Assembly: GCA_016929695.1 (NCBI GenBank)
Contig: JAFGII010000100.1
Coordinates: forward strand, 1 to 56,505
Source: Ignavibacteria bacterium
Lineage (GTDB): Bacteria > Bacteroidota > Ignavibacteria > Tepidaquicellales > Tepidaquicellaceae
Direction: 5' to 3'
Length of the DNA: 56,505 bases
Below are positions 1 to 56,505 of this stretch, piece by piece (position 1 is the stretch's first letter; every line of letters begins with the position of its first letter). Made by a program: the position numbers and the translations under genes. Under the pieces are notes generated by a model. It made no database searches. It saw only the letters and a program-made list of their open reading frames with translations, and was not told where the DNA came from.

Positions 1-177
1 AATTTGGATTTTAGGGATTTTTATTGTCCAAAATGAGGGATTTTATGCATTTTATTCGAGTTCCATTTTTATTTTGGACAATGTTGGAAGATAAAAGTTT
101 TTCACAAACTTATTTTAATGTATGAGTTTTAGCTGAAATACTGCTTGCTCCACTGAAAAATACAGAAGATTTACCGG
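1..177. other. Non-coding left edge with inverted repeat
   Basis: No gene is visible. The stretch lies downstream of the leftward mlaF-like gene. It holds a perfect 12-base inverted repeat, ATTGTCCAAAAT at 23-34 and its complement at 71-82, separated by 36 bases, plus a direct repeat of AGGGATTTT at 13 and 36. No T-run follows the repeat on the minus strand, so it does not look like an ordinary intrinsic terminator. The window ends before the next gene, so its context is unknown. Confidence 0.5.
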
Positions 178-930
178 CTATTTGGAATTTACATTTTTGT
201 TCGTTCGTGCCAGAAATTGTGTTATAATTCTGTCTTTTGAATTAGTAAATTCAGTAGGAGTCCCAACAAAATATATCTTACCCTGATGCATCATTGCCAC
301 TTTATCGGCTACAGCATATGCACTGAAAATATCATGAGTGACTACTATTGAAGTAACTTTTAATCTGTCGGAAAGTTCTTTTATCAGTTCATCTATATTA
401 TCACTCATAATCGGATCTAAACCCGTTGTAGGTTCATCATACAATATAATTTCCGGATTGGTTGCTAGTGACCTTGCAAGAGCAACTCTCTTTTTCATCC
501 CGCCCGAAAGGTCTGCAGGCATAATCTTCTGAACCCCATGTAAACCTACAATTTCAAGTTTTTCGTCAACAATATTACTGATTTCTTTCTGCGTCATAAA
601 AGTGTTTTCTTTTAATGCCAAACCTACATTCTCCTCGACGTTCATCGAATCAAACAAAGCAGAACCCTGAAACTGGAATCCGAATTTTTCACGTATCGTA
701 TAAATTTCTTTCTGATTCATTTTTACAATATCTTTTCCTTCTATTATTATTTCTCCTTCATCGGGTTTCATCAACCCTATTATATGTTTTAATAAAACAG
801 ATTTACCGCAGCCGCTTGGTCCTACTATGACAAGTGTTTCTGCTTTTATAACATTTAGATTTACCCCGCATAAAACTTCTTTCTGACCGAACTTTTTCTT
901 TAAGTTTTTAATTTCAATTATGCTGTTCAT
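178..930 (-). CDS. mlaF: MlaF-like ABC transporter ATP-binding protein
   Basis: This is the ATPase of an Mla/Mkl-type phospholipid or lipid transporter. It would power lipid movement between inner and outer membranes together with an MlaE permease and an MlaD substrate-binding protein. The 250 residues show Walker A GPSGCGKS (37-44), the family-typical FQGSALFDSMNV after the Q-loop, signature LSGGMKKR (141-148), Walker B ending in DEP (165-167) with D-loop, and the switch His at 199. It is divergent from murI, and the 123-base gap between them would hold both promoters. mlaE and mlaD are not next to it on the right; any partners would be left of the window or elsewhere. The family call is strong; the exact substrate is inferred. 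Confidence 0.9.
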   Translation of the reverse strand: MNSIIEIKNLKKKFGQKEVLCGVNLNVIKAETLVIVGPSGCGKSVLLKHIIGLMKPDEGEIIIEGKDIVKMNQKEIYTIREKFGFQFQGSALFDSMNVEENVGLALKENTFMTQKEISNIVDEKLEIVGLHGVQKIMPADLSGGMKKRVALARSLATNPEIILYDEPTTGLDPIMSDNIDELIKELSDRLKVTSIVVTHDIFSAYAVADKVAMMHQGKIYFVGTPTEFTNSKDRIITQFLARTNKNVNSK

Positions 931-1053
931 AATAATAAATTAGTATAAAAACAAATCAATTAAAATTCATAAAAATTTTTCCTCACTTAATTTTGTACTT
1001 TGGGATAATTATTCTTTCGTTTAATTAATTCTTTAAATTATCTATTTTGAAAC

Positions 1054-1878
1054 ATGAGAATGTTACAAAAAAAGAATTTAAGGTCAAGACCTATAGGTAT
1101 TTTTGATTCCGGTATAGGAGGTTTAACAGTGGCTAAAGCTGTTTTTAACCTGCTCCCGAATGAAGATGTAATCTATCTCGGTGATACAGCAAGATTACCA
1201 TACGGAACAAAATCCAAAGAAACCGTAATATTATATTCAATCGAGTGTATGAAATTTTTACTTTCAAAAAAAGTTAAAATGGTAGTTGTTGCCTGTAATA
1301 CAGCATCATCGGTAGCGGTTAATTTTTTGAGTAAAATAACAAAAGTACCGGTAATCGGGGTTATATCCCCCGGTTCAAAAACAGCTGTTAAATCTACCAA
1401 TAACAAAAAAGTTGGTGTCATCGGAACTTACGGAACGATAAAAAGTAAATCCTATAACAAAGAAATACGAAAATATTCAAAGGACGTGATTATTTTTTCC
1501 CAGCCTTGCAGTCTGTTCGTTCAACTTGCTGAAGACGGATGGACAGAAAACAGAATAACATATCTGACTGCTTCGGAATACCTTAAAGAATTAAAAAAAA
1601 GGAAGATTGATACATTAATACTTGGATGTACTCATTATCCGATTCTGAAAAAAACTATTAGTAAAGTTATTGGCAAAAACATAAAATTAATTGATTCAGG
1701 CGAAGAAACTGCAAAAGAAGTTAAAATTATACTCGAAGAAAGAAATTTGTTGAGCAAAAGAAAGAAAAAAGGTAATCATAGATTTTTTGTAACCGACTTC
1801 CCGAATAATTTTAAATCCATAAGCGAACGATTTCTCGGGAAAAAAATTAATAACGTTAAAAAAGCAAAACTTACATGA
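1054..1878 (+). CDS. murI: Glutamate racemase
   Basis: MurI converts L-glutamate to D-glutamate for peptidoglycan in the cytoplasm, using two cysteines as acid and base. Both are present: Cys81 in VVACNTAS and Cys192 in LGCTHYP. The N-terminal FDSGIGGL motif (17-24) carries the conserved Asp-Ser pair, and LGDTARLPYG follows at 42-51. Length (274 residues) is normal. The start at 1054 is followed by a second Met at residue 3, and either could be used. The end overlaps the start of pyrE by four bases (ATGA), so the two are co-transcribed and probably translationally coupled. Confidence 0.95.
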   Translation: MRMLQKKNLRSRPIGIFDSGIGGLTVAKAVFNLLPNEDVIYLGDTARLPYGTKSKETVILYSIECMKFLLSKKVKMVVVACNTASSVAVNFLSKITKVPVIGVISPGSKTAVKSTNNKKVGVIGTYGTIKSKSYNKEIRKYSKDVIIFSQPCSLFVQLAEDGWTENRITYLTASEYLKELKKRKIDTLILGCTHYPILKKTISKVIGKNIKLIDSGEETAKEVKIILEERNLLSKRKKKGNHRFFVTDFPNNFKSISERFLGKKINNVKKAKLT

Positions 1879-2450
1879 CTTCGGAAAAAGTAATTGAAAT
1901 ATTCAAAGAAACAGGGGCACTGCTTGAAGGTCATTTTATACTAACCTCAGGATATCATAGCCCTCATTATTTTCAATGCGCAAAAGTACTACAATACCCT
2001 GAATATAATATAATGTTTTCTAAAGCAATTGCCGATTATTTCAGAAATGATAAAATAGATGTTGTTATATCTCCGGCAGTCGGAGGTATAGTATTGGGAA
2101 CCGAGGTCGGCAGATTATTAAATTCAAGAACTATTTTCGCAGAACGCAAGAACGGTATTATGACATTAAGACGCGGATTTGAACTTCTAAAAGATGAAAA
2201 TGTTTTAATCTGCGAAGATGTTGTAACAACGGGAGGAAGCGTTTTTGAAATAATAAAACTTATACGTAAATATGGCTCAATACTGAAAGGAGTAGGATTT
2301 ATCATTGACAGAAGCAACGGGAAAGTTCATTTTAATACAAAACAATTTTCACTTGCAAAATTCGATGTGGTTAAGTATAGCGAGAATGAAATCCCAGAAT
2401 ATCTCTTAAATATTCCTGTTACAAAGCCCGGCAGCAGAACGTTAATTTAA
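1875..2450 (+). CDS. pyrE: Orotate phosphoribosyltransferase
   Basis: PyrE joins orotate to PRPP to form OMP in de novo pyrimidine synthesis. The PRPP-binding motif LICEDVVTTGGS is at 111-122. The N-terminal FILTSGYHSPHYF (21-33) and the catalytic-loop region AERKNG (89-94) match the family. At 191 residues it is a compact form like those of many bacteria. It overlaps murI by four bases, and its stop lies directly against the stop of the converging barrel-protein gene, leaving no room for a separate terminator. Confidence 0.94.
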   Translation: MTSEKVIEIFKETGALLEGHFILTSGYHSPHYFQCAKVLQYPEYNIMFSKAIADYFRNDKIDVVISPAVGGIVLGTEVGRLLNSRTIFAERKNGIMTLRRGFELLKDENVLICEDVVTTGGSVFEIIKLIRKYGSILKGVGFIIDRSNGKVHFNTKQFSLAKFDVVKYSENEIPEYLLNIPVTKPGSRTLI

Positions 2451-3287
2451 TCAGAAACTATACCACAGGGATAACCCGCCTGTAGGTCCGATTCCGACAT
2501 TTCTTCCATATGGTATGTATTCGGAAAAAATTCCTAATCCTATTGTTTTATTAAAGTTGTATAATAATGTCCCGCCGAATTTAAGTGACCTGAATGCAGT
2601 GTTAGTAGAAGCCGCATATTCGGCAAGAAAAAAAAATGTGATTTTTTTTGACAGGTCAATGCCGTCAGATGTATAAAATCTGTATTGAAATTCATTAAAT
2701 TCATTTGCTCTGTATCTGCCTCCGATTCCTAAACTCCAGAATCCGGTGGTTTTCGATATGGCAAATCCGTCTGCAACTGCAAAAGCAAGGTCATATTCAA
2801 AAAATTTACCACCCAATTCAATAGCGGCATTTCTTGGAAAATGTATCGGAAGTATTACACTCGCAAGGACTCCCGTAACGGGTTTTGGATATTCAGTAAA
2901 CTGATAAACAACACCGATTTGAGGATTAGTAAATCCAGCACTTTTGTTGTCTATATATATATCGTTATAATTTAATGCCGCTAAAGAAAATCCTGTAAAT
3001 ACACCAAATTTTTTACCCAGACCTAAAGTGTAATAAACCCCGAGTTCATATTTTCTGAATGTAGCGTCGTTATCCGAACTTCTTTTAATTCCTGATGCAT
3101 CATAATATTCCGAACTCTGATAATACCTTAAACTGAAAATAGCTCCTCCTTTTTGAAAGGGGGGAGCCCATTGTGAATATGACAAATCAACGCAAAATAA
3201 CAAAATAATTACCGCCATAATGATTTTTCCAAAGGTAATTTTAAATAGTTTCAAATTTGTAATTATTTTTATTATTTTATGTAACAA
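2451..3287 (-). CDS. Outer-membrane beta-barrel protein, function unknown
   Basis: A 278-residue protein with a hydrophobic N-terminal signal (about 20-38, likely cut after the SYS before QWAPP) followed by alternating amphipathic strands. It ends in Phe (SLWYSF), the usual signature for insertion by the BAM machinery. Repeated Gly/aromatic strand patterns such as FGVFTGFSLAAL and FWSLGIGGRYR suggest a small barrel of roughly 8-12 strands. I cannot name a substrate. Met24 could be an alternative start giving a shorter signal peptide. It converges on pyrE with touching stop codons and is transcribed alone. Confidence 0.75.
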   Translation of the reverse strand: MLHKIIKIITNLKLFKITFGKIIMAVIILLFCVDLSYSQWAPPFQKGGAIFSLRYYQSSEYYDASGIKRSSDNDATFRKYELGVYYTLGLGKKFGVFTGFSLAALNYNDIYIDNKSAGFTNPQIGVVYQFTEYPKPVTGVLASVILPIHFPRNAAIELGGKFFEYDLAFAVADGFAISKTTGFWSLGIGGRYRANEFNEFQYRFYTSDGIDLSKKITFFFLAEYAASTNTAFRSLKFGGTLLYNFNKTIGLGIFSEYIPYGRNVGIGPTGGLSLWYSF

Positions 3288-3330
3288 TGTAAAGATAAAT
3301 TTTTAAAAAATAAATACTAATTTTAATTGG

Positions 3331-4899
3331 GTGACTGAAAGAATTAAAAATTTTAAAGAGGCATTTTCGTCAAACTCAAATCCGTTTTATACTGCAAGGT
3401 ATGTAGCATTTTTTGCTGCAATTATCGGATTCTTTGCAATATTATGGACTTATTTTAACGGTTTAGTTCTTGCATATAACGATGCGGGCTTACACCTTGA
3501 TGTTGCAAGAAGAATATATGATTCCCGTGATCCCGGGATTCTTAATCAGATAGGAGTTGTTTGGCTGCCGGTTCCGCATATAATACTCATTCCCTTCGTA
3601 CATTTTGATTTGCTGTGGATAACAGGACTTGCAGGTAGTATCGTCGGATGGTTTTGCTATATATTCTCTGTTTCATTTCTGTATCGTATCATAAGATACA
3701 TTACTGAAGAAAACATTTCTGCTCTTATGGGAACGGCTTTTTTTGCCTTAAATCCGAATATACTCTATCTTTATTCAACCCCAATGACAGAACCTTTGTT
3801 ATTAATGCTGATTATAATTGGAGTATATCACATTCTTAACTGGTTGAGAAACGGAATATCAGGTGAACTTGTGCGTTCAGGAATAGCTCTGGGTCTTGCC
3901 TGCCTTACGCGTTATGAAGCGTGGACTTTTACAATAATTATTGCAGTCATAATTTTTATTGTTGCCGTTACACAGAAAATGAAGCACCCCCTAAAATCTT
4001 TTATTTATTTTTCTATGGTTCCTGCTTTATGTATAATCTGGTATCTTTTCATTAATTATTACTTCTACAATGATATATTTGCATTCCAGAAAGGACCGTA
4101 TTCAAGCGAATACCATGTCGCTATGAAATATGCCTCAATAGGAGGTCCCCCTTATTTGCATAATACATCTGCTTGTTTTGACATCCTGAATAAAACTTTA
4201 GTGGCAAATACAGGAATTGTTATGTTAATTTTAGGAATTATTGGATTAATTATTTATCTTTACAATAAAAAATTATCGGCAATTTGTTTAATACCGGTCG
4301 CATTATTAATATTCTACCCTATGAATTTTATTTCTCTCTATGCGGGTCAGGTAGCAATTGAAATGCCAAATACGATTCCTAAAGGTTATTTTCAGACAAG
4401 ATATGTTATTGCCATATTGCCGGGTTTGAGTATTTTTGTAGGATACCTTTTCTTTATATTAAAGAATTTAAATTACAGGATTATCGCTTTCTCATTTTTA
4501 ATATTCCTTGAATTTCTCAGCTGGTTTTTTGTCTGGCCTATGGGCGTCCCTACAATTGGTGAGGCTAAAACCGCAATAGCTCTATCACAACCCTTCAGAA
4601 GAACATCAAACTATCTGAAAAATTTCTATGACGGCGGAAATATTTTATATGATGATTTCTCAATAATATTCTTCTCGGGAAACGGTTTACCTATTAAAGA
4701 AAGAATTCATGAATATTCCTGGGACCTGGGTGAAACAGCTCTTAAAAATCCTTCATCCGTCACAAAATGGGTAATGTTTAATAAAACAAATCCTAATGAC
4801 AAAATATATCAGGCAATGAAATCGAATGAGGATTTTCACAATCATTTTAATATTGTCTACTACGATGAAGGTATCGAAGTATACAAGAGAAAATTTTAA
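3331..4899 (+). CDS. Polytopic GT-C/ArnT-like membrane glycosyltransferase
   Basis: A 522-residue protein with about ten hydrophobic segments and the look of lipid-linked-sugar glycosyltransferases of the GT-C fold (PMT/ArnT/family 39 or 87). The first external loop carries acidic residues (YNDAGLHLDVARR, near 50-62) where these enzymes place their catalytic Asp. Further motifs shared with the opposing paralogue are VWLPVPH, NPNILYLYST, MTEP and RYEAW. The start is GTG at 3331; no upstream in-frame ATG is available and the start gives a short charged leader before the first membrane segment. It overlaps the stop of the opposing paralogue by four bases. The enzyme class is inferred; donor and acceptor are unknown. 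Confidence 0.7.
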   Translation: MTERIKNFKEAFSSNSNPFYTARYVAFFAAIIGFFAILWTYFNGLVLAYNDAGLHLDVARRIYDSRDPGILNQIGVVWLPVPHIILIPFVHFDLLWITGLAGSIVGWFCYIFSVSFLYRIIRYITEENISALMGTAFFALNPNILYLYSTPMTEPLLLMLIIIGVYHILNWLRNGISGELVRSGIALGLACLTRYEAWTFTIIIAVIIFIVAVTQKMKHPLKSFIYFSMVPALCIIWYLFINYYFYNDIFAFQKGPYSSEYHVAMKYASIGGPPYLHNTSACFDILNKTLVANTGIVMLILGIIGLIIYLYNKKLSAICLIPVALLIFYPMNFISLYAGQVAIEMPNTIPKGYFQTRYVIAILPGLSIFVGYLFFILKNLNYRIIAFSFLIFLEFLSWFFVWPMGVPTIGEAKTAIALSQPFRRTSNYLKNFYDGGNILYDDFSIIFFSGNGLPIKERIHEYSWDLGETALKNPSSVTKWVMFNKTNPNDKIYQAMKSNEDFHNHFNIVYYDEGIEVYKRKF

Positions 4900-6320
4900 T
4901 AAGTTTTTGTAGTCCGTTTATAAATTTCTATCCCCTGGTCATTGTGAACCATAGTATAAAAGCTTAAAAAATCAGCATTCGATTTTAATATCTGATAAAC
5001 ATCATCGTTTCCGCTTTTAGTATCCATAATAACCCATCCTACAACTTTAGAAGGATTTTTTAATGACAGTTCACCCCAATAGAATGTATGAGTATTAATT
5101 CTTTCCTTCATAGGAATTTTTGAATAGGGATACAAATTCACCGAATTATCGTCAAAAAGAATGTTTGTCCCGTCATATTCCCTCAGAAGGTATATCGATG
5201 CCCTCTTTAGTTCGGGTCTGTTTATATCAAAATATATAGCTTCGCTGACCGAACCGGAGGAACCGGGAAAATTGAATATCCAAAAAAATGATGAAATAAA
5301 AATTATTACCGATAAAAATATTTTAAAATTCTTTTTTATAGCAAACTGTTTATAAGTGAAAATAGTAAACAGAATTACAAACGGTAGAACAATTAAACCG
5401 TATCTTGAATTAAGATATCCCGCAGGAGATGAATCAGGCAAAAGAATCACAACCTGACCAAAGAACAGGGATAAAATTCCGACAAAAAAAGCCGAAACGG
5501 TAAAATACGGAATTAGTTTAGAATTATCTAATTTGTTTTTAAATAAATAAATAATAAATCCTGCCGTTGCAATCAGTAATAATAACGGATTTAAATTTGA
5601 TAGTACTGATCTAAGAAATAATTCCGTAGATAACGAGATACTTCCTTTTGCCGGTAAATAACCGGATTCTTCGAAAGGTTTCATTAACGCCTGTGAAGAA
5701 TATTCCCCTCTCTGAAAGTATAACGGGTCATCGTAGTATATAAAATTATGCAGCATCCACAGCAACACGAAAAAAACAGGTAGGGAAAAATACAGAAATA
5801 GCCCTTTTACGGGATTTGACTTTCGCCTGATGTATATAGTTGCAATGATAACAGCGACGAATGTTACCATAAACCAGGCTTCGTATCTTGTCCCCATTGC
5901 AAGGGCAGAGAATAGTCCCGCTGAAATCAAATCGAATCTTAAATGATATAACTGCCACTTAAGCAGAAAATACATTGCCGTAAATAATAATAGATAGAAA
6001 ACAGATTCCGTCATTGCAGTTGTCTGTAAATAAAGAATATTCGGATTGAATGCAAAAATAGCAAATGCGAGCCATCTTGTTGTTTTATCTTTGCTTATGA
6101 GTAGTGCTGTTTTGAATATAAGCATTGCCGTCAATGAATAGCAAAATATTCCTATAAGACTGCCCGCTAAACCGGAATGCCAGAGTACATCAATATATGC
6201 AGCGGGTAAAAGAATCAGATGCGGGATTGGCAGCCAGACAGTTCCAAGTTGTGACAATATACCGGGAGAAAGTGAATCAAAAAATCTTCTCGCACTGTCA
6301 AGATGCGTTACGGCATCCAT
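4896..6320 (-). CDS. GT-C-like membrane glycosyltransferase paralogue, start unclear
   Basis: This protein is paralogous to the gene facing it: VTHLDSARR, VWLPIPH, NPNILYLQTT, MTESV and RYEAW all recur in the same order, as does the C-terminal part (DNSVNLYPYSKIPMKERI against the partner's GLPIKERI). From the first ATG (6320) it has 474 residues. That start would remove the first membrane segment, and the reading frame stays open for 48 more codons upstream with clear similarity to the partner, so the true N-terminus is probably longer. It is the last gene of the leftward polysaccharide operon and may glycosylate, or supply a lipid-linked sugar to, the product of the GT2/BcsB pair; this role is inferred. 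Confidence 0.7.
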   Translation of the reverse strand: MDAVTHLDSARRFFDSLSPGILSQLGTVWLPIPHLILLPAAYIDVLWHSGLAGSLIGIFCYSLTAMLIFKTALLISKDKTTRWLAFAIFAFNPNILYLQTTAMTESVFYLLLFTAMYFLLKWQLYHLRFDLISAGLFSALAMGTRYEAWFMVTFVAVIIATIYIRRKSNPVKGLFLYFSLPVFFVLLWMLHNFIYYDDPLYFQRGEYSSQALMKPFEESGYLPAKGSISLSTELFLRSVLSNLNPLLLLIATAGFIIYLFKNKLDNSKLIPYFTVSAFFVGILSLFFGQVVILLPDSSPAGYLNSRYGLIVLPFVILFTIFTYKQFAIKKNFKIFLSVIIFISSFFWIFNFPGSSGSVSEAIYFDINRPELKRASIYLLREYDGTNILFDDNSVNLYPYSKIPMKERINTHTFYWGELSLKNPSKVVGWVIMDTKSGNDDVYQILKSNADFLSFYTMVHNDQGIEIYKRTTKTY

Positions 6321-6464
6321 ATACGAAAAAACCAGATCTTTTGAATAAACCCAAATCTGTGCGAATAACCCTAATATAAAAGCAATTATGAATGAAGTTC
6401 TTATGCTTGCATTTTCATCAAAAAGAATAATATTTATTCTGTTTTTTATCCTGTTCAGATTCGA
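6321..6464 (-). other. Open N-terminal extension without a standard start codon
   Basis: Upstream of the ATG at 6320 the frame is open for 48 codons to a TAA at 6465-6467. Its translation includes a membrane segment (RTSFIIAFILGLFAQIW) and ends SKDLVFSY, aligning with TARYVAFFAAIIGFFAILW and FNGLVLAY at the same place in the paralogue encoded at 3331-4899. An RIKN match lies close to both N-termini. No ATG, GTG or TTG occurs in the frame. CTG at 6456-6458 sits where the partner begins. Options are a CTG start, a damaged start codon, or a base error. Confidence 0.6.
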
Positions 6465-6484
6465 TTATAAGATTAAAAAATAAA

Positions 6485-8470
6485 TTAAGTATTCACACTT
6501 TGAGTTTTTAAATTACTTTGCCTGACCTTTTCAAGAATTTCTTCAATTCCTTTGTAATTTGTTTGAGGTCTGTAAGATGTTAATCCGTGTTTTGTTTTTT
6601 CCCAGTAGAAAGGTCTTGTTAACAACTGCAAGACTCCTTTCCATGCCGCATAACTCATAAGTACCCAGTATAAAGGCAATAATACTGCGAACGGAATAGA
6701 TGTATAATTTTCTTTAATGATTGTTGGACCGATATGTAGGATAATATATACCAGATTTCCGAGAATTAAATTAAATTCGCATATAGTTTTTATTTCTGGT
6801 GTAAATAAACTTTCTGTCAGTTCCGGAAAAATGAACGTCAGAATTGTTACGGTCCATAATATAGGATTAATAAGAGGGAAAAGTATATTAAATCCAAAAT
6901 TAAGAATAAAATAAAAAGTCTCTTTTATCCCTAATTTTTTCATCAAAGAAACAGGATGGCGTAAATGCACAAAAAATGTTTGCACATAACCTTTGATCCA
7001 CCTTGAACGTTGTCTGATCCAGTTATGAACCTGAAGATTTGCTTCCTCGAACGTATATGAATTCAGCATACCTGTTTTACGTTTTTTCTGCGATATTCTT
7101 ACGCCAAGGTCGGCATCTTCTGTAACATTATAAGGGTCCCATGCACCCAGTGTTTTTAAAGTTGTTGTCTGAAAATGATTGCTTGTCCCTCCAAGGGGTA
7201 ATGGTGCACCGGAAATATCCAATCCTTGCAGCCAGTAATCGAACCAGAAAGAATATTCAAGCGAGAACCACCTTGCAAGCAAATTTTCTTTTGGATTATA
7301 AAAATTCAAATGCGCCTGAAAACATGCATATTCATCTCCTGTTTTCCTGAATGCTAAAATTGCCTTTTTTAACTGGTCGGGTTCGGGTTCGTCTTCTGCA
7401 TCGAAAATAACTGTGAACTCACCGATTGCTCTGTATAAACCGTAATTGCAAGCTCTTGGTTTAGTTTTAATCGGAGCATCTGGAATTACGACTACATCAA
7501 ACATTTTTATCAGTTCCTTATGAACTTCAGTCGGTAATCCGTCTATTGTTTCGGTACCTTCACCGAGAAGTCCGTATTTTTTGGCAGCATCTATTGTTTC
7601 AATATCGAGTTCTTCAACCAGTAATTTTACATCGAGTTTATCTTTCGGGTAATCTAATTTATTAATATTAGTAACAATATTGGGTAAAATTTCTGCTTCT
7701 TTATAAACCGGAATGAGAATAGTGTAAATCGGAAGTTCAGAATCATCAAGTTGTCTTATTTCCTGCTGTGTAATATTAATTTTCCTCCTTACAGTTTCAA
7801 ACCCTTTCAGTGCAACTATAAGTTTAAACGGATTAATTATGAAATAAAGTACATTTAGAATTAGAAAAAGAATAAAAAATACACGAAAAGGTTCTAATAT
7901 AAACAATAATATAAATATTACAATCGCAATGAACAGAAAATTTTTCTGCCATGTATATAATACTTCCGAAGCAGAAAACTCGGGAGTTTTTATTTTAAGT
8001 TCGTCCATTGCTTTCATCTGATGAACTTCCCTGAATCCGCGGTCAAGAACGTATTCGATTGATTCTGTTGAAGCAATATATAATTCAAGTTTCTTTTTGA
8101 ATATATTTTCCAGTTCCCTGAAAAGAGAAAAATTAAAAGGATTTGAAGTTGCAATAACAACTTTGTCTTCAGTAATCTGAAGCAGAAAAACAAGATTCTT
8201 CCTCATCACGATGTATGGTAATGCCGATGCAAGATAATTTATATCCTTTAACAAATTTCCGTCAAAAAAAGGTAAATCCAGCTGTCTTGCAAGTTCATGA
8301 AAAAATTCTTCCGATGGATAAATTTTCTTATCCCTCAGTGTAAATATTAATGAACGCAATTTTAATTCTTTCTTGGCAAATATTGAATCTGTATCATATC
8401 CATACTTTTGCAGTAACTTGAGAATAAAATTTACCGAACGAATTTCGTAGCTCGATCTACTTTCGTGCAT
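6485..8470 (-). CDS. Membrane GT2 polysaccharide synthase with GspE/MshEN-like N-terminal domain
   Basis: A 661-residue processive-type family 2 glycosyltransferase of the cellulose-synthase class. The catalytic domain (about 250-480) has DAEDEP (DxD), the TED motif in TEDADLG, and the RQRSRW motif (QxxRW type), flanked by membrane helices near 178-218 and 515-625. Unusually, residues about 45-155 resemble the N-terminal domain of type II secretion ATPases (FFHELARQLDLPFFD, VVIATSNPFNFSLF). MshEN forms of this domain bind cyclic di-GMP in other proteins, but here the RLG motif is degenerate (KLR). There is no PilZ domain at the C-terminus. It follows the BcsB-like gene by three bases, so the pair should form one synthase/export complex. 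The sugar made is unknown. Confidence 0.85.
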   Translation of the reverse strand: MHESRSSYEIRSVNFILKLLQKYGYDTDSIFAKKELKLRSLIFTLRDKKIYPSEEFFHELARQLDLPFFDGNLLKDINYLASALPYIVMRKNLVFLLQITEDKVVIATSNPFNFSLFRELENIFKKKLELYIASTESIEYVLDRGFREVHQMKAMDELKIKTPEFSASEVLYTWQKNFLFIAIVIFILLFILEPFRVFFILFLILNVLYFIINPFKLIVALKGFETVRRKINITQQEIRQLDDSELPIYTILIPVYKEAEILPNIVTNINKLDYPKDKLDVKLLVEELDIETIDAAKKYGLLGEGTETIDGLPTEVHKELIKMFDVVVIPDAPIKTKPRACNYGLYRAIGEFTVIFDAEDEPEPDQLKKAILAFRKTGDEYACFQAHLNFYNPKENLLARWFSLEYSFWFDYWLQGLDISGAPLPLGGTSNHFQTTTLKTLGAWDPYNVTEDADLGVRISQKKRKTGMLNSYTFEEANLQVHNWIRQRSRWIKGYVQTFFVHLRHPVSLMKKLGIKETFYFILNFGFNILFPLINPILWTVTILTFIFPELTESLFTPEIKTICEFNLILGNLVYIILHIGPTIIKENYTSIPFAVLLPLYWVLMSYAAWKGVLQLLTRPFYWEKTKHGLTSYRPQTNYKGIEEILEKVRQSNLKTQSVNT

Positions 8471-8473
8471 AAA

Positions 8474-10543
8474 TTATTTTTTCTTTCTGTTTTTTACTAA
8501 TCTGTATATTAAGAATACAATTAATGCTAAAAGGAATAAACCGGCAATAATATATCTTAATGGAATTCTCTTCAGCGGACTCGTAAATGTATCAACTACA
8601 GGCTTTTTCTCTTCAAAACCAAGAGGAACAACATTTGCATCTGGAAGTATCAGGCAAACCTGTCCGCTGAATTTTGATATTTTTTCGTTTGTATTCAGAG
8701 CATCTGAAATTTGAGTTACCGCCGAAGGAGAAGATAATGTAACCGTATAAATTACACCATCAGCATTCCATGGCGATTCAAATGCCTGTATCATAGAATT
8801 TTTTGATAAATCGTAATTCGGGGTCTCGATTTTTTCGTGTATCGTAAATTTCTTAGCCGCTTCAGGTTTAATAAAAATTTTATCACCGAATGTATTCCAC
8901 ATCCCAGTATTATTCATATAACCCATAGCAAATATAACACTTGCTTCATTTTTTATCTTTTCGTCAAGTGTATTTGATATTATAACATTAAAGTTAACAT
9001 CCCTTTTAAGTACCTGCCCGGATTTAGCAGCTATTAAGGAGGCAACTTTTATGAGTTCTTCATCTGGTGATTCAGGAAACCAGAAGTAAATTTTCTCAAG
9101 ACTTTTCGGTTCGATTCCAATCAGATTAGGGAAATCATTTAATACAGGTCTGATTTCAGCACCGGGTGCAAGATAAATTTCGGATTTACCCTCAATAAAA
9201 GTCCAGCATACCGCATTATAGTCGTAAACGCAATTAATATCTTCTACTGCTCCAACGTAATGATATACAACAAAGTCCAGAGCCCAGCCGGGTTTGTTTA
9301 ATTCTGATTGCGGGATTTTAACTACAAGTTCTCCGCCTTTTATGTTTTCAGGTCCCAGCGATATGCTTCCTGCAGGAAGACCATTAATAAATATTGATAA
9401 AAGTGATTGCTGCCTGTCAAGATTATCGGAATGCGAGAAAAATACTTTTACATAGGATTCAATTCCTGCTCCGTGTCTTACCGGCCTTTTAATAATGATG
9501 CTTTTCCTCTGTGTAAATATACCTTCAAGCTTGATATGCGGAATGCTGATGTCTTCAAGAAAAAATAAACCCTGTCTCGGAAGATCATATTTACGCTCTG
9601 CATCTTCATAAGTTCTTGTGACTATTGTTTCTTTCACATCATTCTGTGCCAACAGATTCGGATTAACTAACGCATCCACAGCTTTTTTAACTCCTGTGTT
9701 GTCGGTACCGGTTACGTAGATATTATTCACATCTTCAGCAGATTGTAACAGATATCCCTCGCCTGCATTTAAAGATTTATTAACTAAACCCTTTAATTCA
9801 GATAAAGTGCCGATATATACCTTGTTTTCGGGATAACTTTTATCAAATGAACCAACACGAATGTCCAAATTTTTAAACTGAACTTTTGAACCGTAATCAC
9901 TTGCAATTTTAAACAGTGCTTCTAAAGAAGGTACATTAAAAGGTTTACTGATGAGAATACGGGAATTTACCGGCTCATTTGATAGTATATTCAAATATGG
10001 ATAAGGGAATCTGTACAGTGCATCAGGATTTTCCATAATTACTTCAAGATGTAAATTTGAAGAAATATTAATTTTAACCCAATTTGCACTGTTGTAAAGG
10101 TCAACACACGGATCGTCCGTAACCCTTAGCGTGGAAGATAAAGAGATTTCGTTATATCCCTCTTTAAATAATCCCGGCGGAAGTTTGACTCTCCAAGCTG
10201 TTGTATCCGGATTTTTTGTATCTACACTAATACTCGAAACCGGGATATTATTTAAATTCAGTGTTAGAAAACTGAATTTTGTAAGTAGTACCTCTGAGCT
10301 TGTATACACTATATCGATATAACAATTATCGGTCGGTTTTGTCATGGGCATCATCTGGAAATATGCATACAATGCACCATGAGGACCGAAAATAGTTTCT
10401 ATCTGAGTATAAATATTCAAATCAAATACTTTATTTGATTCTTCTGCCATCAGTGAGTTCTTACATTGAAGAAATGAAAGTAAGAAAACTAATATAAATA
10501 TTCCCCTTCTCATAAGATTATAGTTTAATTTTTTAAAATTCAT
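8474..10543 (-). CDS. BcsB-like periplasmic subunit of a polysaccharide synthase
   Basis: A 689-residue protein of the BcsB family (cellulose synthase subunit B). In known systems it guides the nascent glucan across the periplasm and is anchored by a C-terminal helix beside the synthase. A signal segment (about 12-28) is followed by the characteristic DDPCVDLYNSANWVKI region, two carbohydrate-binding/flavodoxin-like repeats (for example APGAEIRPVLNDFPNLIGI), and a C-terminal membrane helix (about 662-682) with a basic KNRKKK tail. Its start overlaps the end of the response-regulator gene by 11 bases. Neither bcsC, bcsZ nor a PilZ protein is nearby, so I do not call this cellulose. The family assignment is firm. 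Confidence 0.88.
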   Translation of the reverse strand: MNFKKLNYNLMRRGIFILVFLLSFLQCKNSLMAEESNKVFDLNIYTQIETIFGPHGALYAYFQMMPMTKPTDNCYIDIVYTSSEVLLTKFSFLTLNLNNIPVSSISVDTKNPDTTAWRVKLPPGLFKEGYNEISLSSTLRVTDDPCVDLYNSANWVKINISSNLHLEVIMENPDALYRFPYPYLNILSNEPVNSRILISKPFNVPSLEALFKIASDYGSKVQFKNLDIRVGSFDKSYPENKVYIGTLSELKGLVNKSLNAGEGYLLQSAEDVNNIYVTGTDNTGVKKAVDALVNPNLLAQNDVKETIVTRTYEDAERKYDLPRQGLFFLEDISIPHIKLEGIFTQRKSIIIKRPVRHGAGIESYVKVFFSHSDNLDRQQSLLSIFINGLPAGSISLGPENIKGGELVVKIPQSELNKPGWALDFVVYHYVGAVEDINCVYDYNAVCWTFIEGKSEIYLAPGAEIRPVLNDFPNLIGIEPKSLEKIYFWFPESPDEELIKVASLIAAKSGQVLKRDVNFNVIISNTLDEKIKNEASVIFAMGYMNNTGMWNTFGDKIFIKPEAAKKFTIHEKIETPNYDLSKNSMIQAFESPWNADGVIYTVTLSSPSAVTQISDALNTNEKISKFSGQVCLILPDANVVPLGFEEKKPVVDTFTSPLKRIPLRYIIAGLFLLALIVFLIYRLVKNRKKK

Positions 10544-10976
10544 CCAGTTTATTTAAACGGTTCTCAATCCACTGAGAAACCTTATCTTCATTTAATAATT
10601 CATTTCGTGCCTGTTCCTCCAGTTTCTCGGCGACTAATTTCAGAAGGTCATCCGGTGAAACGGGTTTCATCAAATATGCATTTGCTCCTAAATTTAAAGA
10701 TTCAACGGCATTATCAATGTCCGCAAATCCTGTAATCATAATTTTTACCATCCCCGGCCTGATTTTTCTAATCTCTTTTAATATTTCTGTTCCGTCTTTA
10801 TCGGGTAATTTTATATCCAAAAGTACCATATTATATGTGACTTTCTTTATCTTTTTTATACCTTCTCTTGCTGTTGAAGCAATATCGACTTCATATCCCT
10901 TACTTTTTAAGATAACTTCAAATGTTTTTTGAATCCCTTCATCATCATCAACAACTAATATTTTTTTTGGTACCAT
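10533..10976 (-). CDS. Single-domain response regulator
   Basis: A 147-residue CheY-like receiver with no DNA-binding output domain. It has the acidic pocket DDD (10-12), phospho-acceptor Asp54 in LLDIKLP, Thr in MITGFA and Lys in MKPV. A short helical tail follows (EDKVSQWIENRL). With no output domain it must act through protein contact, either as a phosphorelay intermediate or on the adjacent polysaccharide machinery. A strong Shine-Dalgarno AGGAGG six bases before the ATG overlaps the stop region of the kinase gene. The pairing with the kinase is inferred from the ten-base gap. Confidence 0.9.
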   Translation of the reverse strand: MVPKKILVVDDDEGIQKTFEVILKSKGYEVDIASTAREGIKKIKKVTYNMVLLDIKLPDKDGTEILKEIRKIRPGMVKIMITGFADIDNAVESLNLGANAYLMKPVSPDDLLKLVAEKLEEQARNELLNEDKVSQWIENRLNKLDEF

Positions 10977-10986
10977 TTTTTTCCTC

Positions 10987-12564
10987 CTAATTTATTTCTG
11001 GTATTGAAATTTTTACAGATGTTCCTTTGCCTTCATGGCTTTCTATCTCAATTAATCCCTGATGTGCATCGATAATCCTTTTACAAACACTTAATCCTAA
11101 TCCTGTTCCTTTAGCTTTTGTAGTAAACAAGGGTTTAAATAAATTTTGTCTAATTTCTTCCGGTATTCCTGTTCCGTCATCAGTAACTGTAAAATTGAAG
11201 TATTGGTGATTTTTTGTTGCTTTAATTTTTATAGTGCCTTTATCCCTTATAGAAGCATACGAATTCGAGATTAGATTAATAAATACTCTCTGCATCAGAT
11301 CTTTATCAAATTTTACCTCTTTCATTTTTTTCTCTACACTGACTAAATATCTGATATTCGGATAATTTGCATGCTCCTTTATTATTTTATTAAGAAATAA
11401 TTCCACATCTATCGTACTGATATTTAGTTTAATATTCTTACCGTAATATTGTAAATCCGATACTATTTTATTCATATATTCAATCTGTTTATGCATATCA
11501 TCAAACAACGAAAATATATCATTCATTATTTCTTGTGCAATTTGTTTATTTTCAATTTTAACTTTAGCAATATAAACAGAATTCACTAGAACCTGAAGAG
11601 GATTTCTCAAATCGTGTCCCACCATTGTAGCAGTTTCTCCTATCGTCGCAAATCTTTCCCTTTCTCTTAATTCTTTTGTTCTTTCTTCTACAAGCTTTTC
11701 AAGATGTTCAGAATATTTCTTCAGAACCATCTGGGATTTCTTTTGCTCGGTTATATCCCTTACTATCCCTACACCCGCTATTATTTCACCGTTTTCCTGT
11801 TTAATCGGAGTGTAAGTAAGTAAAACCGGAATTACTTTTCCGTTACTCTTTACACTGTAATATTCACCGGATAATTTCGAATCATAAAATTTATCAAAGG
11901 ATTTACCCTTTTCCTCCCAAATCATTCCGAAATTTTTACCTAATACTTCTTGTTCCTTATAGTTATAAGTCTTTTTGAATGCTTCGTTAACATATATGAA
12001 ATTGTTTTTTGTGTCTATGAAAAATACTGCATCATTCGTATTCTGAATTGCCTGTGAATGCATATTGAAAACATTATCAAGATATTTTTTCCTGATTACA
12101 CTTTCAACCGTAAAGGAAAGTTTCTTTAAATGAGTTAATTGAGGACTTTTTACAAGATAATCATAAGCACCGGATTTCATTGAATTAATAGCGACTTCTT
12201 CGTCGCCGGCACCGGTAACAATAATTAACGGTATCCCTTTTAAATATTTTATAAGGTCAATACCCAAACCGTCACCTAAATAATAATCAGCAATGATTAA
12301 ATCGAATTTACTACGGGCAATCATTTTAAGAGATTCTTCATACGAAGAAGCAGTTGAAACATTATATTGAAGATTATTTGCTTTTACATACTGCTGTAAT
12401 AATTTTCGTGAACCCGGATCATCTTCCGCATATAATATTTCAAAAAAATCTTTTTCCCCGTGAATAAACATTAAACTATTATTTTTTGCATAATTTAATA
12501 AAAATACTTTACTGAATAAATTTAATAAAAATAAAACAATATTGTAATGTTCTTTTTTATACAT
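10987..12564 (-). CDS. Receiver-PAS-histidine kinase sensor
   Basis: A 525-residue soluble-looking sensor kinase. The order is receiver domain (about 40-160, ILYAEDDPGSR and IIADYYLGDG around the phospho-Asp), PAS domain (about 165-285, ending in the PAC-like GIVRDITEQKK), a coiled linker, HisKA with the H-box VGHDLRNPLQVL, and HATPase_c with N-box INLISNSYAS, DDGTGIP and GTGLGLSVC. Met32 (12469-12471) begins just before the receiver domain and may be the true start; the longer form adds a hydrophobic stretch (residues 8-24). It heads the leftward operon that also encodes the response regulator and the GT2/BcsB synthase, suggesting control of surface polysaccharide. Confidence 0.9.
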   Translation of the reverse strand: MYKKEHYNIVLFLLNLFSKVFLLNYAKNNSLMFIHGEKDFFEILYAEDDPGSRKLLQQYVKANNLQYNVSTASSYEESLKMIARSKFDLIIADYYLGDGLGIDLIKYLKGIPLIIVTGAGDEEVAINSMKSGAYDYLVKSPQLTHLKKLSFTVESVIRKKYLDNVFNMHSQAIQNTNDAVFFIDTKNNFIYVNEAFKKTYNYKEQEVLGKNFGMIWEEKGKSFDKFYDSKLSGEYYSVKSNGKVIPVLLTYTPIKQENGEIIAGVGIVRDITEQKKSQMVLKKYSEHLEKLVEERTKELRERERFATIGETATMVGHDLRNPLQVLVNSVYIAKVKIENKQIAQEIMNDIFSLFDDMHKQIEYMNKIVSDLQYYGKNIKLNISTIDVELFLNKIIKEHANYPNIRYLVSVEKKMKEVKFDKDLMQRVFINLISNSYASIRDKGTIKIKATKNHQYFNFTVTDDGTGIPEEIRQNLFKPLFTTKAKGTGLGLSVCKRIIDAHQGLIEIESHEGKGTSVKISIPEIN

Positions 12565-12955
12565 TACAATTTTTCTGTGTTAATTATTTCCCGTGATAAT
12601 TATTCATGACGTTTAATCAAAACCGAAAATAATCAAAATTTCTGCTCTTTCTGATTTTCATATTATATTTACGATAATCCTATTTCCGGTGAATAAATTC
12701 AAATATGTATTTTTTCTTAATTTTTAATATTTCTGAAATAGTATTTATTTAGATATTGTTGAAATAGCATATTACATTTTGAATAATCTTAATTATTAGT
12801 ATTTTTAAATAATGGATTTTAATTTATGCAAATGCTGCATAGAACTGAAAAATTTGACAAAAATTTTGCACAAAAAGAATTAGCAACTCAAATCTTAACG
12901 GATAATACACAAGTCATATATAGCAATTTGAAATATTTTTAAATTACGGGATAAA
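12565..12955. promoter_or_regulatory. Divergent intergenic region, kinase operon and ftsY
   Basis: An AT-rich 391-base gap between divergent transcripts, with no gene. It should hold both promoters. Candidate elements are TTGACA at 12854-12859 for the rightward ftsY transcript, with only a weak -10 match, and a direct repeat TGAAATAGTAT at 12734 and TGAAATAGCAT at 12760 (26-base period) that could bind a regulator. None of these is proven by the sequence. Confidence 0.3.
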
Positions 12956-13909
12956 ATGTCAATTTTTGACAAAATAGGATTCAATAAATTAAAAGACGGT
13001 TTAAATAAAACGAAAAATGACCTATTAGGTAAAGTTTCACGTCTAATATATGCGAAGAAAAAAATCGACGAGGATTTTCTCTCTCAGCTTGAAGAAATAT
13101 TTTTACTTTCGGACATCGGGTTTGATACAACGGAGAAACTGATAAATAACATTAAACTAAAAGCTAGACAGGAGAAATATGAAGATGATAATGAACTTAA
13201 TCAACTCATAAGAAATGAACTGAAAACTGTATTTTCAGAAACTACATCTGAATTTACGACATACAGTTTCAACATCACCAAAAAGCCTTATATTATAATG
13301 ATAATAGGAGTTAACGGTGTGGGTAAAACGACATCAATAGGTAAACTTGCATATAATTTTAAAAAAGCCGGTAAAACCGTTTTAATAGGCTCGGCGGATA
13401 CATTCCGCGCTGCTGCTAATGAGCAACTCGAGATTTGGGCGAAACGTGCCGGAGTTGATATAATACAAAATCCGAATACTAAAGACCCTGCTTCTGTAGC
13501 ATTTGAAACCGTTAAATCTGCAATGTCGAATGGAAATGATGTAGTAATTATTGATACTGCAGGGAGACTGCATAATAAATCACATTTAATGGAAGAACTA
13601 AAGAAAATCAAAAGAGTAATGCAGAAATTAATACCGGATGCTCCCGATGAGGTTTTTCTGGTCATCGATGCTACAACAGGGCAAAATGGTTTAAATCAGG
13701 CAATGGAATTTCAAAAAGCACTCGAAAAGTTAACAGGAATAATATTGACAAAACTTGACGGCACAGCTAAAGGCGGAATAGTAATAAAAATAAATAAAGA
13801 TATAGGTGTACCCGTAAGATTTGTCGGAGTCGGTGAAAAAATTGACGATTTACAATTATTCGATTCAGAAACATTTATTAATGCATTATTCACAGAGGAT
13901 GCCACGTAA
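12956..13909 (+). CDS. ftsY: Signal recognition particle receptor FtsY
   Basis: FtsY is the SRP-receptor GTPase that docks ribosome-nascent chain complexes at the inner membrane. The 317-residue protein has only the short N-domain, without a long acidic A region, then the NG core: G1 GVNGVGKTT (118-126), DTFRAAA (148-154), DTAGR (200-204), TKLDGTAKGG (265-274) and GVGEKIDDL (291-299). These distinguish it from Ffh, which would carry a methionine-rich M domain. Its 3' end overlaps mutL by 11 bases, so the two form an operon. Confidence 0.96.
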   Translation: MSIFDKIGFNKLKDGLNKTKNDLLGKVSRLIYAKKKIDEDFLSQLEEIFLLSDIGFDTTEKLINNIKLKARQEKYEDDNELNQLIRNELKTVFSETTSEFTTYSFNITKKPYIIMIIGVNGVGKTTSIGKLAYNFKKAGKTVLIGSADTFRAAANEQLEIWAKRAGVDIIQNPNTKDPASVAFETVKSAMSNGNDVVIIDTAGRLHNKSHLMEELKKIKRVMQKLIPDAPDEVFLVIDATTGQNGLNQAMEFQKALEKLTGIILTKLDGTAKGGIVIKINKDIGVPVRFVGVGEKIDDLQLFDSETFINALFTEDAT

Positions 13910-15695
13910 AATTAAAATCCTGCCCCAGTCGATAGCAAACAGAATAGCAGCGGGAGAAGTAGTTACCAGACCGGATTCTGCAGTAAAGGAACTGATAGAA
14001 AATTCCATTGATGCCGGTGCAAATGAAATAACCCTTAATATTAAGGATTCCGGCAAAACTTTAATTCAGGTTATTGATAACGGTTCAGGAATGAATCAAG
14101 AAGATGCTTTAATGTGTTTTCAAAGACACTCAACAAGTAAAATCTCCGAACCGGAAGACCTTGACTGTATAAATACGCTCGGATTCAGAGGCGAAGCGCT
14201 TGCTTCAATATGCTCGGTTTCTCAGATAGAACTTAAAACAAGAACAAAAGATTCCGAAGTAGGAACTTACGTTAAAATCGAAGGAAATGAATTAATAGAT
14301 ACATCAGAGACAGTCTGCCCCGTGGGAACAAATGTTACTGTTAAAAATCTGTTTTATAATACTCCGGCGAGAAGAAATTTTTTAAAATCCAATCAGACTG
14401 AATTTAAGCATATATACGATACATTCATAAGAATGGCAATTTCCCATCCGGAAATCACATTTATATTTATTAATAACGATTCTGAAATATTTAATCTTAC
14501 TAAATCCAATTTAATTAACCGTCTTGATGATATATATGCAGGACATATCTCTACTTCTCTGTTGAAATTAGAATCGGGAAACGCCGTTATTTCCGTTAAG
14601 GGATATATATCCAAACCGAATTTTGTAAAGAAGTCAAAACAGGAACAGTTGTTCTTTCTGAACAAAAGATATATATACAGCAAGAACCTTAGTTTTGCAT
14701 TGTACAGTTCATACGACCACCTGATTGAGAAAGGAAATTATCCGGCATTTTTTATATTTATTGATATTGATCCCCATAAAGTAGATGTAAATGTTCATCC
14801 TTCAAAACTTGAAGTGAGATTTGACGAAGAGAATGCCGTATTCGGATTTTTAAGAAATGCAGTTAAAGAGACTTTAAAAAAAGCAGATTTAACATTTGAA
14901 ATAGGATTTGAAAATACTCTATCTTTGCCTGATTCAGATGAAAAAATAATACATTCAATCAGTACGGAAAAAACATTTTCTGGTACAAAACAAAATACAC
15001 CTAATATATTCGAATTATCTTCCGACAGAAAAATCAGCACAGAAGATACTGGTTCACAAAGCAGAGAATTCCCGGATGAAGAAAAACAGTCTAATATATT
15101 TGAACATCAAAGGAAATCAGAATCGGAATCCTTCAATGTATGGCAGTATCAGAACAAATATATAATGTGCCAGACAGAGACAGGCCTAATGATAATAGAT
15201 CAGCACGCAGCACACGAAAGAATAATATATGAAAAAGCTAAAAAAATGATGAAAACCCATTCCTCATTTTCTCAGCAGCTGCTAATCTCGTTAAAAATCA
15301 AATTATCAAAACTTGACTATCAGTTATGCACTAATCTTAAAGATGAACTTAGAGACCTCGGATTTAACATAAACCTGACTGACGGTGATTTAATTGAAAT
15401 CACGGGTATACCTTTTGACGTTAGAATAGGTGAAGAACATAAAATACTTGAAGATATATTGAATCAGTATAAAGAATATGAAATGAAATTAAATCTCGAA
15501 AAACGTGATAATATAGCAAAATCCTTTGCCTGTAAAAGTGCTATAAAGACAGGTGATAAAGTATCTAAAACCGAAATGTTAAATTTAATTGATTCGCTTT
15601 TTGCTTGTGAAATGCCTTATGTATGTCCGCACGGACGACCTACAGTTGTTCGCATTACAACAACAGAGCTCGATAAAAGATTCAGCAGAACTTAA
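13899..15695 (+). CDS. mutL: DNA mismatch repair protein MutL
   Basis: MutL couples mismatch recognition by MutS to strand removal. From the ATG at 13899 it has 598 residues. The N-terminal GHKL ATPase shows KELIENSIDAG with the catalytic Glu34, DNGSGM and GFRGEALASI. The C-terminal domain has the endonuclease motif DQHAAHERIIYE (434-445), then ACKSA and CPHGRP (near 576), so this is a nicking-competent MutL of the type found where MutH is absent. An upstream in-frame GTG at 13821 would add 26 unrelated residues inside ftsY; the ATG gives the family-typical N-terminus MPRKIKILP. Confidence 0.96.
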   Translation: MPRKIKILPQSIANRIAAGEVVTRPDSAVKELIENSIDAGANEITLNIKDSGKTLIQVIDNGSGMNQEDALMCFQRHSTSKISEPEDLDCINTLGFRGEALASICSVSQIELKTRTKDSEVGTYVKIEGNELIDTSETVCPVGTNVTVKNLFYNTPARRNFLKSNQTEFKHIYDTFIRMAISHPEITFIFINNDSEIFNLTKSNLINRLDDIYAGHISTSLLKLESGNAVISVKGYISKPNFVKKSKQEQLFFLNKRYIYSKNLSFALYSSYDHLIEKGNYPAFFIFIDIDPHKVDVNVHPSKLEVRFDEENAVFGFLRNAVKETLKKADLTFEIGFENTLSLPDSDEKIIHSISTEKTFSGTKQNTPNIFELSSDRKISTEDTGSQSREFPDEEKQSNIFEHQRKSESESFNVWQYQNKYIMCQTETGLMIIDQHAAHERIIYEKAKKMMKTHSSFSQQLLISLKIKLSKLDYQLCTNLKDELRDLGFNINLTDGDLIEITGIPFDVRIGEEHKILEDILNQYKEYEMKLNLEKRDNIAKSFACKSAIKTGDKVSKTEMLNLIDSLFACEMPYVCPHGRPTVVRITTTELDKRFSRT

Positions 15696-17060
15696 TCAGT
15701 AGGTAATCTTCTTCGGGTTGGTATAAAATCTCATTGCTTCATAACCGCCTGAATATCCGTATCCGCTTTCCTTTATTCCGACATAAGGTGTCCCTCTTAC
15801 TCCCGTTACGGAAGTATTTATACTCGTCATACCTGCTTCAATTTTCTTGCAAATATCTGCCGCTTTTTTGTAGTTTACAGACCAGACGGAAACACCCAAA
15901 CCAAACGGCAGTTTATTTATTCTTTCAACAGCAACGGAATAATTCAGAACTCTGCTTATTGATATAACAGGACCAAAAGTTTCCTCCTTCATTAAATCAT
16001 GCTTCTCGTTTACATCTATTAAAACAGTAGGCTCTAAAAAATAACCTTTCCTCCCAAGTTTATTTCCGCCGTACAAAATTCTTGCTCCTTTTCTCCTTGC
16101 TTCTTCAATCTGAGAAAATACAATATTTCTTTGAAATTCAGTCGCCAGAGGACCTAGTTGAACATCTGTAAACGGGTCACCTAATCTGTACTCCTGAACA
16201 TAATCCATTATAAAAGAAATAAATTTATTTTCTGCAGATGATTCAACAAAAATTCTTTCGACAGAATTGTAATCTTGCCCGCAGTTCTTCAGTGAGTTCT
16301 CAACTGCAAATTTTGCAGCCTGCTTCATATTTGCATCTTTTAAAACAATCATTGCATCTTTACCGGTTAATTCCATAACGATTTTCAATAGCTTGTCTGC
16401 GCTATGATTTAAAATCCGCTTCCCGTTTTCTCTCGTTCCTACAAATGACAACATATTAATATCACATGTCAGTAAAAAATCAGTCACTTCGTCAGCCCCC
16501 TGAATGATATTTACTACTCCTTTTGGAAGATTCCTATTGAATATTTCATAAAGGAGTTTACCCGTAAGAGGTGTAATGTCCGATGGTTTAAAAATCACGG
16601 TATTTCCGGCAAGAGCAGCATTTAATATAATTTTAGAAGGGATTAATACCGGATAATTCCAGTGAGTAAAAACCGCTACAAGTCCGACAGGATTTCTTAT
16701 CACTTCGGACTTGATTTTCCCCTGCCTGTAAATTTCCTTGGCAAATGCTGTCTCTGCTAATTCGCAATAAAAATATACATTATCTACCAAATCATCAACT
16801 TCCGACTGTGAATACTTAACCGGCTTACCCATTTCAAGCGATATTAAATTTGAAATATCTTTTTTTCTCCTCTTTATCTCCGTTGCAACCTTGCGAAAAT
16901 ATGAGATTCTTGATTTCAAACTAAGTTCACTCCAGTATTTGAATGCCTTTTTCGATAATTTTATCGCAGAGGTAATCTCTCCGGGTGATGAGCATTTTAT
17001 TTTTTCGATCATTTCCCCGTTTGAAGGATTAATGTTCATTATGAATTTCTGCTTCATCAT
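15696..17060 (-). CDS. Aldehyde dehydrogenase family protein, catalytic Cys replaced by Tyr
   Basis: A 454-residue member of the NAD(P)-dependent aldehyde dehydrogenase family, resembling short succinate-semialdehyde-dehydrogenase-like forms. Cofactor and fold motifs are kept: THWNYPV near 133-139, KPSD, SFVGTRENGK, catalytic Glu230 in MELTGKD, and EETFGPV. The active-site motif, normally GQxC, reads NCGQDYNSVER: the nucleophile position is Tyr264 (codon TAC, one base from TGC). The protein may have lost dehydrogenase activity, although the rest shows no decay. It is the last gene of the anmK-SDR-epimerase operon, 22 bases after the previous gene, and converges on mutL with touching stops. 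Confidence 0.85.
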   Translation of the reverse strand: MMKQKFIMNINPSNGEMIEKIKCSSPGEITSAIKLSKKAFKYWSELSLKSRISYFRKVATEIKRRKKDISNLISLEMGKPVKYSQSEVDDLVDNVYFYCELAETAFAKEIYRQGKIKSEVIRNPVGLVAVFTHWNYPVLIPSKIILNAALAGNTVIFKPSDITPLTGKLLYEIFNRNLPKGVVNIIQGADEVTDFLLTCDINMLSFVGTRENGKRILNHSADKLLKIVMELTGKDAMIVLKDANMKQAAKFAVENSLKNCGQDYNSVERIFVESSAENKFISFIMDYVQEYRLGDPFTDVQLGPLATEFQRNIVFSQIEEARRKGARILYGGNKLGRKGYFLEPTVLIDVNEKHDLMKEETFGPVISISRVLNYSVAVERINKLPFGLGVSVWSVNYKKAADICKKIEAGMTSINTSVTGVRGTPYVGIKESGYGYSGGYEAMRFYTNPKKITY

Positions 17061-17082
17061 ATAAGTAATATATTTATGTATA

Positions 17083-18126
17083 TTATAATATTTTTTTAAA
17101 TAATTTCAATATTCCCTGTTTCCATGCAATTCTGTGAGTTATACCGGTTCCCTGCTGGATTGTATGCTTGTTATCGAGATACCATTGATATGAGCGGATT
17201 AATGCTTCCTTATTAGAAAATTTCGGTTGCCAGCCGAGAATCTGTTCGGCTTTTTCTATGGACACGAATGAATCTTTGTCTGCAGTTCCGTATATCCATT
17301 TATATAATGGTGATAAATTCAGTATTTCAAAAAATCTTAATACCGGCTTTATCATCCAGGAAGGGGTTCTCATTACCTTTGAACCTGATTTGGCATAGTC
17401 ACACAGCGCGTTTAAATCTTCCATTACAGTAGTGTATTCTTTTGCTCCTACATTAAATATATCATTCACTTTTTCGTGAGGAAGTTTAGAAGTAAGAAAA
17501 ATTGCGTCAACAAGGTCTTCAACTTCAAATAACTGGTATCTGTTTTTTCCGTTTCCAATAATGGGAATTTTTGTCCCTGATTCTATCCAGTCATATAGAA
17601 TCTGAAATACACCAAGTCTCGCCGTTCCAATAAAACTTTTTGGTCTTATAATTGAAACTGTCAGTCCTTTATTCTTGAACTCTTCACAGACATTTTCCGC
17701 CAAAATCTTGCTTTTCCCGTAATTTCCTACTCCAACTCTTTCGTGATGTTCAAATATAGGATGAACATCGGGAACTCCGTAAACAGCAGTAGATGATATA
17801 AAAATCAACCTGTCAACTTTTTTATTAAGACAACTCTGACAAACATTTCTCATCCCGTCAACATTAGTTTCGAAAATATCTTTTTTCTTCCATAGCGGAA
17901 GAGCTGCCGCGCAATGAATAACAACGTCTGCACCTTCGATAATTTCATCCATTTGCTTTGCATCTCTTACATCTCCGTATATGCAATTAATTTTCTTGTT
18001 GTATTCACCTTCGGGAAACGGTGCAATATCAAAAAATATTGAATTACTGTATTCTGTTAATTCTTTAATTCTTTGTCCGATATGAAAGCCAAGAAATCCG
18101 GCTCCTCCTGTTACTACTACTTTCAT
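17083..18126 (-). CDS. NAD-dependent epimerase/dehydratase (extended SDR)
   Basis: A 347-residue extended short-chain dehydrogenase. The Rossmann motif GGAGFLGFHIG is at 7-17, an Asp-containing acidic patch follows, SSTAVYG leads to the catalytic YGKSK (Tyr136, Lys140), and a long C-terminal substrate domain contains the late WQPKFSNKEALIRSYQWY typical of sugar or sterol-like epimerases. The gap to the SDR gene upstream is 25 bases. Its substrate cannot be told from sequence; candidates are nucleotide sugars or 3-beta-hydroxysteroid-like lipids. Confidence 0.8.
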   Translation of the reverse strand: MKVVVTGGAGFLGFHIGQRIKELTEYSNSIFFDIAPFPEGEYNKKINCIYGDVRDAKQMDEIIEGADVVIHCAAALPLWKKKDIFETNVDGMRNVCQSCLNKKVDRLIFISSTAVYGVPDVHPIFEHHERVGVGNYGKSKILAENVCEEFKNKGLTVSIIRPKSFIGTARLGVFQILYDWIESGTKIPIIGNGKNRYQLFEVEDLVDAIFLTSKLPHEKVNDIFNVGAKEYTTVMEDLNALCDYAKSGSKVMRTPSWMIKPVLRFFEILNLSPLYKWIYGTADKDSFVSIEKAEQILGWQPKFSNKEALIRSYQWYLDNKHTIQQGTGITHRIAWKQGILKLFKKIL

Positions 18127-18151
18127 AAATTATTATTTTATTTTTATATTA

Positions 18152-18880
18152 TTAATATTCTCCATATATCTTAATAACGCTTTCTCTGACTGAAAGTAAT
18201 TTTCCTGAGATTAATCCATATATGACATCAGATATTTCTTCAGGTTTAACCCATTTTTTTATTTCATCTTCACTTCCCCATTCCCTGTTTGCAGGTGTAT
18301 CAATGATTGAAGGAATTATTGTATTACATTTTATATTGTATCCCTTCATTTCAAGCGAAACCGTGTTCATAAGGTTAATGACGGAATTTTTCGATATAGA
18401 GTATGCGAGACGTTCCGGAGTCGGTTCCAGTGCCGCAATTGCTCCTATTGAGATAATTCTTCCGAAATTATTTTTTTTCATAATTTTCATCACTCCCTTC
18501 GTAAAATAAAAACACGTCAGAAAATTTAGCGAAAACATTTTCATCAGGTCACTTGTATTTAGATTTTCAATTTTTGAAGGTTCATTAATTCCGCCAACAA
18601 GATTGACCAGACCTGATATTTCACCTTTTTCTGACAACAAAACCTTATCAATAAATTCATTTACTTCGTTTTCATTTTCTGCATCGCATTCGAAAGAATA
18701 TATTTTCCTTAATGAAAATTCGCTATCTGGATTTTTTGAAGAATCGAAAATTCCATTGAATTCGTCAATGCTGCGGGATGGAATATATACTTTCAAACCT
18801 TCTTTAGTGAGTTTTTCTACTACCCTCCTGCCTAATCCTCCGGTTCCGCCGGTTACAATAACTGATTTTTTATTTTGCAT
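18152..18880 (-). CDS. Short-chain dehydrogenase/reductase
   Basis: A 242-residue classical SDR. The cofactor motif TGGTGGLG is at 10-17, NLVGG at 93-97 (the NAG-type motif), catalytic Ser in RIISIGA, and YSISK (Tyr160, Lys164). The start overlaps the end of anmK by 11 bases. It could act on a sugar or lipid intermediate shared with the epimerase and the aldehyde dehydrogenase homologue, but nothing here fixes the substrate. Confidence 0.82.
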   Translation of the reverse strand: MQNKKSVIVTGGTGGLGRRVVEKLTKEGLKVYIPSRSIDEFNGIFDSSKNPDSEFSLRKIYSFECDAENENEVNEFIDKVLLSEKGEISGLVNLVGGINEPSKIENLNTSDLMKMFSLNFLTCFYFTKGVMKIMKKNNFGRIISIGAIAALEPTPERLAYSISKNSVINLMNTVSLEMKGYNIKCNTIIPSIIDTPANREWGSEDEIKKWVKPEEISDVIYGLISGKLLSVRESVIKIYGEY

Positions 18881-20015
18881 AACAGATTTTTCCTAATATT
18901 ACGTTCTTATCTGCACCGGTCACCTGTTTGATATTCGAAGTCCTGCTGTTCATGGTTTCATAGGCAAGCAGAGCAAATAACACCGCTTCCTTGTTGTTTG
19001 TGTTGATTCCTCCAATATCGAGAACACTGACAGGCTGCTCGAAATATTGATTTAAAATCTCAATAATAAGTTTATTTTTTGCACCACCGCCGCTTACATA
19101 TATCTCATCAGCTTTTTTCCCTACGAATCTTATGAAATTATAGTATATCGTAAAACATGTAAATTCCGTAAATGTCCTTATTATATCTTTTTTGTCGATT
19201 TTTGAAAATCTCTCAAGAACCTCATTTAGAAATATTTCATTGTAATACTCCCTACCGGTCGATTTAGGTAGATTGGATTTGAAATAATGATCTTTGGAAA
19301 TCAGTTCGTTGAACAATGATTCGTTTAATTTGCCTTTTCCGGATATCCGTCCGTCCTTGTCGAAATTCTTTTTATAATATTTCTTAGTTAAATAATCTAT
19401 CAGCATATTTCCGGGTCCGGTATCAAAAGCAATTACATCGTTTATTTCGCAATTTTTTTTCAGATATGTAAGATTGGCAATACCGCCTATATTTATTAAT
19501 AATCTGTTTTTTTTATCGCTTTTAAATAGCACATAATCCAGATAAGGTACAAGCGGTGCTCCGTTTCCGTTCACTGCAATATCGGCATTTCTGAAATCAC
19601 CTACGGTTGTTATACCCGTGAGATTTGCTATCACCGAAGGGTCTCCTGCCTGAAGAGTTGATTTCATAGAAATACCTCTGAATTTTTCATTAAAAGGATA
19701 ATGATAAACAGTCTGCCCGTGTGAACCGATATAATCAATTTCAGCTCTGGAAATCTTAAATGACCTGATGAATTCATTTATTTTACAGCCAAAATATCTG
19801 CCAAGTAAAAAATTCAGTTTGCAAATATCGGCAATATTCGATTCCTCAGGATTTGAACATTTCATAATGAAGGTGCGGAGTTTTTTATCGAAAGGTAATT
19901 CCAGATATTTTAAAACCTTTATTTTCCTGTTACCTGCATTACCGGAAATACTTGTTAAAACAACATCTACCGAGTCAATAGACGTACCTGAAAGTATTCC
20001 GATGACTTTTTTCAT
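18870..20015 (-). CDS. anmK: Anhydro-N-acetylmuramic acid kinase
   Basis: AnmK phosphorylates and opens 1,6-anhydro-MurNAc released from the cell wall, giving MurNAc-6-phosphate for recycling. Motifs present are GILSGTSIDSVD near the N-terminus, GDFRNADIAVNGNGAPLVP, the nucleotide-site INIGGIANLTYL, FDTGPGNMLIDY and VSGGGAKN. I chose the ATG at 20015 (MKKVIGILSG), giving 381 residues, because it matches the family start; an in-frame ATG at 20051 adds a lysine-rich leader. No murQ etherase is in the window. It heads a four-gene leftward operon and is divergent from the STAS gene. Confidence 0.93.
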   Translation of the reverse strand: MKKVIGILSGTSIDSVDVVLTSISGNAGNRKIKVLKYLELPFDKKLRTFIMKCSNPEESNIADICKLNFLLGRYFGCKINEFIRSFKISRAEIDYIGSHGQTVYHYPFNEKFRGISMKSTLQAGDPSVIANLTGITTVGDFRNADIAVNGNGAPLVPYLDYVLFKSDKKNRLLINIGGIANLTYLKKNCEINDVIAFDTGPGNMLIDYLTKKYYKKNFDKDGRISGKGKLNESLFNELISKDHYFKSNLPKSTGREYYNEIFLNEVLERFSKIDKKDIIRTFTEFTCFTIYYNFIRFVGKKADEIYVSGGGAKNKLIIEILNQYFEQPVSVLDIGGINTNNKEAVLFALLAYETMNSRTSNIKQVTGADKNVILGKICYAK

Positions 20016-20189
20016 ATTATTTTTTTTCTTCAACAATAAAATATAATTCAATTATGTTTGAATTTCTATGTATTAAATTGTAACAAATATGTTAATTAAT
20101 GAGTATAAAAGGTATAAAATTATTTTTTCAATTTATCATTTATTTTATGCGTATTTTTACTGATTTTATACAAAATTTAAAACATAAAA

Positions 20190-20537
20190 ATGGAAGATTT
20201 TAATATCATTGAATCTGAACGCAATACTGTAAAAATATTGTATCTTGAAGGTTTTTTGGATGCACATACTTCTTCCGCTCTGGAAAACACTTTAAACAAG
20301 CTTTTAGACCGGAACCAGTTCAATATAGTTGTAAATTTCAGGAAACTTTCTTATATAAGCAGTGCCGGTTTAGGTGTATTTATGGCTTACATTGAACAGG
20401 CACGAAGTAACGGGGGGGATATAAAATTATGTGAAATGAGTGAGAAAATATTTAACATTTTTGATATGTTAGGTTTCCCGCTGCTTTTTGAAATTTTCAG
20501 AGAAGAATCAAAAGCAATTGAAAAATTTTCTGTTTAA
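20190..20537 (+). CDS. STAS-domain anti-sigma factor antagonist
   Basis: A 115-residue RsbV/SpoIIAA-type protein. The motif YISSAGLGV places the phosphorylatable serine at 58. In known partner-switching systems the unphosphorylated form binds the RsbW-type kinase and frees its target. The RsbW-like and RsbU-like genes follow immediately (gaps of 18 and 14 bases), so all three are one operon. Confidence 0.9.
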   Translation: MEDFNIIESERNTVKILYLEGFLDAHTSSALENTLNKLLDRNQFNIVVNFRKLSYISSAGLGVFMAYIEQARSNGGDIKLCEMSEKIFNIFDMLGFPLLFEIFREESKAIEKFSV

Positions 20538-20555
20538 TTATTTATCACAGTCAGA

Positions 20556-20972
20556 TTGAATTCGAATAATAAAATAGTAATCTTCAGTTCGACCAAGAAC
20601 TTAGTAACCGTCAGGAAATTTATCGAAACGACTGCAAAGGATTTAGGACTGGACATGAAAATTATAAATCAGATAGTCCTTGCCGTTGATGAAGCTTGTA
20701 CAAATATCATAAAATATACTCACAAATATGACGATAAAAATACTATTGAGATTACTATATCAAGTGAAAAAGATACAGTAAAAGTTATTATATTTTACAG
20801 GGGAGAGGGGTTTGACCCGAATAAGGTAAAGAATCCGGATATGATAGAATATTTTAAAAATTATAAAGTCGGGGGGCTTGGAATTCCTATGATGAGAAAA
20901 TTTATGAACAAAATTGAATACAAACACCAGAATCCTGATTTGAACACTCTGGTATTAATAAAATCTGTCTAA
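20556..20972 (+). CDS. RsbW-like anti-sigma factor serine kinase
   Basis: A 138-residue GHKL ATPase of the RsbW/SpoIIAB class. The N-box AVDEACTNIIKYT (43-55) with Glu46 and Asn50, and the GLGIPMMRKFM region of the C-terminal half, match the family. It would phosphorylate the STAS protein encoded upstream and hold a partner such as a sigma factor. No ATG is suitably placed; the start used is TTG at 20556. No sigma-factor gene is adjacent, so the output may be encoded elsewhere or may not be a sigma factor. Confidence 0.87.
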   Translation: MNSNNKIVIFSSTKNLVTVRKFIETTAKDLGLDMKIINQIVLAVDEACTNIIKYTHKYDDKNTIEITISSEKDTVKVIIFYRGEGFDPNKVKNPDMIEYFKNYKVGGLGIPMMRKFMNKIEYKHQNPDLNTLVLIKSV

Positions 20973-20986
20973 AGAAAAATCCAGAT

Positions 20987-22711
20987 ATGGACGAACTTTC
21001 ATTTAAAAAAAATTTAGAACTAAATACTTTAATTGAGTTTTCGAATTTAATAAACAGTAATCTTGATTTTAAATTTATACTGGGGAACATTCTTCTCACT
21101 ATTATGGGCAGGATGTTAATAACAAGGGGAATGATATTAATCAAATCAAATGAAGGTGAAAATTTAAATGAATTTACAGTTGAATCTTCCAAAGGTGTAT
21201 TGCCCGGTACAAATGGTTCGGTAGTTTATTTTGAACCGCTGAGTGATTCAGTATTTACCTCTGAAGAATTCAAAAACCAGCCTGAAATATTTATTTCAAA
21301 CAAGATTGAATATTTTTTCAAAATATTTTTCTCAAATAAACTGTTGGGGTTATTATGTCTGGGAGCAAAACCCGGCGGCCAGCAACTTAATAAAAACGAT
21401 ATTATCTTCATAGAAACAATACTCAATATTTCCTCTACGACAATCGAGAATACCATTAAATTCAATGAAATTAAAAAACTGAATTATCAATTAAATGGTA
21501 AAATCGGAAATTTAAAGTCATTATTCGAACTCAGTAAAGAATTCAATACAAATTTTCTCGACAGAAATAAAATTGTCCGCCTCTTGAACTACACTATGCT
21601 GGGGAATTACGGTGTAAAGGACTTTCTGATAATATCGAAATACAATTCCGATAAATATTATATAATGAGTAAGACATCCAATATCGAAAGTCCGGACTTT
21701 AGTGATATGAATTTTTCTTTTTTGAACGACCCGGTAGTTTTAAGTGACTCAGGAATAATTTCTGAACTGAATGAATTTAAGGAACTTGGTTATGAGTTAG
21801 TCATACCTATTCACAGTTCCAAGCACAAAGCGGAAACAATTGCATTCCTCGGGAAAAAACTAAATAAACAGTCCTACACACAGGAAGATATAGAATTCAT
21901 AGAGTCTGTGCTGAATATATCCGTGATTTCTATAGAAAACTCAATATTATTTAAAGAATCAATAGAGAAAAAGATTCTCGAAAACGAACTGAATATTGCT
22001 CGCGAAATTCAGTTAGCATTGCTTCCAAAAAATATACCCCAAACCGAAGAATATAAAATTCATGCCGTGAACAGTCCTGCGAGGCAGGTAGGCGGAGATT
22101 ATTTTGACATAGTTAAATTAAATGAAGATTCACTTGCCCTCGCAATTGCAGATGTTTCAGGAAAAGGCACACCTGCGGCTTTATTAATGTCAAATCTTCA
22201 GTCTGCCGTGAGGTCTTATCTGAAAATTTATGACGATAAATTTAACCTGTCGGAAATCACTTTAAGAATCAATAATCTGATTTTCGAGTGCACTACACCT
22301 GAAAAGTTCATTACATTTTTCTGGGGAATATTAAATACAAGAGATAATAAATTCTTTTACATAAACGCAGGACATAACCCGGGTTATTTGATTAACAATA
22401 ACATCATTAAAGAATTGAATGAAGGCGGCTTAATAATAGGAATAACGGATACGGATATTAAATATGATACAGGCTGCGTGGAACTGGATAAAAACGATTT
22501 AATTGTGCTTTTTACGGACGGTATCACCGAGGCAAGAAATTCCGACGGTGAAGAATTCGGAACCGGCAGACTTTTAAACTGTATTAAAAATAATATAAAG
22601 GAAAAACCCGCTAATATAGTTAACTGCATATTAAATGATGTAAAAAGTTTTTCGGAAGGCATAGAACAATATGACGACCAGACGATTATAATAATAAAAA
22701 GATTTATTTAA
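20987..22711 (+). CDS. GAF-domain PP2C-type phosphatase (RsbU/SpoIIE family)
   Basis: A 574-residue cytoplasmic regulator. The N-terminal half looks like two GAF-type sensor domains (about 10-160 and 175-320). The C-terminal half is a PPM/SpoIIE phosphatase with AREIQLALLPK, the metal-binding VGGDYFD (near 367), DVSGKGTPAALLMS, INAGHNPGYL and FTDGITEA. It would remove phosphate from the STAS protein of the same operon in response to a ligand or redox signal sensed by GAF. The 3' end overlaps the converging nuclease gene by eight bases. Confidence 0.9.
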   Translation: MDELSFKKNLELNTLIEFSNLINSNLDFKFILGNILLTIMGRMLITRGMILIKSNEGENLNEFTVESSKGVLPGTNGSVVYFEPLSDSVFTSEEFKNQPEIFISNKIEYFFKIFFSNKLLGLLCLGAKPGGQQLNKNDIIFIETILNISSTTIENTIKFNEIKKLNYQLNGKIGNLKSLFELSKEFNTNFLDRNKIVRLLNYTMLGNYGVKDFLIISKYNSDKYYIMSKTSNIESPDFSDMNFSFLNDPVVLSDSGIISELNEFKELGYELVIPIHSSKHKAETIAFLGKKLNKQSYTQEDIEFIESVLNISVISIENSILFKESIEKKILENELNIAREIQLALLPKNIPQTEEYKIHAVNSPARQVGGDYFDIVKLNEDSLALAIADVSGKGTPAALLMSNLQSAVRSYLKIYDDKFNLSEITLRINNLIFECTTPEKFITFFWGILNTRDNKFFYINAGHNPGYLINNNIIKELNEGGLIIGITDTDIKYDTGCVELDKNDLIVLFTDGITEARNSDGEEFGTGRLLNCIKNNIKEKPANIVNCILNDVKSFSEGIEQYDDQTIIIIKRFI

Positions 22712-23711
22712 TTTCTATTACCGTCCATATTTGATTCGGGTTTTCAACTATTATCTGATATCTGTCTCTGTATGTTGATAACTTTCCCGATGCAAAAAGA
22801 AAAAATTCCTTTAGCATTTCAGTATCATATTCGTCAAGAATCTTTCTGTAGTTATCAAAAAAAACGATGTCAAAATCAACTCCTCTTCTGATATTTGTCC
22901 TTATGATTGATGGATTTTTGTCAGTATTTATTTCAGTAATATTCACAAATACAAGTACATTTTTATCTACAAAATTTTTCAGTCTGTCATATTCGCCGTC
23001 ATTCATTAAATTAAAACTGTTTTCACTGTTTGCATATTGCTTTTCATATTCCTTTATCTGTTCTGCTCTTTTGTTCCACCAAAATATTCTTTTTTCATAA
23101 TCGGGGTAACACTTTGTCTCAGAATTCCAGATACCCAGTTTATTATCTCTTGCATATTCCTGAGCTTCAAGAAATTCTTTATGAAATCTTTTGCTGTTTC
23201 CATATTTATTGTAATAAGGACTGTAACCCTGCCTCACGCATTCGATGTTATAATTAACTTCCGAATCTTCAAATTTTAGAATAACATAAGAGAGATATCT
23301 TCCGTACGAATCAATTAGTCTCAGTGTATCCTCTTTTTCAAGTCTTACCGAAATAACATCTTCTACAAAGTCTTTTGTCCATTGCCATGTTTCAAAACCA
23401 AATGGTGATTCCGGTTTGATGGGAAAATATGTTTTGCTCTCCGACTGCAGTCTGTAATATTCTTCTGGCCAGATTAAACTCAGTTCGAAACTTTTTTGCT
23501 GAGCATAAGTATCTTTAAAAGTTTCTTCTGTATCCACGCCAAGAAGACGTGTTGATCTGTCAAGCCCCTCAAATTTAAATGTGTCTCCGTCAGTAATTTT
23601 GGTTATTTTAAAATCACCAATAATGTAGGTTGAATCTAAGGGCTGCGGATATAAAGGCTGAAAAAATAAAAGAAAAACTACCGGTATAATAATTATAAAT
23701 TTTCTCATCAA
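22704..23711 (-). CDS. Secreted staphylococcal-nuclease-like protein with C-terminal extension
   Basis: A 335-residue exported protein. A signal peptide (about 3-23, ending LYPQP) is followed by an SNase/thermonuclease domain. The catalytic set is present: DGDTF (Asp43 as the metal ligand), Arg55 and Asp60-Thr-Glu-Glu63 in RLLGVDTEE, and Arg138 in YGRYL. There are about 35 extra residues between these parts compared with the classical enzyme. The domain closes with GIWN near 195, after which about 130 residues of unknown beta-rich sequence follow. It probably degrades DNA or RNA in the periplasm or medium. The single gene converges on the phosphatase. Confidence 0.83.
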   Translation of the reverse strand: MMRKFIIIIPVVFLLFFQPLYPQPLDSTYIIGDFKITKITDGDTFKFEGLDRSTRLLGVDTEETFKDTYAQQKSFELSLIWPEEYYRLQSESKTYFPIKPESPFGFETWQWTKDFVEDVISVRLEKEDTLRLIDSYGRYLSYVILKFEDSEVNYNIECVRQGYSPYYNKYGNSKRFHKEFLEAQEYARDNKLGIWNSETKCYPDYEKRIFWWNKRAEQIKEYEKQYANSENSFNLMNDGEYDRLKNFVDKNVLVFVNITEINTDKNPSIIRTNIRRGVDFDIVFFDNYRKILDEYDTEMLKEFFLFASGKLSTYRDRYQIIVENPNQIWTVIEIK

Positions 23712-23721
23712 GTATTATTAT

Positions 23722-23752
23722 AAAAAAACTCCAGTGTAATTACAATGGAGTT
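23722..23752 (-). terminator. Intrinsic terminator after rpsR
   Basis: On the minus strand a hairpin with arms AACTCCA and TGGAGTT, extended inside by TGTAA and TTACA with one mismatched pair, is followed by seven T residues. It begins about 30 bases after the rpsR stop codon and lies between rpsR and the start of the nuclease gene. Confidence 0.8.
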
Positions 23753-23781
23753 GTAAATAAAAATAAATATTTATTAGTATA

Positions 23782-24069
23782 TTAGTATCTTGAACCTTCA
23801 CCTACAAATGGTAAAAAAGCGAGATGCCTTGCTCTTTTTACGGCGGTTGTGAGTTTCCTTTGCATTTTTGAAGTTGCACCTGTAATTCTTGCAGGCAATA
23901 ATTTGCCCTGTTCGTTTAAAAATCTCGTAAGTAACTTAACATCCCTGAAATCAATGAAGTCGTCTACGCCTTTTTCTTTAAAGGGGTCTCTTTTTTTCTG
24001 TGTAGATAACTTCTTTGCGGATAACTGCTGAGTTAATTTGTAATTCTGTTTTGTCTTATTTTTCTTCAT
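23782..24069 (-). CDS. rpsR: Ribosomal protein bS18
   Basis: A 95-residue small-subunit ribosomal protein. The core from [14 protein letters not shown] through [11 protein letters not shown] to [10 protein letters not shown] is diagnostic of bS18. The N-terminus has a lysine-rich extension of about 30 residues. Usual partners rpsF, ssb and rplI are not beside it; the flanking genes are a permease and a nuclease. It has its own terminator, so it is probably a single-gene transcript. Confidence 0.96.
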
Positions 24070-24203
24070 TTGTTAATTTGTGTTTCAAACATATAAGATA
24101 TTTATAATTTCCTTATTTTTCAATACATTAATACAGCTATATTTTGAATTTTTTCGTTGAGCATTCAATCCGGTAAATTTGAAATGAAAACATTATATGA
24201 TTA

Positions 24204-25421
24204 TTAAACGAACCTGATTGATTTCACCGGATCGAATCTCGAGGCAATATATGACGGTATCAGCGTGGCAAGAAAAACCAGTATCAAGGTTATAATTGAA
24301 ATAACAACTATATATTCAGCCTGTAGAAGAATTGGAACACTTTTCATATAATACTGCTCAGGTAGTGTGAAAAACCTGAAATTCAGTTCGAGAAATGATA
24401 ATCCCAGTCCGACAATGTTTCCTAATATTATACCGAACACTCCGATAATCAAGCCGTCGAATATAAATATCTTCATTATTTTACCGTTGCTGCAGCCTAC
24501 CGCTTTTAATATACCGATTGACTGGGTTTTTTCGAGAACCAGCATAAGAAGGGTTCCTATAATATTAAATGTCGCTACGATTATTATTAAACCCAGTATT
24601 ATTGGAGTCGGTGCTTTCTGCAATTCCACCCATGTAAAAAGTTCCTTGTATAACTGAAACATTGTTCTCGTATAATGAGGATAACGTAGAATATTTTTTA
24701 ATGTTGCGGCAATTCTTTCAACTTCATTTATATCACTGAGACTTATCTCAATTGCTGAAATCACAGATTCCGAACTGAAGACTTTCTGTGCTGTTTTTAA
24801 ATCTGTATATACAAGTAAGTCATCGTATTCTCTGAGTCCTGTTTCATAAATTCCGCTAACGTAAAACTGTTTGATATTAGGTTGATTAGCAGGTGACGGT
24901 ATCCCTCTTAATCCGAATACAATAACTTTACTGCCCGTATCTATTCCCATTTTGCTTGCAAGTTTGTCTCCGATAATTATTCTTGAGTATGTCGAATCAA
25001 ATGGATTTATATCAGAACTCCCCGAAATAATATTCAGTCTTGTGTGGGATATATCAGAAGCAGGTGGTACTCCTTTTACCATAACACCTTCTATATTTCC
25101 TTTATACCTAAAAACTGCTTCTTTCTGAAGATACGGACTAATTTTTGAAATACCGGGAATTGTTTCTTTAATATAAGCTATAGTCGTGTCATATCCTCGC
25201 AATCCGTCGTTATGGAATGAACTTATCTGTATGTGAGATACTAAGCCGGCTACTTTTTCCTTAATTTCCTTTTCGAATCCGTTTAGTATTGAAACCGCAA
25301 TAATTAAAGTTGCAACCCCTAATGCTATACCTAATATAGAAATATAGGTTATAAATGAAATAAACTTTGAATCTTTTTTCGAAAATAAATATCTTTTTGC
25401 TATGAAATACTTAAAATTCAC
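24204..25421 (-). CDS. LolC/LolE-type ABC permease (FtsX family)
   Basis: A 405-residue inner-membrane permease. The architecture is an N-terminal helix (about 22-46, in a FISFITYISILGIALGVATL region), a large periplasmic MacB_PCD-type domain (about 50-260), then three FtsX-type helices near 275-300, 322-350 and 370-397. The N-terminal AKRYLFSKK and SILNGFEKE are hallmarks of LolC/E, which extract lipoproteins for transport to the outer membrane. No LolD ATPase is adjacent. It lies five bases after prfB and is probably co-transcribed with it. Confidence 0.85.
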   Translation of the reverse strand: MNFKYFIAKRYLFSKKDSKFISFITYISILGIALGVATLIIAVSILNGFEKEIKEKVAGLVSHIQISSFHNDGLRGYDTTIAYIKETIPGISKISPYLQKEAVFRYKGNIEGVMVKGVPPASDISHTRLNIISGSSDINPFDSTYSRIIIGDKLASKMGIDTGSKVIVFGLRGIPSPANQPNIKQFYVSGIYETGLREYDDLLVYTDLKTAQKVFSSESVISAIEISLSDINEVERIAATLKNILRYPHYTRTMFQLYKELFTWVELQKAPTPIILGLIIIVATFNIIGTLLMLVLEKTQSIGILKAVGCSNGKIMKIFIFDGLIIGVFGIILGNIVGLGLSFLELNFRFFTLPEQYYMKSVPILLQAEYIVVISIITLILVFLATLIPSYIASRFDPVKSIRFV

Positions 25422-25426
25422 TTTGA

Positions 25427-26525
25427 TTAATATTGTTCCTGTAATAAATATGCTCTAATAAATTCATCAATTTCGCCGTCCATTACTGCCTGAGTGTTGC
25501 TGGTCTCAAAGTTAGTCCTGTGGTCTTTTACCATATTGTAAGGATGGAAAACATAACTCCTTATCTGACTTCCCCATTCAATTTTTTTCTTGGATTTCTC
25601 TATTGCGTCGAGCTTCTCATTTGCTTTCTGTTTTTCAATCATATATAATTTTGATTTCAGCATTTTTATTGCGTTCTGTCTGTTCTGAAGCTGCGATCTT
25701 TCATTCTGACATTGTACCACGATTCCCGTAGGGATATGCGTAATTCTTATTGCAGTTTCAACTTTATTAACATTCTGACCTCCTGCTCCGCCTGCTCTGA
25801 AAGTATCAACTTTTATATCAGTCGGATTTATTTCTATTTCAATCTCATCATCAATTATTGGAGATACAAATACCGCCGCAAAAGAAGTGTGTCTTTTTTT
25901 ATTCGCGTCAAATGGAGAAATTCTGACAAGCCTGTGTACTCCGTTTTCGGCTTTAAGATATCCGTATGCAAAAGGACCTTCTATTTCAACCGTTGCACTT
26001 TTAATTCCCGCACCATCCCCGTCAAGCCTGTCTGCTAAAGACGCCCTGAATCCCTGCTTCTCGCAATAGCGGAGATACATACGCAGAAGCATTTCAGCCC
26101 AGTCTTGAGATTCAGTGCCGCCTGCTCCCGAATTTATCGTTAATATTGCATCGCTGTTATCATCTTTGTCCGATAACATTTTTTTAAATTCCAGTTCTGC
26201 AACCATCTTTTCAAAATTCTCGATATCGTTGTTCAGACTTTCTTCCAATGAGTTATCATTCTCCAGTTCCGCAATCTCTATTAATAAATCTATGTCTTTT
26301 AATTTATTCTCTACTGTCTCAAATTCTTCCGTAATTTTTTTAAGAAAAGAAATTTCCTGATTTACTTTTTTGGCGTAATTTATATCGCTCCAAAAATCCG
26401 CCTGCTGTATGATTTTTTCTAAATTTACTATTTTATTTTTTCTTTCATTAATATCAAAGAAACCCCCTTAAACTATCAAGTTTCTTTCTCGTCTCTTTTA
26501 ATCTGTATTTTTGCTGTTCAAACAT
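25427..26525 (-). CDS. prfB: Peptide chain release factor 2, programmed +1 frameshift
   Basis: RF2 reads UGA and UAA and releases the finished peptide. The gene starts at the ATG at 26523-26525. The first 23 codons end in CTT followed by an in-frame TGA (26454-26456); shifting by one base continues the reading frame for a total of 365 residues, the usual RF2 length. Motifs in the main part are the stop-recognition [11 protein letters not shown] and [13 protein letters not shown] with the catalytic GGQ. An annotation that starts at the internal TTG (26248) loses the N-terminal domain. The mechanism gives autoregulation: when RF2 is scarce, ribosomes stall at TGA and shift. Confidence 0.96.
26453..26468 (-). 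promoter_or_regulatory. RF2 recoding site
   Basis: On the minus strand the site reads AGGGGG-TTT-CTT-TGA-T. The internal Shine-Dalgarno AGGGGG sits three bases before the slippery CTT, the same arrangement as in the known RF2 frameshift site, where the base after TGA is usually C; here it is T. After the shift, CTT is followed by GAT (Asp). Confidence 0.95.
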
Positions 26526-26776
26526 ATTTAATTTTTCTGACAAACATACTTAATATTTAAATTTTTAGAAATGAAAATCGTTGTTTAATCTTCCATTCTG
26601 AATTATTATATGCATTATAGTATATTATTTCAGATACAGCATTGGAGTATCACTACCATTATAACATATTAAAATATGAAAACTCATACTGATGAAACAA
26701 ATAAGACTGATTTATAAGCTTATTCCGGTTTGGTTTATTCAATCAGGGTTTCCTGTAAGAATTAGATTACCGGTTA

Positions 26777-27727
26777 TTAATCCCTTGGATGAGTTCTCTT
26801 ATAAACTTTCTTTAGTTTCTCTAGCGTAACACTTGTGTAAATCTGAGTTGTTGACAAATTCTCGTGTCCGAGAAGGTCTTTTACTGCTCTAATATCCGCT
26901 CCTTTATCAAGCATGTGTGTAGCAAATGTATGACGAAGTATATGCGGTGATTTCTTTTTTAAATCAGTAACTAATGATAAATCCGATTTTATTAATCTGT
27001 ATATTTTCATCGGATATAATTTATTCCCCTTGTTATCAATAAAGAGGTATTCGGATTTTTTTGTATCAGAAATTTCCCTTATCTGGAGATAATTCTTTAT
27101 CGCATCAGAAGCTTTTGTACCAAAAGGAACTATTCTTTCTTTAGAGCCCTTTCCCATTACTTTTACTAATTTTTTCCTTAAATCAATATTTCGCATTTTC
27201 AGACTCACAAGTTCCGATGACCTTATGCCGGTACTGTAAAATAGTTCTATTACCGCTTTATCAAGTAGTCTTAAATCGGAAGAACCCCTTTCTTCGAGAA
27301 GTTTATTAATTTCATTATAAGACAAATAGGAAGGCAGTTTTTTTGGTAATCTCGGAAATAATAAATTTGAAGCGGGATTTTTTGTTGTGATTTTCCTTCT
27401 CAATAAATATTTAAAAAAAGATTTTAGAACGGATATTTTTCTGGATACCGACTTCTTGGAATATTTTGGAATTCGCTTTACATCAATCTTCTGCTGGTCG
27501 TATAAATATATCAAAAAATTTTTCAGAACATTCAAATCTATATCGTCAAAATCAATTTCCAGTTTCTCGGGATTACTTTCAAAATTATAAAACTCGCATA
27601 AGAAAAATCCGAATTGTATTAAATCGGTTTTATAAGCAACAACTGTATGACCTGAAAAATTCTTCAGATTCGACAGATATTCCGAGAAATCATCCATCGT
27701 ATCCATATATTTTGATTTCTTACTCAA
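26777..27727 (-). CDS. XerC/XerD-type tyrosine recombinase
   Basis: A 316-residue site-specific recombinase. The SAM-like N-terminal domain (about 10-120) is followed by a catalytic domain with Arg169 (TGIRSSEL), Lys193 (GKGSKER), His262 and Arg265 (HILRHTFATH), His288 (LGHENLSTTQ) and nucleophile Tyr297. Its length and position after topA fit a housekeeping Xer recombinase that resolves chromosome dimers rather than a phage integrase. XerC and XerD cannot be separated with confidence here. It follows topA by four bases. Confidence 0.92.
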   Translation of the reverse strand: MSKKSKYMDTMDDFSEYLSNLKNFSGHTVVAYKTDLIQFGFFLCEFYNFESNPEKLEIDFDDIDLNVLKNFLIYLYDQQKIDVKRIPKYSKKSVSRKISVLKSFFKYLLRRKITTKNPASNLLFPRLPKKLPSYLSYNEINKLLEERGSSDLRLLDKAVIELFYSTGIRSSELVSLKMRNIDLRKKLVKVMGKGSKERIVPFGTKASDAIKNYLQIREISDTKKSEYLFIDNKGNKLYPMKIYRLIKSDLSLVTDLKKKSPHILRHTFATHMLDKGADIRAVKDLLGHENLSTTQIYTSVTLEKLKKVYKRTHPRD

Positions 27728-27731
27728 CTTT

Positions 27732-30035
27732 CTAAGTCTCTATTTCATATTTCGCCTTGCAGGAAGGGCACTGAAGATAATAATTACCTTCTTTATCTTT
27801 TTTCTTTTCAAGATAATTATTCCCGCATTTTTTGCACTCTTTTATAATTGGTTCATAATTCGTTATAAAATTGCAGTCCGGATATTTAGTGCAGCCGTAG
27901 AAAATCCTTTTGTTCTTTGTCATCTTGAGACTTATATCACCTTCATTGCATTTTGGACATTTGATTCCGAGAGTAAAAGGTTTGGTACCGCTGCATTTAG
28001 GATAATTTGAGCATCCGAAAAATTTTCCGAATCTTCCTATTCTTAAAATCATTCCCGCACCGCATTTATCGCAAATTACGCCTTCGGCTTTTTCCTGTAC
28101 GGTATTAACATCTTCATCATTCATTGACGCTTTGCATTTCGGATATCTTTCGCAGGTCAGGAAAAGACCGTTTCTTCCCCATTTTTTCAGCATTTTTGCA
28201 TTTGTTTTGTCTCCGCATTCCGGACATAAAATGTCTGTTTTTTCTATGAGACTCTGCTTAATTTCTTTTACTTTTGATTCCGCTTCCTGATAATCTTTTA
28301 TGAAAGGTTTATAAAAATTGTCCAGAACCTTTTTATAACTTGAATCACCGTTCGCAATTGTATCAAGTTCTTCTTCCATATTTGCCGTAAATTCAAAATT
28401 TATAACATCAGGAAAATATTCGGAAAGAATCTTGTTAACTGCAATTCCTAGTTTTGTTCCAAATAGTTTTCTTTCGTTGAGTTCCACATATTTCCTGTCT
28501 ATAACGGTGGATACAATCAGGGCATAAGTACTCGGCCGTCCTATCCCGAGTGAATCAAGCTGTTTAATCAAACTGCTTTCCGTGTATCTTGGAGGCGGAT
28601 TTGTAAAATGCTGGTTTTTGCTCAGGCTTATTGCCTTCAGAAAGTCATCTACCGATAGTTCAGGCAATATATTTTCATTCCCGTTTTCATTGTTTTTATT
28701 ATTACTGAGGTCTTCAGCCATCTCCCTGTATACCTGCATAAAACCGTGAAACAATATTTCACTGCCCGTTGCTTTAAAAATATAATCAGTTATATTACCC
28801 TTCGGACTCAACGCTTTTATAAGAACAGTTTTTTGATTAATTCTTGCTTTCTCCATCTGAGAAGCAATAAATCTGTTCCAGATTAATGTATAAAGAGAAT
28901 GCAAATTTTTATCAAGTTTTTTGATATCCTCAGGTCTTATATTAATATCTGCAGGTCTTATTGCTTCGTGCGCTTCCTGTGCATTTCTGGATTTTCTGGA
29001 GAATATGTTCGGAGTCTCAGGAACATATTCTTCTCCGTAGTTCTTTGCAATAAATTCTCTTGCACTTTTTACTGCTTCAGGACTAATTCGCGTGGAATCA
29101 GTTCTCATGTATGTTATCAGTCCGATGTTACCTTCCCCTTTTTTAATTTCTACACCTTCATATAGCTTCTGTGCCAGCATCATCGTCTTTTTGGGTGAAA
29201 ATCCGAGTCTCGTGGATGCAGCCTGCTGAAGCATGCTTGTTGTAAATGGCGGTTGAGGATTCCTCTTGACCTCACGTGTCTGAATATCAATAATTTTAAA
29301 CTTGTTGTCTTTTAAATCTTCTAAAATCTTATGTGCTTCTTCAATATTTTTGATTCTTGGGTCTTCTCCGTTATACTTTATTATATCAGCGTTAATTTTA
29401 TATAATTTGGCTGAGAACTGTTTTGTCCCGCCTGAGGGTTTGGAGAAAATTCCGTCTATTGACCAGTATTCTTTCGGCTCGAAGTTATCTATTTCAGACT
29501 CACGCTCACAAATCAGTTTAAGGGCTACTGACTGAACTCTGCCGGCTGATAATCCGTAATAAAATGTCTTCCATAAAAAAGGACTTACTTTATACCCGAG
29601 AATTCTGTCCATCACTCTTCTTGCAGTCTGAGAGTTAACAAGATTCTTGTTTATTACGGTAGGTTTTCCCATCGCCCTTTTTACCCCTGACTTTGTTATT
29701 TCTTCGAAAAGAATACGCTTAACATCTTTGGTTATATCCTCAATCTCATCAGATATATCTATTGCTATTGCTTCACCTTCACGGTCGGGGTCTGTTGCTA
29801 TATACACAATTTCGGATTTCTTTGAATGACTTCTGATTTCCTTTATTACTTTATCTTTTCCTTTAATCGTTTCAAAATCCGGTTCATAATCGTTCTCTAT
29901 ATCTACTCCGAATTTCGATTCCGGTAAATTTTTGATGTGTCCAACAGTTGCAAGAACATCGTAATCTTTCCCAAGATATTTGTTTATAGTTTTTGCTTTT
30001 GAAGGAGATTCTACTATTACTAAATATTTTGACAT
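27732..30035 (-). CDS. topA: DNA topoisomerase I
   Basis: A 767-residue type IA topoisomerase that relaxes negative supercoils. The Toprim domain starts with VIVESPSKAKTINKYLG and includes DPDREGEAIA. The catalytic Tyr309 is in GLITYMRTDSTR. After the core, several zinc-ribbon repeats follow (CPECGDKTNA, CDKCGAGM, CPKCNEG, CKKCGNNY), four in total. It is part of a leftward operon: unknown gene, ybeY, smg, topA, xerC. Confidence 0.97.
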   Translation of the reverse strand: MSKYLVIVESPSKAKTINKYLGKDYDVLATVGHIKNLPESKFGVDIENDYEPDFETIKGKDKVIKEIRSHSKKSEIVYIATDPDREGEAIAIDISDEIEDITKDVKRILFEEITKSGVKRAMGKPTVINKNLVNSQTARRVMDRILGYKVSPFLWKTFYYGLSAGRVQSVALKLICERESEIDNFEPKEYWSIDGIFSKPSGGTKQFSAKLYKINADIIKYNGEDPRIKNIEEAHKILEDLKDNKFKIIDIQTREVKRNPQPPFTTSMLQQAASTRLGFSPKKTMMLAQKLYEGVEIKKGEGNIGLITYMRTDSTRISPEAVKSAREFIAKNYGEEYVPETPNIFSRKSRNAQEAHEAIRPADINIRPEDIKKLDKNLHSLYTLIWNRFIASQMEKARINQKTVLIKALSPKGNITDYIFKATGSEILFHGFMQVYREMAEDLSNNKNNENGNENILPELSVDDFLKAISLSKNQHFTNPPPRYTESSLIKQLDSLGIGRPSTYALIVSTVIDRKYVELNERKLFGTKLGIAVNKILSEYFPDVINFEFTANMEEELDTIANGDSSYKKVLDNFYKPFIKDYQEAESKVKEIKQSLIEKTDILCPECGDKTNAKMLKKWGRNGLFLTCERYPKCKASMNDEDVNTVQEKAEGVICDKCGAGMILRIGRFGKFFGCSNYPKCSGTKPFTLGIKCPKCNEGDISLKMTKNKRIFYGCTKYPDCNFITNYEPIIKECKKCGNNYLEKKKDKEGNYYLQCPSCKAKYEIET

Positions 30036-30062
30036 ATTATTTGTATATCGTTTTCTTGTAAT

Positions 30063-30521
30063 TTAATTTTGCGTACCGTTATTTTCCAGTATCAGTCTTG
30101 TTTTTATATCGTTTATATCTTTAATATCTAAAAGATAAATTGCTATTAAAGATTTCAAATCAGTTAATTCAATTTTCGAATATCCGGCAAGAAAAATCCT
30201 GTCAATTAATATTTCCCTGTCAGCATCTTCCAGAATTCCTGTCTCGTTGAGCCAGATTAAATATCCCAGTGCCTCCGGAGTAAAAATTTTGCGTTCTTCT
30301 TCATTATATATTCTCCTCGAGGTTATATTTTTGAGCGCATTTTTTAGAAAATTACTGTCAGTGTCAATCTTTGAAAAAATCCATGCAAGTGCGGAATTAA
30401 TTTCCGAACTTGTGTAACCAATCTCTGAAAGTGCATTGTAGTCTATCTCATTTGCCTTCTTGTTTGTTTTCAATTCACTCAGAATTAAAACGATTATTTC
30501 AAGTATTTTATTATAAAACAT
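30063..30521 (-). CDS. smg: Smg/DUF494 family protein
   Basis: A 152-residue protein of the Smg family, whose function is unknown. Similarity lies in SEINSALAWIFSKI, RRIYNEEERKIFTPEALGYL and IELTDLKSLIAIYLL, which follow the family's order of an all-helical domain. In several bacteria smg is located beside topA and the DNA-processing gene dprA, and here it directly precedes topA, supporting the call. Its ATG overlaps the ybeY stop by one base. Confidence 0.75.
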   Translation of the reverse strand: MFYNKILEIIVLILSELKTNKKANEIDYNALSEIGYTSSEINSALAWIFSKIDTDSNFLKNALKNITSRRIYNEEERKIFTPEALGYLIWLNETGILEDADREILIDRIFLAGYSKIELTDLKSLIAIYLLDIKDINDIKTRLILENNGTQN

Positions 30522-30958
30522 TATTTTATTAACTTTAAATATTTATTCTCTTTTTTTCTCATTTTTATTTTTTCTGACTTTTCTTTGTCATCATAACCGC
30601 ATAAGTGCAACACACCATGAATTATTACCCTGTATAATTCGCATGTAAAATCGGTTCCGTATTTTTCGGCATTTCTCTTAACTGTATCTATCGATATTAT
30701 CATGTCCGAATCAATAGTTTCATCCTCATACCTGAATGTTATTACATCCGTTTCATAATCGTGATTTAAATATTTCTTGTTATATTCTATAATTGTATCA
30801 TCTCCGCAAAATAACAAATTTAAATTATGGCACATACCATTTTCAAGTGAAAAAACATCATTAATTAGTTTAATAGTGTTTTTTTTAAATTTAGTAACTG
30901 CCGTTATTTCATCGGATATCTTTTTTCCGAAAATGAATTTAACTGAAGTATCTGCCAA
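30521..30958 (-). CDS. ybeY: Endoribonuclease YbeY
   Basis: YbeY is a zinc-dependent RNase needed for 16S rRNA maturation and ribosome quality control. The 145-residue protein has the metal motif HGVLHLCGYDD with His114 and His118; the third ligand position is Asp124 instead of the His of many homologues. The DYETDVITFRY segment is also typical. No ATG is available and TTG at 30958 is the likely start. Gap to the unknown gene upstream is five bases, and the 3' end overlaps smg by one. Confidence 0.9.
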   Translation of the reverse strand: MADTSVKFIFGKKISDEITAVTKFKKNTIKLINDVFSLENGMCHNLNLLFCGDDTIIEYNKKYLNHDYETDVITFRYEDETIDSDMIISIDTVKRNAEKYGTDFTCELYRVIIHGVLHLCGYDDKEKSEKIKMRKKENKYLKLIK

Positions 30959-30963
30959 GTTCT

Positions 30964-31392
30964 TTAATTTGATTCCGCTAATGATAAAGCAACAGCGGCA
31001 ATAAGTTTTTCGGAGCTCAGATTTGCAAAATCCCCCTTTAAAATATTTTTGCTTACGTTGGAATACAAAGAACAGTCTCCCTGAGAGGAGATTATAAGTC
31101 CTGATATCTTGTCTCCGGTCTCAGAAATAAATATAACTTCCGAGAGCATTTCACTTATTAAAAAATAATTGGCATTCTGCAGCTGTAAATGTGCATTTTC
31201 TGTATAAACGGAAATTAGTGCATTATCTTCGGATTCAGTTATTATTTCAATTGATATTTCGGTTTTCTTCTGTTTATTGGTTACATTGAATGAAAACGAA
31301 TTTCCGCTATTTGCAGGTTTAACATTAAATAGATTTTCAAAGTCATTAAATGACTTTTCATTAAAACCGTATTTTTCTGCACCTTTACTCAA
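30964..31392 (-). CDS. Conserved-looking protein of unknown function
   Basis: A 142-residue soluble protein I do not recognise. It has no signal peptide or membrane segment. The middle (about 30-110) alternates short beta strands (SFSFNVTN, ISIEIITE, LISVYTE) and ends in an alpha helix (SSEKLIAAVALSLAES). It lies five bases upstream of ybeY in a tight operon with smg and topA, so a role in RNA or ribosome metabolism is possible but unsupported. The cold-shock gene and its terminator lie just upstream. Confidence 0.6.
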   Translation of the reverse strand: MSKGAEKYGFNEKSFNDFENLFNVKPANSGNSFSFNVTNKQKKTEISIEIITESEDNALISVYTENAHLQLQNANYFLISEMLSEVIFISETGDKISGLIISSQGDCSLYSNVSKNILKGDFANLSSEKLIAAVALSLAESN

Positions 31393-31409
31393 AGTACTCC
31401 TTTTTATTT

Positions 31410-31445
31410 AAAAAACCCTAATTGCATTGACAAATTCAATTAGGG
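31410..31445 (-). terminator. Intrinsic terminator after cold-shock gene
   Basis: On the minus strand CCCTAATTG and CAATTAGGG form a perfect nine-base stem around a 12-base loop, followed at once by six T residues. It lies 22 bases after the csp stop codon and would end the csp transcript before the unknown gene. Confidence 0.85.
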
Positions 31446-31467
31446 CAAGAAATTTTTGTCAAAGTTT

Positions 31468-31677
31468 CTATTTCTCAATAATCCTTACAAATTCTGCCTT
31501 TTTCTCTTTATCATCTTCTCTTAAATTATATTCGACGTTTACTCCGTCGTTCAGCATTTTAAAATGTTTCTCGCTTTCAATAGCAGTATAATGAACGAAT
31601 ACATCATTACCTTCATCATCACGTATAAAACCATAGCCCTTCTTAGTATTGAACCATTTCACCTTTCCTGTTGGCAT
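31468..31677 (-). CDS. Cold-shock domain protein
   Basis: A 69-residue CspA-type nucleic-acid chaperone. It contains KVKWFN, RNP1 KGYGFI and RNP2 VFVHYTAI. Single-domain proteins of this kind bind RNA and melt structure, often in the cold or at stationary phase. The AAGGAGG Shine-Dalgarno is a full match to the anti-SD and is placed six bases before the ATG, stronger than for most genes here. The 82-base gap upstream may contain its promoter, and a terminator follows. Confidence 0.95.
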
Positions 31678-31759
31678 TTAGCCCCTCCTTTTCTTTAATT
31701 AAAATAATATTATCAAAAATATGAATATATTATTAATTTTTCAACTATAAAGAACAAAC

Positions 31760-32287
31760 TTACAATTTCAGACCTCCTGTTTTGTAATTATTAACATACA
31801 TCTGATAATTTCGTGAATGCTGTTTTATATTTTCAATTTCCTCCTCTGTTAAGTCACGTATTATTTTCCCTGGTACTCCGGCTGCAAGGACTCCTTCGGG
31901 AACTGAAAAATTTTCTTTTATGAGAGTTCCCGCCGCAATGAGTGAATTGGAATTCACTGTGCAGTTATCCAGCAAAACGGATGCCATTCCTATTAATACT
32001 GAATCCTTAACTATACACCCGTGCAGAATCGCGCCGTGTCCTACAGAAACATCCTTTCCTATTATAAGCGGATATTTCCTGTATGTTACATGAAGAAGTG
32101 CTCCGTCCTGAATATTTGTCCTTTCACCTATACGGATATAATTGACGTCGCCTCTTATTACGCAATTGAACCATACATTAACATTCTTATCAAGAACAAC
32201 ATCACCGATTATATGTGAACCTTCACATATAAAAACGCTTTCATCAATTTTCGGATACTTTCCTAAATAAGGTAAAATCATTTTCAT
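31760..32287 (-). CDS. Gamma-carbonic-anhydrase-like hexapeptide protein
   Basis: A 175-residue left-handed beta-helix protein (YrdA/PaaY/CaiE group). Hexapeptide turns run from about 20 to 140. Putative zinc ligands are His66 (LLHVTYR), His84 and His89 (VGHGAILHG), and Arg45, Asp47 and Gln60 of the gamma-CA site are also present. It may be a carbonic anhydrase or a related metal or acyl-binding trimer. It lies five bases downstream of the E2-like gene and so is in the same transcript; a functional link is not clear. Confidence 0.85.
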   Translation of the reverse strand: MKMILPYLGKYPKIDESVFICEGSHIIGDVVLDKNVNVWFNCVIRGDVNYIRIGERTNIQDGALLHVTYRKYPLIIGKDVSVGHGAILHGCIVKDSVLIGMASVLLDNCTVNSNSLIAAGTLIKENFSVPEGVLAAGVPGKIIRDLTEEEIENIKQHSRNYQMYVNNYKTGGLKL

Positions 32288-32292
32288 TTTCT

Positions 32293-32808
32293 TTAATTTT
32301 TAAAATCAATCTGGATTTCCGGCAGTCTCAAGTCCTGATTACCCACAGGGAACATATTTGCATTTTCCTTTGCCCATTTTGCAGCAACTCCGTTTAGAGG
32401 ATTGTTTACATTATAATTCTGATATTGAATCATTTCGCCGATTAGATATATAACATCGGTTAAAGTTTCGCCCGGTGCCCAGTAATCTCCGGTACAGATA
32501 TCATTCGGACTTGATTTTCTCACATTAGGATGAAATATTTCACTTTTCATAAAACATAAAGGTTTCATCCTAGGATAATCAATATGAAGATAAATTTCAA
32601 CTGCGTGATTGTTTATTTTTTCAACTTTTTTTGTTTTACTGGAAGAGTCTTTATTTAGTTTCAGCCCGTTTACTCTATATTTTATAAAATATCTTTCGGG
32701 ATAGGAACCTTCGCGTGTTTCATATTCCACTGTAATATAAGGATTATTCAGAAATTCATTTCTTATTCTGTCAAAATCCGATTTTAATCTTCTGTCTCTT
32801 GGTGTCAT
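32293..32808 (-). CDS. E2-like ubiquitin-conjugating protein
   Basis: A 171-residue protein with the ubiquitin-conjugating (UBC) fold pattern. An N-terminal helix (about 4-20) precedes beta strands (ITVEYET, EIYLHIDYP), then FHPNV with the HPN motif (93-95), the catalytic Cys105 in ICTGDYWAPGETLTDVI, and a PLN-A--W segment (137-145) matching the last E2 helices. E2 proteins carry an activated ubiquitin-like modifier as a thioester and pass it to a target. It lies ten bases after the JAB peptidase gene. No E1-type ThiF protein or modifier with a C-terminal Gly-Gly is in the window. The fold call is based on motif order alone. Confidence 0.8.
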   Translation of the reverse strand: MTPRDRRLKSDFDRIRNEFLNNPYITVEYETREGSYPERYFIKYRVNGLKLNKDSSSKTKKVEKINNHAVEIYLHIDYPRMKPLCFMKSEIFHPNVRKSSPNDICTGDYWAPGETLTDVIYLIGEMIQYQNYNVNNPLNGVAAKWAKENANMFPVGNQDLRLPEIQIDFKN

Positions 32809-32818
32809 TTGGATTTAT

Positions 32819-33766
32819 TTAAAATGGTATTTCAATTTTTTTACCCGGATATATATCAAATTCATTTTGCAATTTATTGTGTTTAACCAGAGTATCGTAC
32901 ATCTCCGGATTATCGTAAAACCTGATTGCAAGTTTTCTCAGGTCATCACCGGGTCTTATCTCATATTTTATTATATTTGCCTTATCATTTTCTCCTAAAT
33001 TTCCAAGCGAATTCAACAGTTCAGAAAGTTCGTTGATTTCTGTTTCCAGTTTTTCTGTTTTAACTTTCTGGTTATTGAGTTCGGTGTGTAATGTATTGTA
33101 TCGGGATTGTGTTCCAATTATTAGTATAATTAAAATAATTGACGCGGGTACCAGTATGAATAACAGTACATCTTTTATTTTAATTTTTTTTCTCACGGTA
33201 TTTTTTTTTGTGCTTCCCGTTAATTTAACCGGCTGTGGGAATAAGTAATTGCTTTCATTATAAATTCCGTAGGATTTTAATTCAATAATATTGTTGCCGT
33301 CAAAACGGAAAAATCCCCTTTCTCTTCTAACAGGGTCATATACGAGTGCAGTCATGCATTCACCGTTGAAAAAATTCTCCTGAATAAATTTGTCATAACC
33401 CGACATAAATACTCCGTGCCCGGGATGAGAATGAAACCACCCTACAATTTTTTTCCCGGGATGGTTTTTTTCTAAAATGTTGTTTATATATTCCCACGTT
33501 TCGTGAGTGAATGTTAATCTGGATAATGAAGTTTCAGTATATAGTGCGATTATAATATCCTCTATTATTATAACATTTTCACCTGATACGGTACCGCACT
33601 CCCCTATTAATACCCCCCCGAGTTCGTTTTTAATATCCGATTCCAGATAGGTCTCGATTTCATCGAGAATTATTTTCCTTATATACAATTTAAAACCGAT
33701 GCGCTCTTCCTCTTCGCCTGACCATTCGACTGCGTCAGGAATTCTGATTTCTTTTTCTTTTGTCAT
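32819..33766 (-). CDS. JAB/MPN metalloprotease with transmembrane segment and LysM domain
   Basis: A 315-residue chimeric protein. Residues about 24-165 form a JAMM/MPN domain with Glu48 (NELGGVLIGE), zinc ligands His112 and His114 in HSHPGHGVFMSGYD, Ser122 and Asp125, i.e. an intact deubiquitinase-type site. A basic stretch precedes a single membrane helix (about 198-218), then a short coiled coil (222-255) and a C-terminal LysM domain (267-315, with YEIRPGDDLRKLA). The basic residues before the helix place the peptidase in the cytoplasm and LysM in the periplasm. Together with the E2-like gene ten bases downstream, it suggests removal of, or maturation of, a conjugated modifier linked to the cell wall. 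Confidence 0.85.
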   Translation of the reverse strand: MTKEKEIRIPDAVEWSGEEEERIGFKLYIRKIILDEIETYLESDIKNELGGVLIGECGTVSGENVIIIEDIIIALYTETSLSRLTFTHETWEYINNILEKNHPGKKIVGWFHSHPGHGVFMSGYDKFIQENFFNGECMTALVYDPVRRERGFFRFDGNNIIELKSYGIYNESNYLFPQPVKLTGSTKKNTVRKKIKIKDVLLFILVPASIILIILIIGTQSRYNTLHTELNNQKVKTEKLETEINELSELLNSLGNLGENDKANIIKYEIRPGDDLRKLAIRFYDNPEMYDTLVKHNKLQNEFDIYPGKKIEIPF

Positions 33767-33803
33767 AGTTGTTAAAATATATATATAAGGTATAACACAA
33801 AAG

Positions 33804-34475
33804 TTAAAATTCTATTCCTTCCCTTGCAGGAATTCCTTTATCGAAATAATGTTTTACTTTTCGCATTTCAGTTATTAAATCAGCATTTTCATCTATATAA
33901 TCCCATATTTTATGCCCTGTCATTACAAGTTCAAACCGTTTGTTTTTTTTATATATATCTATAAGATTCTCAATTTCTTCCTTTTTTAAAAGATTATACG
34001 CAACTGCAGCAATCGCTTCATCCAGTATTAATAAGTTCATATCTCCTTTAATTATCAAATCCTCCGCAAGTTTTAAAGCCCTTTTTGCTTCATCAAAATC
34101 ACTTTGATTGTTTTTAAATCTGAATGTGCCGTCAGGGTTCATTCTTTCACATCCGGTAGGATGTATTTCAATCGGATATCCAAATTCTTTTAATCGTCTT
34201 AAAATATGCCTTTCCGAATAATGTTCGTTTTCGTTTTCATAACCTTTATCAAACTGAATAATTATAACTTTTTTTCCCGCACCGATTGCTCTAACGGCAA
34301 GTCCTAATGCACTGGTTGTCTTTCCTTTGCCGTAACCATAATAAATGTGAAGGCAATTTTTATCTTCATCACTGAGATTTTTGTAACTCTCAATTGTCTT
34401 TAACATTTTTTTCTTAAAATTATCACTTCCCGATTTCTGCAGGTCATTTATGATTTTGTCGCCGTTGTTATTCAT
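33804..34475 (-). CDS. cobO: Corrinoid adenosyltransferase-like protein (CobO/BtuR type)
   Basis: A 223-residue P-loop protein. GYGKGKTTSALGLAVRA (47-63) and the Walker-B-like LLILDEAIAA match the CobA/CobO/BtuR family, which adds an adenosyl group from ATP to corrinoids for coenzyme B12. The C-terminal LVMTGHKIWDYIDENADLIT and EMRKVKHYFDKGIPAREGIE are family hallmarks. No other cobalamin gene or riboswitch lies nearby. It starts a leftward run with the JAB, E2 and hexapeptide genes (37-base gap to JAB), which may be positional only. Confidence 0.88.
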   Translation of the reverse strand: MNNNGDKIINDLQKSGSDNFKKKMLKTIESYKNLSDEDKNCLHIYYGYGKGKTTSALGLAVRAIGAGKKVIIIQFDKGYENENEHYSERHILRRLKEFGYPIEIHPTGCERMNPDGTFRFKNNQSDFDEAKRALKLAEDLIIKGDMNLLILDEAIAAVAYNLLKKEEIENLIDIYKKNKRFELVMTGHKIWDYIDENADLITEMRKVKHYFDKGIPAREGIEF

Positions 34476-34671
34476 TGCTTACATTAATATTTTATATACA
34501 GCAATTTATTAATCCTGAATCAACAAAACAAGACTTCAAAATAAAAATATTTCAGACATTCAAAACTGAAAAGTCCCGTAGTAGAATTATTTTTTATGAA
34601 TAATTTAAAATATTATTTTTCCTTAATATAATTTTTCCCCCGTACTTTTGCAGTCCTGAATCCTTAAAAAA

Positions 34672-35184
34672 TTATTGTTCGCTTTCTTCTGAATTAATAT
34701 CCTGTTTGAAATAAAGTTCTATTTTTTTAATTCCGAATGACAGATTCTTATATTCAACCCCTGCAAGTTCGAACATCCTTTTCGATGCTTTCACGCTGTC
34801 TGTATCTCTATATTTATCGTTCATGTATAAAACCTGCTTAATCCCTGCCTGTATAATCAACTTTGCACATTCGTTGCAGGGAAATAAATCCACGTAAATT
34901 CTCGCTCCGTGTAAATCTTTCGTTGAATTTAGAATTGCATTTGCTTCCGCATGAACTACATAAGGATATTTTGTCAAGTTTATGTTTTCCCCTTCACGTT
35001 CCCAAGGCAGTTCATCATCGCTGCAGCCGATTGGAAATCCGTTGTATCCTATACCGACTATTTTATTGTGCATATTTACGATACAGGCACCTACCTGTGT
35101 GCTCGGGTCTTTGCTGCGCTTTGCGGATAATAAGGCAATTCCCATAAAATACTCGTCCCAGCTGATGTAATTTTTTGATTTCAA
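34672..35184 (-). CDS. dCMP deaminase
   Basis: A 170-residue zinc deaminase that makes dUMP for thymidylate synthesis. The zinc and catalytic residues are His78 and Glu80 (HAEANAI), Cys103 and Cys106 (PCNECAK). The region DPSTQVGACIV with the following Gly-rich loop and YNGFPIGCSD are typical of dCMP deaminases of the ComEB/T4 type. It overlaps the kinase-like gene upstream by four bases (ATGA), and so is translationally coupled. The tail (SEESEQ) is unstructured. Confidence 0.9.
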   Translation of the reverse strand: MKSKNYISWDEYFMGIALLSAKRSKDPSTQVGACIVNMHNKIVGIGYNGFPIGCSDDELPWEREGENINLTKYPYVVHAEANAILNSTKDLHGARIYVDLFPCNECAKLIIQAGIKQVLYMNDKYRDTDSVKASKRMFELAGVEYKNLSFGIKKIELYFKQDINSEESEQ

Positions 35185-35714
35185 ATTAAATTTTTTAATT
35201 TTATTCTTAATTCTTCGAGCGTACCGTTGTTAATCACCATAAAATCGGCAAAAGCTATTGGTCCGCCCTTCTCAATATTTTCAATTTCGCTTATGTCCCT
35301 TGATATCGCTTCGGATAAAGTTAAAGGTCTGATTTCCCTTTTCATCAGTCTTTCATAACGCAATTTCTTTTCAGTATGAATTGCAAGCAGTTTAAAATTC
35401 TCTCCGAATTCTTTGTGAATTATTTTATACTCAGACCAGGAATAAAGACTTTCTATTACAACATTCCCTGTTTTAAAATATTCTCTTATTTTTTGAAGAC
35501 TTTTTATTGCCATTGCAGACATCCCGAACTGTTTTCTCAAATTCTCTCTGACTGTTCTTTCATTTATCTCGTTCGATTCCAGCCCCTTCTCTCTGAGTTC
35601 ATTTATTACAACATCTCCGAAATATACTCTTTGATAACCGTGTTCTGTAAAATATTTTACTGCTTCTGACTTCCCCGAACCGCACATACCAATAACTGCA
35701 ACAATTTTATTCAT
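35181..35714 (-). CDS. P-loop nucleotide/dephospho-CoA-kinase-like protein
   Basis: A 177-residue P-loop kinase-like protein. Walker A is GMCGSGKSE (9-17), followed by FGDVVINEL (the FGD region), a lid with RLMKREIRPLTLSEAISRD, and a C-terminal strand VINNGTLEEL. It resembles dephospho-CoA kinase and the archaeal UPF0200 group of predicted nucleotide kinases more than a standard adenylate kinase. Coupling to dCMP deaminase suggests a deoxynucleotide role, but the substrate is not evident. Confidence 0.7.
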   Translation of the reverse strand: MNKIVAVIGMCGSGKSEAVKYFTEHGYQRVYFGDVVINELREKGLESNEINERTVRENLRKQFGMSAMAIKSLQKIREYFKTGNVVIESLYSWSEYKIIHKEFGENFKLLAIHTEKKLRYERLMKREIRPLTLSEAISRDISEIENIEKGGPIAFADFMVINNGTLEELRIKLKNLI

Positions 35715-35727
35715 CGGAAATTGGATA

Positions 35728-36093
35728 TTATTTCGTTAATACTGTCTCTGTCTTCGTAAATTCAATTTCGTCTTTCACCGGATTATAAAACTTCTGAAGA
35801 AGTAAACCTTTCGCTGAATCATTTTCTATGTATATCAATAAGTACTGGGATGAAGCAATTTTATCAATTGTCACTTTCGAAGCTTTCGAGATAAGCGGAT
35901 AAATTTCCTCTTCGAGAAACAATTTCAAATCCTCGTCATCTTCGCCCAGAACATCTTCAGTCAAAGTAAGACTGAATACTTCCTGAGGTAATAATGAAAC
36001 TGTATCTGTTAAGTCTTCAGAAACAGATTTGTCATTCCCGCATCCGAAAATAAATATATAAGTGAGGAACAACAAAAAAATCGAATATCTCAT
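35728..36093 (-). CDS. Small lipoprotein of unknown function
   Basis: A 121-residue precursor with a hydrophobic signal and the lipobox FIFGC (Cys18), so the mature protein is a lipid-anchored 104-residue acidic chain. I do not recognise the fold; a central EDVLGEDDEDLKLFLEEE is strongly acidic. It sits 13 bases before the kinase-like gene and 29 bases after the aminoacyl-acyl synthase gene in the same leftward operon. Confidence 0.75.
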   Translation of the reverse strand: MRYSIFLLFLTYIFIFGCGNDKSVSEDLTDTVSLLPQEVFSLTLTEDVLGEDDEDLKLFLEEEIYPLISKASKVTIDKIASSQYLLIYIENDSAKGLLLQKFYNPVKDEIEFTKTETVLTK

Positions 36094-36122
36094 AATTTTT
36101 GAATTAAAATATTTTGATAAAA

Positions 36123-37316
36123 CTATTTAATTACTCCGAGTTCCTTTCCGATATCGCCGAATACTTCAAGAATTTTATTCAGGTGTTTGTCTTCGTGTGT
36201 CGCCATATAAGAAGTTCTGAGCATAGCCATTGTAGGTGGTACACCGGGAGACACGAATGCATTAACGAAAACCCCGGCGTCAAAAAGTTTCCGCCAGAAA
36301 ATAAATGTCTTCATATCATCTCCAAGAATCACGGGGACAATTGGCGTTCTTCCTTCCGTTACATAAAATCCCATATCTTTCAGCCCTTTTCTCATTTTAT
36401 TCCCGTTGGCAACAAGTTTATCAATCCTTTCCGGTTCTGCTATAATAATATCCAATGCAGTATCTGCAGCCGCAACAGCTGCCGGAGTCGGAGAAGCAGC
36501 GAATATCAGTGCCGTTGAAAGATGTTTCAGATAATTAATTACGGGTTTCTCCGAAGCAACAAATCCGCCCAATGAGGCAAGTGTTTTGGAAAATGTCCCA
36601 AATGTCATATCAATCTCATTAACAAGTCCGAACTCCGAGGCAGTGCCTCTTCCTCCGACTCCTATAACACCGAGTGCGTGTGCGTCATCTACAAGTGTCC
36701 TTGCATTATATTTTTTACATACTGTATAAAAATCTTTTAAATTCACAATTCCGCCTGTTGTTGAAAAAACACCGTCGGTTGCAACTAATTTTCCTGCATC
36801 TGCAGGGACTGTACTCAGCACCTTTTCCAGGTCTTCCATATCATTATGCTTGTAGCGTAAATGTTCGGCAAAAATACCTTTCGCCATTATGTTTCCCGCT
36901 ACTATGCTGGCGTGATTATCCCTGTCTGAAATTATATAGTCTCCTTTATTTACAAGAGTCGGAATTATACCCTGTGCGGTCATATATCCTGTAGAAAATA
37001 AAAGAACTGCTTCCTTTCCGAGAAAATCCGCAAGCTTTTCTTCCAGATTAATATGTAAATCAAGCGTGCCGGTTAAATATCTCGAACCTGAGCACCCTGT
37101 TCCGTATTTTTTCAGCGCATTTAGTGCACTTTCTACTACCTTAGGATGCGTCGTCAAACCATGATAATTATTCGAACCTGCCATAATAACTTCCCGCCCT
37201 TCAATCTTTACAACCGGACCTTCATTTGCTTCTATTGCCCTAAAGTAAGGATAATACCCTGTTTCTTTTACCTCATCAGCTCGGGTAAAATTATAACATT
37301 TTGTAAATATGTCCAT
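36123..37316 (-). CDS. Serine palmitoyltransferase-like alpha-oxoamine synthase
   Basis: A 397-residue PLP enzyme of the alpha-oxoamine synthase family. Motifs are [20 protein letters not shown] (His136), DDAHALG (Asp210, His213), and [14 protein letters not shown] with PLP lysine 244. This family includes serine palmitoyltransferase, KBL and Bio[13 protein letters not shown] and the neighbour are consistent with the serine palmitoyltransferase of bacterial sphingolipid synthesis. I start it at the ATG at 37316; a TTG three codons upstream (37325) is the alternative. Divergent by 95 bases from an NAD-dependent reductase-like gene, matching the Caulobacter/Bacteroidetes pairing of spt with a ceramide-reductase-like SDR. 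Confidence 0.8.
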
Positions 37317-37411
37317 ATTAAGCAAAAATTTATAAATTATTAATATCGGTAAAAATTTATTAATAGAAAATGCATATAATTATTGATAAATTATTATTTA
37401 AAAGTACATAC

Positions 37412-38392
37412 ATGAAAGCATTCGTAACAGGAGGTACAGGATTTGTAGGCAGTCATCTGATAGATTTACTTCTGGCAAATAATTTTGAAGTTGTTACTCT
37501 AAAACGCCCTGCTTCAAATCTGAGATGGCTCGAAGGAAAAAAAGTAAAATTTATCGAAGGGGATTTGTTTTCGAAAGAAATACTGGCAAAAGCAGTAAAA
37601 GAAGTTGATTATGTGTTTCACGTTGCCGGTGTGGTAAAATCCAAAAATGAAGAAGGTTTTGAAAAAGGCAATTATATCGCAACAAAGAATCTGCTGGAAA
37701 CGGTTTATAAAGTCAACAGGAATATAAAAAAATTCGTACATATATCTTCTCAGGCATCGTGCGGCCCGACACCGGGGCCTGAACCTATTGACGAGAGTTA
37801 TGTTCCGAAACCAATAACCGCATACGGAAGGACAAAATTAAAAGCGGAAAATGAAGTTCTTAAATACAAGGATAAATTCCCTGTTACTATTATCAGACCT
37901 CCTGCTGTTTTCGGAGAAAGAGACACGGAAATATTTGTATATTTCAAAACCTATAATATGGGTTTGAATAGTATTATCGGATTTAATAATAAGTTATTAA
38001 GTGTCGTTTACGTGAAAGACCTTGTGAAAGGAATTTATCTTGCCGCAATGGATGAAAAAGCAAACGGTAATATATTTTTCATTTGCTTTGACGAACAGTT
38101 TTCTTGGAATGAAATCGGTAAAATCGCAGGCAGACTGCTGAATAAAAGAGCATTAAAAATCAGAATTCCGCACTTCATAGTATATATAGCCGGCGGTGTA
38201 GCGCATTTTTTTTCTATGTTTTCAAAAAATGCTGCTACTCTAAACATTGAAAAATGCAAAGACCTGACGAGAAAATACTGGACCTGCTCGAATAAAAAAG
38301 CAAAAGAAATACTCGGTTTCTCAACCGCATATACACTTGAAGAAGCATTTAAAAATACAATAGACTGGTATAAAAAGAACAAATGGTTATAA
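37412..38392 (+). CDS. Extended SDR, candidate ceramide-type reductase
   Basis: A 326-residue NAD-dependent epimerase-like protein. The Rossmann motif GGTGFVGSHL is close to the N-terminus; catalytic residues lie in HISSQASCGP and AYGRTK, and a long C-terminal domain follows. Next to the serine-palmitoyltransferase-like gene it could be the CerR-type reductase, which in Caulobacter is an extended SDR annotated as an epimerase. This role is inferred from position. I use the internal ATG at 37412 because it gives the standard MKAFVTGGTG start; a second ATG at 37370 would add 14 residues. The stop is one base before argS. Confidence 0.78.
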   Translation: MKAFVTGGTGFVGSHLIDLLLANNFEVVTLKRPASNLRWLEGKKVKFIEGDLFSKEILAKAVKEVDYVFHVAGVVKSKNEEGFEKGNYIATKNLLETVYKVNRNIKKFVHISSQASCGPTPGPEPIDESYVPKPITAYGRTKLKAENEVLKYKDKFPVTIIRPPAVFGERDTEIFVYFKTYNMGLNSIIGFNNKLLSVVYVKDLVKGIYLAAMDEKANGNIFFICFDEQFSWNEIGKIAGRLLNKRALKIRIPHFIVYIAGGVAHFFSMFSKNAATLNIEKCKDLTRKYWTCSNKKAKEILGFSTAYTLEEAFKNTIDWYKKNKWL

Positions 38393-38393
38393 A

Positions 38394-40055
38394 ATGAAAA
38401 TCTATCTTGAAAAAATAATATCGGAATGTATTTTAAAACTCGGATATCCCGCAAAAACTATTCAGATTGAAATCCCGAAAGACAATAAATTCGGGGATTT
38501 CACAACGAATACGGCTATGCTTCTTGCAAAGGAATTGAAATCTCATCCGCGTAATATTGCACAGCAAATAACAGAGAACCTTGAATACGACAAAGACCTG
38601 ATTAACAAAATCGAAATAGCAGGAGCAGGATTTATTAATTTCTATATTTCGGATAACTATTATTTCAGGGAGTTAAGCAAAATACTTTCACTAAAAAATG
38701 ATTACGGCAAATCAGAAATAAACACAGGCAAAACAGCAAACCTTGAATGGGTAAGTGCTAATCCTACGAAACCCCTGCACGCAGGTCACGGCAGACAGAT
38801 TTGTCTCGGAAAAGCAATCGCAAATCTTCTGGAATGGTCAGGTTACAAATTAACACGCGAATATTATTATAATGATGCCGGTAATCAGATGAGAATTCTC
38901 GGAATGTCGGTACACGCAAGGTACGAGCAAATCTTTAATCCGAATTTTCCATTTCCCGAAGACGGATATCAGGGCGATTATATTAAAGATATTGCTGAAA
39001 AAATTTACTCAATACACGGTGATAAATACAGGAATTGCGAAAATATTGATTATTTTATCACGACAGGCGAAGAATATAATTTTCAATCTATAAGAAATAC
39101 CCTGGAGAAACTTAATATAAAACATGATATATTTTTCAATGAATCTTCATTGTACGAAAATGGTGCCATTGAAAAATTAATGTCGGATTTCAAATCAAAA
39201 AAACTCTCCTATCTGAAAGACGGTGCAGTATGGCTGAAAAGTATCGGAGAACACGAGCACGAAAAAGATAAAGTCATACAAAAAGCTACTGGTGAATATA
39301 CATACAGACTTCCGGATATGGCTTATCACATCGCTAAATTGAACCGTAATTATGATTTGATAATGGACATATTCGGAGCCGACCATGTAGATACATATCG
39401 GGAAGTTCTTCACGGTATAGGAATGCTCGGATATGATATTTCAAAAATAAAAGTTATAATACATCAGATGGTGGTTTTCAAAACAGGAAAAGAAAAAGTT
39501 AAAATGAGCGGCAGATACGGAACATTTTATTCGCTTGATGACCTGCTCGAAGATATCGGAAAAGATGCCACGCAGTTCTTTTTCATTATGCGGGGTGCTA
39601 ATTCACAACTGGAATTCGATATAGAACTTGCGAAAGAACAATCCGATAAAAATCCCGTTTATTATCTGCAATATGCACACGCCCGCATATGCGGTATATT
39701 GAGACATGCCGGTGAAGTTATACCTGAAATAGATAAATTGCTCGAAACCAGTGTTGACTTCAAAATTTTAAACGATAAGTATGAACTGGAACTGCTTAAA
39801 CAACTAACAAAATTCCCGGATGAAGTTGAATCTGCATCATTAACTTATGAACCGCATAAAATTATTACATATCTTAATAAAACTGCTGAATGTTTCCACG
39901 TATTCTACCGTAACAACAAAGTAATCATTCCTTCCAATATAAATTTAACTCTTGCCAGATTAAAACTCTGCCTCTCGGTCAAGCAGGTTTTGAAAAACGG
40001 GTTCAATATTATCGGAATCTCCGCACCCGAAAGAATGGAAAGAACAGAAGAATAG
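38394..40055 (+). CDS. argS: Arginyl-tRNA synthetase
   Basis: A 553-residue class I aminoacyl-tRNA synthetase. The HIGH-type motif is HAGH (129-132, after WVSANPTKPL), and KMSGRYG (370-376) is the KMSKS-type loop. The N-terminal Arg-specific domain (KFGDFTTNTAM) and the anticodon-binding domain ending in LRSVKQV-like helices are complete. It follows the SDR gene by one base and is the last gene of the rightward run; the strand changes afterwards. Confidence 0.97.
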   Translation: MKIYLEKIISECILKLGYPAKTIQIEIPKDNKFGDFTTNTAMLLAKELKSHPRNIAQQITENLEYDKDLINKIEIAGAGFINFYISDNYYFRELSKILSLKNDYGKSEINTGKTANLEWVSANPTKPLHAGHGRQICLGKAIANLLEWSGYKLTREYYYNDAGNQMRILGMSVHARYEQIFNPNFPFPEDGYQGDYIKDIAEKIYSIHGDKYRNCENIDYFITTGEEYNFQSIRNTLEKLNIKHDIFFNESSLYENGAIEKLMSDFKSKKLSYLKDGAVWLKSIGEHEHEKDKVIQKATGEYTYRLPDMAYHIAKLNRNYDLIMDIFGADHVDTYREVLHGIGMLGYDISKIKVIIHQMVVFKTGKEKVKMSGRYGTFYSLDDLLEDIGKDATQFFFIMRGANSQLEFDIELAKEQSDKNPVYYLQYAHARICGILRHAGEVIPEIDKLLETSVDFKILNDKYELELLKQLTKFPDEVESASLTYEPHKIITYLNKTAECFHVFYRNNKVIIPSNINLTLARLKLCLSVKQVLKNGFNIIGISAPERMERTEE

Positions 40056-40157
40056 AATAATCTCAGGGACTGTCTTTTTAAAATAATTATTTATTAATAA
40101 ATTTAAAAAAATCCTTTTAATGAATAAGATGTAACTTCCACTGTGTATAAGCAAAAT

Positions 40158-40184
40158 TAAAAAAAGGCTGTCTTTCGGCAGCCT
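40158..40184 (-). terminator. Intrinsic terminator, leftward
   Basis: Read on the minus strand, AGGCTG and CAGCCT pair, extended by two more pairs including one wobble, around a four-base loop, followed by seven T residues. It lies about 280 bases beyond the macroglobulin stop, so it may end a longer macroglobulin transcript or a separate small RNA. Confidence 0.75.
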
Positions 40185-40415
40185 CTCAAATGTTTGCTTG
40201 AAGTAATTATTACTTCTTTTGATCCTCTTTCTTTAAATCCTTCACCGTATCTTATTACGTGTTTTTATCTATAATTGTTATAAAGAAAATTTTGTCTTTT
40301 ATGTAAATTCATTATCATAACTGAATTTCTAAAACTAACTAATGCAAATATATATATACTCGATATTAAAAAAAATACATTTTTTTATAAATCAAAAAGT
40401 GATTTTTCTTTTTAA

Positions 40416-40458
40416 TTACTCCTCATCCAATTAGCGAATCTCACCGGATGAGGAGTAA
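40416..40458 (-). repeat. Perfect 13-base inverted repeat after the macroglobulin gene
   Basis: TTACTCCTCATCC and its exact complement surround a 17-base loop, seven bases past the macroglobulin stop. On either strand no long T-run follows, so it may stabilise the mRNA 3' end or act as a weak terminator. Confidence 0.75.
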
Positions 40459-40464
40459 AGAGAA

Positions 40465-43400
40465 TTAATCTGTAATTTTCATTTTTATTTCTGCAGTGTT
40501 TCCGTTTATATCGGGGTAATACATCAGCATCGCTCTCGCAGGATTAACCGTATAATCTCCGGGAATCTGTGCACGCATTATATAACTGAATTCAAACTCA
40601 TTTCCGTATAAATAGGTTGCAAAGAATGTCACCCTGTTATCCCTTACTTCTTTATCCGCATACCACCATCTCCACCAGTAATACGTATATCCTGTATAAT
40701 CTTTTTCGTCTTCAATATTGTAAGCCCAGTCATCCTTTACAACTTCGCATCCCGCGGGAAGCGGCTCTTCAAGCATGAAGTAACTCAGGTTTTCTTCTCT
40801 TGTAAATACTCTTAACTTTACGAATATTATATCACCTGATTTAACTTCGCCGCTGAAATATTTTTTTCTGTATGTAATCTTTTCGCCTGAATAACTTTCG
40901 TACTGCTCGAGTCTGTAATATTCACGTTCGACCCGGAACCAGTTTTCTGCTGCATCTATTTTTCCGGTATTGTCAAAATAAGATGTTACCGATGAGAAAT
41001 ATAATTTCCCTTTTCCTGATTTCTCTATTCTTACTTCGTTATCTCCTGACTTTAAATCTGTACCTTTTATTTTTATAACTGAATCTTTATCGTAAATATT
41101 ATCCTTTGTATATCGTTTCTCGAATTTAAATTCATTGTTCACATATATTTTTACGCTGAAATCGGGGTCTAATTCCTTTGATATTTTCAGGTAATCAACC
41201 ATTGAAAAAACTGTTAATGCCGTTTCCTGAGTATTGCGCCAGGATGTACCCTGCCTTTGCATCAGTAACCATCTCACAATTTTTCCTGTCAGCGGAGAAT
41301 CTTTTTTTACATTTACAAATGCTTTTAAAATCATTGCGGTAGTCTGAACCCTGTCATCCTGCCATCTGTACTTGAATTTCTGTCCTTCCCAGTATGCCAT
41401 ATCGTCACCGGTATATTTGACGGACTTTTCAAGTGCTTCTATTTTTTGCTGCGCATCAATGTCTTTTCCTGTATTATGATAAGCAAGGGCAGTTAATGCA
41501 AGTGCAAAATCATTGAGTTCTTCTTTTTCAAGTTTTGATAATTCATTGTATATCAGACTCTGATTTTTTTCGTCCAAAGTTGAGAGCACGTAAAGCATAT
41601 AAGCCTTTGTTACCGGTTCTTTGTCGGAATTCAGATGGTTCTTAAGTGCCGCTATACCTTTATTTATCACAGTCTGACTTACGTTGTATCCTGATATTTT
41701 GGCAATGTTGAGACCATAAAGCACATAAGCGGTCATATACGGTTGGCTTCCGTCATTTGTCCACCATCCCCATCCGCCGTCTGATTGCTGAAATCCATAG
41801 AGTTTGTTTATACCCTGACTGACCATATTCGGTAGTTCCTTCTTCGTTTTTTCGGATAACGGAGCATTTAATTCTTTGAAAGCATTTGCCACAATTACAG
41901 AAGGTAGAAATCTGCTCATAGTCTGCTCAACACAGCCGTAAGGATATCCTGCAAGGTCGTCGAGTGAAGTTAATAATGCGGAAGCTATTGATGAAGAAGC
42001 AGTGAATTTTAAATTAACTGTTCTCAAATCCGCATATTTTGGAATATTAATCGTTTCCGATTCTGTTTTAAATTCATCTGTTATATCGGTAATGTTATTT
42101 TGAAACATTTCGAGACCTTTCGGCTGTATCGGTACTTTTATTTCTACTGCGTCGGATTCTTCATTGGTCAGTGCTTCGCAGTATAATTTCGCTTCCCCTG
42201 TGGGATTGTTTACTTTTATTTTCCAGTCAATACGTTCATCGGTGTTTGGTTTCAGATTCAGTTCAACCTGATTATTGCCAACCAGTTCGACTCCTTCGGA
42301 TTTGAAACTAACTTTTGTATATTTTTCAGTGCTCAGGTAATTATGAACTATTGTCGAAATAACAAGTTCATCCTCGCTCTGAAGAAATCTCGGAGTTTCC
42401 ATCCTAACAAGCAAATCTTTCCTCGTAATTACTCTGCCCGTAACTTGTCCGACTCTGGTATCCTCCGTTATTACTCTCGCCGTAATACGCCATTCGGTTA
42501 AATTATCGGGATATTTTACATTAACTTTTGCATAGCCGTTTGCATCGGTTGTAACATAGGGCATCCATATTATTGCATCCTTGAAATCAGATCTTAACTC
42601 AGGTTCAACCAGTTTTCCTTCGTCGTCGTCCTTACCCTTACCGTTTTTATATAATTTCTTGCCTGTTTCTTCTTTCGCAATTTCGCTTCTCGGAGCGAGA
42701 GTCTGTTCTTCTATTCCTTCATCCTCTCCCATTCCATCCAGCATTTCCCTGTTGTATATTTCGTTCAGTTCTTCATCTGTATACAATTTGATTGTTTTTG
42801 TCTCGCCTTTTCTGATTTTTATTTCCATTACATCTTCAATTTCTTCTTTACCCGTGTAAACACTCACGGAATATTTCCCTTCAGGAAGTTTAAATTCGAA
42901 TTCACCGTCGGGTCCCGTTGTACAGGCGTAATATATCCCGTCTACGACAATAACTGCATTAGCAATTGGTTTATTTCCCTTTGAATAAAGCACACCGTTT
43001 ATTGTACCTAATTCTGATTCTTTGGCAGATTTAATATTGAATCTCTCAAATATCGTTATCAGTCTGGAATATCCGTAATTCGTGGATACATAATTGAAAG
43101 ACGTTCCGATAATCGGATAATTTGCAGAATAGAAAAATTTCCTGATATCTTTTGTTTTGTCTTCCTTAATTGCATAAATGCTTTCATCAACAACACCGAG
43201 CGATACCTCCGCATTTGAGACGGGATTTCCGTAAAAATCAACAACCCGAATTGTGTATTCACCCTCTTCTTTTGGCTTATATATATTCTTTGAAGGTGTA
43301 AGTTCAACAGTCAAAAATTTCTCTTCGGGAATTATTTTTATATTTTCCGTTGCTGTGTTAATCTGCATATCCTTCACGTACGAAGCTGTAATATTAAATG

Positions 43401-45459
43401 TTGTATTGAATTTATCGTCAAGTATAAATTCTACATAAGCATTTCTTTCGGGAACCATTACGGTTTTGTAATAAAGTATGTTATCGGTCTTGGCAGAAAA
43501 AAGTAAGTTAACATTGGAATCGCTTGTTGCAATGAATACTTTGCAGGTATCTCCTTTTTTGTATGAATCTTTATCCAGCATAATCTGTGTTCCTCCCGTT
43601 CCGTAATATCCCCACCACCATTTTTCACCGGTGTAAACATAAAAACCTGCAGTCGAAGTTATCTCATTCCCTCTTTCGTCTCTTGCAATCGCTTTCATTT
43701 CATAATACCCATCCGAATTCTCTTTATCAATAAAAAATTCAAGATTTGCTTTGCCTTCTTTATTCGTCTTGCCTTCAAGCACTTTTATAAGGTCTTTTTG
43801 TTCCCTGTCAGTCCATTTGTACCATTTTGTTTTGTATATTTCGACTTTCAGATTTGTTTCTGTCGGCTTATCGAAAAAGTCCTGTGCATTTATTTTTATA
43901 TTTACCTTTTCCTCCGGCGTGTAAAAATATTTATTGGCTTTAATATTCATATAGAATCCGCCTCTGGTAACATATACGGTCTTAATGCCTGAAATCTCCC
44001 GTCTCGACTTATCTGTTACTCTTGCCTGTACTATATATCTGAAATCCGTGTAATAATCCCTGTACCACCACCAGCCGTTATTCCTTTCGAATTTGAAATC
44101 TTCATTTATTGCATAATCAAATTCAAATTTGCCTTCCGAATTCAGTTTACCTTTTCCTGAATAAATAAATACCGCACCGCTGAAATCACCGGTATATTCA
44201 TCCTCTTCATCTTCAAACCACCAGGCATAATCAGTAAACTTCCACCATGGGGTATAATATCTTACTTTATAAATATTGTATTCGACATCCGCTTCGGAAA
44301 CGAGACTGCCAAAGTAATATTTTGCCTCGACCGATGCTTGAAGTTCGTCTTTTCCATAATACTGTTTCTTGTCGGTGTTAACGGTAACTTTATATTCCGG
44401 CTTTTTATACTGTTCAACCGTAAAGGAATTACTGTATGCCTTGTTTTCACTCAGATAAACGTAAATATAATAATCCCCCAGTTTTCCGTCTTCAGGTATT
44501 TCAAATGAACCGTTAATGCTGCCATTTTGATTCGTGGTTAATTTCGTTTCATATACTTTCTGTCCGTACGGGTCGTTGATTTTTACATTTACTTCTCTGT
44601 AAGCATAAGATTTGAACTCACTTGTTTCACGCTTTTTTATTACGGACTTGAAATTTACTAAGCTCCCTGTTCTGTAAACAGGCTGCTGCGTGTAAATATA
44701 TACACTGTAATTTTCCGAAGGATAATTGTAATATGAATAAGGATCTGAAATTATAATCTCATCATCATATTTCCCTATCACGAGTATATCCTTGTCGTAT
44801 GAATTTTTTTCGTCTACTTCAGGTATATACTCTCCGTAAAGAATTCCTCCGCGTGTTTTTCCTTTCAACCTGCTTTTTCCCTTCTGAAAAAAATTCAGTT
44901 CTGCTTCGTCAACGGGGATTCCGGTTTTTCTGTCAACTGCATACAATAAAACTGAATTATTCCCGACTTCAGTTAATATTCCGTATCTCGATATTATAAA
45001 ACCCGTATAAGCCACATACTGACCTATAGACACTTTTACCACGTATGCACCGTTTTCATTTATATTGAGAGGTATATTCTCGTTAAGGTATAAATAACCG
45101 TAATCCTTTTTAACCTTAATTTTCTTACTAAAAGATTTTATTTCATCTGTATAATAGAGAAGATTTGAACTGTCCTTCCCTATTACATTAATATTTCCTC
45201 TCGATGTCTGATTCGAGTAAAATCCTTCAATATCTTTAATTTTTAATACAGAAATCTCAAAAGTATATTCTTTCTCTTTGACTTTATCAGAATAACTGTA
45301 CGCATAAAGATATACAGATACTTTATCTCCCGGATAATAAAGATTATTAGTATTGATGTAATAACTTATTCCCGGACTTACATTCTGCGAAAGTACAAGA
45401 CCGGGAATGAATAAAAGAAACATTACGGTAAATAAAAGCGGAGTTAATTTATTCTTCAT
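40465..45459 (-). CDS. Alpha-2-macroglobulin family protein
   Basis: A 1664-residue secreted protein of the bacterial alpha-2-macroglobulin family, thought to trap attacking proteases. A signal peptide (1-24, ending VLSQ) leads into repeated macroglobulin-type beta domains (for example QPVYRTGSLVNFKSVI). A carboxypeptidase-regulatory-like insert (about 805-870, GTINGVLYSKGNKPIANAV) is present before the central region. The thioester site GCVEQ with Cys1176, Glu1178 and Gln1179 is intact, followed by the helical thioester domain. In many bacteria such genes sit next to penicillin-binding protein 1C; that partner is absent here. It ends with a hairpin seven bases beyond the stop. Confidence 0.93.
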   Translation of the reverse strand: MKNKLTPLLFTVMFLLFIPGLVLSQNVSPGISYYINTNNLYYPGDKVSVYLYAYSYSDKVKEKEYTFEISVLKIKDIEGFYSNQTSRGNINVIGKDSSNLLYYTDEIKSFSKKIKVKKDYGYLYLNENIPLNINENGAYVVKVSIGQYVAYTGFIISRYGILTEVGNNSVLLYAVDRKTGIPVDEAELNFFQKGKSRLKGKTRGGILYGEYIPEVDEKNSYDKDILVIGKYDDEIIISDPYSYYNYPSENYSVYIYTQQPVYRTGSLVNFKSVIKKRETSEFKSYAYREVNVKINDPYGQKVYETKLTTNQNGSINGSFEIPEDGKLGDYYIYVYLSENKAYSNSFTVEQYKKPEYKVTVNTDKKQYYGKDELQASVEAKYYFGSLVSEADVEYNIYKVRYYTPWWKFTDYAWWFEDEEDEYTGDFSGAVFIYSGKGKLNSEGKFEFDYAINEDFKFERNNGWWWYRDYYTDFRYIVQARVTDKSRREISGIKTVYVTRGGFYMNIKANKYFYTPEEKVNIKINAQDFFDKPTETNLKVEIYKTKWYKWTDREQKDLIKVLEGKTNKEGKANLEFFIDKENSDGYYEMKAIARDERGNEITSTAGFYVYTGEKWWWGYYGTGGTQIMLDKDSYKKGDTCKVFIATSDSNVNLLFSAKTDNILYYKTVMVPERNAYVEFILDDKFNTTFNITASYVKDMQINTATENIKIIPEEKFLTVELTPSKNIYKPKEEGEYTIRVVDFYGNPVSNAEVSLGVVDESIYAIKEDKTKDIRKFFYSANYPIIGTSFNYVSTNYGYSRLITIFERFNIKSAKESELGTINGVLYSKGNKPIANAVIVVDGIYYACTTGPDGEFEFKLPEGKYSVSVYTGKEEIEDVMEIKIRKGETKTIKLYTDEELNEIYNREMLDGMGEDEGIEEQTLAPRSEIAKEETGKKLYKNGKGKDDDEGKLVEPELRSDFKDAIIWMPYVTTDANGYAKVNVKYPDNLTEWRITARVITEDTRVGQVTGRVITRKDLLVRMETPRFLQSEDELVISTIVHNYLSTEKYTKVSFKSEGVELVGNNQVELNLKPNTDERIDWKIKVNNPTGEAKLYCEALTNEESDAVEIKVPIQPKGLEMFQNNITDITDEFKTESETINIPKYADLRTVNLKFTASSSIASALLTSLDDLAGYPYGCVEQTMSRFLPSVIVANAFKELNAPLSEKTKKELPNMVSQGINKLYGFQQSDGGWGWWTNDGSQPYMTAYVLYGLNIAKISGYNVSQTVINKGIAALKNHLNSDKEPVTKAYMLYVLSTLDEKNQSLIYNELSKLEKEELNDFALALTALAYHNTGKDIDAQQKIEALEKSVKYTGDDMAYWEGQKFKYRWQDDRVQTTAMILKAFVNVKKDSPLTGKIVRWLLMQRQGTSWRNTQETALTVFSMVDYLKISKELDPDFSVKIYVNNEFKFEKRYTKDNIYDKDSVIKIKGTDLKSGDNEVRIEKSGKGKLYFSSVTSYFDNTGKIDAAENWFRVEREYYRLEQYESYSGEKITYRKKYFSGEVKSGDIIFVKLRVFTREENLSYFMLEEPLPAGCEVVKDDWAYNIEDEKDYTGYTYYWWRWWYADKEVRDNRVTFFATYLYGNEFEFSYIMRAQIPGDYTVNPARAMLMYYPDINGNTAEIKMKITD

Positions 45460-45747
45460 AATTTTTTAATTTATGTTAATTTATAATCTTAATACTAAAT
45501 TTTATAGTCAATTATAAAAACTATTGTTCCCTGAATTAATAAAAATTTTATTATGTTAAAACTTAAATTTCTAGGGAGAAAAAAAAAATTACTTAAAATC
45601 ATAGTATTGTTATTCCAAATCCCGTGTCTTTTGGTTTTTCAAGTATCCTTAGGATTAAAATCAGTTATTGTTTCGGTATTCACTTATTTATGAATATCAA
45701 TTTCAAATAAATATTTTTAGTTTATACAAATTTAAATTTAATATAAT
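45460..45747. other. AT-rich divergent region, no gene seen
   Basis: The 288 bases between divergent macroglobulin and CDGSH genes should contain both promoters. I see only AT-rich runs, a poly-A tract near 45580, and a TATCCTTAGGATTA near-palindrome around 45648. No RNA gene or clear regulator site is recognisable. Confidence 0.4.
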
Positions 45748-45984
45748 ATGTCAGAACCGAAAATTACTCAAAAGGCTCCTTATATCCGTGATGAAAAACC
45801 CGGAACATACTATTGGTGTGCCTGCGGATTGTCCTCTAATCAACCCTTCTGCAATGGCTCACATAAAACCACTGATATTACTCCGGTTGCCGTTAATATA
45901 AATGAAGAAAAAAAAGTTGCCTGGTGCGGATGCAAGCACTCCGGCAACAAACCACACTGCGACGGTACGCATAGGAACATTTAA
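45748..45984 (+). CDS. Double CDGSH iron-sulfur protein
   Basis: A 78-residue small protein with two CDGSH-type motifs: CACGLSSNQPFCNGSH (about 24-39) and CGCKHSGNKPHCDGTH (about 60-75). Each motif has the three Cys and one His ligating a [2Fe-2S] cluster. Proteins of this kind are proposed to act in redox or iron-sulfur handling. A separate transcript is likely; a 138-base gap precedes the hydrolase gene. Confidence 0.94.
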   Translation: MSEPKITQKAPYIRDEKPGTYYWCACGLSSNQPFCNGSHKTTDITPVAVNINEEKKVAWCGCKHSGNKPHCDGTHRNI

Positions 45985-46122
45985 AATGATATTTCATCCC
46001 TTATTACTTTTTAAAATTTATGAATTCTCTGTGGTAAGAGACGGAAATGTAAAATATTACTGAACTTTTTATTTCGAGGTCATCAGTTCAAGAAGCAAAC
46101 TATTTAAATTAAAAAAATTATT

Positions 46123-46911
46123 ATGAAAGACATAAACATCAACGGTTTATCCGTAACCGACTACAAAGGAAACGGTAAACCTTTAATACTAGTCCACGCT
46201 TTCCCTCTTTCTTCAAGGATGTGGGAACCGCAGGTGAAATACCTTCGTAATAAATTCAGAGTAATCACCTATGATGCAAGAGGTCTCGGCAAAAGCAGAC
46301 AATCCGATAATCAGTTCACAATGGAAAGTTATGTAACTGATTTCTTCTGTATTCTGGATGAACTCGGATTGGATAAAGTCAATGCCTGCGGAGTTTCTAT
46401 GGGCGGATATATAATTCTCCGTGCTATTACGAGAAATTCTGAAAGGTTCTTATCGGTAATACTTGCAGATACGAGAGCGGAAAGAGATGATGATAAAGGA
46501 CTTATTTCAAGGTCAAATTCAATTATTGATATTAAATCCGGGAAGAGGAAAGAATTCCTGAATAATTTCCTAACGAAACTGATTAATGATAAAAGTTACG
46601 CTAATCCGGAAATACAAAACTTTCTCACGGATATAATGTTTTCTAATTCAGATGACGGTATCTGCGGTGCAATGCTCGCACTCGCTACAAGAACAAATAC
46701 TCTGGAAAAAATAAAAGATATTGATATCCCTTCACTGATAATTGTTGGAGAAGATGATGTTCTTACACCAAAAAATTTCGCGGAAGCTATGAATAAATCA
46801 CTAAAAAACTCCGTGCTTGAAGTAGTCCCGAATGCAGGTCATCTGAGCAACATTGAAAATCCGGATTATTTTAATTCCGTTGTTATCAAATTCCTTGACG
46901 GATTACAATAA
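46123..46911 (+). CDS. Alpha/beta hydrolase
   Basis: A 262-residue alpha/beta-hydrolase, closest in style to 3-oxoadipate enol-lactonase-like esterases. The triad is Ser92 in GVSMGG, an Asp in VGEDDVLTP, and His in NAGHLSNIE. The oxyanion loop is HAFPLSSRMW and a small lid follows. The substrate is unknown. It lies on the same strand as the CDGSH gene but with a gap, so shared transcription is only possible. Confidence 0.88.
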   Translation: MKDININGLSVTDYKGNGKPLILVHAFPLSSRMWEPQVKYLRNKFRVITYDARGLGKSRQSDNQFTMESYVTDFFCILDELGLDKVNACGVSMGGYIILRAITRNSERFLSVILADTRAERDDDKGLISRSNSIIDIKSGKRKEFLNNFLTKLINDKSYANPEIQNFLTDIMFSNSDDGICGAMLALATRTNTLEKIKDIDIPSLIIVGEDDVLTPKNFAEAMNKSLKNSVLEVVPNAGHLSNIENPDYFNSVVIKFLDGLQ

Positions 46912-47095
46912 AAATTTTTCTCCGCTCAGCACGCTCAGAGCCAAAGAAAAAAATAAATAATACCGGTTGATATTTTTATTTCCCCTTCATTCTTATATTT
47001 ATTAAAATTTTTGAATTTTCTTTAATACTTCAAAGGAAAAAAATTATTTTTTCGTACTGCCTGCGTGTTCTCGGTGGTAAAAAAAAATAAGGATA
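46912..47095. repeat. Short gap with degenerate CTCAG/CTCGGTGG repeats
   Basis: This 184-base convergent gap contains degenerate short repeats resembling elements seen between genes of many environmental bacteria: GCTCAGCACGCTCAGAG near 46923, and TGCGTGTTCTCGGTGG around 47062. A related TTCTCTGTGGTAAGAG lies at 46024. No gene or clear terminator is visible. Confidence 0.35.
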
Positions 47096-49180
47096 TCAGA
47101 GTTTCGCACGGAATTCCCTATACCGCGTAATTATCCTGATATTAATTCTGTAATTCTCATCCGAATTTACTGCTCCCCACAAAATAGCCAACTGCTGTAA
47201 CTGTACATCAGGCTTGAATTTTGCAGAAAGCCCGAGTATAAGTTCCCTTACTTTTAGTATATATGCAGTGTTAATTATAGAATAAAATGCATTATTTGTC
47301 GGTACGACAATAGTAATAACCCGCTTCCCTATTCTTTCCGAAACATCCACAACCGCACTGAACAGTTCTTTCTCGTCATCCTGAAGTTCTGAATCCACAA
47401 TAGTATTCTGTTTGTCCGAAAACACTCTGCCAATCATAACTATTACATCGGTATTTTCGGTTTCAACTTCATTTAATACTTTTTCAAGATGACTTAAATT
47501 ATTAGGGTCCTTAACAGCAACAAGTATTCTGTCTTCTTTCTCACTTTCAATTGTTACCGCTGATAATTCATCTTCACCTTCTATTTTGAAATGTTCAAGA
47601 ACCCTTTTCTTCTTCTCTGTTTCAAATTCTTCTTCTGTCAGTTCTTCCTCTTTCATTATCTTCTTCTTATTAATATATTCCGAAACCGCAAAAATGGAAA
47701 AGAATACAATTGTAAATGACAATCCCGATACCGTAGCAATGGGTTTTGTAAAGAAATTCGCAATCGCCGAAATAAACAGTATCAGAAAGATTGTAATAAT
47801 TCCAATCGGGATATGAGTTTTACCGATTTTAATATTAACAGGAACTCTCCATTCACGAGGTCTTTTGTCCCTGTATCTCAGAACAATCATTGCAAAGGCT
47901 TTGAAAGTTAGACTCCAGATAACACCGAAAGCATAAGCCTCGCCGAGTATTAATATATTTCCTCCAGATAAAATAATAGTTGCAATCTGTAATCCCGCAA
48001 TCAACGTCAGTATCCTGTAAGTTGTACCGTATTTCGGATGCGGTTTCCTGAACCAGTCGGTCAATATTTTATCTTCGGACACTCTGTTTAATACACTGTT
48101 TGCACCGACAATAGAAGTATTTACAGCACCGGAAAGAATTAAAACACCGACAAGAACAACAAATACTTGAACGACCAGCCTTAACCATACAGGTCCTGCA
48201 AGAAACATCGCAATACCGCCGATAATGTTGTCCATGTACTCAGTATGCCTGACACCATCCGGTATTAACATAACTCCGAGAAACGAAATTGAAGGTGTTA
48301 CTATTAAAGCAAAAGCAAAGATGGTAATGTATGCTTTTCTAAAATTAATAAGTTTTGGATATTCGACTTCCCTGTAAACCTGACCCATAGTTTCAAGCCC
48401 GCTTAAAGCAAGCAGCGAATGCCCGAATGCAATAATAACTGCAGCAACCGTGACTGTTTTAATCCAGTCCACACCGCTCAACCAACCGAAAGCATCTTCT
48501 CTCAGGTTTAGGTGGAATTCGGGCAGATGAGAAAAGAACGGTTCATCTTTTAGAAGCAATGTAACAATTCCCCATATTATCACAATAAATGCCATAGCGG
48601 CAGTTATAATAAAAATTTTTAATGCTTTATCCGAAGATTCTTCAATCCCCTTTACATTTTCACGCCAGAAATATATAATAATAATCACAGCAACGAGCAT
48701 AGCAATAATATTCCTGTCCAATGCAAAATCGTATCCTAAATGATGAAATGTATCATTGATAAGCCCTGTTAAATACTGACCGCCCGATACACTGCTGATA
48801 GGACCTGTCAGAATATAATCAAATACAAGGGCGCTGACTGAAATTTTTGCAAAACGGGCACCAAGTGCAAACTTAACTACTCTGTAAACCCCGCCACGTG
48901 TATATAAAGGTGATGATTCGAGATAAAGTGAACCAATTACAAAAGCAAATATCATCACCATTAATATAAAATACGGTGCAACTTCGCCGATGAACTGTTC
49001 CGATATCCCTTCGATATAATATGCTGTCGAGCCAAGGTCTCCGATAACAATTGCCGCGGCTCTTAGAAATGAAATAAAAGTAAACATTACCGTAGTTAAT
49101 ACTATGGCTCTGGTTACCTTTATTAAAGATTTTTTCTTTACTAAATATCCAGACTGAGACTCGTCCTCTGACGTCTCCAT
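47096..49180 (-). CDS. APC-superfamily amino acid/cation transporter with soluble C-terminal domain
   Basis: A 694-residue protein. The first 520 residues have about twelve membrane helices of the APC (amino acid-polyamine-organocation) superfamily, with the unwound first-helix pattern SFLRAAAIVIGDLGS and a GLETMGQVYREVEYPK segment. The last 170 residues form a cytoplasmic domain (VAVKDPNNLSHLEKVLNEV, RVFSDKQNTIV, VPTNNAFYSIINTAYI) that looks like a universal-stress-type nucleotide-binding fold, possibly regulating transport. The substrate is unknown. It lies 37 bases after ppiD, so the two are probably one transcript. Confidence 0.82.
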   Translation of the reverse strand: METSEDESQSGYLVKKKSLIKVTRAIVLTTVMFTFISFLRAAAIVIGDLGSTAYYIEGISEQFIGEVAPYFILMVMIFAFVIGSLYLESSPLYTRGGVYRVVKFALGARFAKISVSALVFDYILTGPISSVSGGQYLTGLINDTFHHLGYDFALDRNIIAMLVAVIIIIYFWRENVKGIEESSDKALKIFIITAAMAFIVIIWGIVTLLLKDEPFFSHLPEFHLNLREDAFGWLSGVDWIKTVTVAAVIIAFGHSLLALSGLETMGQVYREVEYPKLINFRKAYITIFAFALIVTPSISFLGVMLIPDGVRHTEYMDNIIGGIAMFLAGPVWLRLVVQVFVVLVGVLILSGAVNTSIVGANSVLNRVSEDKILTDWFRKPHPKYGTTYRILTLIAGLQIATIILSGGNILILGEAYAFGVIWSLTFKAFAMIVLRYRDKRPREWRVPVNIKIGKTHIPIGIITIFLILFISAIANFFTKPIATVSGLSFTIVFFSIFAVSEYINKKKIMKEEELTEEEFETEKKKRVLEHFKIEGEDELSAVTIESEKEDRILVAVKDPNNLSHLEKVLNEVETENTDVIVMIGRVFSDKQNTIVDSELQDDEKELFSAVVDVSERIGKRVITIVVPTNNAFYSIINTAYILKVRELILGLSAKFKPDVQLQQLAILWGAVNSDENYRINIRIITRYREFRAKL

Positions 49181-49217
49181 AATTTTAATATTAATTCAAC
49201 AAACAGCCCCGGTGTCC

Positions 49218-51392
49218 TTACATATATAATTCTCTGTTGTCTTCTATGTCAGCATCGTTCTGAAGTTTTGACATATATTCCTGTATTGCTGATTGCTGCT
49301 TAGTAGCCATCATTTGTTTTCTTATTTCAATCGATTTTATATTGTAATCCTGCTCGTTGAACGGAGTTATATTCAGCATCTTAACTATATAATATCCGTT
49401 GTTTCCTCTTATCGGTTCCGATATTTCTCCGTTTTGCAGTTTGAAAGCCGCATTAAAAAATCCGTAATCAAGTCCGATTATTGAATTTGGTTTTGACACG
49501 GACACGCTGTCTGCAGTGTCAAAATTATACATAGTATAAAGCGGTTTAAGACTCATTAAATTACCGCCCTGTATTCTCGCTCTTAATTCAGTCGCTGCCT
49601 GTTTTAATCTTTCGTATATCTTTTCCTGAACAACGAGAGGTTTTATCATTGTTGTTTTAATCGAATCGAAATTTTTGTAACCTTCCGGTATTTTCTCTGT
49701 TATTTCATAAATTCCGTAACCGCCCTGAACCTTAACCGGCTCTATGAATGAACCGACTTTGTTTTTAAATGCAAAATTAAATAATGCCTTGTTCTGTCCG
49801 GCTCCGGGAATCATCCCGCTTGATTTGGTTATTTCCGGTGTCTGTGAAACCTGTAATTTGAAATTATTCGCAACACTGTCAAATTTTATCCCTTCATCAA
49901 GGTCCCGCCAGAAATCCCTTGCTTTGTTTCTTAGTGCATTCCTTGTTATTTCACTGACGCTTACAGTTTTCTTTATTTCCGCTACTTTAAACTCTTTCTT
50001 CGAACGGTTATTCACTTTAATAATATGATAACCGAATTGAGTTTTAACCGGTCCTACAATGTCTCCTATCCTTGCCCTGAATACAGCATCTTCAAATTCC
50101 TTTACCATTTTGCCTTTATTAAACCAGCCGAGATTTCCGCGGTTTTGTTTTGCCGACTGGTCGTCCGACATTGTAAATGCCAATTCGTTAAAATCCTGTC
50201 CTGACCTTGCTTTCTTTAATATTTCCTCTGCTTTGAATTTTGCTCCTGCGGAATCCTGTTCTGTCAGGTTAACGAGTATGTGGTCGGCATTAACAAATTC
50301 TTCATCTCCTTCTTTGACGTCCAGAAGTCTGACAATCCTGTATGCATCCATATCAGTTATTACTCCTGAGACGCTGTCAATTTTTGCTCCAAATAAAAAA
50401 TTTAAAGCATTTAACTGAAAATCCGCTGCTTTTCTGAATTCATCATTGAAGCTTTCTTCGGAATTATCGTTTACAAGTTTTATTAATGAAGAGTCTTCAA
50501 TCTGACCTGCCTTGAGGTCTTCTGTCAGTGTCGCCAGAAGTTTTCCTACAAATGCTGAATCTTCGGGGGAAGGAAATTCCTGAAATATTACGTATTTTAA
50601 TTTAACTGCTTCTTCCTGCCTGAAATCATTCTTATGTTCTTCGTAATACGCTCTTAGTTCTTCTTCTGAAACGTTGTTTATGTTCGTATCGGTTATCGTA
50701 TTTGTGCTAAGTAATACGAATTCAAAATCCGCAAATATGTTTTCATCTTTGTATTTCTGCAATACTTCTCCTTCTGTTACAATGACCGAACTGGAAATAA
50801 TATTCTGAAATTTCTCAAACTCCAACTGTAAATATAATTCCCTTTCAATGTCAGTCCAGGCCTTCGATATTTCAGGTCTTTTGTCCTGTAAAGTCTGATA
50901 CATCATATCCGTCCTGAATACTCCTGTTGAGTCCGTAAAGAAATTTTTCAGCCATTGAGGAAGGGTTTCCGGTCGCTGATACACCCATTCTTTTACTTCG
51001 TCCTTTGTTACACTTATTCCGAGTTTATTTATTTCCTGCTGTATTAATTTACGCTGGACAATACTGTTCCAGACCTGCTCACGGATTTGTATCATCGTTT
51101 TATCGTCAATCTCTTTGCCTTCGTTCTGCTGCTGAATTGACTGTATCTGGCTGTTAAGACTTTCTAAATATTCCTGATAAGTAATTTCTTCACCGTTTAT
51201 CGTGGCAAATGGAACTCTGCCGGTACCGCTTATGCCGAGATAATTCATACCCCATTCAAATATTATCGTTCCAAGAAACGCTACGATGATAAATATGATA
51301 ATTACAGGCATCTTATCACGCATCTTGTTCATAATGCCCCTTTGCTGAACTTTCGGTTTCGACGGTTTTTCCCTTATTTCATTATTTGCCAT
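49218..51392 (-). CDS. ppiD: PpiD/SurA-type peptidyl-prolyl isomerase
   Basis: A 724-residue membrane-anchored foldase. A single helix at about 28-48 (MPVIIIFIIVAFLGTIIFEWG) anchors it in the inner membrane, with the rest in the periplasm. The SurA-like chaperone region (VPFATINGEEITYQEYLESL near 80-100) precedes a parvulin domain (about 368-455, ADHILVNLTEQD and NLGWFNKGKMVKEFEDAVF, GPVKTQFGYHIIKV). A second, more divergent rotamase-like region follows. It would help outer-membrane proteins fold. The AAAGGAG before the start is distant (about 13 bases). Confidence 0.9.
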   Translation of the reverse strand: MANNEIREKPSKPKVQQRGIMNKMRDKMPVIIIFIIVAFLGTIIFEWGMNYLGISGTGRVPFATINGEEITYQEYLESLNSQIQSIQQQNEGKEIDDKTMIQIREQVWNSIVQRKLIQQEINKLGISVTKDEVKEWVYQRPETLPQWLKNFFTDSTGVFRTDMMYQTLQDKRPEISKAWTDIERELYLQLEFEKFQNIISSSVIVTEGEVLQKYKDENIFADFEFVLLSTNTITDTNINNVSEEELRAYYEEHKNDFRQEEAVKLKYVIFQEFPSPEDSAFVGKLLATLTEDLKAGQIEDSSLIKLVNDNSEESFNDEFRKAADFQLNALNFLFGAKIDSVSGVITDMDAYRIVRLLDVKEGDEEFVNADHILVNLTEQDSAGAKFKAEEILKKARSGQDFNELAFTMSDDQSAKQNRGNLGWFNKGKMVKEFEDAVFRARIGDIVGPVKTQFGYHIIKVNNRSKKEFKVAEIKKTVSVSEITRNALRNKARDFWRDLDEGIKFDSVANNFKLQVSQTPEITKSSGMIPGAGQNKALFNFAFKNKVGSFIEPVKVQGGYGIYEITEKIPEGYKNFDSIKTTMIKPLVVQEKIYERLKQAATELRARIQGGNLMSLKPLYTMYNFDTADSVSVSKPNSIIGLDYGFFNAAFKLQNGEISEPIRGNNGYYIVKMLNITPFNEQDYNIKSIEIRKQMMATKQQSAIQEYMSKLQNDADIEDNRELYM

Positions 51393-51700
51393 TTTTGCTT
51401 ATAATCTCCTTTATATTTTTCTAAATGCAAAACGTTAAAATTATATCATTTATGTCCTAAAATCAATGAATATATTTAATTTCAATTTTCCATTTTTTTA
51501 TAATCACGCGCAGAATATTTTAATGTAACAGATTCAGGAACGGGACATTAAGTTGAATCCTGACTTGTCGGAATTAAATCCCGATGAATCGGAAAACAAA
51601 TCTGGAAAACAACAACAAAGCCTGAGAACTAACCGTTATTCATCTTTCATCTTTTTTTATTATATATAAATATGTATTTTACCTGAAAAATAATACAAAT
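51393..51700. other. Divergent intergenic region, no gene
   Basis: 308 bases between ppiD and the lipoprotein gene. Base composition is less AT-rich at 51530-51620, where short inverted repeats occur (CCGAT-GA-ATCGG; TCAGGA and TCCTGA). This piece resembles an interspersed intergenic element more than a promoter, but no copy is confirmed elsewhere in the window. Confidence 0.35.
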
Positions 51701-52315
51701 ATGAAAAAAATCTATCTGCTTTTTATCCTGATTTTATTATCTGTTTCCATACTTGGATGTCCCTACAAATCTAAAGTTGCAATTGATGACTATGCAAAAG
51801 TAAAAATCGAAAAAAAATTGCCCGGTACATGGATATCAAATGACAGTTCCGAAAATAAGAACAAACCTTATTATCTAATAAAAGACAGGGACGGTTTTAT
51901 GCTCGATATCGATTATTATTCATTCGAAGACACTAATACTTATGAAGAGTATGAAGACGATAATAATTTACCCGATAACGATGAGACAATAACTCTTCCC
52001 GAACCTGCTGAAGAATATAAAGAGCCTTCCGGTGTTTATAATGTTACAACAACATACGAAGCATTTCTGTCTGAAGTCGGTACAAATTTATATATGAATA
52101 TCCGCCAGACTGATGATATGTCGGGATTCGGATACTATATTTACAAAATATATTTTTCAAATAATAATGAGATAATTCTATCACCTGTTACAAATTATAT
52201 TAAATCAAACTTTTCCACATCGGGAGAATTAAAAGATTATATTAATAAATACCAGAATATTGAATTCTTTTTCGGAGAAGATGAGTATTATATAAGATAC
52301 GAACTTCCCGAATAA
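51701..52315 (+). CDS. Lipoprotein of unknown function
   Basis: A 204-residue lipoprotein precursor with the lipobox SILGC (Cys20) after a strong signal. The mature chain is very acidic, with a DTNTYEEYEDDNNLPDNDET linker in the middle and a beta-rich C-terminal half. No family is recognised. It is transcribed alone, divergent from ppiD. Confidence 0.78.
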   Translation: MKKIYLLFILILLSVSILGCPYKSKVAIDDYAKVKIEKKLPGTWISNDSSENKNKPYYLIKDRDGFMLDIDYYSFEDTNTYEEYEDDNNLPDNDETITLPEPAEEYKEPSGVYNVTTTYEAFLSEVGTNLYMNIRQTDDMSGFGYYIYKIYFSNNNEIILSPVTNYIKSNFSTSGELKDYINKYQNIEFFFGEDEYYIRYELPE

Positions 52316-52762
52316 TTTCTTTTATAAAAAATAGAGCTCATTTACTTTCTTATTACATATATTTATTTACAATCCGGTCGAGTCGGAAAACCCCATTGAT
52401 TACTGCGCTCCGGAGTGTGTGTGAAAATCACAAATTCGGTCTTTTGTTATTTCCTTGTATGCGGAAATCTATTTCATAATAAGGATTTTTCCCGGATTTC
52501 TGTTTTCATAGGAATGGCAATCAGGAGGTTTTTAAACAGTATATACATCGAAGCAACCAAATTTTTTTGTCATTTAGCATATAATTCCGGAAAAAAGGAT
52601 TCACTAATCCGTTTCTGCAACTTGCCATCTGTCGGAATATCTTCGTTTCAGTGTCAAAATCTGAAAATTCTGCTTACTGATTTATGTCCTGAACTCCTGA
52701 AATTCCTGCATAACAGTTTTAATTCCATCTAACTTGGTACTTTATATGTAAATCCGGACTAA
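52316..52762. other. Gap with one doubtful 105-codon reading frame
   Basis: No convincing gene in 447 bases. A GTG-started frame at 52415-52732 (plus strand, 105 residues) is rich in Cys, Phe and Leu with no recognisable motif and no ribosome-binding site, so it is probably chance or a decayed gene. No repeat or terminator stands out. Confidence 0.4.
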
Positions 52763-53683
52763 TTAAAAGTATTTCTTAAACCAGTCACCGGTTTTTATAA
52801 TCCCCGCTTTTATTCCCGTCTCCGGTTTCCATAAAAGTTTCTTTCCTGCAAGTTTATTGCTCAGCACACTGCGAACCTGCTCGCCATATATACCGGAGCC
52901 GTGAACTTCTTCTGCTCTGTTGTTTAAATTTTTATTTATTAATCTGAAAAGTTGATTCACGCTCGTCTCCCTGCCCGTACAAATATTGAATATACCCGAA
53001 CCGCGGTAACTTTGTGCAAGCAAATTTGCTTTCACCACATCATCAACAAAAACATAATCCCTCGTCTGGTTTCCGTCTCCGTTTATTACAGGATTTTTTC
53101 CTGCAAGTATCTTTTTGTAAAACACCGAAACAACACCCGCTTCACCTTTCATGCTCTGCCTTGGTCCGAACACGTTGCTGTATCTTAAACATACATATTT
53201 GATTCCGTAGTAACTTCTGAAAAATTCCAGATATTTCTCAACAGTAAGTTTCGATATTCCGTAAGGCGATAATGGTTCTGTTTTATGTTTTTCGTCTGCG
53301 GGAAAATATTCCTGCTCACCGTAAACTGCACCGCCTGATGAAGCAAAAACAACTTTCCTGACTTTGTATTTAACGGCGAGTTTTAAAAGATTGAGCGAGC
53401 CTTCGATATTAATTCTCGCGTCAAATATCGGTTCAGTTTGCGATTTACGTAAGTCTATCTGAGCCGCGTGATGATTGATTACATCAATTTTATTATCCCT
53501 GAAAATTTTCTCGAGATTATCCTTATAAATATCCTTTTTATAAAATTTTGCACGGGGATTGATGTTACCTTTATCTCCGGAAGATAAATTATCCAGTATA
53601 AATACTTTATTCCGGCGTCTTATGTTTGCGTCCGCAATATGTGATGCGATAAACCCCGCTCCGCCCGTTATCAGTATATTCAT
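52763..53683 (-). CDS. UDP-glucose 4-epimerase-like SDR
   Basis: A 306-residue extended SDR of the GalE/UGE type. The NAD motif GGAGFIASH is at 7-15; the catalytic set is Ser115/116 (FASSGGAVYG), Tyr141 and Lys145 (YGISK); NGDGNQTRDYVFVDDV and NICTGRETSVNQL are typical of nucleotide-sugar epimerases. It follows purD by 13 bases in a leftward operon started by a glycosyltransferase, consistent with sugar supply for glycan synthesis. Confidence 0.85.
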   Translation of the reverse strand: MNILITGGAGFIASHIADANIRRRNKVFILDNLSSGDKGNINPRAKFYKKDIYKDNLEKIFRDNKIDVINHHAAQIDLRKSQTEPIFDARINIEGSLNLLKLAVKYKVRKVVFASSGGAVYGEQEYFPADEKHKTEPLSPYGISKLTVEKYLEFFRSYYGIKYVCLRYSNVFGPRQSMKGEAGVVSVFYKKILAGKNPVINGDGNQTRDYVFVDDVVKANLLAQSYRGSGIFNICTGRETSVNQLFRLINKNLNNRAEEVHGSGIYGEQVRSVLSNKLAGKKLLWKPETGIKAGIIKTGDWFKKYF

Positions 53684-53696
53684 CTTTAAAAATTAT

Positions 53697-55001
53697 TCAT
53701 TTTAAAACTCTGTAACCTATGTCCCTCCTGAAATAACAATTTTCAAAATTAATCAATTTAACATTCTCATAGCATTTCCCGATTGCATCTTTATGAGATA
53801 TTTCGCTTAATGCAGTAACTCCGAGTACCCTGCCGCCTGTTGTGATAACCTGTTTGTCTTCATTAAATTTTGTTCCCGAATGAAATACAAAACAATCGTC
53901 GGAAACATTATCCAGACCTGTTATAGTCTTCCCCGTTTCATATCCGTCGGGATATCCTCCTGAAGACAAAATCACACAGCAGGAATATTTGTCGTAGAAT
54001 TCGAGTTTGTATTTTTCAATCCTGTTTTCGACTGATGCAAGCAGTAAATCAAGAAAATCGGACTTAATAAGCGGTAAAACCGCCTGCGTTTCAGGGTCAC
54101 CGAACCTGCAGTTGAATTCAATTACATAAGGTTCTTTTCCGCCGTTTTCCTCGGCTATCATCAATCCGCAGTAGAGACATCCTGTATATTTCCTGTCCCT
54201 GTTTTTCATTTCTCTTAAAACAGGTTTTATGATTTTGTTCTCGATTTTCTTTGTTAATTCTCCGTCAATCTGCTCTGTTAATAAAGGCGCATAAGCCCCC
54301 ATACCGCCGGTGTTTTTGCCTGTATCGCCTTCACCTATTCTCTTGTGGTCCTGTGAAGGCGGTAACAGTAAATAATTTTCACCGTCGGTTACTGCGAATA
54401 ATGATACTTCGTATCCCTGCAGATAACTTTCTATTACAAAACCTGCTCCTGCCTCGCCGAAAATTTTCTCTTTTGTAAAAGAATTTATTGCATTTTCCGC
54501 TTCAGATTTACTGTTAACTATAATTACACCTTTACCGGCGGCTAAACCGTCAGCTTTTATTACGGATGGAAATTTTATTTCATTAATATATTCGAACGCT
54601 TCCTTAAATTTTTCCGAATTAAAACTTCTGAATTTAGCGGTAGGTATCCCCGCATCGTTCATTAATTCTTTCGCAAATATTTTACTGGACTCTATTTCTG
54701 CTGCAAGTTTTCCCGGACCGAAAACTTTAATGCCTGCATCCCTTAATACATCGGCAAGCCCGAGAGATAATGGCAGTTCGGGACCGACAACAACGAAATC
54801 TATTTTTTCGGATTCTGCAAAACTTGTTATTCCTTGTATATCGGATGGTTTTATGTTCACAGGTTTAGAAATCAGGTCAAGCCCGGCAGAGCCGCTTGTG
54901 CAGTATAGTCTTGAATTTGAACTGCGGAAAGATTCTGAATTTATTATTCCTGTCGCTAATGCGTGTTCCCTGCCGCCGTTGCCGGCAATTAATATATTCA
55001 T
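53697..55001 (-). CDS. purD: Phosphoribosylamine-glycine ligase
   Basis: PurD joins glycine to phosphoribosylamine in purine synthesis, using an ATP-grasp fold. The 434 residues begin NILIAGNGGREHALA. Key segments are IKADGLAAGKGVIIV, the ATP-grasp lysine region, QDHKRIGEGDTGKNTGGMGAYAP with its Gly-rich loop, and EFNCRFGDPETQ. It lies between two glycan genes with 13 and 15 base gaps, an odd place for a purine gene but with an intact sequence. Confidence 0.96.
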   Translation of the reverse strand: MNILIAGNGGREHALATGIINSESFRSSNSRLYCTSGSAGLDLISKPVNIKPSDIQGITSFAESEKIDFVVVGPELPLSLGLADVLRDAGIKVFGPGKLAAEIESSKIFAKELMNDAGIPTAKFRSFNSEKFKEAFEYINEIKFPSVIKADGLAAGKGVIIVNSKSEAENAINSFTKEKIFGEAGAGFVIESYLQGYEVSLFAVTDGENYLLLPPSQDHKRIGEGDTGKNTGGMGAYAPLLTEQIDGELTKKIENKIIKPVLREMKNRDRKYTGCLYCGLMIAEENGGKEPYVIEFNCRFGDPETQAVLPLIKSDFLDLLLASVENRIEKYKLEFYDKYSCCVILSSGGYPDGYETGKTITGLDNVSDDCFVFHSGTKFNEDKQVITTGGRVLGVTALSEISHKDAIGKCYENVKLINFENCYFRRDIGYRVLK

Positions 55002-55016
55002 TTTTTTGAAATTATT

Positions 55017-56294
55017 TTAATCTACGTCAAGCAAATAATTGAATTCTCTTGCTATTGATTCTATGTGCTGATGACTGTCGTATTTTTCGACTGTGTTTTC
55101 ATTTGGCATAGGCATTCTGCTTTTATTAAACAACATATAATAATCATATATTGCTTCTGCTATTGTAGCAGGATTATAATCTGTTACAATTTTTGACGCG
55201 CCGTATTCGGTTAAAATATTTTTTGTTACCCCTTCGGGAACAGCCGCCAGAATATTTTTCCTGCTCCCGATGTAATCGCCCAGAACGCCAGGAAATTCCG
55301 CATCGTCGTTTTTGTGCCTTTTAACGTGCAGGAATAATACATCCGATGCAAGAATGTATTTTATTGATTCGTGATGGTTTACGAATCCGGGCATGTAAAA
55401 TGCTTCAAGAATTCCGAAGTCCTTAGCCCTTTTTAATAACTTTCTCGTAACAACTCCAAGATATAAAAATTCGATTTCCTTTAATAATATCGGAGACGCA
55501 TTCAGTAATGACCTTACAGATTTAAAAAGTAAATTCAATCCCCGCGAAGTTTTGCTGCCGACATAGGTTATCCTCATTTTAGTAGTGTAAGGAAGATTTT
55601 TCCTTCTTGCTTCTTCGAAATCCGATTCATAAAATGAATGAGGAACTAAAATTATATCTTCGTATTTGATATTTCCGTATCTCTTTAGAATTAACTCCTT
55701 TATACGACGGTTCGTTGTAATAATTTTGTTGGAATCTTTTACAACCGCTTTTTCCAGTCTGATGTTCATCATTCTGTGAACAGGTGTCGGATAATAATTT
55801 ATTCTGCTGTTATCAACCCAGGCATTGTGGTACTCTGAAACAAGCGGAACTTTATATCTCTTTTTCAACTCTTGTCCAATTAATAAATCTGTATAAGGCG
55901 GTGCGGTAGCCAGAATTAAATCAAAGCCGTTATATTTTTCCCAGATTTCTTCCGCTTTTTTTAGGGCTTTCGCTTTCCAGAAAATTTTTGAATCGGGAAT
56001 AAAAAATATACTCGAAGCAATTTTATTAAATTTTGTGAATCCCTCTTTAAATACTTTTATCTGAACATTTTTGTTGTCGAAAATATTCTCACCGGTTCTT
56101 TCTACTATTATACCTGAATCAATCGCTTCCTTTAATAAGTAGTCATCGAATACAGGAAGTTTGCGCGGGCTGTCGGTCAATATTACCGGCTGCCAGTTGT
56201 ATTCCAGCAAATGTTTTGCAAATTTCAGCGGTCTTAATATCCCGCCGAGACCCATCGGGGGAAAATAATATGCTATTATCAGAACTTTGTTCAT
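55017..56294 (-). CDS. GT4-like glycosyltransferase
   Basis: A 425-residue retaining-type glycosyltransferase (GT-B fold, family 4-like). The N-terminal IIAYYFPPMGLGG and the central strand TYVGSKTSRGLNLLFKSV are typical, and LFLHVKRHKNDDAEFPGVLGDYIGS holds the C-terminal donor-binding acidic region. The acceptor and donor are unknown. It starts the leftward operon with purD and the epimerase. Confidence 0.85.
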   Translation of the reverse strand: MNKVLIIAYYFPPMGLGGILRPLKFAKHLLEYNWQPVILTDSPRKLPVFDDYLLKEAIDSGIIVERTGENIFDNKNVQIKVFKEGFTKFNKIASSIFFIPDSKIFWKAKALKKAEEIWEKYNGFDLILATAPPYTDLLIGQELKKRYKVPLVSEYHNAWVDNSRINYYPTPVHRMMNIRLEKAVVKDSNKIITTNRRIKELILKRYGNIKYEDIILVPHSFYESDFEEARRKNLPYTTKMRITYVGSKTSRGLNLLFKSVRSLLNASPILLKEIEFLYLGVVTRKLLKRAKDFGILEAFYMPGFVNHHESIKYILASDVLFLHVKRHKNDDAEFPGVLGDYIGSRKNILAAVPEGVTKNILTEYGASKIVTDYNPATIAEAIYDYYMLFNKSRMPMPNENTVEKYDSHQHIESIAREFNYLLDVD

Positions 56295-56505
56295 TTAAAA
56301 TCTTAATTGCATAATTTCAAAATAATATTGCAAAATACTTAAATCGCATTCCTTTTTCAATTGTGTAAATCCGTAAAACTTTTTTCTGTTTTTACCTTTA
56401 CTCATCATTCATTCCACGCAAAGAGCGCAAAGTTGAAAAGACCGCAAAGAAAAAAAAATATTTTGTGCTCTTCCGAGAGTTTGTATTTCTTCATTGTTTC
56501 GGATG
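56295..56505. repeat. Right-edge intergenic with CGCAAAG repeats
   Basis: A gene-free right edge, upstream of the leftward glycosyltransferase. CGCAAAG occurs three times within 33 bases (56417, 56426 and 56443), followed by a run of A. This resembles short degenerate intergenic repeats seen in many environmental bacterial genomes. The window ends before any further gene. Confidence 0.45.

Follow-up and report, generated by a model that had tools for sequence, protein, structure and literature searches.

The window, meaning the whole stretch of DNA that was analysed (56,505 nucleotides), is an entire contig (C14) of an Ignavibacteria genome. Two neighbouring genes on its minus strand encode an E2-like ubiquitin-conjugating enzyme and a JAB-type metallopeptidase, transcribed in the order JAB to E2. 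The two ORFs are separated by 10 bases (32809-32818), in agreement with a preliminary description of this DNA. The pair and its flanks contain the following features:

31760-32287, minus strand: hexapeptide acyltransferase/gamma-carbonic-anhydrase-like gene on one flank, outside the system (kept in genomes without E2 and JAB, there beside BtuR)
32293-32808, minus strand: E2 ubiquitin-conjugating-like enzyme, 171 aa (Pfam UQ_con; UBE2N/Ubc13 profile match; predicted UBC fold)
32494-32496, minus strand: codon of E2 Cys105, the predicted catalytic residue (the same in all 20 family homologues)
32524-32532, minus strand: HPN motif of the E2, residues 93-95 (invariant in 20 family homologues)
32819-33766, minus strand: JAB/MPN+ (JAMM) metallopeptidase with a transmembrane (TM) segment, a coiled coil and a LysM-like domain, 315 aa (Pfam; Rpn11 and LysM profile matches)
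32825-32965, minus strand: LysM-like domain of the JAB protein, residues 268-314 (borderline in Pfam; clear in homologues from other phyla)
33113-33169, minus strand: TM segment of the JAB protein, residues 200-218 (Kyte-Doolittle 3.19 over 19 residues)
33287-33697, minus strand: JAB domain, about residues 24-160, with E48, H112, H114, S122 and D125 (JAMM invariance)
33804-34475, minus strand: BtuR/CobO corrinoid adenosyltransferase on the other flank, outside the system (Pfam, 4.6e-50)

The E2 matched Pfam UQ_con above the cut-off (5.4e-08). A profile search against solved structures matched it to UBE2N/Ubc13 at 7e-04, a relation that is weak on sequence and clear on fold. Its AlphaFold2 model (pLDDT 80) showed a UBC fold, matched E2 structures in Foldseek (E 5e-07), and aligned with UBE2S with a VIA Z of 12.8 over 132 residues at 2.9 A. 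When the E2s of the Ignavibacteria family to which the organism belongs were aligned, HPN93-95, Cys105, Trp110 and Thr115 were invariant in all 20. The window protein thus has what defines the class: a UBC fold, an HPN motif and a catalytic-type cysteine. The preliminary description had called the gene E2-like from HPN 93-95 and Cys105, and had named the absence of a UBC fold from a predicted structure as evidence against this; the Pfam match, the invariance and the predicted fold all agree with its assignment.

The JAB protein matched Pfam JAB (4.9e-07) and Prok-JAB (7.3e-06), both above the cut-off. Its best match among solved structures in the profile search was a 26S N11/Rpn11-like protein (1.5e-11), and LysM proteins were also matched. 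The five JAMM residues were invariant in all 18 family JABs and the site is complete, as the preliminary description had stated for a JAB/MPN peptidase. At the C-terminus, the Pfam match to LysM was borderline (3.8e-04, 20.8 bits against a cut-off of 20.9); the domain was clear in JAB homologues from other phyla (for example 3.6e-09 and 1.3e-08), and the order JAB then LysM was seen in several phyla. A coiled coil was also predicted. The 15 residues preceding the TM segment carry a net charge of +6 and those following it 0, and the six net positive charges on its N-terminal side predict an N-in/C-out topology, which would place the peptidase on the cytoplasmic side and the LysM-like end in the periplasm.

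The JAB-E2 pair was found in the same order in all family genomes having E2 (20/20; one locus was cut at a contig end, and one had its JAB ORF split in two), which indicated that the pairing was not due to chance. Relatives in which the two genes never co-occur, which had been proposed as grounds for giving up the link, were therefore not what the neighbourhood survey found. The split JAB gene (genome G006, L033:12456-13416) consists of two ORFs and reflects either an assembly frameshift or a decayed gene. In relatives, a beta-propeller lipoprotein-like ORF lies between JAB and BtuR, and this ORF is also found without the system. An Rfam scan around the E2/JAB locus gave no match. Elsewhere in the window, at 40465-45459, an ORF of 1664 aa resembles bacterial alpha-2-macroglobulin, with a signal peptide and a thioester-like motif, CVEQTMSRF.

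The modifier, E1 and RING protein on a second contig

An E2/JAB pair without a linked E1 calls for a check of the whole genome before the pathway is called truncated. The ThiF/E1 search of the whole genome gave one place only, on contig C52, where an operon (G000:C52; L003:7813-10138) encodes a ubiquitin-like protein (Ubl), an E1 and a Prok-RING_1 protein in this order. The Ubl is a YukD-type protein of 93 aa (Pfam YukD, 2.3e-15). The E1 has 392 aa (Pfam ThiF, 3.7e-50), and its start codon directly follows the stop codon of the Ubl. The RING protein has 286 aa and contains Prok-RING_1 (PF14446, 3.3e-12), a zinc ribbon, a TM segment (132-150) and, placed after this segment, an NTF2-like C-terminal domain, Cds6_C, which was found in 14 of 17 family RING proteins. 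Since the window spans contig C14 from end to end, the two loci do not lie close to each other. The preliminary description had considered a stripped-down or a split pathway, or an E1 and a modifier encoded elsewhere. The pathway is split, with both missing components on C52, and the stripped-down version was rejected because E1, Ubl and RING are all present there.

Cys188 of the E1 was invariant among the aligned E1s and is likely the catalytic cysteine. A CCCH set (C169, C172, C257 and H260) resembles a zinc site. In the E1 of one family genome (G013; L060, 1420-2658), these four ligands were lost as a set while C188 was kept, which supports one zinc site together with a catalytic role for C188. 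The E1 model aligned with UBA3 (2nvu_B) through residue 384 and with SAE2 (9dqb_B) through residue 386, both taken from E1-E2 complexes, and it also aligned with UBA1 into the C-terminal region. Judging from the alignment range of the whole model, the E1 has a predicted C-terminal ubiquitin-fold-like domain.

The Ubl was by far the most conserved component. Mean pairwise identity in the family was 88% for Ubl, 63% for E1 and E2, 42% for RING and 40% for JAB, and the Ubl protein was identical between genome pairs at dS of 0.55-1.6 (rough NG86 estimates). At the sequence level, the Ubl is nearly as invariant as ubiquitin. When named genomes were scanned with the Ubl alignment, 80 loci were found, 17 of them from Ignavibacteria-type genomes (some titled Bacteroidetes). 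The Ubl core ended in PEITAG in all 18 family sequences and in all 79 complete Ubls of the named records; the eightieth was cut by a contig end and was left out. After PEITAG, 30 of the 79 had no residue, 35 had 1-5, eight had 6-20 and six had more than 20, and these tails, 1 to 318 residues long, were unconserved. In the window's organism, the tail SIHR follows Gly89. The core therefore ends in Ala-Gly, not Gly-Gly. That the invariant PEITAG either ends the protein or precedes an unconserved tail points to processing to Gly89, implying that this glycine would be the functional end; ubiquitin precursors have the same pattern of an invariant core end plus a tail. The JAB protein may cleave the Ubl tail, although many Ubls need no such cleavage.

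In five loci from Oscillospiraceae and other Clostridia (L133:10001-11224, L142:4745-5983, L143:5872-7110, L093:10001-11017 and L107:10001-10591), the Ubl ORF extends 107-318 residues past PEITAG. Some of these extensions have a hydrophobic, lipoprotein-like stretch, and the arrangement is akin to natural ubiquitin fusions.

The Ubl might instead be a non-conjugated secretion accessory like YukD/EsaB, with the E1 serving sulfur transfer and E2 and JAB having another role. The YukD match is strong, the E1 also resembles ThiF/MoeB, and YukD, the namesake of the Ubl family, was stated not to be conjugated in a study that described related operons (Iyer 2006, PMC1779556). However, the genome gave no match to WXG100 (PF06013), the substrate of type VII secretion, and no ThiS/MoaD above the cut-off; the single PF02597 match was below the cut-off and lay inside a 754-aa ORF. 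The E1 and Ubl are thus left with no evident cofactor or secretion job. A YukD-type Ubl is also unlike the GG-ending carriers of ThiS/MoaD sulfur-carrier systems, of which none was found above the cut-off. In addition, the invariant C-terminal glycine with unconserved tails fits conjugation, the C-terminal domain of the E1 aligned with E1s from E1-E2 complexes, and E2, RING and JAB are linked to the Ubl in other phyla, as described below. We consider the secretion or sulfur explanation very improbable.

Distribution in the family and in other phyla

E2, E1 and Ubl were each searched for in 29 genomes of the family. E2 was found in 20, an E1 orthologue in 20 and Ubl in 21; a further E1 match in G017 (3.9e-24, 32% identical) was a distant ThiF protein outside the orthologue count. 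Two genomes disagreed, both of them fragmented assemblies. G007 had E2 and only residues 1-51 of the Ubl, with no E1 match. G024 had Ubl and E1, with E2 and the adjoining hexapeptide gene both missing, so that the absence of E2 is consistent with an assembly gap. Among the scorable genomes, 20 had Ubl, E1 and E2 and 8 lacked them (Fisher p 3e-07, with kinship ignored). A topoisomerase I tree indicated about three independent losses, and E1 followed E2 in all three. In the family, the five genes seem to be passed on and lost as one set.

The nearest relatives of the window's organism, the other two genomes of its genus (G001 and G002), have neither Ubl nor E1, and the E2/JAB pair is missing as well: at precisely the site that it occupies in the window, 15 bp separate BtuR from the hexapeptide gene. 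The site by itself fits both a loss and a site that was never filled, and the tree favours loss. A functional tie to the B12 gene or to the hexapeptide gene was rejected, because both persist where E2 and JAB are absent.

These data also bear on whether E2/JAB is a system independent of Ubl/E1/RING, the two simply being found in the same genomes. The two loci were on different contigs in every family genome having both, so the genes do not share one neighbourhood in the family, which concerns organisation rather than biochemistry. A tree-aware sign test gave p 0.25, three losses being too few to reach significance. Against independence, the joint absence in G001 and G002 is precise, the C52 pair is the only E1 and the only Ubl of that kind in the genome, and the five homologues are adjacent in four or more other phyla. 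Independent systems are, in our judgement, extremely unlikely.

The Ubl loci outside Ignavibacteria came from Planctomycetes, Armatimonadota/Zipacnadia/WS1, Clostridia, Synergistetes, Lentisphaeria and unnamed bacteria. With the profiles built here, Ubl, E1, JAB, E2 and RING were adjacent in most of these loci that were sufficiently long, and the one-operon form was usual in Planctomycetes, Armatimonadota/WS1, Clostridia and Synergistetes. The Ignavibacteria loci had Ubl-E1-RING without E2 or JAB in the available flank, and their E1s formed one fully supported group in the tree. Because a single operon is usual in other phyla, the family has a split version of it. Among 392 genomes sampled evenly from the phylum, E2 was found only in the window's own (1/392), so within the phylum the system seems confined to the Ignavibacteria family. 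It is plausible that the family got the system early and then split it.

Clusters L082-L144 (Planctomycete, Armatimonadota/WS1, Clostridia and Synergistetes) resembled the family system in having all five homologues, a JAB-LysM protein in several cases, and a Ubl that is 61-72% identical to the family's and shares its PEITAG end. They differed in forming a single cluster, in having extra JAB and RING paralogues, and in their additional genes and fusions: FHA-TM proteins, E2-TM-FHA fusions, a trypsin-like protein, and RING joined to FHA, TPR, DUF2628 or DUF805. In one Clostridial locus (L138:11466-13379), the E2 continues into transmembrane helices and ends in an FHA domain, a fusion which suggests that E2 may be recruited at the membrane in a phosphorylation-dependent manner. 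Five Armatimonadota/WS1 loci (L089, L102, L106, L123 and L144) have a second E2 type, in which HPN and Cys are further apart (HPNI...GxVCIG) and which in some of these loci accompanies the standard E2; several clusters have two or three JAB paralogues. Carriage as mobile or phage cargo was rejected, since the Ubl had no match among 72,556 plasmid and 50,697 phage records.

Proposed pathway and comparison with known systems

No other job is evident for the E1 and the Ubl, and together with the co-occurrence, the empty site and the one-operon homologues this favours a single pathway. We concluded that E2 and JAB together are very probably one half of a single Ubl conjugation pathway, providing transfer and deconjugation/maturation, while the Ubl, the E1 and a RING E3 form the other half at an unlinked locus. 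The two enzymes would then share one modifier.

From these results we infer enzyme activities, an order of transfer, topology, substrates and a role at the envelope as follows. JAB would trim the Ubl precursor after Gly89, here releasing SIHR. The E1 would adenylate Gly89 and take the Ubl on its cysteine, probably C188. Its C-terminal ubiquitin-fold-like domain would present E2, and the Ubl would pass to Cys105. The membrane-bound RING protein would recruit the charged E2 and transfer the Ubl to lysines on target proteins located at the inner membrane or close to it. Finally, the JAB domain, held at the membrane while the LysM-like end points into the periplasm, would take the tag off. The predicted topology and the domains present (an NTF2-like ectodomain on the RING protein, LysM on the JAB protein) would fit a vertically inherited, non-immune protein-control system that is tethered to the envelope and encoded at two unlinked loci; we put this forward tentatively. 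Targeting to a 20S proteasome is unlikely, because the single PF00227 match in the genome was a 177-aa ORF beside an HslU-like AAA+ gene, that is, HslV-HslU, and HslVU alone was found.

To our knowledge, the bacterial ubiquitin-like pathways tested so far are mostly immune operons, and no RING is known from Bil or Bub. A phage-defence role here has no support beyond family resemblance. The preliminary description had compared the pair with Bil, and E2 and JAB might be parts of a Bil/Bub-type anti-phage conjugation system displaced from the rest. Bil (BilABCD) and Bub share E1, E2, Ubl and JAB with the present system, the JAB and E1 matched the generic PADLOC JAB, E1-E2 and BilD models, and immune systems are among the known bacterial E1/E2/JAB operons (PMC13373217, PMC11354881; Bil components per the latter). 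However, the window E2 matched no PADLOC model, BilB included, and the family E2s matched none but a generic E2 model, at 0.0013 in 6 of 20. The E2 has a classical HPN motif instead of the CEHH motif reported for BilB (PMC11354881). The four linked genes BilA-D are not seen, as E1 and Ubl are not beside E2 and JAB; a YukD-type Ubl and a RING protein are present; and the chromosomal sites are kept vertically across the family with no plasmid or phage match. Identity with Bil/Bub was rejected on the E2 motif and the model matches, the earlier comparison does not hold, and a displaced anti-phage system is unlikely.

The Ub-E1-E2-small RING-Rpn11-like system of Caldiarchaeum subterraneum (PMC5654768) is similar in its E1/E2/RING cascade and in that the JAB protein here is nearest to an N11/Rpn11-like protein. 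It differs in being archaeal, whereas the present Ubl is YukD-type with an Ala-Gly end, the RING and JAB proteins are membrane-anchored, and the search of this bacterial genome gave no proteasome beyond HslVU.

No experimental study of the YukD/RING class was found in the literature searched. The present system combines a full eukaryote-like set, with a RING protein, a near-invariant modifier and an E1 bearing a ubiquitin-fold-like domain, and occurs from Ignavibacteria to gut Clostridia. It thus offers a small, defined set of proteins for asking whether a YukD-type Ubl is conjugated and what this is used for.

YukD-like Ubl/E1/E2/RING/JAB systems were reportedly predicted computationally by Burroughs, Iyer and Aravind in 2011 (Mol BioSyst 7:2261, cited in PMC11354881). 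By its match to the reported features of that class, namely a YukD-type Ubl next to an E1 with a C-terminal ubiquitin-fold domain, an HPN E2, a Prok-RING_1 protein with a TM segment and a JAB with a complete JAMM site, the present system fits a variant of the class. It differs in that its genes lie in two unlinked loci, its RING protein has an NTF2-like domain after the TM segment, its E2 is stand-alone and soluble, and neither half has an FHA protein seen beside it. New are the two-locus arrangement in the Ignavibacteria family, the precise empty site, the co-loss and the RING-NTF2 form, together with the PEITAG-plus-tail pattern across phyla, which may already be noted in the 2011 work.
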